From the IMG/VR virus record IMGVR_UViG_3300046616_000062, positions 1 through 40,441 of that record: a DNA stretch of 40,441 nt. One strand, written 5' to 3'. Position 1 is the first letter of the stretch. The number at the start of each line of letters is the position of its first letter. The position numbers were made by a program, and so were the translations under genes. Shown in pieces: positions 1-40,441 of this stretch. Below the pieces are notes generated by a model. That model was given only the letters and a program-made list of their open reading frames with translations. It made no database searches and had not been told where the DNA came from. The DNA is from a virus.

Positions 1-556
1 CGAACAGATCACTGTTCTTGCTGAACGCGTACTCATCGAGCGACACAGCGGCAGGGTTCAAACCTTGCTGCCGTCCGGCGTCCGCCGACACGACCCGGTA
101 AGTGTTGTCCTTGTACCGGATCACGTCACGCTGAACGTTGCACACGGCGCTGAGCTTCGGGGAAGCGTTCACCATTTGCTTCGCGGAGTCGAAAACCATG
201 CGCGCCTGATTGCGGTCATTGGCGGCAGCGATTACCTGACGCTGTGAATCGCCACGATCGGCAATCAGGTGATACAGCATGATCGCTGCGGCAATGGTGC
301 TCTTCCCGTTCTTACGGGCGACGCACACGACAACGGTCCGATGCTTCCGACGCCAACGCCCGAAGGTGTCTTGCGTCAGCTCATACGCGTCGACCAATAG
401 CGCGCGCTGCCACGGGAGAAGCCGGAACGGCTGACCGGCGAACGACCCAGTCAGGTAGCAAAACTCTTCAATCCACTTCGCCACCCGGTAACCCTCAGAA
501 GGGAACGGGGCGTCAGCGGGAATGTGCCGGGCAATGACCGGGTCAATGTTCGTCAC
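1..556 (-). CDS. terL: Terminase large subunit, N-terminal part (continues at 40441)
   Basis: ATP-driven DNA packaging motor and nuclease; this segment is the ATPase half. I read it from the sequence: GTG start at 554-556, because the next codon upstream in frame is a stop. Residues are typical of the HK97/phiC31 large terminase, with a Walker A motif ARKNGKST near residue 75 and a Walker B-like VSLDEY near residue 160. The frame is open to position 1 and joins the frame at 40441 in phase (DLFV then NSGEADD), so the whole protein is about 484 residues split by the window boundary. It starts 14 nt after the small subunit gene. Function is firm from motifs and neighbours. Confidence 0.93.
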   Translation of the reverse strand, partial: MTNIDPVIARHIPADAPFPSEGYRVAKWIEEFCYLTGSFAGQPFRLLPWQRALLVDAYELTQDTFGRWRRKHRTVVVCVARKNGKSTIAAAIMLYHLIADRGDSQRQVIAAANDRNQARMVFDSAKQMVNASPKLSAVCNVQRDVIRYKDNTYRVVSADAGRQQGLNPAAVSLDEYAFSKNSDLF

Positions 557-569
557 CGGTCATGCCCCC

Positions 570-1010
570 TTAGAAGTCTTCCGGACCGGCGGACACCTTC
601 CGTGCCTCAGCGGCCACAATGCCCAGGCGCAAGCGCGACTCAGGAGTGAAGCCAATCGCCGTTTCGATGGAGCGCAATTCCTTCTCCGTCGACTCGACGT
701 AACGAAGCATCGGATGCGCGACCGGCTGACCGTTGTAACCCTCAGACATGAAGCCGTCGGATTCGACAAGCGCCAACAGGTCGGCACGCCGGTCGTGAAG
801 CTCGCAGTACCGAGTAATCACGTTGCGGTCAGTCTCAGGGGAGTAGGCACCCATTCCGGCTGACCACACGTTGCGCCATACGTCCTTGCCGGTCGCCTTC
901 AGGTGACTGGGCACCCTGGGCGCTCGACCCTCGTACACGACGGGGGCAGCGGACTCAGCGGCAGTGTTCGCGTTGCCGGTACGCATGTCCGGCGCCTTAC
1001 TGCGGCTCAT
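570..1010 (-). CDS. terS: Terminase small subunit (P27-like)
   Basis: DNA-recognition subunit of the packaging enzyme, about 146 residues, directly upstream of the large subunit. The family call rests on length, position and the overall look of phage P27-type small terminases: basic N-terminus, then helical segments with the motif LRLGIVAAEARK near the C-terminus. I chose the ATG at 1008-1010 because AAGGGGG lies 5-6 nt upstream. A GTG at 1016 is in frame but directly abuts that ribosome binding site. The preceding 189 bp hold no gene and are a candidate for cos. Confidence 0.85.
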   Translation of the reverse strand: MSRSKAPDMRTGNANTAAESAAPVVYEGRAPRVPSHLKATGKDVWRNVWSAGMGAYSPETDRNVITRYCELHDRRADLLALVESDGFMSEGYNGQPVAHPMLRYVESTEKELRSIETAIGFTPESRLRLGIVAAEARKVSAGPEDF

Positions 1011-1199
1011 TAGCACCCCCTTAACGGGTCGTTAACTGACCCATTCTCAGGGGCCCGAAAGCCCGCTTGCCCAGTGTTCACAAGGGTCGTTGGCCTGGGG
1101 GGCGCCTGGGTCCGGCGTCACACCTAGCGTGCGTTTTCCGAGCTGGGGCCGGGATCGCTGAGAGGCAACGGTCTGAACTTTGGCGGCGCCTTCCCCCTA
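1011..1199. other. Gene-free gap between HNH and terS; candidate cos region
   Basis: No convincing reading frame. It holds a short inverted repeat at 1021-1035 (TTAACG, GGT, CGTTAA), an adjacent CTGA/TCAG pair and a G-rich stretch near 1100. In HK97-type phages cosN lies between the HNH gene and terS, so this gap is a reasonable place to look. I cannot see the cut itself, and the 1548-1700 interval is an alternative. Confidence 0.3.
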
Positions 1200-1547
1200 T
1201 CAGAAGGGACGCTTTCCAAAATCCATTGCCGTCTTCGTCTTATGGCATCGCTTGCACAATGCTTGAACGTTCTCTTCAACGTCTTCGCCACCCAATGCCA
1301 ACGGCTTGATGTGGTCGACGTCGAGCTGACTAGGCAGGTACCAACCCAGGCAGGTAGCACAGTGCGCGCCCACTGCCTTACGGATAGCGCGCCTCAGCTT
1401 TGCCGCAGCGTTGTTGCCACGTGCGATAGCAGCACGCCGCTTGCTGTGACTCTTGATGCTGCGCTGTGCGTTGTAGTGCGCATGGTGTATCGCGCACCTG
1501 CCGCCATGCGTGGCCCAGTCCCTACACTCAAGGCACCGTGTACGCAT
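1200..1547 (-). CDS. HNH endonuclease of the packaging module
   Basis: About 115 residues. An HNH/McrA-type fold is visible: two zinc-binding CxxC pairs (CATC and CKRC) around the core DVDHIKPLALGGEDVEENVQALC, ending KRCHKTKTA. A second cysteine pair near the N-terminus (CLEC) may bind another metal. HNH proteins next to terminase are known to stimulate cos cleavage with terminase in HK97 (gp74) and many siphoviruses, and the position one gene before terS fits that role. ATG start at 1545-1547 with AAGGGGG upstream; that ribosome site is part of a small palindrome, GGGGTACCCC. Confidence 0.9.
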   Translation of the reverse strand: MRTRCLECRDWATHGGRCAIHHAHYNAQRSIKSHSKRRAAIARGNNAAAKLRRAIRKAVGAHCATCLGWYLPSQLDVDHIKPLALGGEDVEENVQALCKRCHKTKTAMDFGKRPF

Positions 1548-1606
1548 ATGGGGTACCCCCTTCCTGGGGACACCCCCTGTACGTCGAGCACCCCCCTACC
1601 CTCGTG

Positions 1607-1620
1607 TACTCACGTGAGTA
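1607..1620. promoter_or_regulatory. Operator-like palindrome, site 1 of 15
   Basis: Core TACTCACGTGAGTA, with the right flank GTC matching the other copies and the left flank (GTG) diverged. It lies upstream of the HNH-terminase genes, between them and the tRNA genes. Presumed binding site for the repressor encoded at 21267-23435, by analogy with the phiC31 conserved inverted repeats. Confidence 0.75.
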
Positions 1621-1634
1621 GTCAGGAAGTGGCG

Positions 1635-1698
1635 CACCCGCTAACCCTTACCGGTTCAATGGCATTGCCCACTCAGGGGCTTTAGCGGTTAGCGGGTG
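1635..1698. repeat. 12-bp perfect inverted repeat just 3' of the tRNA-like gene
   Basis: CACCCGCTAACC at 1635-1646 and GGTTAGCGGGTG at 1687-1698 are exact inverse complements with a 40-nt loop. The loop itself contains smaller hairpins (GCCCC/GGGC and CAATG/CATTG). The right arm begins immediately after the encoded CCA of the tRNA-like gene, so the RNA would fold straight after the tRNA 3' end. It could be a terminator without a U tract, a processing signal or part of the cos region. Confidence 0.5.
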
Positions 1699-1701
1699 TG
1701 G

Positions 1702-1782
1702 TGCATCGGGCGGGACTCGAACCCGCATACTCCCCGTTATAGAACCCGGGTAGGGGCGCTCTGCCAATTGAGCTACCAACGC
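1702..1782 (-). tRNA. tRNA-like gene with enlarged anticodon loop
   Basis: On the minus strand a 7-bp acceptor stem (GCGUUGG with CCGAUGC, two G-U pairs), a 4-bp D stem (GCUC/GAGC) and a perfect 5-bp T stem (GCGGG/CCCGC, loop UUCGAGU) are clear. An encoded CCA follows at 1699-1701. The anticodon arm is abnormal: CCCC pairs with GGGG but encloses a loop of about 15 nt plus a mismatch, eight more than a normal tRNA. The extra bases include the self-complementary ACCCGGGT. If UUCUAUA is the true loop the anticodon would be CUA (amber), but position 37 would be a U, which is unusual. Function uncertain: it may be a decayed tRNA or a non-decoding tRNA mimic. Confidence 0.6.
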
Positions 1783-1850
1783 TTGCAAGGAAGGCGCCGT
1801 AAACCCGACGTCCGGGGAGTGTTATGCCGCCGCTTACGTTCCTTGCTCCG

Positions 1851-1924
1851 AGCCCCCCGACGGATTCGAACCGCCGACCCCCTGATTACTAAACAGGTGC
1901 TCTGACCAACTGAGCTAGGGAGGC
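1851..1924 (-). tRNA. tRNA-Thr (anticodon AGU)
   Basis: Full cloverleaf of 74 nt: acceptor GCCUCCC/GGGGGGC (one U-G), D stem GCUC/GAGC, anticodon stem CCUG/CAGG with a U-U closing pair, loop UUAGUAA, T stem GGCGG/CCGUC with loop UUCGAAU. Loop positions 34-36 read AGU, a threonine anticodon. CCA is not encoded. phiC31 is known to carry a tRNA-Thr gene in the same area, which supports the call. AGU is a rare threonine anticodon in bacteria, where GGU, UGU and CGU are usual. Confidence 0.88.
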
Positions 1925-2044
1925 AAGCCCGGTCGCTCAACCCTGGGAGAGAAGGCAGGGGAACAACCGGCTGAGGGGAGTGCACTCAAGCGCCATGGCG
2001 TTTCGCTACTAGATGCGCGGTGCGAACACCCCTCTACCTATATG

Positions 2045-2061
2045 AAGGGAGTCGGTGACCT
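2045..2061 (-). promoter_or_regulatory. Leader element GTNACCGACTCCCTT, copy 1
   Basis: Coding-strand sequence AGGTCACCGACTCCCTT. This is the only copy not followed closely by a protein start; about 120 nt downstream lies the tRNA-Thr gene. It can still fold with AGGGGUGU just downstream. It lies inside the 1925-2377 gap, which otherwise holds the promoter island at 2103-2194 and no convincing gene. Confidence 0.6.
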
Positions 2062-2102
2062 GATATCAGCGGGAATCTGACGGTTCAGCAGGAAGCCCGC
2101 CG

Positions 2103-2194
2103 GTGACGCTGTGATGAAGTGGCGTCGACTCCGGATTGCCCTTAGAGAAGTCTTATATGAATCCTGAATATGGGTCACAACGTCACTTCATCAC
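2103..2194 (-). promoter_or_regulatory. Promoter island 1 with flanking operator-like arms
   Basis: Minus-strand promoter: -35 TTGTGA (2175-2180), 17-bp spacer, -10 TATAAG (2152-2157). It is flanked by the arm at 2175-2194 (TCACAACGTCACTTCATCAC on plus) and the inverse arm at 2103-2122 (GTGACGCTGTGATGAAGTGG). A second copy with the same arms and spacing is at 20764-20855. It would drive transcription into the tRNAs and the HNH-terminase late operon. phiC31 has a late promoter in the corresponding region, so a late-promoter role is likely but inferred. Confidence 0.6.
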
Positions 2195-2287
2195 TCACCC
2201 CAGGTCAGACGGCTTGCCCCTGCCCGCTGCCGTGACGAAGGAACATGTAGTTAGGCTAACTAACTGTTCGAAGGTAAAAGAAGAAGG

Positions 2288-2318
2288 CCGAACCCGAAGG
2301 CTCGACCCCTTCCCGCTG
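2288..2318 (-). terminator. Weak candidate terminator after integrase
   Basis: On the minus strand a short GCC/GGC hairpin with loop UUCGGGUUC is followed by the U-rich run UUCUUCUUUU, about 60 nt past the integrase stop. The stem is short, so this is only a candidate. Confidence 0.35.
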
Positions 2319-2377
2319 TGCCCGTCAGCGCCCCTGAGCGCCCCTGTAAGCGCCTGCCACGCCGTCCGGGCCCCGTT

Positions 2378-4237
2378 CTATGCCGCTAGCGTCTCCGGCT
2401 CTTCCTGGGCGTCGTCCTGGGGCTGGGCCCAATGGATGATCACGCGACTCTTCACGTCCGGCACACGTCCGGGCCGGTTCGTGCCCTTCGGAAGCTTGAT
2501 GACCTCAATGCGGTCAATGAAGAGCTTCACCATGGCGCGCCGGTCGGCCATGTCGGCGTTCGCCCACCACGAATCGGGCCCCAGCGGGTCACTGCCCGGT
2601 TCGCCCAACCATTCGCCCGTCGGCAACTTCGGGTTGGTCGCTTCGTCCAGCTCACGCAAGCGCTCTTCGGCGCCTTCCATGCGAAGCGTGTGTGTGGCTT
2701 CTTCGTCAAGGAACGCGCGCCGTCCCATGGGCCCTTTGTATCCGCCTGCCCGCCGGTCTTCGTACATGTCCTCAAGGGCGCGTACGGCGTCGGCACGCTC
2801 CGCTAGAAGCTCTGCCCGCTGACCGGCCTTCTCCGGCTTCTCAGTGAGCTTGCCCCAGCGTCGAGCGGCTTCCCAGAGAAGGGCAACGGTGTCGTCGTCG
2901 GTCGGGTCCCCAGGGTCGACGGCAGCGATACGGGCGAAGATGCGACCGGCAATGAACGGGTCTAGGTGGTGCATCGTGATGGAGCACGAAGAGCCGTCGT
3001 GAATCCGGCGGGGGCACTTACAGGCGTACGACGACTTGTGCGCGCCTTCGCCTTCCCGAAGGTTGCCGCTCATGGTCGAGCCGTTCCCGTAACCCGTCTC
3101 AGGGTCGGTTACGCCGGAGCCGTGGCAGTACAGAATTTCCATTGCGCTGAGAAGCGACTGACCCCGGTATTGCCCCTTGCCGCGCCCCCTGCCATCTAGC
3201 CATGCCTGAAGTTCCCACCATTCCGACGGCTCGATGATCGCTCCGCACTCAAGCTCAATCGGGCGCATGGTCACGGGGTCGCGCTCAATGCGGTAGTGAG
3301 AGAAGCCGCCCCGGGAACCGTCTTCCCGAACCTTGTACACGATGCGTGCGGCGTATCCGGCAATGCGCGGGTCGCGAAGAACACGCTTCAGTACGGACGG
3401 GTCCCAATCGGAGTCGGCGCGCTTCTTCCCGGTTGTGTTGCCACGGGTCGGCACCTTGTCTTGCCAAAGACGCGTCACAAGGCCGTTCAGCGAACCGGGG
3501 TGAAACGATCCGGCGCCGCCACCCTTGAAGGGCGTTTCACGATGCGCCTTAATTTCGTCCCAGGCCCAGCGAATGACGCCCGGTTCAGATTCGTGTTTGC
3601 CGTCCCATTTCTTCGCCCCATGCTTGAGGACCTGAATTTGAACGGGCTTGTTGTTGTCGCCCGGATTCGGCACCATGCGCGACTCAGTGTCGAATCCGTA
3701 AGGAATGAAGCCGACGTGTCCGCCCAGGGAACGCGCAAGCTCTTTCGCGTCCTTGACGGCAACGCTCTTGTTCTTGCTTTCTTGATGCGACGCGTCGAGC
3801 CGCATAATCAGGTGAATCAAGTCCATGAGATTGCCCGCGCGGAACTGACCTTCGTTCACGCTGACAATGACGACGCCCATGTGAAGCAATTCGGTGAGTA
3901 CCGGGATTGCCTCAAGCGGGTTGCGGCGGGTGAGCCGCGAAATGTAATGAACAATGACCATGTTCACGATGCCCGCGCGACAGTCGGCCACAAGCCGGTT
4001 CCACTCAGGGCGCTCGACGCCGGAGAAGGCCGACGTGCCCGGGGCTTCGCTGTAGTGGCCAACCCACTTCACAACGGTGCCGTCGCGCCCGACTTCCCGC
4101 GCGAGTTGTTCGGCCTTCCCCTTGTTCGCTGCCCGCTGGGTGGCCGGTGACGCTACGCTACCGCTAGCGCGTTCGGCTGACTGCCTGTCATACCCTGCCG
4201 CGTGAATGGTCATCCCGCTGACCGTCCCTTGTGTCAT
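2378..4237 (-). CDS. int: Large serine integrase
   Basis: Site-specific recombinase that joins phage attP to a host attB. 619 residues from the ATG at 4235-4237, close in sequence to phiC31 integrase throughout. Catalytic serine is Ser20 in GYDRQS. Catalytic-domain signatures SEAPGTSAF, RAGNLMDLIHLIMRLDASH and the recombinase-domain block DPRIAGYAA and RDPVTMRPIELECG follow, and a long coiled-coil region occupies the C-terminal third. The longer reading frame upstream runs through attP and is not used. The zinc-ribbon region reads YCHGSG where phiC31 has YCECG, so one usual cysteine ligand is missing; the later cysteines (YACKCP and SSCS) remain. Direction control needs the RDF at 18774-19511. 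Confidence 0.96.
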   Translation of the reverse strand: MTQGTVSGMTIHAAGYDRQSAERASGSVASPATQRAANKGKAEQLAREVGRDGTVVKWVGHYSEAPGTSAFSGVERPEWNRLVADCRAGIVNMVIVHYISRLTRRNPLEAIPVLTELLHMGVVIVSVNEGQFRAGNLMDLIHLIMRLDASHQESKNKSVAVKDAKELARSLGGHVGFIPYGFDTESRMVPNPGDNNKPVQIQVLKHGAKKWDGKHESEPGVIRWAWDEIKAHRETPFKGGGAGSFHPGSLNGLVTRLWQDKVPTRGNTTGKKRADSDWDPSVLKRVLRDPRIAGYAARIVYKVREDGSRGGFSHYRIERDPVTMRPIELECGAIIEPSEWWELQAWLDGRGRGKGQYRGQSLLSAMEILYCHGSGVTDPETGYGNGSTMSGNLREGEGAHKSSYACKCPRRIHDGSSCSITMHHLDPFIAGRIFARIAAVDPGDPTDDDTVALLWEAARRWGKLTEKPEKAGQRAELLAERADAVRALEDMYEDRRAGGYKGPMGRRAFLDEEATHTLRMEGAEERLRELDEATNPKLPTGEWLGEPGSDPLGPDSWWANADMADRRAMVKLFIDRIEVIKLPKGTNRPGRVPDVKSRVIIHWAQPQDDAQEEPETLAA

Positions 4238-4252
4238 GGGGTGGAAGATTAG

Positions 4253-4296
4253 CCCACCCAACTGGGTAAAGCCAAAGTCTACACCAGTTGGGTGGG
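4253..4296. other. attP: attP attachment site
   Basis: Imperfect palindrome: CCCACCCAACTGG at 4253-4265 and CCAGTTGGGTGGG at 4284-4296 are inverse complements around a centre at 4274/4275, which is AA on plus (TT on minus). phiC31 attP has the same arms (CCCCAACTGGGG..., ...CTCAGTTGGGG) around a TT crossover in CTTTG, and here the minus strand reads GACTTTGGC. It lies 15 bp upstream of the integrase start, as expected. Being whole, it shows an unintegrated genome. Confidence 0.88.
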
Positions 4297-4453
4297 AACG
4301 GGCTGACCTGGGAAAACGTCCCTCAGCGGAGCCGTATCGGGCACCTTCCCACCCGCCCGGCTCAGGTCTAGGTCTGACCCAGTCCGGCGGGAACGACGAA
4401 GCCCCGCCCAACGCCCGGGGGAAGGCGCTGAACGGGGCGGCTCAGTGTCACGC

Positions 4454-4816
4454 TCAGTTATACGGAGTGATCGGCGTCGTGTATCCCTCCCAGGGTGAGC
4501 GTGTCGGCACGGGGAAGCCTGCCCAGTGCTCCGGCACACGGTCGCTGCCCTGGGCTTGCCACGTACGCCACTTCGTTCCGCAGTGCTCAAGCCACGACAA
4601 GGCTTCGTCGCGCGTCTCCCATTCGAGCGGGATTAGCTTCGGCGGCGTGACGGGTGTCTTGCTCTTGCCCTTGACCGGCTTCGGCAGCGTCGTCGGCAGT
4701 GCACAGAAGTCGCCCCACCACTCATCGAAAATGGCGAACGGGGCGTTGGTGCGGGCTTCCCATGTGCCGTCGGCGTTCATGGATATCGCCCGTTGTATGA
4801 CCCGATAGCGCCTCAC
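4454..4816 (-). CDS. Unknown protein, tandem paralogue B
   Basis: 120 residues, function not recognised. It is clearly related to the next gene upstream (4813-5109): both begin MRRYRVxQR, share a central block (APFAIFDEWWGDFCALP here, RPWVIFDGTMKGYCTLP there) and a later block (LIPLEWETRDEALSWL here, LLPLEWQTSDGAKAWL there). GTG start overlaps the stop of its paralogue (GTGA), with AGAAGG upstream, so the two are translationally coupled. Last gene before attP, in the accessory end of the early operon. No membrane or metal motifs. Confidence 0.7.
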   Translation of the reverse strand: MRRYRVIQRAISMNADGTWEARTNAPFAIFDEWWGDFCALPTTLPKPVKGKSKTPVTPPKLIPLEWETRDEALSWLEHCGTKWRTWQAQGSDRVPEHWAGFPVPTRSPWEGYTTPITPYN

Positions 4817-5109
4817 TGACCGACCTTCTCTCTTGAGACGTCGTACGGCACGTCAGCGCCCCCGATGAGCGGCACGCGCCCCCATGTCCGGTAGCACCGC
4901 ATGAGCCATGCCTTAGCTCCGTCCGACGTCTGCCATTCGAGCGGCAGCAAGTTCGCGCCGTCGTCGTCAGCGGGCAGGGTGCAATACCCCTTCATGGTGC
5001 CGTCGAAGATCACCCAGGGGCGACCCCGGACGGCTTCACGGCCTTCGTTCGTTGCCTGTACTTCCTGCCGCCATTCCGGCGGACGCTGTGTCACCCGATA
5101 TCGACGCAT
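4813..5109 (-). CDS. Unknown protein, tandem paralogue A
   Basis: 98 residues from the ATG at 5107-5109, chosen because the paralogue downstream also starts MRRYRV. A GTG at 5127 overlapping the previous stop is also possible and would add six residues. Shares the xxWVIFDxxxxxYCTLP and LLPLEWxTxDxAxxWL blocks with 4454-4816, so the pair arose by duplication. Acidic/aromatic, no transmembrane segment, function unknown. Confidence 0.7.
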   Translation of the reverse strand: MRRYRVTQRPPEWRQEVQATNEGREAVRGRPWVIFDGTMKGYCTLPADDDGANLLPLEWQTSDGAKAWLMRCYRTWGRVPLIGGADVPYDVSREKVGQ

Positions 5110-5123
5110 GGCAGCACCGTAGG

Positions 5124-5396
5124 TCACTCATTCTCAGTTGGGGAGAGTGTTACGAGGATTCCACCGTTCCGGGCTTCCCAGGTGCGCCCCCGCTCGACTT
5201 CAAACCTGCCGTCGGTCACAAGTTGCATGCGAAGGGGCGCCACGACGTTCAGCATGATGTGCGCAAGCGTTCCCGTGTCGTGCTCTTTCTCGTACGCCTC
5301 ACGCACGCCCCGGGCCAACTGTTCCGCTGCGCCGTCCGCCGTTTCGGCTTCGGCTTCGTCGGCTCCGTGATCTTCGATCACCCAGGCAATTTTCAT
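5124..5396 (-). CDS. Hypothetical small acidic protein
   Basis: 90 residues from ATG 5394-5396, starting MKIAWVIEDHGADEAEAE. The N-terminal third is strongly acidic, followed by a helical stretch (AAEQLARGVREAYEKEH) and a C-terminal part rich in beta residues. Not recognised. It follows a strong terminator (5412-5458) and heads a three-gene group with the tandem paralogues, whose starts overlap the preceding stops. Confidence 0.65.
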   Translation of the reverse strand: MKIAWVIEDHGADEAEAETADGAAEQLARGVREAYEKEHDTGTLAHIMLNVVAPLRMQLVTDGRFEVERGRTWEARNGGILVTLSPTENE

Positions 5397-5411
5397 GCGC
5401 TCAGCGTACGC

Positions 5412-5458
5412 AAAAAGCCCCGTACCAACCGCCTGGGTAGGCAGTCAGTACGGGGCTT
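5412..5458 (-). terminator. Rho-independent terminator
   Basis: Stem AAGCCCCGTAC/GTACGGGGCTT with a 22-nt loop; on the minus strand it ends in TTTTT, so it terminates transcription from the SpdB-like gene. The loop is shared with the terminator at 23846-23890 (ACCAACC...GGCAGTCAGTA). Confidence 0.85.
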
Positions 5459-5461
5459 CTC

Positions 5462-6163
5462 TCACACGGTCAGTTCGGCGTCGAGCTGGGCGAACTTCTT
5501 TCGCACAGTGGCAGGGTGCCGACCGGCAGCGGCAGCGACCTCAACCGGGTTCAGCTTGTGCCGCCACCCTTGCTCAATGATCTTGTTCGCCTCAGCGTTC
5601 GGCAGGCGCGCGCCATGGTCGTTGACCGGCTCCGGCTCTTCGTCGGCAACCGGCTCAGGAAGCTCTTCCTGTACCGGCTCCGGCTCCGGCAGGCGCTCAG
5701 GCTCCGTCGGGTCCGCCGTCGGCTCCGGGGCGCTTACAGGGGCGCTCAGGGCTTCCCGCTCAGCGTCGGCAAGCGCCGCCATGTACACGGGCCCGACTTC
5801 GGCAAGCAACATCACAAGCGCGGGTGCGATCAGGTGCACAGCCACGCCGACCCAGTCATGTGCCGACACGTTCAGCCACACGTTCAGGAAGACGCTCGAC
5901 AGTCCCGTGATCCATCGGAACGCGACCGGCCACGCACCCAGCTTCGTGACGCCGTACTTCGCCAACGTGCCTTCGGCCGATAGCGCCATGATGAAGGCAA
6001 CGTCAACGATCAGGCCCAGGACCCAGCCGGACCATGACCACGTGCTGTGTTCGCTGACGAAGGGCGTCGTCGTCATGAGGCTGTAAAAGACAAGCCCCAG
6101 GATCAGGAACCACCTGCCGCCGGTCAGTACCCGACGCGTTCTGACAATGGCCTTCGTGTCCAA
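5462..6163 (-). CDS. SpdB/DUF2637-like membrane protein with C-terminal HTH
   Basis: 233 residues. Four hydrophobic segments in the first 130 residues (roughly 18-35, 45-65, 80-98 and 108-128), then a Pro/Glu-rich linker of repeated EPEP-type units (about 140-185), then a helix-turn-helix-like end (NPVEVAAAAGRHPATVRKKFAQL). This plan resembles the SpdB/DUF2637 'spread' proteins of Streptomyces plasmids and phages; the family call is by architecture. TTG start at 6161-6163 with GAAGGAG 8 nt upstream. Its leader carries the GTNACCGACTCCCTT element (6209-6225), which can pair with that ribosome site. Role in the phage unknown; a membrane-tethered DNA-binding protein is the simplest reading. Confidence 0.65.
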   Translation of the reverse strand: MDTKAIVRTRRVLTGGRWFLILGLVFYSLMTTTPFVSEHSTWSWSGWVLGLIVDVAFIMALSAEGTLAKYGVTKLGAWPVAFRWITGLSSVFLNVWLNVSAHDWVGVAVHLIAPALVMLLAEVGPVYMAALADAEREALSAPVSAPEPTADPTEPERLPEPEPVQEELPEPVADEEPEPVNDHGARLPNAEANKIIEQGWRHKLNPVEVAAAAGRHPATVRKKFAQLDAELTV

Positions 6164-6208
6164 CTCCGTTACTCCTTCAGTGAGTTGTGATCTCTTCTGA
6201 AGGCCAGT

Positions 6209-6225
6209 AAGGGAGTCGGTGACTT
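6209..6225 (-). promoter_or_regulatory. Leader element, copy 2 (before the SpdB-like gene)
   Basis: AAGTCACCGACTCCCTT on the coding strand. CUCC(C)UU can pair with GAAGGAG, the ribosome binding site of the gene starting at 6163, leaving one bulged C. It begins 5 nt after the stop of the preceding gene. Confidence 0.65.
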
Positions 6226-6229
6226 GCCG

Positions 6230-6961
6230 TCAGCCCCAGTGCGGACGGGTGCCCGTCACAAGCCCGCCCGTGCGTACCGGCTCCGTCGTCGGCGTCTCAA
6301 CGGGCGTGATGACAACGGGAGTTGAGGACACGGGCGCTTCGGTGACCGGCTCCGGGGTCACGGTCGGCACTTCGGGCACGCCGGTCGGGAAGTGAAACCA
6401 GGGCTTGCCCGGGTCCGTGACCACGTTGGGCGCCGACACGACGTCGTCAGAGTTGTACGTGTCCGGCGCGTTGTCGGCGTCTTCCTGGGTGTCAATGCTT
6501 GTCGGCGTGACCGGCTCCGGCCTACCCGTGTACCCAGGACCCGGGAACGGCAAGAGCACGTCGGGCACGTGTACGCCGATGCCGCCGGGCAAGACCGACT
6601 TGCCGATGTCGTCCAACACCTTGCCGTCGCCCTGGGCGTCCTTGATGGGGCCCCTACTGCCTGCCTTCGTGGTCGGCTTCGCAGCGTGCCTAGGCGCCGT
6701 CGTGGCGACCTTCTCTGACCCCGTGTACGCCTTCGCGTGCTTCCCGGAGCTGGGCGACGCTGAGGCAGTCACAGCGGCCTTCAGGGGCTCCGTGTCGGCA
6801 ACGTCCTGGGCGTCGTTGGGCGCTGCGGTCACGGTCGTCGTCGGCGTCGGCATGGGCAGCGCTCCGGCAGGGGCGTTCGGGGAACTGAAGGCAAGTGCCC
6901 CCAGTCCGAAGGCCGTTGCTGCGGAAGCAACGATTGAGGCAGGAAAAACGATCTTGTGCAC
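6230..6961 (-). CDS. Secreted Pro/Thr-rich protein
   Basis: 243 residues with a typical signal peptide: HK start, hydrophobic stretch IVFPASIVASAATAFGLGAL, then a small-residue cleavage area near residue 35. The rest is low-complexity, rich in Pro, Thr, Val and Glu (PEPVTPTS, PTVTPEPVTEAPVS), with no catalytic motif and no cysteines in the mature part. GTG start at 6959-6961, with only weak GGGGA upstream. Likely exported from the lysogen or infected cell; possible roles are cell-surface modification or superinfection effects, but nothing in the sequence decides. Confidence 0.7.
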   Translation of the reverse strand: MHKIVFPASIVASAATAFGLGALAFSSPNAPAGALPMPTPTTTVTAAPNDAQDVADTEPLKAAVTASASPSSGKHAKAYTGSEKVATTAPRHAAKPTTKAGSRGPIKDAQGDGKVLDDIGKSVLPGGIGVHVPDVLLPFPGPGYTGRPEPVTPTSIDTQEDADNAPDTYNSDDVVSAPNVVTDPGKPWFHFPTGVPEVPTVTPEPVTEAPVSSTPVVITPVETPTTEPVRTGGLVTGTRPHWG

Positions 6962-7054
6962 TTGTGTCCCCGAGTTGATCTTGTTCGCGTTTCAACGTCT
7001 TGTGTATTAATGCTTGCATGTGCCACGCGTTCGGAATGCCAACTTCCGTAACAG

Positions 7055-7414
7055 CTAGGCAACAAGCCTGGGACTGTCTTCCGGGTGCACGTACTCACAC
7101 GACGTCCACACAACCGGGTACGGCACCAACTCGCGCGTTTCGCGACTGCGTACCCACTCGACGGCAGCGACCAAAAGGCCCGTGTCCTTGCGCCTGCCGA
7201 CGATCCTGAAGCCGTCGTACCTGGGCGCCGCCGGAGCGCTGAGAAGCCGTCCGATGAGCTTGCCGTGTGCCCTGAAGACCGACTTCAACTCAGTGCATGA
7301 CTGGATCAGTTCGTCACTCAGGTTGCCCCCCAGCATCGAGCACGGAAGCCACGCACGGGCAGCGCCGGACGGGACCCAGACGGACAGTGAAAGTTCATAC
7401 GGCACGGCGTGCAT
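7055..7414 (-). CDS. Hypothetical protein
   Basis: 119 residues from ATG 7412-7414, preceded by GGGGGG at good spacing; a GTG 39 nt upstream lacks a ribosome site. Begins MHAVPYELSLSVWVPSG. No recognised domain; mixed alpha/beta composition with cysteines near residues 25, 40 and 107. First gene of a group following the structured gap at 7454-7675. Confidence 0.6.
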   Translation of the reverse strand: MHAVPYELSLSVWVPSGAARAWLPCSMLGGNLSDELIQSCTELKSVFRAHGKLIGRLLSAPAAPRYDGFRIVGRRKDTGLLVAAVEWVRSRETRELVPYPVVWTSCEYVHPEDSPRLVA

Positions 7415-7453
7415 GGAAGCCCCCCAAGGCGGAATGTGTGCTTCAAGTTTCAC

Positions 7454-7675
7454 TTGCGAATTGTTGAAAGTTGGTCCTTCCTAGGTCCTGATCACGTCAC
7501 TTGTGAAGCCGTCGTGAAGGCGCACAACCGATCATCCGTAGGGATGACCACACGTCGTGTCGCGTCATCCGTTCGAACGGCTGTGCGAACGAGTTACCGA
7601 CCTTACGTCGAGCGACTGACATATGCCAGGGAGTAATGTGAAGGAATCTGACGCTGTGTCAGATACGGAGACATG
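7454..7675. other. Gene-free structured interval
   Basis: No convincing gene on either strand. It contains a perfect 12-bp palindrome CCGTTCGAACGG, the inverted repeats TCATCC/GGATGA and ACACGTCGTGT, and a hairpin TCTGAC/GTCAGA close to the operator at 7690. A regulatory role for the group starting at 7414 is plausible, but I cannot place a promoter with confidence. Confidence 0.35.
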
Positions 7676-7711
7676 AAAAAACCCCTGACTACTCACGTGA
7701 GTAGTCAGGGG
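7676..7711 (-). terminator. Rho-independent terminator built on operator site 2
   Basis: The operator palindrome extends to CCCCTGAC.../...GTCAGGGG, a continuous inverted repeat of about 30 nt. On the minus strand it is followed by TTTTTT. It lies just after the stop of the gene at 7726-7923, so the same DNA can stop RNA polymerase and bind the presumed repressor. Confidence 0.8.
7690..7703. promoter_or_regulatory. Operator-like palindrome, site 2 of 15
   Basis: Core TACTCACGTGAGTA within GACTACTCACGTGAGTAGTC, at the heart of the terminator described at 7676-7711. Confidence 0.8.
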
Positions 7712-7725
7712 CTTCGTCGTGCCGG

Positions 7726-7923
7726 TCAGTTGTCGTAATGCATGGTCACCCGGGCGTCGGCCTTGTACTCCGTGCCGCTGTATCCGATCGGCAGGAACAC
7801 GGTTCCGTCGCCGTTGTCCTGGGCGTCGTCGTGCACGTTGTACGCCATGGCGCCAACCTGAATCCAGTCACCGCGCTTGATGTGCTTCGCGGCCTTCGTC
7901 TTCGGGCGAGTCGTCGTGTTCAC
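7726..7923 (-). CDS. Hypothetical small protein
   Basis: 65 residues, GTG start at 7921-7923 with AAGGGG 6 nt upstream. The N-terminal 16 residues are basic (TTTRPKTKAAKHIKRGD); the rest looks beta-rich (DWIQVGAMAYNVHDD, GTVFLPIGYSGTEYKADARVTMHY). The pattern resembles small beta-barrel proteins, but I do not recognise it. It ends the cassette that begins with dCMP deaminase and is followed by an operator/terminator. Confidence 0.65.
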   Translation of the reverse strand: MNTTTRPKTKAAKHIKRGDWIQVGAMAYNVHDDAQDNGDGTVFLPIGYSGTEYKADARVTMHYDN

Positions 7924-7959
7924 CGTGTTCCCCTTCGTCGTGAGCTTGCGACGCTGAGC

Positions 7960-8364
7960 CTACAACACGTGCGAAGCGTCAGGGGTCACAACCCGACGAA
8001 TACCGGCAGCGCGTATGAGCGTCCAACACGACGGGCACGGCTCACGTGTCGTGTACAGGGTCGAGCCGGGAAGCTCAGCGGATAGGGCGTGACGAATGGC
8101 GTTGCGCTCAGCATGGTCGGCAACGCAGTTCGCGTAATCCGTGTTCGGCGCGCACTCTTCGCGGCTCAGTCGGCCACGTGGGCAGGCTCCGGCGGACGCG
8201 CACCCGGGAACGCCGGACGGCGCACCGTTGTAACCCGTGCCGCGTACTTCGTGGTTGGCGTTCACAAGGACGGCGCCAACCTGGGAACGCGTACAGTCCG
8301 CGCGCGTCGCCACCCAGGCAGCACCGGCCAGAAAGTACGCGTCCCAGGACGGACGGTCAGACAA
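7960..8364 (-). CDS. dCMP deaminase
   Basis: Converts dCMP to dUMP, feeding thymidylate synthesis by the ThyX encoded at 9435-10139. About 134 residues. Zinc site visible: HAERNAI (His plus catalytic Glu) and PCPSCW (two Cys), with substrate-side motifs TGYNGAPSG and CASAGACPRG. phiC31 also carries a dCMP deaminase. TTG start at 8362-8364 chosen because GGGGG lies about 7 nt upstream; the start overlaps the end of the thioredoxin-like gene. Part of a run of closely overlapping genes from 10139 down to 7960. Confidence 0.92.
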   Translation of the reverse strand: MSDRPSWDAYFLAGAAWVATRADCTRSQVGAVLVNANHEVRGTGYNGAPSGVPGCASAGACPRGRLSREECAPNTDYANCVADHAERNAIRHALSAELPGSTLYTTREPCPSCWTLIRAAGIRRVVTPDASHVL

Positions 8365-8629
8365 GGGCAAGCCCCCGGTTCAGAAGCGCTGTGATCTCTT
8401 CGCCGGTCGCTGCGCCCCGATGCTCCGCCAACACGTCGCCGTAAGGGTCGTCGTCGGCGTACACGCGCACGGTCGGCACAACGTCAACGCCGTCGGCACG
8501 GGAGTCGTACGACGTCACGTCGACAAACTCAGGTTCGACGTCGAGCGCCCAGCACGCTTCATCGAACGGGCCCCTGATCCGGCGGGAAGTCTCGTGTCCG
8601 GGAAGACCGATCAGAACGGCAAAGATCAC
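8357..8629 (-). CDS. Thioredoxin-fold-like protein without CxxC
   Basis: 90 residues from a GTG at 8627-8629 that overlaps the lipoprotein stop (GTGA). Order of elements suggests a thioredoxin/glutaredoxin fold: beta strand IFAVLIGLP, a middle strand EPEFVDVTSYDS, then DVVPTVRVYADD with the conserved-looking cis-proline position. The redox CxxC expected after the first strand is replaced (GHETSRRIRG). It may have lost redox activity or act as a binding protein. Call by pattern only. Confidence 0.5.
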   Translation of the reverse strand: MIFAVLIGLPGHETSRRIRGPFDEACWALDVEPEFVDVTSYDSRADGVDVVPTVRVYADDDPYGDVLAEHRGAATGEEITALLNRGLALV

Positions 8630-8829
8630 TTCGTGTCTCCCGTCGGCTCGACGTAGCGCGCACAGAACGTGTCGGTGACAAGGTGCGTCGTCACCTTCCC
8701 GCCCATGCCGACCGACGTCACAAGGTGCGTCCGCGTGTCCCAGTCGGCGCACTCCGGGCCCGGGTCGCAAGCGGTCAGCCCCAGGGCAGCAACGGCAACG
8801 GTCACGGCAACGGCAGCGGTCTTCTTCAC
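8626..8829 (-). CDS. Small lipoprotein
   Basis: 67 residues. Starts VKKTAAVAVTVAVAALGLTAC: a basic N-end, hydrophobic core and lipobox LTAC with the modified Cys near residue 21, so it should be lipid-anchored outside the membrane. The mature part is about 47 residues with two further cysteines. GTG start at 8827-8829 overlaps the previous stop and has GGAGG upstream. Lipoproteins in temperate phages often act in superinfection exclusion; that role here is inference. Confidence 0.75.
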   Translation of the reverse strand: MKKTAAVAVTVAVAALGLTACDPGPECADWDTRTHLVTSVGMGGKVTTHLVTDTFCARYVEPTGDTK

Positions 8830-9101
8830 GCGGTTTCCTCCACATCGGCGTAACGCACCTTCGCGCGCCATGCTTCTTTGATCTGTTCGTGAATGCGGTC
8901 AAGCGCGCGGCTCTTCCGGGGCCCGTACCCGTACCCGCCGTTCAGTTCGCCGTGCCGGTCACGGTCAAGCCATTCGTCAACCATGTCGTCAATGACGTCG
9001 ATTGCCGCCGGACTCAGCGCCATGAACGGGTTCGGTTCGCGCTGCCCGCAATCGAGTTTGTGACCGGTCGCGCGTTTGCATTCCTTGCAAGCCTGGGTCA
9101 C
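8826..9101 (-). CDS. Hypothetical protein with N-terminal zinc-binding-like cysteines
   Basis: 91 residues. The N-terminus MTQACKECKRATGHKLDCG has CxxC followed by HxxxC, a possible small zinc site. The remainder is helical and charged (AIDVIDDMVDEWLDRD, RIHEQIKEAWRAKV). GTG start at 9099-9101 overlaps the preceding stop, GAGGGG upstream. Function unknown; part of the ThyX-dCMP deaminase run. Confidence 0.7.
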   Translation of the reverse strand: MTQACKECKRATGHKLDCGQREPNPFMALSPAAIDVIDDMVDEWLDRDRHGELNGGYGYGPRKSRALDRIHEQIKEAWRAKVRYADVEETA

Positions 9102-9433
9102 CGGTACCCCTCAAGCTCGACCGTGAAGGAATTGGAAGCGCCCATGCGCACGATCAGCGAATAGTCACCCTGAACGCGAAGGCGCCTGTTTTCGACGTAC
9201 ACCTGAATTGCCTGCCGACACGTTCCGTCGTCCGGCCGAACGTGAAAGCCGATGCGCGAGTTACGCGGAAGGGGCGCGTCTTTCCTGCCGTAGTCGATAA
9301 GGAACGTATTCGAATCCGGGTTGTTGCCCTTCAGCTCTTCCGTCACCTTCCGTTCCGTCTCAAGGTCGCGCCGGAGTCGGTGAAGCTCTTCACGCGCCCA
9401 CTTCGGAAGTCGGTCTTCTCTCGGGTCGGTCAC
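9098..9433 (-). CDS. Hypothetical protein
   Basis: 111 residues from GTG 9431-9433, 1 nt after the thyX stop codon, with GGGGG inside the end of thyX as ribosome site. The N-terminal part is a charged helix (PKWAREELHRLRRDLETERKVTEELKG); the C-terminal part is beta-rich (RIGFHVRPDDG, RRLRVQGDYSLIVRMG). Not recognised. Confidence 0.65.
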   Translation of the reverse strand: MTDPREDRLPKWAREELHRLRRDLETERKVTEELKGNNPDSNTFLIDYGRKDAPLPRNSRIGFHVRPDDGTCRQAIQVYVENRRLRVQGDYSLIVRMGASNSFTVELEGYR

Positions 9434-9434
9434 G

Positions 9435-10139
9435 TCAGCCCCCATACGGCGAAGTCGGTACGTCCTGAACGGAGTTGGGCGCCACGGCCCGAAGGTGGTC
9501 AAGCACCAAACCGGCGAAGTCCCGAATCTCAGCGTCAGCGGCCACGTGCCAACGCTTGCCCAGGACGTCACGCCATGCGCGAAGGTTGCCGGTCACCACC
9601 ATGTCTACCGGCGCAGCGTTCGGCAGTACGGAGCGCGCGGCTTCACGTGCCTTCTTCCGGCTCAGCCCCGAAGCCCTCAGCTCACGCGTAAGCCCCTCGT
9701 ACCGACCAACGGCGTAGTTGTACGCGCTGATCAGTGCGGCTTCGCCCTGGGTGCCCTTGAGCGCTGGGGGGATGACCGGCGCCGTGTCCGCGTAGTCGAC
9801 GTAACGCTGACTGACGACGCTGAAGCTCAGGTGTCGATGACGGCTCAGCTCAGTCAGAAGCGCACGCGACACGTCCTGAACGAGAAACGTCACGGACGAA
9901 TGCTCAAGCACGCTGTAATGACCCTGGGCGAGAATGTTGCCCAGGTAGCCGACGTTCGACGCCGTGTCAGGATTCTTGCGACCGAAGGACTTGTAACAGA
10001 TACGCCCGGCGGCTTCCCCTAGCGCGTCAGCGTCAGTCGGAACGTCGTCGTTGTACTGGGCGCCGGACACGCGATAGGCGTACGCGGCGAGTAGGGGCGA
10101 CGGCTTCAGGACCGTTGAGGCAAGGACGTCAACCTTCAT
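9435..10139 (-). CDS. thyX: Flavin-dependent thymidylate synthase ThyX
   Basis: Makes dTMP from dUMP using FAD and methylene-tetrahydrofolate. 234 residues. The signature [14 protein letters not shown] (RHRxxSxxxxSQR family motif) is intact near residues 85-98, with other conserved pieces such as [13 protein letters not shown] and the C-terminal [15 protein letters not shown] start at 10137-10139 with GGAGAG upstream; the longer frame above it reads through the operator palindrome and is discarded. Together with dCMP deaminase and dNMP kinase it forms the phage nucleotide-supply set. Confidence 0.95.
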
Positions 10140-10156
10140 GCGGCTTCTCTCCAAAG

Positions 10157-10188
10157 GGGCCCGACTACTCACGTGAGTAGTCGGGCCC
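10157..10188. terminator. Hairpin with operator core, between 10195 gene and thyX
   Basis: GGGCCCGAC...GTCGGGCCC extends the operator palindrome to about 32 nt. On the minus strand it is followed by CTTTGG with no real U run, like the U-less terminators described for the phiC31 early region. Confidence 0.55.
10166..10179. promoter_or_regulatory. Operator-like palindrome, site 3 of 15
   Basis: Core TACTCACGTGAGTA with GAC/GTC flanks, 27 nt upstream of the thyX start codon and inside the hairpin at 10157-10188. Confidence 0.8.
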
Positions 10189-10194
10189 AGGTCG

Positions 10195-10380
10195 TCAGTC
10201 GGGTATGTCTCCGGCAAGCCACTGGGCAAGCTGAAAGACGTCGTACGGGGTCAGCCCCTCAGCCCAGTCGAGCGGCTTGAGTAGGGCGTGTGCGCTCTTC
10301 CATGCGTCGTGTCGTTCCGCCATGGCGTCGGCGCGCTTCTGTGACGCCGTCTTGCGTGGCGTCTTCGGCTCAGTAGCCAC
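10195..10380 (-). CDS. Hypothetical small protein
   Basis: About 61 residues; start uncertain. I use GTG 10378-10380, which lies inside the end of the upstream gene; a TTG at 10404 would add eight residues. Sequence is basic then helical ([48 protein letters not shown]). Function unknown. Confidence 0.6.
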
Positions 10381-10678
10381 GACGGAAGCCGCCGACACGG
10401 TCAACGTCGAGCGCAGCGCGAATGTCTGACTGCCGCTTCGCCTCAGCCTGCCGCCAACCGGTCGCCGTACGCGCGTCGGTCGTGCTGGCAGTGATCTTCT
10501 CCGCCTCCTCCAGAAGCCACGCCGCGAACTGACGGGCCTGGGCCGGAGTCATCACAGCGCGGTCATTCGGAACGGCAACGCTGATCTTGCCCGGCTCCGT
10601 CGACTTGATGAAGCCGACAATGCGGCCGGTTCCCTCAGTCTGAAGTACAGCCTTCGTCTCAGTGGACACACGCAGCAT
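10370..10678 (-). CDS. Hypothetical protein
   Basis: 102 residues from ATG 10676-10678, preceded by GGAGAG at 7 nt. An upstream ATG at 10693 would add five residues but has no ribosome site. Beta-rich N-terminal part (MLRVSTETKAVLQTEGTGRIVGFIKS, PGKISVAVPN), then a helical stretch (TPAQARQFAAWLLEEAEKI) and a basic tail ending RVGGFRRGY. Not recognised. Confidence 0.65.
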   Translation of the reverse strand: MLRVSTETKAVLQTEGTGRIVGFIKSTEPGKISVAVPNDRAVMTPAQARQFAAWLLEEAEKITASTTDARTATGWRQAEAKRQSDIRAALDVDRVGGFRRGY

Positions 10679-10712
10679 TTTGTTTCTCTCCATCTGTAGA
10701 ACCTGGGCAACG

Positions 10713-10738
10713 AAAAGGGCGCACCATGAATGCGCCCC
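10713..10738 (-). terminator. Rho-independent terminator
   Basis: GGGGCGCATTCATGGTGCGCCC hairpin on the minus strand (stem GGGCGCA/TGCGCCC), followed by TTTTCG. Sits 15 nt after the stop of the gene at 10753-11151. Confidence 0.75.
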
Positions 10739-10752
10739 GGGTACTCCGTCGG

Positions 10753-11151
10753 TCACGCGAAGAGCGCGAGTTGTTCGGGCGTGAATTCGTGCCGGTCAAG
10801 CTCGACGGCTTCACGTGCGTCGAACACGACTTGACCGTGTGCGCCGACCCTCACAGCCCAGTCGGCAACGTCGTACGCCCAGACCTCAAAGCCACAGTCG
10901 GCAAGGGCTTCGGTCCATCCGTCGAACCATGCGTTGAGCGCGTCGAGCGAATCGAAGCCGCAACGCTCGTACGACTGAATACCCATCAAGAGCGGGTCGG
11001 CGTAGGGGCTGGGGTGCGTCGTATTCGAGTGGTCGCTAGCCATGCCCCAGAGTTGGGCAACGTGGGCTTCCGACAGTCCGTCGCATGTGTAGGGACCGGA
11101 CGGGAAGCCGACGTCAAGCGCCGTCCCGTGTCCCACTCGATACACCTTCAC
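10753..11151 (-). CDS. Hypothetical protein
   Basis: 132 residues, GTG start at 11149-11151 with GAAGGAG upstream. Sequence has repeated aromatic and acidic residues (YERCGFDSLDALNAWFDGWTEALADCGFEVWAYDV) and three cysteines; no transmembrane segment. Function unknown. Its 5' leader carries the tRNA-like fold at 11184-11240 and, just above it, operator site 4. Confidence 0.7.
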   Translation of the reverse strand: MKVYRVGHGTALDVGFPSGPYTCDGLSEAHVAQLWGMASDHSNTTHPSPYADPLLMGIQSYERCGFDSLDALNAWFDGWTEALADCGFEVWAYDVADWAVRVGAHGQVVFDAREAVELDRHEFTPEQLALFA

Positions 11152-11183
11152 GCCGTCTCTCCTTCGTCGTTGTGGTGCTTGCG

Positions 11184-11240
11184 TGCCCAGGAAGGGAGTC
11201 GAACCCTTCGAGCCGTACCGGTTACGGCCTGGGCCTGGGC
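11184..11240 (-). ncRNA. 57-nt tRNA-like fold lacking a D arm
   Basis: On the minus strand: acceptor GCCCAGG pairs perfectly with CCUGGGC, followed by an A in the discriminator position. The T arm is perfect (AAGGG/CCCUU, loop UUCGACU). An anticodon-like arm is perfect (GCCGU/ACGGC, loop AACCGGU). A 5-nt spacer CCCAG stands where the D arm should be. The anticodon position would read CCG, but position 33 is A instead of U, and CCA is not encoded. It ends 32 nt before the start of the gene at 10753-11151. It may be a degraded tRNA, a tRNA mimic acting in that leader, or chance folding of a GC-rich leader. Confidence 0.5.
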
Positions 11241-11244
11241 TGAC

Positions 11245-11258
11245 TACTCACGTGAGTA
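11245..11258. promoter_or_regulatory. Operator-like palindrome, site 4 of 15
   Basis: Core TACTCACGTGAGTA with GAC/GTC flanks and outer GGGC/GCCC arms. Immediately upstream of the tRNA-like fold and 13 nt past the stop of the 55-residue gene. Confidence 0.8.
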
Positions 11259-11271
11259 GTCGCCCCGGGTT

Positions 11272-11439
11272 CTAGCGGGTGCGGCAGGCGAGTCGCTTGA
11301 TGAGCGGCACGGACTCAGCGAAGGAATGCTGAACGGTGCTGATCACGTCGCCGTCGTCGTTCGCGGTGACGAACTCGACGTTGCTGCCGACGCGCTGAGT
11401 CGTAACGGTGTGGCCGGTCGGAAGGGTGAAGGTCTGCAC
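11272..11439 (-). CDS. Hypothetical small protein
   Basis: 55 residues from GTG 11437-11439 with AAGGAG 7 nt upstream. Sequence begins VQTFTLPTGHTVTTQRVG, beta-rich, ending in basic residues; too short to assign. Preceded by leader element copy 3, whose CTCCCTTA can pair with this AAGGAG. Confidence 0.6.
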   Translation of the reverse strand: MQTFTLPTGHTVTTQRVGSNVEFVTANDDGDVISTVQHSFAESVPLIKRLACRTR

Positions 11440-11474
11440 TGTGTTTCTCCTTAGTTGCTGTCTCGTGTGCCAGT

Positions 11475-11491
11475 AAGGGAGTCGGTTACTT
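11475..11491 (-). promoter_or_regulatory. Leader element, copy 3 (before the 55-residue gene)
   Basis: AAGTAACCGACTCCCTT; the stop codon of the sigma-like gene (TAA) is part of the element. CUCC(C)UUA pairs with UAAGGAG of the next gene with one bulged C. Confidence 0.65.
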
Positions 11492-12661
11492 GCGACCGGC
11501 GTTGGTGAGAATGGCGGCAGCGGCAACGGTGAGCGCCTGGGCGTGCGTCGGGTCCGTGATGCTGACGGCAGCGGCGTAGCGCTTCGCGAATGCCTTACGA
11601 CCCTTCGCGCGGTGCGCACGGACGTTCTGAGACGTCATGTCGAGATAGGCGCACAGCCCCTCAAGGTCGCCGGAGTCGCCCCAGCCGAAGTCAGTGACGC
11701 CCTTGATGCCGAAGGAGTGGCGGAGTACGTCACGCTGTGCCGCACCCATCGAGTCAAGCGTGTCGTTCACCCGGGCGTGCTTCTCACGCGAGTCGGCCAT
11801 GCGCTCTTCACGGACGTCACGAAGGTCGTCGGTCAGTGCGGTTTCCGTCGCCGTCGACACAGACGAACGGATGACGGCAAGGGCGTCGAGCACGTACCGG
11901 CGCTCAGTCGGGTCGAGCGGAACCCTGACGGCGTCCTCAAGCGCCTCAACGTCCGCCGGGGTCGTCTCACCCATGGCGGCAAGCTCAAGGGCGTCGAGCA
12001 CGCACACACGGGCTTCAGCGTCACGGGGAACGGTCACGTACCGGTACAGCACATGGGCGGCTTCGATCACAGCGCCCCGACCAACCTTCGGGCGAATCTC
12101 GCCGTCAAGGTCGTCGTCTTCATAGATCAGGACGTCAGCAAGGGAACCGTCAGCGTCCGGGTTGCCGGTCGACGTCGTGACCTTGTCGAGCGAAACGGCA
12201 CCCTGCCACGCGAGACGGGCGGCTTCGGCACGGTCGGCGCTGAGTCGCTTGCCCTTCGGCGGCAACACCTGGGAAAGCTTCGCGGCTTCGTACACGTCGC
12301 CGTCAGCGGCTTCGAGCATCGCAGCGAAGACCTTCACGGCGTTCTCGTCGGCTCCGGCGTTGCCGTTGCGCTCACTCCGTACGGCGTCCTTCAGCGTGTT
12401 CTCAACGGTCGTGTACGTGAGCTTGAAGAAGGCTTCCGCCGTCGTGTCCGTGAAGCGCTTCAGAAGGTCCCACACGGCCACACGGCCAACCTGGGCGAAC
12501 TCATCGGCGTAGTCATGGAACCGGGCGCCACCGTGCGGAGCCATGCGGTTAGCGGCCTTACGGGCAAGGACGGCAATCCGGGATTCGGTCGCTTCGATCA
12601 CCTGGGCCACGGCGGCAAGGTCGTTGTCCTGGGCGGCACGGATCGTGTCAATGGTCAGCAC
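11486..12661 (-). CDS. Sigma-70-like phage protein
   Basis: 391 residues, GTG start at 12659-12661 with GGGGAG upstream. The N-terminal half has a region-2-like pattern (HDYADEFAQVGRVAVWDLLKRF, then AFFKLTYTTVENTLKDAVR). The C-terminal part has a region-4-like end (LRHSFGIKG...LEGLCAYLDMTSQNVRAHRAKGRKAFAKRYAAA), a helix-turn-helix of the sigma-70 type. A long spacer separates them. phiC31-type phages are thought to need phage factors for late transcription, and this is the best candidate in the window. The family call is by pattern; it could instead be a structural relative without sigma activity. Confidence 0.6.
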   Translation of the reverse strand: MLTIDTIRAAQDNDLAAVAQVIEATESRIAVLARKAANRMAPHGGARFHDYADEFAQVGRVAVWDLLKRFTDTTAEAFFKLTYTTVENTLKDAVRSERNGNAGADENAVKVFAAMLEAADGDVYEAAKLSQVLPPKGKRLSADRAEAARLAWQGAVSLDKVTTSTGNPDADGSLADVLIYEDDDLDGEIRPKVGRGAVIEAAHVLYRYVTVPRDAEARVCVLDALELAAMGETTPADVEALEDAVRVPLDPTERRYVLDALAVIRSSVSTATETALTDDLRDVREERMADSREKHARVNDTLDSMGAAQRDVLRHSFGIKGVTDFGWGDSGDLEGLCAYLDMTSQNVRAHRAKGRKAFAKRYAAAVSITDPTHAQALTVAAAAILTNAGRK

Positions 12662-12694
12662 TGGGTTACTCCCCTAGGTCGTCTGATTCCGGGT

Positions 12695-12711
12695 AAGGGA
12701 GTCGGTGACCT
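12695..12711 (-). promoter_or_regulatory. Leader element, copy 4 (before sigma-like gene)
   Basis: AGGTCACCGACTCCCTT. ACUCCCUUA pairs with UAGGGGAGU over nine positions including one G-U; GGGGAG is the ribosome site of the gene starting at 12661. Confidence 0.7.
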
Positions 12712-12732
12712 AGGGGCGTGACGGAGTGCGTC

Positions 12733-12849
12733 TCAACCTGGGTACGGCAAGGTTTGCTCAGCGGTGAGCAAACATGGATGACCCGTGAAGGTCACCGACT
12801 CTTGCCGACGGGGGTTGATCAGTTCCGGTCCGTCGTGCACCACGAACAT
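12733..12849 (-). CDS. Possible small ORF below operator 5
   Basis: 38 codons from ATG 12847-12849 (starts MFVVHDGPELINPRR), about 12 nt after operator site 5, with no good ribosome site. It contains a 9-bp hairpin (GTTTGCTCA/TGAGCAAAC, loop GCGG, 12752-12773) and a plus-strand copy of the leader motif. It may not be a gene. The rest of the 12662-13151 gap holds two operators, one strong hairpin and no other candidate. Confidence 0.25.
   Translation of the reverse strand: MFVVHDGPELINPRRQESVTFTGHPCLLTAEQTLPYPG
12752..12773. repeat. Perfect hairpin with GCGG tetraloop
   Basis: GTTTGCTCA, GCGG, TGAGCAAAC: a 9-bp perfect stem in the gap between DNA polymerase and the sigma-like gene. No U tract follows on either strand; it could be a U-less terminator or an operator for another protein. 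Confidence 0.6.
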
Positions 12850-12860
12850 AACCCGGTGAC

Positions 12861-12874
12861 TACTCACGTGAGTA
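12861..12874. promoter_or_regulatory. Operator-like palindrome, site 5 of 15
   Basis: Core TACTCACGTGAGTA, symmetric out to GTGACTACTC/GAGTAGTCAC. In the gap upstream of the sigma-like gene. Confidence 0.8.
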
Positions 12875-12989
12875 GTCACTTTCTTTGCCGTGGCACCTGA
12901 GAAGACCGCGTGACCGCTGGGGAGGTTGTAGGGGTTTCGAAGGCGTAACGCCGTCTCATCCTTCAGATGTACGGGTGTGGCATATGCAG

Positions 12990-13028
12990 GAAGCCCCGTT
13001 ACCTGTGCTTTACAGGCAACGGGGCTTC
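12990..13028. terminator. Strong hairpin after DNA polymerase, U-less
   Basis: GAAGCCCCGTT pairs with AACGGGGCTTC over 11 bp, extended by CCTGT/ACAGG inside, with a short loop. No U run follows on either strand. Such terminators without a U tail were described in the phiC31 early region. Confidence 0.7.
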
Positions 13029-13054
13029 GGTACTCCGTCAGGACTACGCCTGAC

Positions 13055-13068
13055 TACTCACGTGAGTA
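13055..13068. promoter_or_regulatory. Operator-like palindrome, site 6 of 15
   Basis: Core TACTCACGTGAGTA; right flank GAC differs from the usual GTC. Between the DNA polymerase stop and the U-less terminator. Confidence 0.78.
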
Positions 13069-13151
13069 GACGCGATTCGTTATGGGCGCGTGATGTTTCC
13101 TCCCCGTGAAGGCGGGCAAACGATCTTGTTCCGGGGCGCGAACGGTTCCGT

Positions 13152-15005
13152 TTACTGATCGGCGCCGTACAGGCTTCCCCAGGATCGGCCCCCTAGCTCC
13201 GCCTCAGCGACGACCGGCACGCCGAACAGGTTCATGGTCATGCACTTCTCAAACTCGCGTGCAATGTCCTTTGCGTCCGCCTTCGGGGCGGAAAACACGA
13301 TCTCATCGTGAATCGGCAATTTCATGTAGTCCAGAAGCCCAGCGTCACGCATGTTGATCATGGCTTGACCCAGGACGTCACGCGCTGCCGACTGACACTG
13401 ATAGTTCACGACGGCGTACGTACGGTGCCGGTCGAGCGGAAGGCGCCGACCCGTGACCGACACAGTGACCAGACCAGTAGCGCGCGCTTCCCGCTGCCAA
13501 CGGCTCGACGCCCGTTTGATCTCAGGAAACACACGGTCGTACTCAGCGACGGCACGCGCAATCTCGACTTCTTCGGCACCTGTCTGCCGGGCAATGGTCG
13601 CGACGCCGCCGCCGTAGACCTTGCCGAAGCCTGCCCCCTTGAACACCTTCCGGTCGCGCTTCGTCGCCTCAAGCCCCTTGATGAGCTGAGCCGTGTACAT
13701 GTGAATGTCGAAGTCCGACCCGCCATTAACGAAGCCGTCCTTCATGCGCTTCACGTCGGCCAACGCTGCCAACACGCGCATTTCGATTGCTTGGAAGTCG
13801 ACCGACCCAACGATGTGGTCGGGCGCGTCTCCCAGGACGGCACGCCGGATCATCCAATCCGAAGACGGCAGCGTTTGAGCCGCGAAGTCGCCGGAGATTG
13901 ACATACGACCCGTGCGCGCCTGAAGCGTGTTTATGGTCGGATGGATGCGCCCCAACGGGTCGTGATTCGCTGCGAACTTGTCGGCGTACGACGTGACCCA
14001 TTTACCGGCGCGCTTCGCCCTCAAGACGGCTTCAGCAAGCGGGTTAGGTGCACGCGCCCCGATGCGCTCCCAGTCACGGTCAAGGTCGGCCATGGGCAGC
14101 AACACGGCCTTGTCGACCTTCAGCGCCCCGCCGTCGGTCGTCTCAGTCAGAAGCTCACCCATGGCAAGCAACGCTTCCGACACCTGGGCGCCGGAGTTGA
14201 CCGACTCGACGCCCCAACCGGCGGCAATCTCAAGGTACTTCGCTTCTTCTTCGCGGAGCATGCGGCGAAGGGTGTCGACATACTCAAGGTCGAGCACAAG
14301 CCCAGCGCGCTGCATGTACGCGCACATGTAGGCAATCTCGTGTTCGTACTCAAGCAATTGCGGACGGATGCTCAGCCGCTCATGTTCGGCGTCAAGAGCC
14401 GGGTTCAAGCGCGCCGTATAGATCACGTCTAGTCCGGCGTACAGGTTGTAAGTCGGGTGCCGAAGGTCGATACCGGCCCAGCCGGTTGCCTTCGTGAGCC
14501 CCAGCGACCGGAACACGGCCGTTAGGTCGCCCTGGGTGTCCGGCGCCGTCGGGTCGACGTAGAACGCGCTCAGCGGCTTCAGGCCCGTGCCTATGCCGCC
14601 TTCCTGGGGCTGACGCGGGTCAATCAGCGTCGCCTTAATCTTCGTGTCCGTCGTTCGCGGTGCGAGCGATTCCATAGACACGGGCGAATGCGCATCCAAC
14701 ACAAGCCAGTCGAACGGCGCGTTGTGAATCAGAAAGCGCGGGCAGTGCGTCAGCACATAATCCGCAGCTTCCTGAAAGCGTCCGCGCAGTTCGTAATGGA
14801 TGACCCAGGCTTCATGCGTCGTACCGAATTGCACTGTGCGCAAACGGTAACCGGGCGCGTAGATATCAAGCCCGGTCGTTTCCGTGTCTAGTGCAAGCTC
14901 CGGCTTGTTGCGCGCCCAGTGCATGAACTCACGAAGGTCGGCGTCCGTCTCCGGAATGTAAATCCGGACCGGTTCGCCGTTGACGCTGTGCGTGTACGTG
15001 ATCAC
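13152..15005 (-). CDS. Family A DNA polymerase with 3'-5' exonuclease domain
   Basis: Replicative polymerase of the phage, 617 residues. Exonuclease domain: ELALDTETTGLD near residue 33 (Exo I) and HNAPFDWLVLD (Exo II). Polymerase motifs follow in order: A (VGSVDFQAIEMRVLAALAD), B (VFKGAGFGKVYGGG) and C (KLPIHDEIVF). No 5'-3' exonuclease domain. I chose GTG 15003-15005 because GAAGGGAG stands 7 nt upstream; a GTG 21 nt upstream would place that ribosome site inside the gene. Leader element copy 5 can form a perfect 9-bp stem with the ribosome site. Works with the primase-helicase encoded just upstream. Confidence 0.95.
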   Translation of the reverse strand: MITYTHSVNGEPVRIYIPETDADLREFMHWARNKPELALDTETTGLDIYAPGYRLRTVQFGTTHEAWVIHYELRGRFQEAADYVLTHCPRFLIHNAPFDWLVLDAHSPVSMESLAPRTTDTKIKATLIDPRQPQEGGIGTGLKPLSAFYVDPTAPDTQGDLTAVFRSLGLTKATGWAGIDLRHPTYNLYAGLDVIYTARLNPALDAEHERLSIRPQLLEYEHEIAYMCAYMQRAGLVLDLEYVDTLRRMLREEEAKYLEIAAGWGVESVNSGAQVSEALLAMGELLTETTDGGALKVDKAVLLPMADLDRDWERIGARAPNPLAEAVLRAKRAGKWVTSYADKFAANHDPLGRIHPTINTLQARTGRMSISGDFAAQTLPSSDWMIRRAVLGDAPDHIVGSVDFQAIEMRVLAALADVKRMKDGFVNGGSDFDIHMYTAQLIKGLEATKRDRKVFKGAGFGKVYGGGVATIARQTGAEEVEIARAVAEYDRVFPEIKRASSRWQREARATGLVTVSVTGRRLPLDRHRTYAVVNYQCQSAARDVLGQAMINMRDAGLLDYMKLPIHDEIVFSAPKADAKDIAREFEKCMTMNLFGVPVVAEAELGGRSWGSLYGADQ

Positions 15006-15034
15006 GTGGGAACTCCCTTCACTCACCTGCCTTG

Positions 15035-15051
15035 AAGGGAGTCGGTGACCT
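15035..15051 (-). promoter_or_regulatory. Leader element, copy 5 (before DNA polymerase)
   Basis: AGGTCACCGACTCCCTT. ACUCCCUUC pairs perfectly with GAAGGGAGU, which contains the polymerase ribosome binding site, across a 13-nt loop. The clearest case of the family. Confidence 0.78.
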
Positions 15052-15161
15052 GGGCGCCGTCACTCTGGGTACTTTCCGCGGTGCCCGCCATGTCCGTTTC
15101 TGTCCACATTTACCCCATGCCGGCATAGGGTCATTTCGTAACTCAGCGTGAACATGAGGAA

Positions 15162-15196
15162 AGCCCCCAACTACTCACGTGAGTAGTCAGGGGCTC
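15162..15196 (-). terminator. Terminator with operator core after primase-helicase
   Basis: Minus strand: GCCCCTGACTAC.../...GTAGTTGGGGGC hairpin followed by TTTCC. Sits directly after the primase-helicase stop and contains operator site 7. Confidence 0.65.
15172..15185. promoter_or_regulatory. Operator-like palindrome, site 7 of 15
   Basis: Core TACTCACGTGAGTA within the hairpin at 15162-15196, between primase-helicase and DNA polymerase. Confidence 0.8.
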
Positions 15197-15202
15197 CCTG
15201 GG

Positions 15203-17629
15203 TCAGTCCTGGGCGAAGATGCCCGGACCGGTAGCGGCAACCGGAGCACCGGCCACCCGAACGCCGACAAGCGCAATGCCCTTGTTCGTCTTCTTCTTCA
15301 TCACGTTGCGCTCTTCCATGGCGCCGTAAAAAGCCTTCCGGGACCAAACCTCAGTGCTCTTCAGCCCTTCAGCCTCGCACCAATCGCGGTAAGCGTTGTA
15401 CGCGTCGGCACCCGGCAACACTTCGGACTCAGGGGCTTCTTCGAGCACGCCCGGGAAGAATCCGGCAAGCGCGTCAGACGTCGCCCGGTATTCCTTCGTC
15501 GCAGCGGAAATGCTCTCAGGGTCCTTCAGGCCGTTCGCGTACCATTCGACGGCTCCGCGCACAGCCCATGCCACGATGCCCGCTGCCTCAACGCGAAGCT
15601 TCCTGTCAAGGTCGTAGTCACGCTCTTCGGGCGCGAAGTACCGGTTGAAGGGAATGAGCTTCACGCGGCGCCAAAGCCCTTCGTCCTGACTCTTGAACTT
15701 CGGCTTGTGGTTGGTCGCAAGCATGATCAAGAACGTCGGCGCGAACGTGAAGAATTCCTGACGGAGAAAGCGCGCCGTGACCTTGTCCTTGCCCGTCACA
15801 CGCTTCAGGACGGCTTCCGACATGGGCTTGCCCGACTCGCCTTCGGACGCCATGACGAGACGCGCACCACGAAGCGCAGCAAGGTCGTTCGGAATGCCCC
15901 CGCCGCTGCCCTTGTCCTCAAACGTGGCGAACGGCGTCGTCTTCGTGATCCGGCCGAATACGTCCGTCAGCGTCTCCGTGAACACGCTCTTACCGTTGGC
16001 GCCCTTGCCCCAGAGAACGGCAAAGCACTGTTCCGACGTGTTGCCGGTAATGCCGTAGCCGACAAGCCGCCGGACGTAGCCGACAAGGTCAGCGTTGCCC
16101 GGGAAAATCTCAGTGATGAACTGTTCCCACCTGGGCGCCTTAGCCATCGGGTCGAACTCAAGCGGCAGCGACACAGTGAGCATGTCGCCCTTGTCGTGCG
16201 CCCGGAGCTTGCCCGTGCGAAGGTCGACAACGCCGTTGCTGAAGCTCAACAGGTGCGGCTTCGCGTCGAACTCTTCGGCGTCAACGTGCACGCTGGGAAC
16301 GCTGCGAAGCTCCGTCATGAGTGCGTCAATACGCGTCGTCATGGTGAAGCCGCGCGACTCCGGCAGGCACCCGGCAAGGACAAGAGCCGCGCCCATGGCG
16401 TGAATTTCCTGACGCACACGGGTTGCCGACTTGACCCAGGTCACGCCGTCCCACACGAAGTACCCCAGGCCCGACGCGTACTTGATACGTCCGTCAGTCC
16501 ACGCGACAAGGGCGTGTGCGTTCATGGCGTCAGACTCGCCGTAGGTGGTGACAAGCTCACCCAGAATGCGGGCAGCGTCGGCGCCCTGATCGCTCGACAC
16601 CTGAACGGCGCCGGTACGGTGCGCAACTTCCGCCTTACGGTGCTCCGCCTCAACCTGGGCGCGACCCTTCACCGGTCGAGCCGACTTCACCGCAGCATGA
16701 AGAGCCGACGGGAACACCGACGGGTCACGCTCACGCCACGACGTAAGGTCGTCGCCGGACACGGGCAGGGTCAGCGCGTACGCGTCGATACCGTGCCCGG
16801 CAAGCCCCTCAGACACGGTCAGCGTGAAGCCTTGTCCGGCAGGGTCGTTGTCGCCACACACGATCACCTGATAGCCGCGCAAGCCGTCGGCCAACTCCGC
16901 CAACGTCTCAGGGTTGTTGACCAGAGAAGCGCCACGAATGGCAACGGCGTCGTACCCGACTGAAACGGCTGTGAGCGCGTCTCCGGGCCCCTCAGTGACC
17001 AGAATGACCCCGTACCCGGCTTCACCCCTGAAGACGCCGTACGGTGCCCAGCGCTGCCCTTCAGGGTTGCTCAGGCTCAGCCAACGACCCGGGCACTTCC
17101 CACTCAGGTCACGCCCCTGGGCGCCACGGATCACGCCGTCAAAGCCCTTCAGCGGCACGACCATGCGCGGGAACCGAAGGAACGACGGAGACAGGAAGTC
17201 AGGGAAGTTGCCGTCAACGCGCGTCGGGTTGGCAGGCGACGCCACAAGCCCCAGGCGCGCGGAGTCTTCGGGACTCAGTCCGAAGCGGGTACCGGCGTAA
17301 GCCGCAGCGTCCGCCGTCAGGCTTCGGGACTCAAGCCACATGCGCAGCGCAACCACGTTTGCCGGACCAACCATCTTCGGCTTCTCCTTCGGAACAGTCG
17401 CGCCGTCGCCGGTCGCGTCAAACAGGTCAGCCCATGTCAGCCCAGCGGCCTTGACGACGTTCTTCGTCTCGCAACCGGCACGGCACGTCAGCCTTACCTT
17501 CAGGTCGTCGCCACGCCAGATACGAAGCGAAGGGCGCGAGTCAGGGTGAGCCGGACAGACGGCAAGGTAACCGCCGTCCGGCTCTTCGCTGACTTGAGTG
17601 AACCGGCCCAGGATGCCCACGAAGTCCAT
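15203..17629 (-). CDS. Primase-helicase (D5/P4 type)
   Basis: 808 residues combining primer synthesis and DNA unwinding. N-terminal zinc-binding module (CPAH and CRAGC). Toprim-like primase signatures: EGPGDALTAVSVGYDAVAIRG and CGDNDPAGQGF near residues 200-270. D5-type linker, then SF3 helicase: Walker A LWGKGANGKSVF near residue 545, a B-motif region LVMASEGESG, and motif C LIMLATNHKP followed by the arginine-finger-like LWRRVKLIPF. ATG start at 17627-17629, AAGGGG upstream; leader copy 6 precedes it. Together with the family A polymerase it gives the phage its own replisome. Confidence 0.94.
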   Translation of the reverse strand: MDFVGILGRFTQVSEEPDGGYLAVCPAHPDSRPSLRIWRGDDLKVRLTCRAGCETKNVVKAAGLTWADLFDATGDGATVPKEKPKMVGPANVVALRMWLESRSLTADAAAYAGTRFGLSPEDSARLGLVASPANPTRVDGNFPDFLSPSFLRFPRMVVPLKGFDGVIRGAQGRDLSGKCPGRWLSLSNPEGQRWAPYGVFRGEAGYGVILVTEGPGDALTAVSVGYDAVAIRGASLVNNPETLAELADGLRGYQVIVCGDNDPAGQGFTLTVSEGLAGHGIDAYALTLPVSGDDLTSWRERDPSVFPSALHAAVKSARPVKGRAQVEAEHRKAEVAHRTGAVQVSSDQGADAARILGELVTTYGESDAMNAHALVAWTDGRIKYASGLGYFVWDGVTWVKSATRVRQEIHAMGAALVLAGCLPESRGFTMTTRIDALMTELRSVPSVHVDAEEFDAKPHLLSFSNGVVDLRTGKLRAHDKGDMLTVSLPLEFDPMAKAPRWEQFITEIFPGNADLVGYVRRLVGYGITGNTSEQCFAVLWGKGANGKSVFTETLTDVFGRITKTTPFATFEDKGSGGGIPNDLAALRGARLVMASEGESGKPMSEAVLKRVTGKDKVTARFLRQEFFTFAPTFLIMLATNHKPKFKSQDEGLWRRVKLIPFNRYFAPEERDYDLDRKLRVEAAGIVAWAVRGAVEWYANGLKDPESISAATKEYRATSDALAGFFPGVLEEAPESEVLPGADAYNAYRDWCEAEGLKSTEVWSRKAFYGAMEERNVMKKKTNKGIALVGVRVAGAPVAATGPGIFAQD

Positions 17630-17664
17630 TTGAACCCCTTCGATAGTTGCTCTCAGGCACCCAT

Positions 17665-17681
17665 AAGGGAGTCGGTTACTT
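17665..17681 (-). promoter_or_regulatory. Leader element, copy 6 (before primase-helicase)
   Basis: AAGTAACCGACTCCCTT; the TAA is the stop of the HNH gene. UCCCUU can pair with AAGGGG of the primase-helicase ribosome site (one U-G). Confidence 0.65.
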
Positions 17682-18044
17682 GCCCGCCGGACCGAACGTC
17701 AGCGACCACTCAGCAAGCGTCTTCGCACCCTTGCTCAAGTTGCATGGGGCACACGCCGGAAGCATGTTGTGCGCAGCGTCGGCGCCCCCCTTGCTGAGCG
17801 GGTGCACGTGGTCAAGGTGTTCGGCCTTCGCATCGCAGTACGCACAGCGGAAGCCCCAACGGCGCATGATCTCTGTGCGCGAATACTCGGCGTGCTCGAC
17901 GCCGTACGCCGTGGCCCGACGCTTCTGACTCAGGGTGTGCCGCTTGTCCTTCGGAAGCTTCCGGTAATAGTCCTTGATGTACGCCTTCCGGCGCTTGTTC
18001 CGGCACGGCTGACACGAACACTTCGGCTCATGGCGCGCGCTCAT
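17676..18044 (-). CDS. HNH endonuclease (early region)
   Basis: 122 residues. HNH core HLDHVHPLSKGGADAAHNMLPACAPCN with zinc pairs CAYC and CAPC; a separate cysteine cluster near the N-terminus (CSCQPC) precedes a basic stretch. The ATG at 18042-18044 overlaps the previous stop (ATGA). Distinct from the packaging HNH at 1200-1547. It could be a homing-type nuclease that has become part of the operon, or serve replication/recombination; no intron or interrupted gene is visible next to it. Confidence 0.88.
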   Translation of the reverse strand: MSARHEPKCSCQPCRNKRRKAYIKDYYRKLPKDKRHTLSQKRRATAYGVEHAEYSRTEIMRRWGFRCAYCDAKAEHLDHVHPLSKGGADAAHNMLPACAPCNLSKGAKTLAEWSLTFGPAGK

Positions 18045-18226
18045 GACGTCCACCACACAACCGAAGCGCCCCGGGTAATGGCGTTGGTCAGCGCGTCGAG
18101 ATAGCGCCCCCAGTCACGCCGGTCGGCGGCACCCGGCTTCAGGTAAACGGTGTCCCCAGCGCTCAGCGCCCGAAGGTCACCCAGGGCAGGCGCGTAGTCC
18201 GGCCCAATGAACATGCCTGTATGCAT
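18041..18226 (-). CDS. Hypothetical small protein
   Basis: 61 residues from ATG 18224-18226 with GGAAGGTGAC upstream; the longer frame runs into operator site 8 and is discarded. Begins MHTGMFIGPDYAPALGDLRALSAGDTVYLKPG and ends in hydrophobic VVWWTS. Unknown; the stop overlaps the HNH start. Confidence 0.65.
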   Translation of the reverse strand: MHTGMFIGPDYAPALGDLRALSAGDTVYLKPGAADRRDWGRYLDALTNAITRGASVVWWTS

Positions 18227-18240
18227 GTCACCTTCCTGTC

Positions 18241-18254
18241 TACTCACGTGAGTA
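18241..18254. promoter_or_regulatory. Operator-like palindrome, site 8 of 15
   Basis: Core TACTCACGTGAGTA; outer flanks GTC/CAC differ from the others. 15 nt upstream of the start at 18226. Confidence 0.75.
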
Positions 18255-18259
18255 CACGG

Positions 18260-18298
18260 AAAGCCCCGGCACGAAGCTAGGTGCTCCGCCCGGGGCTG
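18260..18298. terminator. Hairpin after the 18305-18595 gene
   Basis: AGCCCCGG/CCGGGGCT stem of 8 bp with a 20-nt loop, then CTTTCC on the minus strand. Placed 7 nt after the stop of the upstream gene, next to operator site 8. Confidence 0.65.
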
Positions 18299-18304
18299 TG
18301 TCCG

Positions 18305-18595
18305 TCAGTCTCTCGGTTGACCCGTCACGTTGCTTCGCAACAGGCGTACGTGTTCCGTGCCGATCCATTCGGCGCGAAGTGTCTTGCGTGCTTCAAGGCC
18401 GCTTCGGGATTCAACGCCGGTCGGCTGCACCTTCAGGAAGGGAATTCGCTTGCCGTAGGCATACCGAATTTCGATCTCCCGAACGATTGCATCCGTCGCG
18501 CGCGTTCCATTGCCGCAGCGGGTTGCGTAGTTGATCAGGTCACCGACGTACAAGGCTTCCCCTGCATAGTCGGTGACCGTTCCGCGCTGGGCCAC
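18305..18595 (-). CDS. Hypothetical protein
   Basis: 96 residues, GTG start at 18593-18595 overlapping the previous stop (TAGTGG). Begins MAQRGTVTDYAGEALYVGDLINYATRCG; beta-rich with a basic C-terminal half. Function unknown. Third gene of the RDF group. Confidence 0.65.
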   Translation of the reverse strand: MAQRGTVTDYAGEALYVGDLINYATRCGNGTRATDAIVREIEIRYAYGKRIPFLKVQPTGVESRSGLEARKTLRAEWIGTEHVRLLRSNVTGQPRD

Positions 18596-18777
18596 TAGCG
18601 GTATTCCGGATCGAAGTCGTCGGCAGTCGGTACGCCGAACCGGGCCCGACGCTCATGAAGAACGGCAAGACGCGCTTCCGGCGGGTACTGCCACAGTGGC
18701 GCCTTCACGGCGTCGTCAGAAGCGCCACGCATCACATGCGCCCAGGCTTCCGGCGACGCCGCTTCGAGCGTGCTCAC
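18595..18777 (-). CDS. Hypothetical small protein
   Basis: 60 residues, GTG start overlapping the RDF stop (GTGA). Sequence [49 protein letters not shown] is helical. Translationally coupled to the RDF, so it may act in the same process; no direct evidence. Confidence 0.65.
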
Positions 18778-19511
18778 TCGGCAATCGCGTCGTTGTACGA
18801 CTTCACGACGTCAATGACGGGCTTGTAATACGAAACGAGCTTGTTCCGCATCGGGCCCTTCTTCGGCGTGTACTCGACCAACTCAAGCTCAAGGTAAGCG
18901 AGCACAGCGCCACCCTGCCCGATGCGCTCAAGGTCGTCTTCGGCTTCGTGAAGCACCTTGAAGAGCGTCCAAGAACCGGTCTGGAACTTGAACTTTCCAA
19001 GCTCCGGGTCATCGGCAAGGGAGAAGGTCACCGTGATTGCCGGGTTGGGGCCGTCGTCGTTCTTCGCGTCCGCCTTCCGCTCATCGAAGAGCGTCGGGCA
19101 ACCGCACGGCTGACCGATCAGCGACTCATCACGCTCGTTCGACTTGAACTCGAAGCCGTCGCAGTGGTGCTTCAGCTTGCTGTTCACCCAGTGCTTCATG
19201 TCCCACTTGATGCCGTCGGCCTCAAGGATCACGGGAACGCGCGCCTTCTCCGTGAAGACGTCGATGAAGTTCTCAGACGTGCTCTCTTCGTTCTCAACGG
19301 GAGTGCCGCCGAAGAGCTGGGCAACGGCGTCAGCGACGGTCTTCTCACCGGTCGACACGCGCCACTCAGACAGGGCAACGGGCACGTTCTTGCCCTTGTC
19401 GTTCAGCTCCGAATAGCCGGAGTGAAAGCGGCCAACGGTGTCGTCGCTGTACGTCTCACGCTTCTTCGGCTTGTTGTCTTCGTCTCCGGCCCAAATGGAA
19501 CGCTTCGCCAT
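18774..19511 (-). CDS. Recombination directionality factor (gp3-like)
   Basis: 245 residues, matching the length (about 244) and N-terminal character of phiC31 gp3 (Wx[21 protein letters not shown], VADAVAxLFGG). In phiC31 this protein binds the integrase and switches it from integration to excision. It also contains a possible zinc site (HHCDGFEF...CGCP) and a C-terminal helical region. ATG start at 19509-19511 with GGGAG upstream; the leader carries element copy 7. Sits in the early block downstream of the repressor-like gene, as in phiC31, so excision is expected only on induction. Confidence 0.88.
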
Positions 19512-19568
19512 GGTGTGTTGCTCCCAGGTGCAGGGGCTTGCCGCCCGTTTGCTGTCTCACTTGTGGGT

Positions 19569-19585
19569 AAGGGAGTCGGTGACCT
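19569..19585 (-). promoter_or_regulatory. Leader element, copy 7 (before RDF)
   Basis: AGGTCACCGACTCCCTT. CUCCC can pair with GGGAG of the RDF ribosome site, with a longer loop (about 40-50 nt) than in the other copies. Confidence 0.62.
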
Positions 19586-19606
19586 GGGTGGTACAAGGCA
19601 CAACAC

Positions 19607-19647
19607 AAAAAGCCCCTCAGCGCCCGTGTAAGGCACTGAGGGGCTTC
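19607..19647 (-). terminator. Rho-independent terminator
   Basis: AAGCCCCTCAG/CTGAGGGGCTT stem with a 15-nt loop; on the minus strand followed by TTTTTG. Sits 14 nt after the small membrane protein gene and before the RDF leader. Confidence 0.85.
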
Positions 19648-19661
19648 TCTGGTCTAACGGG

Positions 19662-19808
19662 TCACTTGTGCATGAGGCAGCGCGCGGGAACGTCCTTCAC
19701 GGCGCTGTACCGGTACACGGAGCACGGAGCATAGAAGTGCGCCCACGTACTCAGGATCAGCGCGGTTACTGCCGCCACGCCCAGGATGATGCCGCCGAAG
19801 CCACGCAT
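19662..19808 (-). CDS. Small membrane protein
   Basis: 48 residues from ATG 19806-19808 with GGAGAG upstream. One hydrophobic segment (FGGIILGVAAVTALILSTWAHF) and then a cysteine-containing tail (CSVYRYSAVKDVPARCLMHK). Too short to name; possible antiholin-like or membrane anchor protein. Preceded by leader copy 8. Confidence 0.6.
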   Translation of the reverse strand: MRGFGGIILGVAAVTALILSTWAHFYAPCSVYRYSAVKDVPARCLMHK

Positions 19809-19847
19809 GCGTTCTCTCCTTCAATCGGGTGTCTCTCGACTGCCGGT

Positions 19848-19864
19848 AAGGGAGTCGGTGACTA
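19848..19864 (-). promoter_or_regulatory. Leader element, copy 8 (before the small membrane protein)
   Basis: TAGTCACCGACTCCCTT; the TAG is the exonuclease stop. CUCC(C)UU pairs with AAGGAG of the next gene with one bulged C. Confidence 0.65.
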
Positions 19865-20707
19865 GCGCGCCCGTCGCTGAGTGCCGGTCGTCAGCTTGCC
19901 CCCAACCTTCTTCGCAATGGGCTTGCCGATCACCTTCCGGGAAACGTCACGGTCCCAATCGAAGGTGCTCCGAAGGTGCAGGAAGTGAGCGAAGACGTCC
20001 GGCCCAGTCTCGACCGGCTTGAAGGCCCAGGTTGTGTCAGTCACGTGAAGCACAGCGGCGCCGTCAAACTCCGGCATCGGCTCACGGTTGCCGTCAGGGT
20101 CAATGATGAAGTCGGCGTTCATGTAAGCGCTCATCTGAAGCGCAACGTCCGGGTACGTCGCCTTAGACGTCTTCCAGTCGCCCATAATCAGGTGGGGCGT
20201 GCCGGACCGGTCGGGCGTCGGGTTGCCGTCGGCGTCGAGCCAAACGCGCATGACCACATCGAACGAACCGGCGTACCCGTAGGTGTCCGACCATGCGACG
20301 TCTTCGGCCCGTACAAGCTCCGGGTTGACTGCCTCAAGGAACTCACGGAAGTGCTCGACGTAGGGCGTCAGATCAGCGCGCACGCGTCCGACGTACTCAC
20401 CCCTGATCAGTCGCTCAAACAGGTCGTGCGCTTCGCTGCCCAGGTCGGCACGAACCTTCGTGTACCGGCGCGCGGCACCCTTCAGGTAATCAACGGCGCC
20501 GTCGCGGTCGCGTGCTGCCATGTCGGCAACGAAGTCGATGGAGTCAACGGCCAATTCAGCGGCCATCTTCGCTTGCCACGGAGCAAGGAAGTTTTGCTTT
20601 GCCAGCATGCCGAGTACGGACGTCACGCCCGGGTGAACAATCTCCCGGTTCTCAGGGTGAACGTAGAACCGGCTTCCGCCACGGTAGACGGTACGAATCT
20701 TGGGCAC
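19862..20707 (-). CDS. RecB/Cas4-like exonuclease
   Basis: 281 residues, GTG start at 20705-20707 with AAGGGGG upstream. A PD-(D/E)xK nuclease core is visible: GSFDVVMRVWLDADG (Asp) followed by LIMGDWKTSKA (Asp-Trp-Lys). This spacing is typical of phage RecB-like exonucleases. Likely used in recombination or in processing DNA ends during replication. phiC31 gene order (repressor, gp1, nuclease-like gp2, gp3/RDF) supports the placement. It lies directly below promoter island 2 and leader copy 9. Confidence 0.82.
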   Translation of the reverse strand: MPKIRTVYRGGSRFYVHPENREIVHPGVTSVLGMLAKQNFLAPWQAKMAAELAVDSIDFVADMAARDRDGAVDYLKGAARRYTKVRADLGSEAHDLFERLIRGEYVGRVRADLTPYVEHFREFLEAVNPELVRAEDVAWSDTYGYAGSFDVVMRVWLDADGNPTPDRSGTPHLIMGDWKTSKATYPDVALQMSAYMNADFIIDPDGNREPMPEFDGAAVLHVTDTTWAFKPVETGPDVFAHFLHLRSTFDWDRDVSRKVIGKPIAKKVGGKLTTGTQRRAR

Positions 20708-20745
20708 GTGGGCCCCCTTCAGCGGTAGGTGTCTCTACCTGTTTG

Positions 20746-20762
20746 AAGGGAGTCGGCTACGT
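20746..20762 (-). promoter_or_regulatory. Leader element, copy 9 (before exonuclease)
   Basis: ACGTAGCCGACTCCCTT. CUCCCUUCA pairs with UGAAGGGGG of the exonuclease ribosome site, and a second stem GGUAG/CUACC lies inside the loop, so the leader could form one long two-part hairpin hiding the ribosome site. Confidence 0.72.
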
Positions 20763-20763
20763 G

Positions 20764-20855
20764 GTGACGCTGTGACGAAGTGGCGTCGAGCCGGGTTTAA
20801 CCAATGAGAAGTCTTAGGTGAATTCTTATTTTGAATCACAGCGTCACTTCATCAC
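20764..20855 (-). promoter_or_regulatory. Promoter island 2 with flanking operator-like arms
   Basis: -35 CTGTGA (20836-20841), 17-bp spacer, -10 CCTAAG (20813-20818) on the minus strand. The arms at 20836-20855 and 20764-20783 are near-identical to those of island 1 (2103-2194). The -10 is poorer than in island 1. Expected to drive the exonuclease-RDF block. Confidence 0.58.
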
Positions 20856-20898
20856 TCAACCCAGGTCAGCCGTGTGTGCCGCTGTAAGGGCGTGACGA

Positions 20899-20931
20899 AG
20901 CCCCGCCGGTACGTGGTGACCCGACGGGGCT
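20899..20931. terminator. Hairpin after the 20953-21198 gene
   Basis: AGCCCCG/CGGGGCT stem, 19-nt loop, no U run. Placed between the small cysteine-containing gene and promoter island 2. Confidence 0.55.
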
Positions 20932-20952
20932 GTGAGGGGCTGTGAGGGGCGC

Positions 20953-21198
20953 TCAGCGCTGTAGCCGGTCCTTCACGACGTCGCCCAGGCGCTCATGTAC
21001 TGCGGTCACCGCAGCGTCTACGGCGGACGGCAAGCCCAGGGCGTCACGGCACGGCAGGCACGTCGGCTCAACCTTGCCGGTCGGGAACGACGGCATGGCG
21101 CCACACTCAGCGCTGTACACCCCAGGACCCTGCCGGAGCGCGTGAGTCTCCGTGTCGTCGTGTGACTCAACCGTCAGGTACTTCACTTCGTCGGTCAT
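20953..21198 (-). CDS. Hypothetical protein (phiC31 gp1 position)
   Basis: 81 residues from ATG 21196-21198 with AGGAAGG upstream. Contains ECGAMP and CLPC, a possible zinc site, and a helical C-terminus (AVDAAVTAVHERLGDVVKDRLQR). First gene downstream of the repressor-like gene, corresponding to phiC31 early gene 1. Function unknown. Confidence 0.7.
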   Translation of the reverse strand: MTDEVKYLTVESHDDTETHALRQGPGVYSAECGAMPSFPTGKVEPTCLPCRDALGLPSAVDAAVTAVHERLGDVVKDRLQR

Positions 21199-21217
21199 GG
21201 TCTGCCTTCCTACGGGC

Positions 21218-21247
21218 GAAGCCCCCGGGACGGTTCCCAGGGGCTTC
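21218..21247. terminator. Hairpin after repressor-like gene
   Basis: GAAGCCCC/GGGGCTTC perfect 8-bp stem with a 14-nt loop, 20 nt past the repressor-like stop. No U run. Confidence 0.65.
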
Positions 21248-21266
21248 ACACTCTGCGGTCAGTCGG

Positions 21267-23435
21267 TCACTCTTCGTCATCCGACGTAACAAGGGCGCTC
21301 AGGTCAAGGTCGAACGCGTCGGCAGCGCTGCGAATGATCGCGTACAGCTCCGCCTTCGCCTTCCGCTTGTCGGCAGCGCTCTTGACCTTGCCGAAGCGCT
21401 TCCCGGCCTTCTCCATAGCGGCCTTCACCTGGGTCAGCGCGTCGACCGTCTTCTGACCTTCGGTCTTCTCTTCCTTGTCGCCGTCCGGCACGAACTCAGC
21501 GGGAATCTCCGCCGTCAGTTCCTTCACGGCGCCCTCAAGCTCTTCGACCTTCGAAGCGTCGGCGTCGTCGGCTTCCTTCAGCGTCTCCAGTTCCTTCGTG
21601 GTCGCCTCAAGCTTCTTCACGCGCCGGTCGATACGGGCAAGCTCCGTACGGCCGTACTTCGGAAGCTCAACGCCCTTGTCGGCGTACAGCTCACGAATGG
21701 CGTCGGACGGCTTCAGCTCCGTCGGGTAGTCGGCTTCGTCAACGTCGGCGTCGGCCTTCGCCTCAGCGATCGCAGCGTCACGGGCTTCGAGCTTCGCGAC
21801 GGCACCCGGGAACAGGTTCCGCATGACCGTCAGCGTCTCTTCACGGTCCGGGCCGTTGAAGGACTCAAGCCAGTCACACAGCACGTCCGAAGCCTTGTTC
21901 TGAGTGGCGCGCTGAATCGAGCTGAACGCGGTAAGGCGCTCAACGTCGTCGTCGGCAATGCCCTTGCGAACTTCGTCGTACACGGCGCTGTGACTGTTCT
22001 TCGTCGTCTTCCGAATCGACGTCAGGTCGGGCAGGTTGTCAGCGTCCGGGTTCGGGATGCGGGTACGCATGTCGAGCATGGTGTGTGCCAGGCGCTCACC
22101 GACGTTGCCCAGCTTCAGGCCCAGGTCGATTCCCTCAGTGACGAACTTGACGCCGTCCTTCACGAGCTTCGGCACGCCGTCGAACTTGTTGAAGTCTTCG
22201 GCAACTTCGGCAGGCGCGGCAGCGGCCTTCTTCGCAACGGCCTTCGAAGCCGTCTTCTTCGCGGCAGGCGCCTCAGCGGCAGGGGCGTCGGCGGCAGGTG
22301 CCGGGTTCAGCTCCGTCAGCTTCGCCTTCTTCGCTTCGTTCACGGTCGAGCGCAGCGTGTTGCGGTGCTTCGTCGGAAGCTTCGCAATGATGTCTTCCGC
22401 CTGCCCAGCGTTCGCCTCAGCGGCGTCGGCGGACTCAGCGGCCTTGATTGCGTCGACGTGCTCATGAACGCGACTGATCTGAGCGTCAACGTCCTGGGTC
22501 GGCTCCGTGGCGGAAGCGGTCTTCTTCGCAGCGGCAGGCATGTCGTTCTCTCCCTTGTCGTCGCCCTCAACGGGCGTGATCTTCTTCTGAGTGACCGTCA
22601 GGTTCAGGCCCGGGACCTTCACCCGCTCTTCGGTCACGGTCACGTCGCCGGTCGGCACAACCTTCGAGCAACCGGCGCACAGCTCAATTTCGGGCTTCTG
22701 TTCCATGGCCGGACCGAAGGACCGAACCGGCGTCTTGAAGGCAGTCGGGCAGTAGGTGACGTTCCGGCCGTCGGCGTCAAGCTCCGGCTTCAGCGCGTGC
22801 ATGGTGCCGTTGCTGCCGGTCGCGCTGCCAATCCGAATGTCTCCCCGAACGTCCTTCAGCTTCAGCTTCTTCGCGGCCATGGTCGAGCCCCCATCGTTGT
22901 TGTTGTTGTCGTGCGCTGCCGACTCTACACGACTACTCACGTGAGTAGTCACGTCTTCGGCAATGTCGGCGTCGGTCACCACAACGAACGAGTCGGTACG
23001 GTTCCCGTCTTCGTCCACGTAGGCGACAGTCCAACCGGGCGTGATGTGGTCGGCGCCGGTCAGCTCCGTGTCGAACGTCCGGCCGTTCAGGGTCACGGTC
23101 ACGGCGTCACCGATCGTGCGCCCCATCCATTCGTCACCGCGCGGGTCACGGTTCAAGCGCTCTTCGCGGGCAACGCGCTCAGCCTCAATCATGGCTTCAG
23201 CGGCCTTCTCACAGTGCTTGCACAGCTTGCGACCCCCAGCCTTACGCGCTGCCTCAAGGGCGTCTTCAACGTCTTCGAACCGGGCGCCGTCAGCGAAGGT
23301 GTACCGGGTCAGCGAAGGGCAGGCGCTCAGCGCGTAGTCCGACACGTGGTCGCCCATGTCGTTGCCGCCGCCGGTCGAGCGAATCGCAAGCCCGTCAATG
23401 TGGTTGGTCGTCCGGTTGTACTTGACCGTGAACAT
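21267..23435 (-). CDS. c: phiC31 c-type repressor with nested in-frame starts
   Basis: 722-residue frame with three well-supported starts. ATG 23435 has GGGGCGGGG upstream. ATG 22880 (MAAKKLKLK, 537 residues) has GGGGG upstream. ATG 22541 (MPAAAKKTA, 424 residues) has AGGGAGAG upstream at 6 nt. Expected masses are near 77, 57 and 45 kDa. phiC31 c makes 74, 54 and 42 kDa proteins of this kind from one frame. Operator site 9 lies in the frame between starts 1 and 2. Visible features: CKHC and YCP...CAGC cysteine motifs, an Ala/Lys-rich linker, a helix-turn-helix-like stretch (LTSIRKTTKNSHSAVYDEVR) in the common C-terminal part, and coiled coils. Its place before early genes 1-3 fits. Function is by analogy; no sequence match was run. 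Confidence 0.78.
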   Translation of the reverse strand: MFTVKYNRTTNHIDGLAIRSTGGGNDMGDHVSDYALSACPSLTRYTFADGARFEDVEDALEAARKAGGRKLCKHCEKAAEAMIEAERVAREERLNRDPRGDEWMGRTIGDAVTVTLNGRTFDTELTGADHITPGWTVAYVDEDGNRTDSFVVVTDADIAEDVTTHVSSRVESAAHDNNNNDGGSTMAAKKLKLKDVRGDIRIGSATGSNGTMHALKPELDADGRNVTYCPTAFKTPVRSFGPAMEQKPEIELCAGCSKVVPTGDVTVTEERVKVPGLNLTVTQKKITPVEGDDKGENDMPAAAKKTASATEPTQDVDAQISRVHEHVDAIKAAESADAAEANAGQAEDIIAKLPTKHRNTLRSTVNEAKKAKLTELNPAPAADAPAAEAPAAKKTASKAVAKKAAAAPAEVAEDFNKFDGVPKLVKDGVKFVTEGIDLGLKLGNVGERLAHTMLDMRTRIPNPDADNLPDLTSIRKTTKNSHSAVYDEVRKGIADDDVERLTAFSSIQRATQNKASDVLCDWLESFNGPDREETLTVMRNLFPGAVAKLEARDAAIAEAKADADVDEADYPTELKPSDAIRELYADKGVELPKYGRTELARIDRRVKKLEATTKELETLKEADDADASKVEELEGAVKELTAEIPAEFVPDGDKEEKTEGQKTVDALTQVKAAMEKAGKRFGKVKSAADKRKAKAELYAIIRSAADAFDLDLSALVTSDDEE
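22934..22947. promoter_or_regulatory. Operator-like palindrome, site 9 of 15 (inside c)
   Basis: Core TACTCACGTGAGTA inside the repressor frame, translated as TTHVSSR. On the minus strand TAGAGT follows at -10-like distance and the second internal start is about 50 nt further on, so it likely controls an internal promoter for the shorter products. Confidence 0.75.
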
Positions 23436-23504
23436 GAGCCCCGCCCCTTCGTCGTCTTCGCTGTGCTGTGCTCAGCCTAGTGCCCTAGACCCCGGTTTTG
23501 TGAC

Positions 23505-23518
23505 TACTCACGTGAGTA
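23505..23518. promoter_or_regulatory. Operator-like palindrome, site 10 of 15 (c upstream)
   Basis: Core TACTCACGTGAGTA, 70 nt before the first c start; right flank GAC. Fits autoregulation of the repressor. Confidence 0.8.
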
Positions 23519-23551
23519 GACAGAAAGCTTTACCGTTCCGTGACCAAAGGT

Positions 23552-23578
23552 GAAGCCCCCGGGTTGGTCCCAGGGGCC
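23552..23578. terminator. Hairpin after the 57-residue gene
   Basis: GCCCC/GGGGC stem with a G/C-rich loop in the gap between the 57-residue gene and the repressor-like gene; no U run. Confidence 0.45.
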
Positions 23579-23595
23579 CCAGCCTTCAACGCCCC

Positions 23596-23769
23596 TTAGT
23601 CGTCAAGGGTTTCAACTTCTTCGTACGCCCCGAAGATGAACCGGTCGGCTCCGTTGCTGATCATGGTCGTCAGGGCGTACATGTCCGACGCCACCGTACG
23701 GACCGGCATCAAGCCGCCTTCGGTGACCAACGTTTCCCCGTAAGTGACGTCCTTCGCGCGCTTCAACAT
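23596..23769 (-). CDS. Hypothetical small protein
   Basis: 57 residues from ATG 23767-23769 with AAGGGGG upstream. Reads MLKRAKDVTYGETLVTEGGLMPVRT and ends AYEEVETLDD; acidic C-terminus, no motif recognised. It sits between the dNMP kinase terminator/operator and the repressor-like gene, with operator site 11 about 40 nt upstream, so it may be regulated together with c. Confidence 0.6.
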   Translation of the reverse strand: MLKRAKDVTYGETLVTEGGLMPVRTVASDMYALTTMISNGADRFIFGAYEEVETLDD

Positions 23770-23808
23770 CCTGCCCCCTTGTTCGTACTGACCTTGAGCG
23801 GCACAGAC

Positions 23809-23822
23809 TACTCACGTGAGTA
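23809..23822. promoter_or_regulatory. Operator-like palindrome, site 11 of 15
   Basis: Core TACTCACGTGAGTA with GAC/GTC flanks, between the dNMP kinase terminator and the 57-residue gene. Confidence 0.8.
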
Positions 23823-23845
23823 GTCACCTGGGAACCCTGAAACGC

Positions 23846-23890
23846 AAAAAAGCCCCCTACCAACCACCCGAAGGCAGTCAGTAGGGGGCC
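23846..23890 (-). terminator. Rho-independent terminator
   Basis: GCCCCCTAC/GTAGGGGGC stem with a loop that matches the loop of the terminator at 5412-5458; followed by TTTTTT on the minus strand. Ends the late/dNMP kinase transcript before the immunity region. Confidence 0.85.
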
Positions 23891-23894
23891 CGTG

Positions 23895-24470
23895 TCAGCG
23901 GCTTCGGGGGAGAAGGAGACTGTCAACGATCCTGTTCAGGTCGTCCAACGTCCCGTGATTCCCAATGGTCAGTGTGGTGCGGTAGTCGGCAAGCTCCGTT
24001 TCGCTCTTGTGCCGTTGGTAGTCAGCGCCCAGGGCGACCGCCGGTCGAGTAACCCGGATCGTGGCGAAGCCCCTGTCAGTCAGGTAGTCGGCTTCGTTGG
24101 CGTACCGAACGTCAGTGACGACAACCGGCAGGTTCAGGCGCTCAGCGGCGTCGATGGCAGGGGCAGCGGCACGGACCCAGAAGCCCGGGTCAATGTCGCG
24201 AACCGTCTGCCCGACGTGCTGAAGCACCCGACGAACTTCCGGGTACGTCACCTTCGCGTAATCCCAGCCGACGTCAGCAATGAGTGCGGAAAGCCGCACG
24301 GTCACGCCGTAGCCGGTCGGAATGTACGGGTCAACGTTCAGCGCCGCACGCTTCAACGGGTCAGCGAATGCAACGCGCTGATATCCGTAACGCTGCCGGA
24401 GCCGCGCGCCGACCGAATCCTTTCCGGACTGGGCCGGACCGATAAGACCAATGCTCTTGAAATAGGCCAC
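23895..24470 (-). CDS. Deoxynucleoside monophosphate kinase
   Basis: 191 residues; phosphorylates dNMPs for DNA synthesis. P-loop GPAQSGKDSVG near residues 11-21, then YGYQRVAFADPLKRAA and VVVTDVRYANEADYL, as in phage T4 gp1-like and phiC31 dNMP kinases. GTG start at 24468-24470 with GAAGGGA upstream; leader element copy 10 can pair with it. Located just after the lysis genes and before the immunity block, as in phiC31. Confidence 0.92.
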   Translation of the reverse strand: MAYFKSIGLIGPAQSGKDSVGARLRQRYGYQRVAFADPLKRAALNVDPYIPTGYGVTVRLSALIADVGWDYAKVTYPEVRRVLQHVGQTVRDIDPGFWVRAAAPAIDAAERLNLPVVVTDVRYANEADYLTDRGFATIRVTRPAVALGADYQRHKSETELADYRTTLTIGNHGTLDDLNRIVDSLLLPRSR

Positions 24471-24512
24471 TGCCGAATTCCCTTCGCGCTGAATGCTCTT
24501 ACACCCGGCACG

Positions 24513-24529
24513 AAGGGAGTCGGTTACCT
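24513..24529 (-). promoter_or_regulatory. Leader element, copy 10 (before dNMP kinase)
   Basis: AGGTAACCGACTCCCTT; overlaps the TAG stop of the holin gene. UCCCUUCG pairs with CGAAGGGA of the dNMP kinase ribosome site over 8 bp. Confidence 0.72.
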
Positions 24530-24704
24530 AGATTCCGACAAGGACGTGTACGGCGCTCATGACCGCTGCCCCGGGAAAGTCCGGCTTGATGGCAGTCACG
24601 GCAGCGACGGCACCCGCCATGAAGCCGACGATTGCTTTCCGATGCTTCCTGACGTAGTCGAGTACGACGCCGATACCGGCCGGTCCCTTGCTGTGCTCAC
24701 CCAT
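24528..24704 (-). CDS. Putative holin
   Basis: 58 residues from ATG 24702-24704 with AAGGGG 6 nt upstream. Reads MGEHSKGPAGIGVVLDYVRK, then a hydrophobic segment (AIVGFMAGAVAAVTAI), a short polar turn (KPDFPG) and a second hydrophobic segment (AAVMSAVHVLVGI). Two short membrane spans right after the endolysin gene fit a class II holin. No direct proof; the one-TM coiled-coil protein at 27360-27662 is an alternative lysis component. Confidence 0.6.
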   Translation of the reverse strand: MGEHSKGPAGIGVVLDYVRKHRKAIVGFMAGAVAAVTAIKPDFPGAAVMSAVHVLVGI

Positions 24705-24801
24705 GCGAGCCCCTTACTGTGTGTGACGAAATGGCCGGAGCCGGCATGCCCTGAATACGTGCAAAATAGGACATGCCGACCACCGCGGTAATGACAGAGT
24801 G

Positions 24802-25635
24802 TTACTTGACCTTCGGGACCTTCAGCGCGTCCCACGTGGTCTTACCGGGCCAACCGTCAGCGTCGGCACCCGTGTACCCGCTCTTGCGCTGCCACTTCGC
24901 GTACGAAGCCTTGTCGGCGTCACCCCACTGGGCAGACGGACCGACCTTGTACGCGGAGCACCCGACGGCAACAAGGCGCTTGCCCATGGCCGTGACGATT
25001 GCCGACTTCGGCTTGCCCTTGAAGAAGGCAGCGCCCGGGAACGGCTCATACGTGGGCTTCGGCTTGCTGGGCGTGCTGGGCTTCGTGGTCGAGCCGGTCA
25101 CGTCGGCAAGCTTGCCGGTCGCCTTCACCTTGTACCCGTACTTCGCGGCGTCAGGGTCAGCGGATACGGAGCCGCCGGAGTAAGCCGGGTACCCGTAGCC
25201 GTACAGGTACGCGTCACGCCGCGCGCGCTTCTTCTCATACACGCCGTCGCCTTCAGCGCTGCCGTTCACGTTCGTGTTTCCGCCGACCGTGTACACGTAA
25301 TCAGCGTCGTACGAAACGACTATCTCAGTGTGTGAGCCGCCACCGTTGCCGAAGAACACCTGAGCGCCAACCGCCGGGTACGTGCTGAAGCGCCCCTTGT
25401 TGCGGAACCATGAAACGCCCGTTGCACACGAAGCCGTACGCGGGAAGTTCGCAGCTTCCCCAGCCTGAAGCGCAACCCAGCTCACGAAGGTCGCGCACCA
25501 TGCCTGATAGTTCGACCACTCAAGCCCCGGCACGGCGCCGGAATACTTCTGATCGTTGTTCCAATGCCCGCCCGACTTGCCTTCGTGGTATCCGACTTCG
25601 CCCTGAGCGGTCGACAGAACCTTTGCGAGACTCAA
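24802..25635 (-). CDS. Endolysin (CHAP domain plus C-terminal wall-binding region)
   Basis: About 277 residues; cuts host peptidoglycan at the end of infection. TTG start at 25633-25635 with AGGGAG upstream; the longer frame runs into a terminator and operator 12 and is discarded. CHAP/NlpC-type catalytic residues are visible: the Cys in AWCATFVSWVALQ and the His in GGGSHTEIVVSYD. A Pro/Lys/Ser linker (TTKPSTPSKPKPTYEPFPG) leads to a C-terminal peptidoglycan-binding-like region (YAKWQRKSGYTGADADGWPGKTTWDAL). Upstream of the putative holin. Confidence 0.9.
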   Translation of the reverse strand: MSLAKVLSTAQGEVGYHEGKSGGHWNNDQKYSGAVPGLEWSNYQAWCATFVSWVALQAGEAANFPRTASCATGVSWFRNKGRFSTYPAVGAQVFFGNGGGSHTEIVVSYDADYVYTVGGNTNVNGSAEGDGVYEKKRARRDAYLYGYGYPAYSGGSVSADPDAAKYGYKVKATGKLADVTGSTTKPSTPSKPKPTYEPFPGAAFFKGKPKSAIVTAMGKRLVAVGCSAYKVGPSAQWGDADKASYAKWQRKSGYTGADADGWPGKTTWDALKVPKVK

Positions 25636-25660
25636 AACATGCTCCCTTTTTTGTGCAGCA

Positions 25661-25692
25661 CAAAGCCCCCCAGTCGGATTACTGAGGGGCTG
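25661..25692 (-). terminator. Terminator between tail fibre and endolysin
   Basis: AGCCCCTCAGT/ACTGGGGGGCT stem with loop AATCCG on the minus strand, followed by TTTGTG. Just below operator site 12. Confidence 0.75.
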
Positions 25693-25697
25693 ACGAC

Positions 25698-25711
25698 TAC
25701 TCACGTGAGTA
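25698..25711. promoter_or_regulatory. Operator-like palindrome, site 12 of 15
   Basis: Core TACTCACGTGAGTA with GAC/GTC flanks, between the collagen-like fibre gene and the terminator ahead of endolysin. In the late region, where a plain early-promoter operator would not be expected. Confidence 0.8.
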
Positions 25712-25723
25712 GTCCTGGGATGG

Positions 25724-27376
25724 CTAGACGATCGCTGCCCAATAACAGGTCTGGCCTTCAGCGAAGCTTGCCGCCGTCAGCGTGCCCGAAGCGGGAAGCG
25801 CCGTGTACGCGGTCGACGTCGACTGAAGCCAACGCTGAACGCCGCTAGTCGCTGGGGCAACGGCGCCCGAAGTTGTGGCCGACGCCCCCCAGTTGGTTGC
25901 GGCAAGGTACGGGGTCGCCGTCGTCGCCGTCGTCTTCACCAGAAGCGCCACGTAATAGTGACCGGCCGTCAGCGACACACCCGCCGTCAGGTTCAGCAAC
26001 GCCATTGCTCCGCCGATGTTGTGCACTTCGGGAAGCTGGGCCTTCTGATCGCCGTTCGACTGAGCCTTGAGCGTGAACGCAGAGTCATAGATTCCGAACC
26101 GGAAGTTTGACGTCGTCGTGTTCGGCTTGTCGTAACCCATCACGTGAATGGCAATCTGAGAAACGGTCTTCGTCGCTCGCAGCGGAACGCCGATCATGTA
26201 AAGCCGCTGAGCCTCACCCGGCATGTCACCCGGCGTACGCGAGTTGGCTTGAAGGTCGTACGCCCAACCGCTAAGCCCGTAGTCCTGGGGAAGCCAACCG
26301 CTACCGCCCAGGTACGGCGGCATGTTCGCAACCGGCACGTCAGAAGACGCGTCGAGCGGAGCAACGCCGGACGCTGCGCCCTTAGTCGACACAGCAAGGT
26401 ACGTAGCCGACAGAGACGGAATCTGAGCCGTCGGCACCTTGCTGCCGGAATCGAGCGTTGCGACACCTGAAGCGGCACCCAGCGCGGTAGTGGCAACGGC
26501 GCCCACATCGGACGCGACAAGGACAACGTCACCCGTCTTCGTGTTGACGCTCGACACGGCGCCGCCACCCGAAGCCGCCGGAAGCTGAGCCGCCGGAACC
26601 TTCCCGTCACTGCCCAGGGAAGCAACGCCGTTCGCTGCGCCCTTCTCCGTCGTCGGCACAGCCCCAACGCTCGACGCCGTAAGCGTGACCGCTGCCTGAC
26701 TGATTCCGTTGACCGACTGGACGACGCCCGGAGCACCCGCCGCACCCGTGGCACCTGTAGCACCCGCCGCGCCGGTAGCGCCCGTGTCACCCTTCGGACC
26801 CTGGGAACCCGTGGCGCCGGTAGCTCCGGGCACACCCTGAACGCCCTGGGCGCCCGTGTCACCCTTCACACCCTGAACGCCCTGAATACCTTGAATGCCC
26901 TGGGGCCCCTCAAGGGAGTCGAGCCATTCCGCCTCAGTGCCCTCAAAGCCGTCGGACACGGCAACTTCGTACGCGCTGAGTCCGGGAACCGGCACGTACG
27001 TCGGCGTAGTCGGATCAGCGGGGGCAACGTCGGCAAGGTCAACGACGTTGTCGGGCGTGTCCTTCGGCAGCAACAGAGAATAAGTCCGCGCACCAACGAT
27101 GCCGGTCAGATTCTCCTTAACCGTGTACGTCCAACCCGACGGGTTCATGTCCGGCGAATCCGTGGCAGGCAGGCGCACGCCAACGTTTCCGTCAGCGTCG
27201 ATAAGCCGCCCCGACTCATCCAATGTGCACACGACCGGACCGGCAAGGAAAAGGTCAGACTCAGAGAACGTGACGAAGGGCGCCGTGAAAGTAACGGTGC
27301 CCTTCAGTCCCTTGCCGCCGAATCCCTCGTACTGCGCCGTGACTCGCACGGTAGGAATCTCATTCGGAATCGGCAC
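25724..27376 (-). CDS. Collagen-like tail fibre
   Basis: 550 residues from GTG 27374-27376 (GGGGG upstream); a TTG four codons earlier is also open. N-terminal beta domain of about 160 residues, then a Gly-X-Y repeat region of about 60 residues ([30 protein letters not shown]), then repeated VGA/KVPxAQxP units and a C-terminal beta-rich receptor-type domain. Phage collagen-like fibres form trimers. Last structural gene before lysis; most likely the host-recognition fibre. Confidence 0.85.
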
Positions 27377-27662
27377 GTGCGCCCCCAATCAGGTTGTCAA
27401 TGTGCGTGCGAAGCTCACGATTCTCGGCGCGAAGCTCCGCCACTTCGTTACGAAGTCCGGCGTTCTCATCCCTCAGCGCGCGCACTTCGGTAACCAACGT
27501 CTGAACGTCGTTCGACAGTCGGTCAGCGCGCGCCGTTTGTGCCTCAGCTTCGTCGCGCCACGCATCCCGCGCACCGCTCTTCACCTGCCGATAGACCAGC
27601 AACAGGAACAGGCAGGCGCCGCCGACTATCTCAGCGCCGCCCGTAAGGTCACTCAGGCCCAT
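27360..27662 (-). CDS. Membrane-anchored coiled-coil protein
   Basis: 100 residues. One transmembrane segment near the N-terminus ([18 protein letters not shown]), then a long charged coiled coil ([38 protein letters not shown]). ATG start at 27660-27662 with GGGG upstream; the end overlaps the fibre gene start. Similar one-TM coiled-coil proteins appear near phage lysis genes; a holin or spanin-like role is possible but unproven. Confidence 0.6.
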
Positions 27663-28285
27663 GTCACCGGCCCCCCGTCCGTCGGCGTAAGCCCGCCGTC
27701 AATGCGCGGGTTTCCACCCGTCGACTCCTCCTGATAGGTGCCCGCCGGAACTCCGGTAATGAGCATCGGGTTACCCATGCCGACCGTCAGGGAATCAGTG
27801 CCCAGCGTCGCGCGCTTGTTCACCCGGTAGTCAATGGCAAAGCCCTTCCACTGATTCGGGTCGTCAAAGCCAATCGGCTGAGGGTGCAGCCAAGACCACG
27901 TAATCGTTCGGGTGTAACCCCCGTCCGGCGTCGTGTCGTTGGCCTTCGTAATCGTGATCTCAGACGTCTTGCCCTGGGTGATCATGTCCCGAATCCACAC
28001 GGTCACCGACACGTCGAGTGCCGCCGTTGAACTCCAAGGAATGTGAAACGGAATCGAGCACAGAAGAACCGGCTGATTCAGCCCCGTCGAGTTGATCACT
28101 CCAAGGGTGTGCGTGAACTCTGCGCCCTGGGTGCCCTCAAGCGAAGGCGACTGGAAAGACCCAAAGGGCATGCGCTCATTCACGCTGCCTAGCTTCGGCT
28201 TGCGCTCAAGCGCCGTCATTCGACGCTTCATTTCCGTCAGCTCCGCAACAAGCGAAGGCGGCAGCGCGTTAGCTTGAATCGCCAC
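27653..28285 (-). CDS. Minor tail protein, unknown
   Basis: 210 residues. Short N-terminal coiled coil (LVAELTEMKRRMTALERK), then beta-rich sequence (PVLLCSIPFHIPW, SVTVWIRDMI, YTRTITWSWLHPQPIG). GTG start at 28283-28285 overlaps the preceding gene. Position after the tail-hub gene suggests a tail-tip component. Confidence 0.65.
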   Translation of the reverse strand: MAIQANALPPSLVAELTEMKRRMTALERKPKLGSVNERMPFGSFQSPSLEGTQGAEFTHTLGVINSTGLNQPVLLCSIPFHIPWSSTAALDVSVTVWIRDMITQGKTSEITITKANDTTPDGGYTRTITWSWLHPQPIGFDDPNQWKGFAIDYRVNKRATLGTDSLTVGMGNPMLITGVPAGTYQEESTGGNPRIDGGLTPTDGGPVTWA

Positions 28286-29357
28286 TTACGAACACTTCCT
28301 TACTGGCAAGAGACAGTGCCGCCGTCTCCGTGCCGTTAACGTCAATATCAACGCGCCGTTCCGTAATGACGAACTCTTCAAGCAAGCGCACATAGCCGGA
28401 ATCGGCAGTCACGAAGCCGGACGCTCCGGGAATGAACTCCGCTGGGTCATACACGCCCGGGTAAAGGTTCAGCGTCGGAATGGCGATTACCTGCCGACCG
28501 ATAGCGGCAAGCGCAGCGGCCTTCGGGATAAGGTCGCCGGTCGACTTCAAGTCGGCGTACGTCACGACCTGGGTCAGCGTCGGCGCATCAAGGTCGTTGC
28601 CGAAGTTGGCGTACGGCTTCAGGCCCGTGCCCATGTCAGCGCCGAAGGCCCATGCTCGACTCGCAAGCTTGCTGCCGTCATAGGCAACCTGGGTCACGTC
28701 GGCGTCAACGCCATGGGTCAGCGTCGGGAAGTCGAGCGACACGCGCGGCGTCTTCAGAATCCGGTTCCCAACGCGCGTCTTGCTGCGCATGAAAGTTTCG
28801 TACCGGAAGTCAAAGCCGCCGTCTTCGTCGGCAAGCTCGTTTATCGCTTCAGCGATGTTCTTGAACTCAGCGAAGCCCCATTCCCGGGAACGAATCTTGC
28901 CGGTCGTCGTCAGCCTTGACGTGTCAGTGCCGATGCCGCCGTTGTCGTTCGCCCACTCAATCCAGTCGGTCAGAAGAAGGGCCTGATCCTTGTTGCCCTT
29001 GTATCCGGCCCACCTGCCGGGAATGCGTCCGCCGTCGTCCCTGGGTTGCCACCCGCCCAGGTAGCACGCGCTGTAATAGCTGTGCCACCCGGACGCGTTC
29101 AGTGCCAACGTTCCGGCGGCAAGGTCAGCGGTCGCAGTCCAAAGCATTCCGCCCCAGTCCGGTACGCCGTCGCGCGTCACCACAAGTGCAGTGCGCCCAG
29201 GGGCAAGCGTGTCAGGGTCGGCAGCGTCAAGCGGCATACCGACATTGCACGTACCGGCGGCGTTCAGCGTTTCGCTGTATTGGATGCCGGTAACCGGCAA
29301 CGTATTGACTACGTTGCCGGTCCGGGCGTCCACCTGTAGAACTTCGAATTCAGGCAT
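28269..29357 (-). CDS. Tail tip protein (Gp37-like hub)
   Basis: 362 residues; resembles siphovirus tail-hub/Tal proteins that connect the tube to the fibre. Begins with a beta domain (MPEFEVLQVDARTGNVVNTLPVTGIQYSETLN) and has the pattern GGMLWTATADL, GFDFRYETF, VVTYADLKSTGDLIPKAAALAAIGRQVI seen in Gp37-like tail proteins. ATG start at 29355-29357 with GGGGG upstream. Leader element copy 11 precedes it, the only copy inside the structural block. Confidence 0.75.
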   Translation of the reverse strand: MPEFEVLQVDARTGNVVNTLPVTGIQYSETLNAAGTCNVGMPLDAADPDTLAPGRTALVVTRDGVPDWGGMLWTATADLAAGTLALNASGWHSYYSACYLGGWQPRDDGGRIPGRWAGYKGNKDQALLLTDWIEWANDNGGIGTDTSRLTTTGKIRSREWGFAEFKNIAEAINELADEDGGFDFRYETFMRSKTRVGNRILKTPRVSLDFPTLTHGVDADVTQVAYDGSKLASRAWAFGADMGTGLKPYANFGNDLDAPTLTQVVTYADLKSTGDLIPKAAALAAIGRQVIAIPTLNLYPGVYDPAEFIPGASGFVTADSGYVRLLEEFVITERRVDIDVNGTETAALSLASKEVFVSGDSS

Positions 29358-29377
29358 ACATACCCCCTACCTATACG

Positions 29378-29394
29378 AAGGGAGTCGGTTACGC
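29378..29394 (-). promoter_or_regulatory. Leader element, copy 11 (before tail hub)
   Basis: GCGTAACCGACTCCCTT; the TAA is the stop of the upstream tail gene. ACUCCCU pairs with AGGGGGU of the tail-hub ribosome site. Confidence 0.68.
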
Positions 29395-30387
29395 GGCATT
29401 GAAGGGCGACTTAGAAAGCTGGGCATTCACGTACAGCGCAGAGATAGCGCCATTCGGATCAGCGGCAACTTCAATTCCGCCGGTAGTCGTGTACGCAATG
29501 CGCGCCGTTCCGCCGTTCTTCGAACCTGCCGAATACGACTCGCCAACGATCGTGTACGTGTGCTGAATCGGACGGCTCACGCTCGACGGCACGGAGCCGA
29601 CAGACGACACAATGCCCGTCGGCGTCCATGAAGGGCTGAAGTCGACGCGCCCCGAAAACTCCCAGTACGCCGACGACTCACGCGCATACAGCGTGCCCGA
29701 CGTCGTGATGTTGGTCGCGCCAACCTGAAAGTTCTGAGGGGTGACAAGCACCCAGGGGGAGAAGTCAGCCGTGTACCAAACGCCGCCCGTCGTCCGCACC
29801 CAACGCTGATTCGTGCCGAAGTCGTACAGGGTGAAGCCGACCGGGAACGACGCCGGAGAAGGCAGCACACCCGCCCAGTCAATCGCAAGGTGCCCGTTCG
29901 CGTTGGCGCACTGATCGGTGAACATGCCGGACGTGCGAACTACCGTCAGCGTGAACGTAGTTGTGGCCTTCGGCACGTCGACAACGGCAAGCGCAACACA
30001 GTTGTCGGGTCGCGCCGGAACCTGGGGCGAAGGCGCGGCAACGCCCTGAATCACCTGAATGTCAAGGCCGTTGCTGCCCTCAACCGCCGACGTCGTCAGC
30101 CGCGCAACGATCAGGTCTTTACGCGGGTCGTTGTTCGAAGCCGTCGGAATGGCAACCGTCTGCCCGCTCGACCATGCCCACGTTGCGCCGCCGGTCGCGT
30201 TGCCGACAAGGACGTTGCCCGACCCAACGGCTACGGTCCGGTTGGCCTGATTCGAGTTTGCCAGGAACTCAGAAGTGGACTTGAAGACGTGCTTGAAGCC
30301 GCCGCGAACAACGTTCAGCGCATGCCAATTGGAAAGCTCCGCAGCGCCATAGCCGACACCGTCCTGAAACCATGCAAAGGAACTCAT
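29389..30387 (-). CDS. Baseplate or minor tail protein
   Basis: 332 residues, ATG at 30385-30387 overlapping the stop of the previous gene (TGATG). N-terminal part (FAWFQDGVGYGAAELSNWHALNV, NDPRKDLIVARLTTS, PDNCVALAVVDVPKA) has the pattern of baseplate upper/BppU-like proteins; the C-terminal half is beta-rich. Its place between the distal tail protein and the tail hub fits a tail-tip part. Confidence 0.7.
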   Translation of the reverse strand: MSSFAWFQDGVGYGAAELSNWHALNVVRGGFKHVFKSTSEFLANSNQANRTVAVGSGNVLVGNATGGATWAWSSGQTVAIPTASNNDPRKDLIVARLTTSAVEGSNGLDIQVIQGVAAPSPQVPARPDNCVALAVVDVPKATTTFTLTVVRTSGMFTDQCANANGHLAIDWAGVLPSPASFPVGFTLYDFGTNQRWVRTTGGVWYTADFSPWVLVTPQNFQVGATNITTSGTLYARESSAYWEFSGRVDFSPSWTPTGIVSSVGSVPSSVSRPIQHTYTIVGESYSAGSKNGGTARIAYTTTGGIEVAADPNGAISALYVNAQLSKSPFNAA

Positions 30388-31253
30388 CAAACCCACCTAT
30401 CCGACCACGTAAGAACGGCCGTAGCCGATGTGTATTCGTCTCGACTACGGAGCCGCAACCGATGCTCACCCGGGCCGTACTCCGGCCACACGGAGCCGTC
30501 AGCGATAAGCCCGCTAACGTCGCCACCCTGGGCATTCGTAACTGTCTGGGCAGCGGCGTCAATCGTCACCGTGCCGTCGTAATTCAGCGCGAACGTCTCG
30601 CCGGTCACGTCATCAATCAGGACCGGTGAAGCGCCGTCCGTGATCGTGACAACAGGTCGAGCCGCAACGCTGCCGTACTGAGTGAACCGGGTGACCGGAT
30701 CAACCGGCGTAGTGCCCTGGGAAGCAATCTGCCAAGGGACGGTTGCCGGGGGCACGAAGCCCGTCGGCACAACTTCCCGCTTCATGCTCCGCACGATCTG
30801 AGTACGGGGCGTGTCACCGATGATGTACGGCGCCGTAGCGAATAGCTCGACCACCATGTTGCAAGTCATGTACGCAAAGTTCAGGTCTAGGGGCGCCGAC
30901 CGGCGACGCACACGCGCCATGACGTAAGCCGTCTGGTCTGCCGCTGCGCCCGGGAAACGGAACCGGAAGGGGGTTTCATCGGTCCCAGCCTGAAACGCCG
31001 CCTGAAGGGCGTTCAGGGCGTTCGTGAACTCTTCCCGGCTCGACCCGTAGACCTCAAGCGTCAGCGTGACCGTGCGCCCGTTCAGGTAGTCCCGTCCGGG
31101 CCACAAGCCGTTTCGCTGCACAAGGGTTAGGTCTGACGACCGTACGTCGGGCAGCGACAGAAGGCCGTCAACGCCAACGATCGAAATGGCGGAGTCGGGT
31201 ACGCCCATGACAAGCCCCCGAAACTCACATGTCCAGTCGTTCAACTCCGCCAC
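30387..31253 (-). CDS. Distal tail protein (Dit-like)
   Basis: 288 residues from GTG 31251-31253 with GAAGGGG upstream. Typical Dit pattern: N-terminal barrel (WTCEFRGLVMGVPDSAISIVGVDGLLSLPDVRSSDL), motif GRTVTLTLEVYG, then a carbohydrate-binding-like C-terminal domain. It forms the ring joining the tail tube to the tip and sits directly after the tape measure, as expected. Confidence 0.85.
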   Translation of the reverse strand: MAELNDWTCEFRGLVMGVPDSAISIVGVDGLLSLPDVRSSDLTLVQRNGLWPGRDYLNGRTVTLTLEVYGSSREEFTNALNALQAAFQAGTDETPFRFRFPGAAADQTAYVMARVRRRSAPLDLNFAYMTCNMVVELFATAPYIIGDTPRTQIVRSMKREVVPTGFVPPATVPWQIASQGTTPVDPVTRFTQYGSVAARPVVTITDGASPVLIDDVTGETFALNYDGTVTIDAAAQTVTNAQGGDVSGLIADGSVWPEYGPGEHRLRLRSRDEYTSATAVLTWSDRWV

Positions 31254-31272
31254 TTCAACACCCCTTCCTGAC

Positions 31273-31286
31273 TACTCACGTGAGTA
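31273..31286. promoter_or_regulatory. Operator-like palindrome, site 13 of 15
   Basis: Core TACTCACGTGAGTA with GAC/GTC flanks, between tape measure and Dit genes. No promoter visible there. Confidence 0.8.
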
Positions 31287-31290
31287 GTCG

Positions 31291-33480
31291 TCACGCCGGA
31301 CTAGTACGCATGGCCCAGGCAACTTCGCGCCCAATGGCAAACGGGTCGGCGTTCGTCTGAACGTTCACGGTTACGCCGCCACCGGAACCGGTCCGATGGT
31401 TGGGCACGACGGTCGAGCCATTCGGCAAGAACACGTCTTCGGGTCCACGCTCACCAACACGGGTCCAACCGGAAGCCGGTCCACCCATGGCGCGAATCTT
31501 CGGAATCGGGTTGTCCGGAAGATCAATGCTGAGCTTGCCCCAACCGAGCTTGTTCGGAATGGCCCAGTTGAGAAGGTCGATCACTCCGTTGATTGCACCC
31601 TTTGCAGCGCGACCAACGGCCGAAGCGAGAGACGACGCGAAGCCGCCCAGCTTGCTAAGCCCGCTCTTGATTCCGTCAATGACGTAACCGCCGACAGACT
31701 TGCCCGCGCTGAGAAGCTTTGATGCCGCCGACAGAATGCGTCCGGGCAGACCCTTGACGAAGTCGACAACGGCGTTAAGCGCGTCCTTCGCGAAGTTCTT
31801 CACGTTGTTGAACGTGGACTTCGTGGCCGACCAAATCTTGTCCCAATGCTTGATGAGCAACCCGGGTCCGGTGAAGTTAAGGAACAGGTCCTTCAACCAC
31901 CCGAAGATTTTCTTGACCCAGTCCCAAAGCCACTGAAAGACCTTCTTCGTGTACGACCAAATCGTGTCCCAGTTGGCAACGATGATGACGACAAGCCCAA
32001 TGATTGCCGCAATCAGAAGCCCAATCGGGCCCATGGCGATAAGCCACGCCGCCGCCATTCGAGCCGCCTGAATCAACGACTGAACGCCCATCAGTACCCA
32101 CGTGGCCACGATCACAGCGCCGGACACAACGGCTCTTGCCGCCGCAGCAATCCACCCGCCAATGGTCGACCACGATGCCGCTACCTGGGTTGCTGCCGAC
32201 GTGACCGAAGCCGCCGCCGTAGTGACCCAGCCGGTAACCACACTCGCAGCGGTAATGACTTGCTGAACGCCCCAGGAAATAAGCGCGGGCAGAATCAGAG
32301 TCGTGATCACTCCGGCGAGGATTCCGAACGTCGTGCTGTGCTGAGAGATGAACGACGCCGTTGTCTGGATAGCCGACGCCACGCCGCCCAGCTTGGAAGC
32401 GAACGCTTCGACCATGGGAATGACCGTGCCGCCCAGGACGTCAACAAGGCCCGTCGTCAGGCTCCGGGTGAATTCCTTCATCTTGTTCGACGCGTTGTCG
32501 TGCATCGTGTCGCCTGCCGACTTCGCGGCGCCGTCGACCTTGCCCAGCGACTCAACGGCCTTCGAAGGGTCGAGCTTGAACAACGAACCCTGAAGGTCTT
32601 CAGCCTGGGTGCCGAAGAGCTTCACGGCCAACGCCGAACGCTCCGCCGGGTCCTTCACAGCGCGAAGCTTGTCAAGAGTCTGGTCAAGCGCCTTCGCTGC
32701 CGCCGGTCCACCTTCGGCAACGGCCTTCGTCATGTCCTTGCCGGAAAGGCCAATCTTCGCGTACGTCTGATTGACCGTGTCCCCACCCGCGCGGACGATA
32801 AGACCGAATTCCTTCAGGGAGTCGGCAACAAGGTCAGCGTCACGGGCGCCGCCCTTGAGCCCCTGGGAGAGAAGGCCCATTGCCGTTTTGCCGTCAAGGC
32901 CCAGTCCCTTGAACTGAACGCCGTACTCATTGAAGGTGTCAAGCAAGTCTTCCGACTTGTTGGCGCCTTCCTGGGTGCCCTTCACAAGAATGTCGAACGC
33001 TTCAGTGGCGTTCTTCGCAAGACCGGTCTTCAACATCTGACCGACCGCATTAGCCGTAGGCCCGACGTCGTCACCCAGGACGGTAGACACGTCCATTGCC
33101 TGTTTCGAAATGTTCGCCATTTCGTCGGCGGTCGCTCCGGCGGGAACAAGCCCCTGTTGCCAAAGGTTCTTCAGCGCCTCATTCGCGTCGGCCACCGATT
33201 CGCCGTAACCGGCGGAGTACACGGAGCCTGCCGCTTCACCCAGCTTCTTTGCCTCAGCCGGAGACGCGCCCAACTGGGCCGTCAGAACATCGTTCCCGGC
33301 TTCCCGCTCAAGGGCGTCAGCGATACCGGCGCCGATGCCGACGGCAATAGCGCCACCCGCAACCGCAGCAAGTTTGCCCGCCGTCTCACCAAACGAACTG
33401 ATCTCATCGGACGCTTCATCAAGAGTCCGTGACAGTTGGTCGGCGTCACCCATAATGGTGACCTGAATTGGCCTAGCCAC
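31291..33480 (-). CDS. Tail tape measure protein
   Basis: 729 residues. Begins RPIQVTIMGDADQLSRTLDEASDEISSFG and continues with long Ala/Gly-rich helices. A hydrophobic core lies at about 370-510 (ITTLILPALISWGVQQV, IGLLIAAIIGLVVIIVANW). The C-terminal part is Trp/Lys-rich and contains FLPNGSTVVPNHRT. Typical of siphovirus tape measures, which set tail length and help DNA delivery. It is rather short, so the tail should be short-to-medium. GTG start at 33478-33480, AGGGGG upstream. The G and T chaperone genes precede it. Confidence 0.92.
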   Translation of the reverse strand: MARPIQVTIMGDADQLSRTLDEASDEISSFGETAGKLAAVAGGAIAVGIGAGIADALEREAGNDVLTAQLGASPAEAKKLGEAAGSVYSAGYGESVADANEALKNLWQQGLVPAGATADEMANISKQAMDVSTVLGDDVGPTANAVGQMLKTGLAKNATEAFDILVKGTQEGANKSEDLLDTFNEYGVQFKGLGLDGKTAMGLLSQGLKGGARDADLVADSLKEFGLIVRAGGDTVNQTYAKIGLSGKDMTKAVAEGGPAAAKALDQTLDKLRAVKDPAERSALAVKLFGTQAEDLQGSLFKLDPSKAVESLGKVDGAAKSAGDTMHDNASNKMKEFTRSLTTGLVDVLGGTVIPMVEAFASKLGGVASAIQTTASFISQHSTTFGILAGVITTLILPALISWGVQQVITAASVVTGWVTTAAASVTSAATQVAASWSTIGGWIAAAARAVVSGAVIVATWVLMGVQSLIQAARMAAAWLIAMGPIGLLIAAIIGLVVIIVANWDTIWSYTKKVFQWLWDWVKKIFGWLKDLFLNFTGPGLLIKHWDKIWSATKSTFNNVKNFAKDALNAVVDFVKGLPGRILSAASKLLSAGKSVGGYVIDGIKSGLSKLGGFASSLASAVGRAAKGAINGVIDLLNWAIPNKLGWGKLSIDLPDNPIPKIRAMGGPASGWTRVGERGPEDVFLPNGSTVVPNHRTGSGGGVTVNVQTNADPFAIGREVAWAMRTSPA

Positions 33481-33490
33481 GACGCACCCC

Positions 33491-33706
33491 CTAAGTCATA
33501 ACCGGCGTGCGTCGCTCACTGCCGCTAGCCGTGCCGCTACTGCCGCCACTACGTCCACGCGAAGACCGGCGAAGCTCTTTCTGTTCCGCCTCAATGTCTT
33601 CAGCCATCTGTTCAACCAACGCGTTGAAGTCTCGAAGTTCCATGCCGCGCACGTCCGTCCAACTCAGCCCACGGAAGTGGGAGACAAGACGTGCGCAAGC
33701 AATCAC
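33491..33706 (-). CDS. Tail assembly chaperone T-like (overlaps G)
   Basis: 71 residues. Begins with GTG that overlaps the TGA stop of the G gene (GTGA), in the -1 frame relative to G. Reads MIACARLVSHFRGLSWTDVRGMELRDFNALVEQM, followed by a charged, serine-rich tail. In most siphoviruses the second chaperone is made by -1 frameshift. Here no canonical slippery heptamer is in the open part of the -1 frame, which starts only about 60 nt upstream. Coupled reinitiation is as likely. Named by position and topology. Confidence 0.65.
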   Translation of the reverse strand: MIACARLVSHFRGLSWTDVRGMELRDFNALVEQMAEDIEAEQKELRRSSRGRSGGSSGTASGSERRTPVMT

Positions 33707-33984
33707 GCGTTGGCTTCGGTAGGGTCCGGCTTGCCCTTGCCCTTCAGGTTGATACGCAGCGCCCCAGCGTCCTCAATCGTGAAGTCGGGATACTTCCGCT
33801 TCATGGTCACGTACGCCATGGCCTTCAGCATCGGCGCGCGTCGAGCACCCGGCTTGTTCAGCGCGTCGAGCGGCTGACCCGTGATCTCTTCAATCGCGTC
33901 AATCTCATCGAGCGTCAGAGAATCAAGCTTCAGGTCAAGCGTGAAGTCAGTGGGAGGAACGAAAGCGGCCTTCTTCGCGGGCAT
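33703..33984 (-). CDS. Tail assembly chaperone G-like
   Basis: 93 residues from ATG 33982-33984 with GGAGAG upstream. Sequence FTLDLKLDSLTLDEIDAIEEITGQPLDALNKPGARRAPMLKAMAYVTMKRKYPDFTIEDAG has the pattern of gpG/Gp13-like chaperones that guide the tape measure during tail assembly. Starts just after the gp10-like gene (stop TGA, one T, then ATG). Confidence 0.8.
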   Translation of the reverse strand: MPAKKAAFVPPTDFTLDLKLDSLTLDEIDAIEEITGQPLDALNKPGARRAPMLKAMAYVTMKRKYPDFTIEDAGALRINLKGKGKPDPTEANA

Positions 33985-33985
33985 A

Positions 33986-34417
33986 TCAACTCTCCAAGAA
34001 TTGGCGAACGACGGCTTCAATGCGGCGTTCATACGTAGCGGCCACGACGTCCGACTTACGGGCCATGGCACGGAACAGGAATCGGTTCGGGCGGATATTC
34101 CGCTTCCGGAAACCGAAGTGAATTGCGGCGGCATACGGCACACGAGCCGCTGAGCCTGCCTTGATGACGGCGCCCTTCGCGGACGCCGTGACCTTGATGG
34201 ACTTATCCAGCTTGCCCGGACGGTACTTCTTTGACGACTTCGCGTCGCGGTGACCGTCCGGGCTTTCGTGCTTCGCCTGGGGAATCAGAATTTCGCCGGA
34301 AGCCTTGTTGGCAGCGCGTACGGCTTTGTTCAATTCCTTGTCCTTCAGGGTGCGCACGTTGCGCTGAAACTCTCGAAGCCCGTCAACACGAATCGTGTAC
34401 GCACTTCGCTGCGCCAT
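33986..34417 (-). CDS. HK97 gp10-like head-tail protein
   Basis: 143 residues. Matches the HK97 gp10 pattern: VDGLREFQRNVRTLKDKELNKAVRAANKASGEIL in the first third and GSAARVPYAAAIHFG, RPNRFLFRAM later. It helps complete the head-tail joint or tail end. Unusually it follows the tail tube gene instead of preceding it. ATG overlaps the tube stop (TAATG). Confidence 0.82.
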   Translation of the reverse strand: MAQRSAYTIRVDGLREFQRNVRTLKDKELNKAVRAANKASGEILIPQAKHESPDGHRDAKSSKKYRPGKLDKSIKVTASAKGAVIKAGSAARVPYAAAIHFGFRKRNIRPNRFLFRAMARKSDVVAATYERRIEAVVRQFLES

Positions 34418-35403
34418 TACGGCTCGACCGGCGTACCCGGCTCGACGTACGTGAGCTTGATTGCAGCCACGCCCGGAGTACCCGGGTCGAGAATGCGGAA
34501 CGGCAGGTTGTGAACCGTGACTTCGTCGGTCGCCGCTTCGGGAGACTCGCCCGTGAACTGAATCGCCGGAGCCTCAACGGTCAGCGAAGAGCCGGGCAGC
34601 ACACCCGTGAACTCAACCTTCAGCGCGCACAGCTCACCCGCAATGAAGGCTTCGTACAGGGTCAGCGAAGTCGCGCTGAACTCACCCTCAAGGGTGCCTT
34701 CGTACGTCGGCACAGCGTTGCGAATGGGCTTCTTCTTCAGCTCATTCGCGCGGAGAAAGCGCCGGTCAGTCTTCATGCCCAGGTCGCCGGTCAGCTCAAG
34801 CGAAGTGGCGTCGAACGCAACCGCGCTGCCGTCCTTCGAAAGCTCGACCCCGGTCCGGGTCCAGTCGTACGGGTACGCCTCAACCGGGTAAACCGGCGCC
34901 ACGATCTGAGCCGGGTTGGTCGTGTGCTCGACGTCCTGAAAGTCGAACGTCACGGCAAGCTTCACGGCGTTCTCAACTTCGGCGTTCAGCGACCACTCAG
35001 TTGCAACGCAACCCTTGTGCTTGTACGCCGCCTTCGTGCCGTCGGTCCCAGGACGAACCATCTGAGCGGAGAAGGACGGAGCCGCCGTTACGTCGGACGT
35101 CTCAAGGACCGTAGTCCGAACGCCGCCCGTGTCAGTGACCGTGACCTTGTCGAATGCGGAAGTCAGAAGGGAAGCGGCTCCGGCGTCCAGAAGGTCAACT
35201 TCAAGTTCGCCTTCGCCACCCATGTTGACCACGTTCCGGCGGTCAGCGCGCGCCGTCTGCATACCCGCGCGGAAGCCGACCGACTCAATGAACTCACGTG
35301 TGGTCTTCCAAGAATCCGCCTGCCCCTCGTACCCCTCAACGTTGGCCGACAGAGTGCCGTACGTGTCTTCACGGCCGATGCCAATGCTTGCGTCAAGCGC
35401 CAT
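34417..35403 (-). CDS. Major tail tube protein
   Basis: 328 residues, ATG at 35401-35403 with AAGGGGG upstream. Begins MALDASIGIGREDTYGTLSANVEGYEGQADSWKTT and repeats beta-rich segments through the protein, as tail tube proteins do. Its place between the tail terminator and the G/T chaperones fits. Longer than the usual 150-250 residues, so it likely carries an extra surface domain; the final part ends in a proline-rich VEPGTPVEP. Confidence 0.85.
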   Translation of the reverse strand: MALDASIGIGREDTYGTLSANVEGYEGQADSWKTTREFIESVGFRAGMQTARADRRNVVNMGGEGELEVDLLDAGAASLLTSAFDKVTVTDTGGVRTTVLETSDVTAAPSFSAQMVRPGTDGTKAAYKHKGCVATEWSLNAEVENAVKLAVTFDFQDVEHTTNPAQIVAPVYPVEAYPYDWTRTGVELSKDGSAVAFDATSLELTGDLGMKTDRRFLRANELKKKPIRNAVPTYEGTLEGEFSATSLTLYEAFIAGELCALKVEFTGVLPGSSLTVEAPAIQFTGESPEAATDEVTVHNLPFRILDPGTPGVAAIKLTYVEPGTPVEP

Positions 35404-35417
35404 GCGTGCGCCCCCTT

Positions 35418-35855
35418 CTATTGGTAGACGCGCCCACGAACACGGACGCGAACGGTCAGCGCTGCATAAGCGCCGTCAGTGGTTTCAGTGGATTCGACGG
35501 AAGCCGATTCCGGCCGGACGTCGAGCAAGCCGGGAACCGAAGTCAGGTCAGCGTTCAGCGCTGCGCATGCTTCCTTCACGTGGTCGCGTATCTCGTACAC
35601 GGCACGCTCAGCGGCAATCGGGTCGCCCGGGGTCGTGACAACGGCGTGCGTCTCTACGTAGCCGGTCACGTTGGTTGGCTTCGCGCCGGAGCGCATAGCC
35701 GCTGGGGCAAGGTCGTCGTCAGTGGTCGCCCCCAACCACACGGACTTTCTACGGGAGTTGTCTCCCGTCTCAGCGAAGGTGCACTGAACGCCCGTCGGCA
35801 CAACGGCCTTCAGTGCGTTGAACAGTGCAACCTTCGCGTCAAAGATCAGCGCCAC
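35418..35855 (-). CDS. Tail terminator protein
   Basis: 145 residues from GTG 35853-35855 with GAGGGG upstream; a TTG two codons earlier abuts the ribosome site. Reads ALIFDAKVALFNALKAVVPTGVQCTFAETG, ending in a beta strand (YAALTVRVRVRGRVYQ). The alpha/beta pattern resembles lambda gpU/HK97 gp10-11-type terminators that cap the tail. Placed just before the tube gene. Confidence 0.72.
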   Translation of the reverse strand: MALIFDAKVALFNALKAVVPTGVQCTFAETGDNSRRKSVWLGATTDDDLAPAAMRSGAKPTNVTGYVETHAVVTTPGDPIAAERAVYEIRDHVKEACAALNADLTSVPGLLDVRPESASVESTETTDGAYAALTVRVRVRGRVYQ

Positions 35856-35865
35856 ACGCAACCCC

Positions 35866-36234
35866 TCACATGAAGATGAACGGAAGGCGGACGCGATACA
35901 GGTTCAGCTTCGCGTTCACTTCGGGCAGCGACGTCGGGCGCCAACTACCCCCAGCCTGGGCAAGCTGAATCGAGCCGAATTCGGATTGAAGCTGAAGCGC
36001 CCTATCCGGGATGCGCGACACATGGTCGAGCACGTATTGCCGCCCCAGGGTGCGCACACACCAACGAATGGTTTCCGGCGTCGGGTTCTCTGCCGTGTCC
36101 CACTTCTGACCCGTGTACGCCTCAACGGTTTCAACGCTGAAGTCGATTGCTTCGGACAGAAGCTCATCGGGAAACAGGCTGACGTCATCCAACCCGTCAA
36201 GCGCGCGAAGCTCTTCAATCGTCGCGTACGCCAC
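35866..36234 (-). CDS. Head-tail connector (gp6-like adaptor)
   Basis: 122 residues from GTG 36232-36234 with GGAAGGGG upstream; a TTG at 36264 is discarded. Reads VAYATIEELRALDGLDDVSLFPDELLSEAIDFSVETVEAYTGQKW, the standard helical pattern of HK97 gp6-like adaptors that add a ring to the portal. Operator site 14 lies between it and the capsid gene. Confidence 0.82.
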   Translation of the reverse strand: MAYATIEELRALDGLDDVSLFPDELLSEAIDFSVETVEAYTGQKWDTAENPTPETIRWCVRTLGRQYVLDHVSRIPDRALQLQSEFGSIQLAQAGGSWRPTSLPEVNAKLNLYRVRLPFIFM

Positions 36235-36276
36235 GCTAAGCCCCTTCCATGGGCCCCAGGGCAAGGGCGCCCCGTG

Positions 36277-36290
36277 TACTCACGTGAGTA
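36277..36290. promoter_or_regulatory. Operator-like palindrome, site 14 of 15
   Basis: Core TACTCACGTGAGTA; outer GTG and GAC flanks differ from the usual ones. Between capsid and connector genes, within the late operon. Confidence 0.78.
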
Positions 36291-36314
36291 GACGGAGCGC
36301 CCCCACACCTAGGC

Positions 36315-37487
36315 TCAGGCACCGACAGTCAGAACCTTCGCGCCGCGCGCGTCAACCAGAAGGCCGTCCGCACGCTGAAGGAACCGGTAAACGATCTGGT
36401 CAGTGCTGAACTTCGCGTCAACCGAACGGTCGACACGCAGCGAACCGGCGAAGCGGACGCGGTACTTGCTCAGGTCAGCGAACAGGATCTTCGACGCGGG
36501 CATGCCGTCGTCAGTCTCAACGACCTTGCCGTTGAAGAGCGAAGGGGCGCCGACGGTAAGACCGGACTGCCAAAGGTACTGACCGTTCGCGTCCTTGAGC
36601 TTGCGCATCTGAGCCGCACGCACATCGTTGACGACGTACTTCGCGTTCGCCCGGTACGCCGACGGGACCTCATGGAACAGGTCAATCAGCGCGTCGGAAA
36701 CAGTCGAGTCGTCAGCGGTCGCGCCGAACGTGGCAGTGGCCGGAGAAGCGTCGGTCAGAATGCCGCGCGGCTGACCGGTACCGGTACCCGTGATGAAGTG
36801 GCGACCCATGGCGTCACCGATAGCCGGACCGGCGTCGGAAACCAGGAAGCCGACAAGGTCAAGAACCTGGTCAGTGGCGAACTCGTACGAGACGACCGAC
36901 GCGAAGCCGTACTTGAAACCGCCCATGCTGCGCTGAGTGGTCGACGGGTAAGACTCGGGAATCTCGCCGTTCTCACCGACGATCGCAGCGGACGACCGGC
37001 CAGTGATCACCGTGAAGTCAAGCGGGTTGGCGTCCGACGTAGTGAACGTGGTCGCGCCACCGCGCATGATCGCGGAACGCTCGACCGCCTGAGCGATGAG
37101 CTGACCGTAAAGGGTGCGGCTCAGGACGTTCGGGTTACCGGCCTTCGTGCCGTCGCGCTTCTCAGGGGCGAACTCGAAGGAACGAGCTTCACCCAGGTTG
37201 CCCGCCCGAAGGGTGGCGTCGTCGTCAACGTCGGCGGAGCGCTGGGCGCCGGAGCCGGAACCCTGAAGGCCCGACAGAAGCGACGTCACAGCGTCGGTCG
37301 CCTTGATGGCCTCAATGCCACGCTTGATACGGCCGTCATAGTCGGCCACGGCGGAGAGAAGGCGCTCTTCCTTCTGGGTCGCGTCGGCGTCCATCGGCTT
37401 ACCGGCGAACTCATCAGTCAGCGCCCGAAGCTCAGCGGTCGCACGCTCGCGCGCCTCAAAGTTGGCGCTCAGGGTAGTCGCGTCCAT
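36315..37487 (-). CDS. HK97-fold major capsid protein
   Basis: 390 residues, ATG at 37485-37487 with AAGGAG upstream. The first roughly 100 residues are helical and charged (delta/scaffold domain removed by the protease at maturation). Then comes the HK97 fold pattern (LIAQAVERSAIMRGGATTFTTSDANPLDFTVITG, GRHFITGTGTGQPRGIL, AKFSTDQIVYRFLQRADGLLVD). Forms the icosahedral shell. Confidence 0.95.
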   Translation of the reverse strand: MDATTLSANFEARERATAELRALTDEFAGKPMDADATQKEERLLSAVADYDGRIKRGIEAIKATDAVTSLLSGLQGSGSGAQRSADVDDDATLRAGNLGEARSFEFAPEKRDGTKAGNPNVLSRTLYGQLIAQAVERSAIMRGGATTFTTSDANPLDFTVITGRSSAAIVGENGEIPESYPSTTQRSMGGFKYGFASVVSYEFATDQVLDLVGFLVSDAGPAIGDAMGRHFITGTGTGQPRGILTDASPATATFGATADDSTVSDALIDLFHEVPSAYRANAKYVVNDVRAAQMRKLKDANGQYLWQSGLTVGAPSLFNGKVVETDDGMPASKILFADLSKYRVRFAGSLRVDRSVDAKFSTDQIVYRFLQRADGLLVDARGAKVLTVGA

Positions 37488-37498
37488 GCGGACACTCC

Positions 37499-38143
37499 TT
37501 ACTTAGAAAGCGCGCGAACAAGGGCACGCGCGTCAGGGTGGGAAGCCGGGGCTGTGTCGCCGTCCGACTGGGAATCGCGCTCTTCGTCAGAAGCCGGGGG
37601 CGCGAACTCCCCGATACTCAGCGCTTCTTCAACGGAGCGAAGAGAAGCCTGAGTTGTGAGATATGCAGGGTTGGTAACGGGCCCCAGTTCCCGGACGTCC
37701 ATTGACGTGATCTCCCGAATGGGAAGCCCCGTCTCAGGGTCGTCTTCAGCGGAACGGCGCTGCCCGTTGTCAATCACACGGAACGTGAAGGACGAACCCT
37801 GAAGGTCACCGCGCTTCAGAAGCTCAGCAACGTCACGGCCAACCGTCGTATCCGGTAGATCAACCTCGTACCAACCGCCTTCGCGGTCTTCACCAACCCG
37901 GAGCGTGCCGGACGAAGTACGCCCCAGCAACGCCGATGAGTTGTGGTTGAACGTGGCATACACGTCGTTCTGTTGCAGCGACGGAGCACCGGCCCCGGGA
38001 ACAATGCGTTCCCGGAAGCCGCCCAGGTCTTGACTCAGTTCGTTGAACCGGTAGGCATACCCGCGCATAGAAATGCGCCCGTCTTCCGACGCGCGCTCTT
38101 CAAGTGCTCCGACGGCAACGCGAAGTTCACGCGTTTCCGTCAT
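37499..38143 (-). CDS. Prohead protease (HK97 family, S78)
   Basis: 214 residues. Serine-protease signatures of the family: FNHNSSALLGR (His) and GSSFTFRV (Ser), with RGYAYRFNELS at the start. Cleaves the capsid delta domain during head maturation. ATG overlaps the portal stop. The final third (after residue about 165) is low-complexity and acidic. Confidence 0.93.
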   Translation of the reverse strand: MTETRELRVAVGALEERASEDGRISMRGYAYRFNELSQDLGGFRERIVPGAGAPSLQQNDVYATFNHNSSALLGRTSSGTLRVGEDREGGWYEVDLPDTTVGRDVAELLKRGDLQGSSFTFRVIDNGQRRSAEDDPETGLPIREITSMDVRELGPVTNPAYLTTQASLRSVEEALSIGEFAPPASDEERDSQSDGDTAPASHPDARALVRALSK

Positions 38144-39497
38144 CCTTGTTTTCCCCTTCGTTGTCCGGCGCTTGTTCGTCCGGCTTCACGTCCGGCTCTT
38201 GTGCGTCCGGCTCAGGTGCGGGGGCTTCGATCGCCGGGGGAGTAGGGGCCGGTTCCGGGGCAGGCTCTTCGCCAATGTCACCCAGGTTCAGCGGCACCCG
38301 GTACGACTCGCCCAGTCCGTCAGGAAGGGGCGCCATGTCTTCAGCGGCACGCACTTCGTCAATGCTGTAAATACCGTTCTGAAGGCCCAGGCTCCAAAGC
38401 TCCATTCGTTCCTTCGGAGCGCCACGCTTAATTTCGTCAAGGTTGAACTTCACGAACTTCAGCCGGTCGGCAGTCTCAGCGAAGAGCAGACGGTTAAAGC
38501 CCGCCTCAATGCGCTCAAGCCATGGGCGGAGACTGAACATGCTGAACGCAATGTTCTGTTCAGCAAGCCCGCTGCCCCATGAAGTCGAGTTAGTTGCATC
38601 GCTGATCAGGTGCGGAGGCACGCCGAATATGCGCGCAATCTCGGGAACCTGAAACTGTCGAGTCTGAAGAAACTGGGCTTCGTCCGGCGACATTGCGACC
38701 TTGCTGAACTTCGCACCTTCAGTGAGAAGCGCTACGCGGTGCGCGTTGTCGACTCCGGAGTTAGCGGCACGCCACGCTTCACGCGCACGTGCAAGCCCTT
38801 CTTCGCTCATCGTGCCGGGAACTTCAACCACTGCCCCAGGCATGGCGCCGTTCGCGAAGAACTTCGAACCGTACTTCTGGGACGCAAGCGCAAGCCCGAT
38901 GGACTCACGCGCATACGTGATCGGTGAGCAACCGACGAACTCACCGGGAAGCATCATCCCGGGAATGTGAAGGACGTCGCGCGGCGTGAACCAACCCAAC
39001 AGAACTTCGTTCCCGTCGGCGTCAATGTCGTACGCCTCAAACACCTTCCGGCGAAGACCGTCGACCATGACCATGTGAACGTGAATCTTCGTCGGGTCGA
39101 GCACGTCAAGCCCAGCGATGTTCGGCCCAGCCCAGCGGACGGCAAGGAACGCGTTCCCCTGAAGGAGAAGCGAAAGAACCGTCTGAGACAGAATGTCGAT
39201 TCGACCCATGCCGCCGGGTTCGGCGTTCGGGTAGTCGAGCCATTCCGGCGACGTGATCTCTCGGCGCGCTCCGCCCCGCTTGCTGTACGACGTCAGCGGC
39301 AGGGTTGCAATCGTCTCTGACAGGAGACGGACGCACCCGAAGACCGCTGACACCTGAAGTGCTTCGTGCGGCGTTACACGCTCACCTGAAGCCGCCGTTG
39401 CCCCCAGGCTGTAAACGCCCGGGTCGTACGGTTCCCAGGCTCGACCTTCAAGCGCCGGAGATTCCCCCCGCCCGAAGAGTGCAGACCAAAAACCCAC
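38127..39497 (-). CDS. Portal protein
   Basis: 456 residues from GTG 39495-39497 with AAGGGGG upstream. HK97-type portal: SAVFGCVRLLSETIATLPL near residue 52, GNAFLAVRWAG, DVLHIPGMMLPGEFVGCSPITYARESIGLALASQKYGS and a C-terminal Pro/Glu/Asp-rich acidic tail. Forms the dodecameric ring through which DNA is packed and released. Stop overlaps the protease start. Confidence 0.95.
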   Translation of the reverse strand: MGFWSALFGRGESPALEGRAWEPYDPGVYSLGATAASGERVTPHEALQVSAVFGCVRLLSETIATLPLTSYSKRGGARREITSPEWLDYPNAEPGGMGRIDILSQTVLSLLLQGNAFLAVRWAGPNIAGLDVLDPTKIHVHMVMVDGLRRKVFEAYDIDADGNEVLLGWFTPRDVLHIPGMMLPGEFVGCSPITYARESIGLALASQKYGSKFFANGAMPGAVVEVPGTMSEEGLARAREAWRAANSGVDNAHRVALLTEGAKFSKVAMSPDEAQFLQTRQFQVPEIARIFGVPPHLISDATNSTSWGSGLAEQNIAFSMFSLRPWLERIEAGFNRLLFAETADRLKFVKFNLDEIKRGAPKERMELWSLGLQNGIYSIDEVRAAEDMAPLPDGLGESYRVPLNLGDIGEEPAPEPAPTPPAIEAPAPEPDAQEPDVKPDEQAPDNEGENKDDGNA

Positions 39498-39522
39498 AGT
39501 GCCCCCTTCGGGAGAGTGCGAC

Positions 39523-39536
39523 TACTCACGTGAGTA
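39523..39536. promoter_or_regulatory. Operator-like palindrome, site 15 of 15
   Basis: Core TACTCACGTGAGTA with GAC/GTC flanks, just 7 nt after the terminase stop and 26 nt before the portal start. Confidence 0.8.
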
Positions 39537-39542
39537 GTCGGG

Positions 39543-40441
39543 TCAGATATCAGAGAAGAAGTCGTCAGAGTCGTCGGCGTAGCCGGACGTGAACACCTGC
39601 CCGTCGTCGCCTTCCCACGTGGCGAGAATCGCCGTGCCGACGTGAGCGCCGTTGTCTTCGCGCCACATCACAGCGCCGTGAACGGCTAGGACCATGGCAA
39701 TAGCAAGGTCGATCTTTCGACGGCTTGCCGCGTATTCCTTCGTGACCCGGGCGCCGTTCTTGTCTTCCTTCAGGACGGCGTTACCGATGTGCCGGGCAAG
39801 AGCCGGGTTGCCGTCATGGCAAAGCCGACCGTCACGGCACGCGTCGTACACGGCCTGAGTCGCCGGAATCATTCGCTTCAGTGAGTTGGTCGGGAACGCT
39901 TCAACCGGGAAGCCGTCGGCTTCGAGATTGTCTAGCGTCTCTTCCCAGCGGTACGGGTCGGCAACAAGGTTGCGCACCCGGTAGACGTCGAGCGCTTCGT
40001 GTAGGGCGTCACGTACGTCGGCCATGGGAACGCGCCAATGCACATCATCGGCCGGAGCTTCCCAGTGACCCAGGACGAACACCTTCAGGTCACGTACGCG
40101 GCAGGCGACAAGCGCCGTACTGTCACCCTTCCAAGAACCATCGAAGCCCAATACCACTTCGTCCCCAGGCTCAAGCGGGTCGTCAGCCTTAGCCAACGAA
40201 TCCCAAAGCCCATGCGGCAACCATGTCGACGCGCCACGGACGAACTGACTGAGCCGGTAGATTCGGAAGCTTGCTTCAGTGCTGCGCTGTGCTGCCGCCT
40301 TGAAGTCGTCGGGATTCAGAATCTCGTACGACGGATTGCAGCGCGCCCACACTTCGGGGTCAAGGTGGTCGACCGTCTCACCCAGCTTCGGGCCCCATGA
40401 CCGATAGAACAACGTCGGGTCATCGGCTTCGCCGGAGTTGA
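39543..40441 (-). CDS. terL: Terminase large subunit, C-terminal part (continues at 1)
   Basis: Nuclease half of the packaging enzyme, contiguous in frame with the segment at 1-556 once the ends are joined. RNase H-like residues are visible: Asp in VVLGFDGSWKGDSTALVACR, Asp in NLVADPYRWEE, and Asp in KIDLAIAMVLAVHGAV. The annotated frame would start at a TTG (40412), but the reading frame continues to the window edge, so that is not the true start. Confidence 0.93.
   Translation of the reverse strand, partial: NSGEADDPTLFYRSWGPKLGETVDHLDPEVWARCNPSYEILNPDDFKAAAQRSTEASFRIYRLSQFVRGASTWLPHGLWDSLAKADDPLEPGDEVVLGFDGSWKGDSTALVACRVRDLKVFVLGHWEAPADDVHWRVPMADVRDALHEALDVYRVRNLVADPYRWEETLDNLEADGFPVEAFPTNSLKRMIPATQAVYDACRDGRLCHDGNPALARHIGNAVLKEDKNGARVTKEYAASRRKIDLAIAMVLAVHGAVMWREDNGAHVGTAILATWEGDDGQVFTSGYADDSDDFFSDI

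Follow-up and report, generated by a model that had tools for sequence, protein, structure and literature searches.

The c gene and its neighborhood

The window analysed here is the whole 40,441-nucleotide stretch of the virus record IMGVR_UViG_3300046616_000062 (positions 1 to 40,441). The phage is an uncultured relative of the Streptomyces phage phiC31, and by family membership its ORF at 23435-21267 on the minus strand is the immunity repressor gene c: the product matches the Pfam family PF25746 ("Streptomyces phage repressor protein c") with an E-value of 3e-111 (372 bits against a cut-off of 27), as well as PHROG 19947 (E = 1e-174), the family that also holds phiC31 c. These two matches, together with starts that align with those of phiC31, bear out the earlier note's call of a repressor gene related to the c proteins, and a search of the whole record with PF25746 recovered this ORF as its single match and no second repressor. 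Searches of NCBIfam and of PDB sequences with the window c returned nothing useful. The flanking DNA matches that of phiC31, Shawty, phiBT1, Samora and Lilbooboo, and by this match c is placed between the genes for a deoxynucleoside monophosphate kinase and an exonuclease. The features of the locus are collected in Table 1. The inverted repeat that follows c probably corresponds to the C/C′ terminator in the annotation of X12865; the small operator-headed gene upstream, which resembles phiBT1 gp52.1, showed no Pfam family over the cut-off and no PHROG match.

Table 1. Features in and around the c gene of the window
Feature	Position	Strand	Basis
Inverted repeat after c (GAAGCCCC...GGGGCTTC)	21218..21247	-	sequence
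Long form of the c repressor, starting at S1 (722 aa, 77.7 kDa)	21267..23435	-	PF25746, PHROG 19947, phiC31 c alignment
Predicted product from S2 (537 aa, 57.6 kDa), corresponding to the 54 kDa form of phiC31	21267..22880	-	start alignment, ribosome site
Predicted product from S3 (424 aa, 45.6 kDa), corresponding to the 42 kDa form of phiC31	21267..22541	-	start alignment, ribosome site
S2-specific module B (MAAKKLKLKDVRGD...CAGCSK)	22600..22880	-	sequence comparison
S2 leader and ribosome site, ending in the S2 ATG; translated in the long form as linker SAAHDNNNNDGGST up to Met	22878..22921	-	likeness to outer c leaders; translation
-10-like TAGAGT, 41 nt upstream of S2 and held by the sole GTA codon of the ORF	22922..22927	-	motif and codon count
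In-frame operator TACTCACGTGAGTA, read as THVS	22934..22947	.	exact match; between modules A and B
Module A, specific to S1 (aa 2-77, CxxC)	23205..23432	-	Dryad gp100, 55% identity, E 2e-19
TAGGCT, -10-like box, 38 nt before S1	23474..23479	-	motif
Operator upstream of S1	23505..23518	.	operator search
Operator-headed small gene, phiBT1 gp52.1-like (57 aa)	23596..23769	-	comparison with relatives
Operator upstream of the 52.1-like gene	23809..23822	.	operator search
Terminator-like hairpin ending the upstream unit	23850..23891	-	hairpin scan

Two further observations concern the window at large. A 772-aa open frame runs antisense to the whole of c (21162-23480, plus strand) and has 732-aa counterparts in phiC31 and Shawty; it is probably a codon-bias shadow. 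Near the left end lie two tRNA-like genes on the minus strand (1699-1782 and 1850-1924), one with a two-base anticodon call and the other a tRNA-Thr.

Nested starts and exchangeable N-terminal modules

Three in-frame ATGs, S1, S2 and S3, open into the common stop at 21267. The masses computed for their products agree with the roughly 77, 57 and 45 kDa that had been proposed from the letters alone and likened to the 74/54/42 kDa set of phiC31; in the alignment with phiC31 c, the three starts line up with those for its 74.1, 53.8 and 41.9 kDa forms. Among the 12 in-frame ATGs of the ORF the same three also rank best by SD/anti-SD duplex energy (S1 -11.3, S2 -8.8 and S3 -8.9 kcal/mol, the next best being -6.8), and, against a median of -8.9 for the annotated phiC31 starts, S2 is about level and S1 and S3 are equal or beyond. 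The description of all three ribosome sites as good needs qualification only for S2, whose site GATGGGGG is adequate and among the best three, yet weaker than the GAAGGGGG of close relatives. Given that 19% of in-frame positions in the window c already attain -6 kcal/mol, one might argue that a single form of c is made and that the in-frame ATGs with their ribosome-like sites are the chance products of a purine-rich gene; we consider this highly improbable in the face of the top ranking of S1-S3 and of the conservation of their positions with phiC31, for which three repressor isoforms are reported in PMC4557955 (citing Smith and Owen 1991). The window c carries the set of three nested starts known from phiC31, with the isoforms themselves predicted. 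Its anatomy is already known, as the same layout is present in the published phiC31 sequence.

Comparison with the relatives establishes, at the sequence level, an architecture that is both conserved and mosaic: a single helical core is encoded from S3 onward, preceded by two optional N-terminal modules. Every start opens a module of its own, and these N-terminal modules have been swapped among the phages. An AlphaFold model agrees with this division insofar as the core is confidently folded and helical from about residue 314, S3 lies at residue 299 and the S3 form contains the entire folded core, while the N-terminal modules are modelled unreliably from a 17-sequence alignment. With this model Foldseek returned no PDB match under an E-value of 0.001, and VIA-align gave no Z of 8 or more for the helical model; the only confident structural neighbors are other Streptomyces phage repressors.

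Module A is common to the window and Shawty, whereas phiC31 has another and TG1 and the contig L028 have a third (MQRTEVY...). The module MKFTAEYK... is common to TG1, L028 and L021, and L027 has one of its own. Relatives of module A are found in otherwise unrelated 69-kb Streptomyces phages, where it forms the N-termini of Dryad gp100 and Wentworth gp95 (L121 1495-2226 and L122 1492-2268). Between the window and phiC31, DNA identity is 90-97% over codons 101-160 and about 50% directly before them, as expected from a recent exchange. The clearest apparent case of stacked modules is phiBT1, in which a Vash-type module, an in-frame operator at the joint, an L034-type module and the core follow each other: its module 1 compares with the Vash module at z 39, its module 2 with that of L034 at z 34 and the two with each other at z 18. 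No pair that included module A or B of the window attained z 3 in this comparison, and a common origin of these two is not claimed.

The same themes emerge from the individual relatives. phiC31 c (NC_001978 gene c; X12865) resembles the window gene in family, gene position, its three aligned starts, operator sequence, and the in-frame operator and TAGAGT before S2, but module A is unrelated over its first ~63 aa, the cores are about 55% identical, and the 52.1-like gene that lies between two operators in the window is missing from phiC31. Shawty gp22, annotated as hypothetical, has the same modules, layout and in-frame operator, with 74% identity over the first 297 aa; it differs in a GTG at S3 and a stronger S2 ribosome site. 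phiBT1 c likewise has an in-frame operator and nested starts (predicted 60.6, 50.8 and 42.9 kDa), but its modules are of another type, namely two paralogous NVVSV...CxxC modules flanking the operator. The repressors of Vash, Lilbooboo and Samora (454-455 aa) share the core family and the upstream operator, but have one module, no in-frame operator and a separate 52.1-like gene upstream. We also observed a c-like gene in the prophage L124, in which a Sebastisaurus-like module is stacked on an MPKKGxRLPWRL module; internal starts close to their joint are strong, and a CIR-type operator was not present there.

The operator within the frame and the region before S2

The operator TACTCACGTGAGTA occurs in 15 exact copies in the window, against none for a reversed-pattern control. 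As the earlier note had stated, the ninth copy from the left falls within the c frame, where it is translated T-THVS-SR. With its usual flanks the palindrome leaves a single frame open, THVS, as the other two hit TGA or TAG, and every in-frame operator in the relatives uses this frame. It recurs at the equivalent place in phiC31 (L001 21705-21718), Shawty (L004 22084), phiBT1 (L002 22049), TG1 (a variant ending GTG), the window-like contigs L013-L019 and L027, and it is present twice in L028; given its presence in phiC31, it is not peculiar to the window phage. A second operator within the open frame of L027 probably lies upstream of the true start. The short repressors of Vash, Lilbooboo and Samora have no in-frame operator, nor does one long form, that of L021/L046, which includes a Streptomyces sp. 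NRRL S-455 locus. The exact 12-bp palindrome core of the operator and the rare codons are otherwise kept across phages with unrelated neighboring modules. Synonymous conservation over the operator among the long forms of the window, L014, phiC31 and Shawty is unexceptional (rank about 135 of 660 windows); such constraint fails to set the operator apart, the neighboring module being itself very alike between the window and phiC31 (97% over some 60-nt blocks), and we dropped it as support for operator function.

Operators of other kinds were seen around related genes. In Heather, RemusLoopin and Sebastisaurus (L117, L118 and L007) a different palindrome, ACTCTTAAGAGT, lies upstream of the 52.1-like gene; these phages likely have a different immunity specificity within the same repressor family. 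Around a c-like gene of the Streptomyces prophage L125 lie palindromes of 24 and 28 bp with TACCTCACGTGAGGTA as their basis, at offsets 178 and 2220 relative to the start of the open frame; they are probably another operator variant.

On the coding strand the in-frame operator is followed, as had been noticed, by a -10-like TAGAGT (22927-22922, minus strand), which sits in the window's only TAGAGTCGGC (0.06 expected). A consensus scan of the region found no canonical sigma-70 promoter, since the -35 match is missing. The spacing of the TAGRNT box is regular at its downstream side: it lies 41 nt from the inner start (38 in one L028 copy), versus a variable 4-28 nt from the operator, and 35-38 nt before the outer starts of the window, L014, L015, phiC31, Shawty, L021 and L028. 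Overall, 19 of 70 operator-to-start leaders contain TAGRNT, compared with 1.3 in shuffles; since the set includes related phages, these are not independent cases. In translated leaders the rare codon GTA holds the box at nearly all sites (ATA in TG1); in the phiBT1 inner leader GTA is present but the box reads TACAGT, one base off TAGRNT. GTA makes up 4.4% of the Val codons in the window genes used, and occurs once among the 52 Val codons of the window ORF, in the box itself, and once among the 54 of phiC31 c.

The stretch from operator to S2 looks like a copy of the operator-promoter-leader region upstream of c. A profile HMM built from 11 outer, untranslated leaders only, with the operator left out, picks up the inner leaders of Shawty (E = 9e-4), L014 (1.3e-3), TG1 (0.012), phiC31 (0.014), phiBT1 (0.018) and L028 (0.04 and 0.06). 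With E = 0.26 the window's own inner leader is weak in this search, and some few leaders from other phages do as well. In L021/L046, GAAGAGTCG replaces the GTAGAGTCG of the others; operator and TAG box appear to have been lost together, with the S2 start retained and its ribosome site kept (-11.9). The inner operator is accordingly dispensable in these long forms.

Proposed inner control and stacking of cassettes

We favor the reading that the known three-isoform repressor probably has inner isoforms under an autoregulated promoter of their own, which arose by the stacking of operator-headed cassettes. The operator, TAGAGT, leader and S2 ribosome site would constitute a complete control region for the shorter isoforms, related to the one upstream of S1 and now serving as the linker THVSSRVESAAHDNNNNDGGST in the long form. 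Transcription from the outer promoter would yield the long isoform, and the inner promoter would additionally supply the S2 and S3 isoforms. Repressor bound to the inner operator would turn the inner promoter off and could, in addition, halt RNA polymerase coming from the outer promoter; with the former shut and the outer transcripts possibly blocked, the isoform ratio would follow the repressor level. Historically, a cassette comprising operator, leader, start and small module would have been stacked in frame before another. Promoter activity, isoform production, the roadblock and the order of these events we infer from comparison of the sequences.

The inner operator might instead act purely as a roadblock, halting polymerase from the outer promoter in the manner of the L5/R4 stoperators, with no inner promoter and with S2 and S3 translated from the outer mRNA. 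The missing -35 match accords with this, as do the S2 and S3 ribosome sites, which are good and usable from any mRNA, and the many CIRs of these phages that are intergenic without an obvious promoter; moreover, stoperator use has been reported for R4-like Streptomyces phages (PMC10276819). The mycobacteriophage L5 and R4-type systems resemble the window in their many dispersed repressor sites (18-30 in phiC31 and L5 together; PMC4557955) and a possible block to elongation, but according to PMC4557955 the L5 sites lack symmetry and bind a monomer, whereas all operators in the window are perfect palindromes. As a pure roadblock would leave unexplained the set distance of TAGRNT to the inner starts, the retention of the rare codon and the joint loss of operator and TAG box in L021/L046, we regard it as unlikely. 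We deem it quite unlikely, too, that the inner operator and leader are relics of a cassette fusion with no present role, any isoforms arising by translation alone: the dispensability of the operator in L021/L046, the drift of the window leader from the outer-leader profile and the lack of special synonymous constraint among the nearest relatives are compatible with such a relic, but not the retention of the exact palindrome core and rare codons beside unrelated modules.

Beyond the window, L027 and L028 have runs of operators spaced about 240-320 bp, upstream of and into c. In the ~850 bases upstream of c in these two contigs, several of the operators head small ORFs (MIKRAKDV..., MESPLFVEE... 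and MNIGLIDYM...). The L028 gene (IMGVR_UViG_3300049137_000021, about 3873-6218) encodes a 781-aa c with four good starts, and a C2H2-like finger (CPECGDEFANGEYLNLHIHAEH) is inserted directly before its S3.

More generally, it may equally well hold or fail that repressor genes of this phage group grow and diversify by the in-frame stacking of cassettes (operator, promoter, leader, start and a small CxxC-type module) upstream of a constant core, whereby control DNA is turned into coding linkers and each cassette adds one autoregulated isoform. If it does hold, L028 and TG1 are predicted to make four forms, those of TG1 with masses of 83, 64, 55 and 44 kDa. We found no description of this comparative case, with its predicted four-start TG1 and L028 forms, in the literature covered; an inner promoter or the in-frame operator of phiC31 may already be on record in older phiC31 papers. 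The production of three repressor isoforms by a single phiC31 gene has reportedly been known since 1991, and the relatives now suggest why the three exist and how the arrangement arose. Nature has also provided variants without the inner operator (L021/L046), with two of them (L028) and with one or two modules (Vash, L034 and phiBT1), which permit direct tests of what the individual isoforms and the in-frame operator do.
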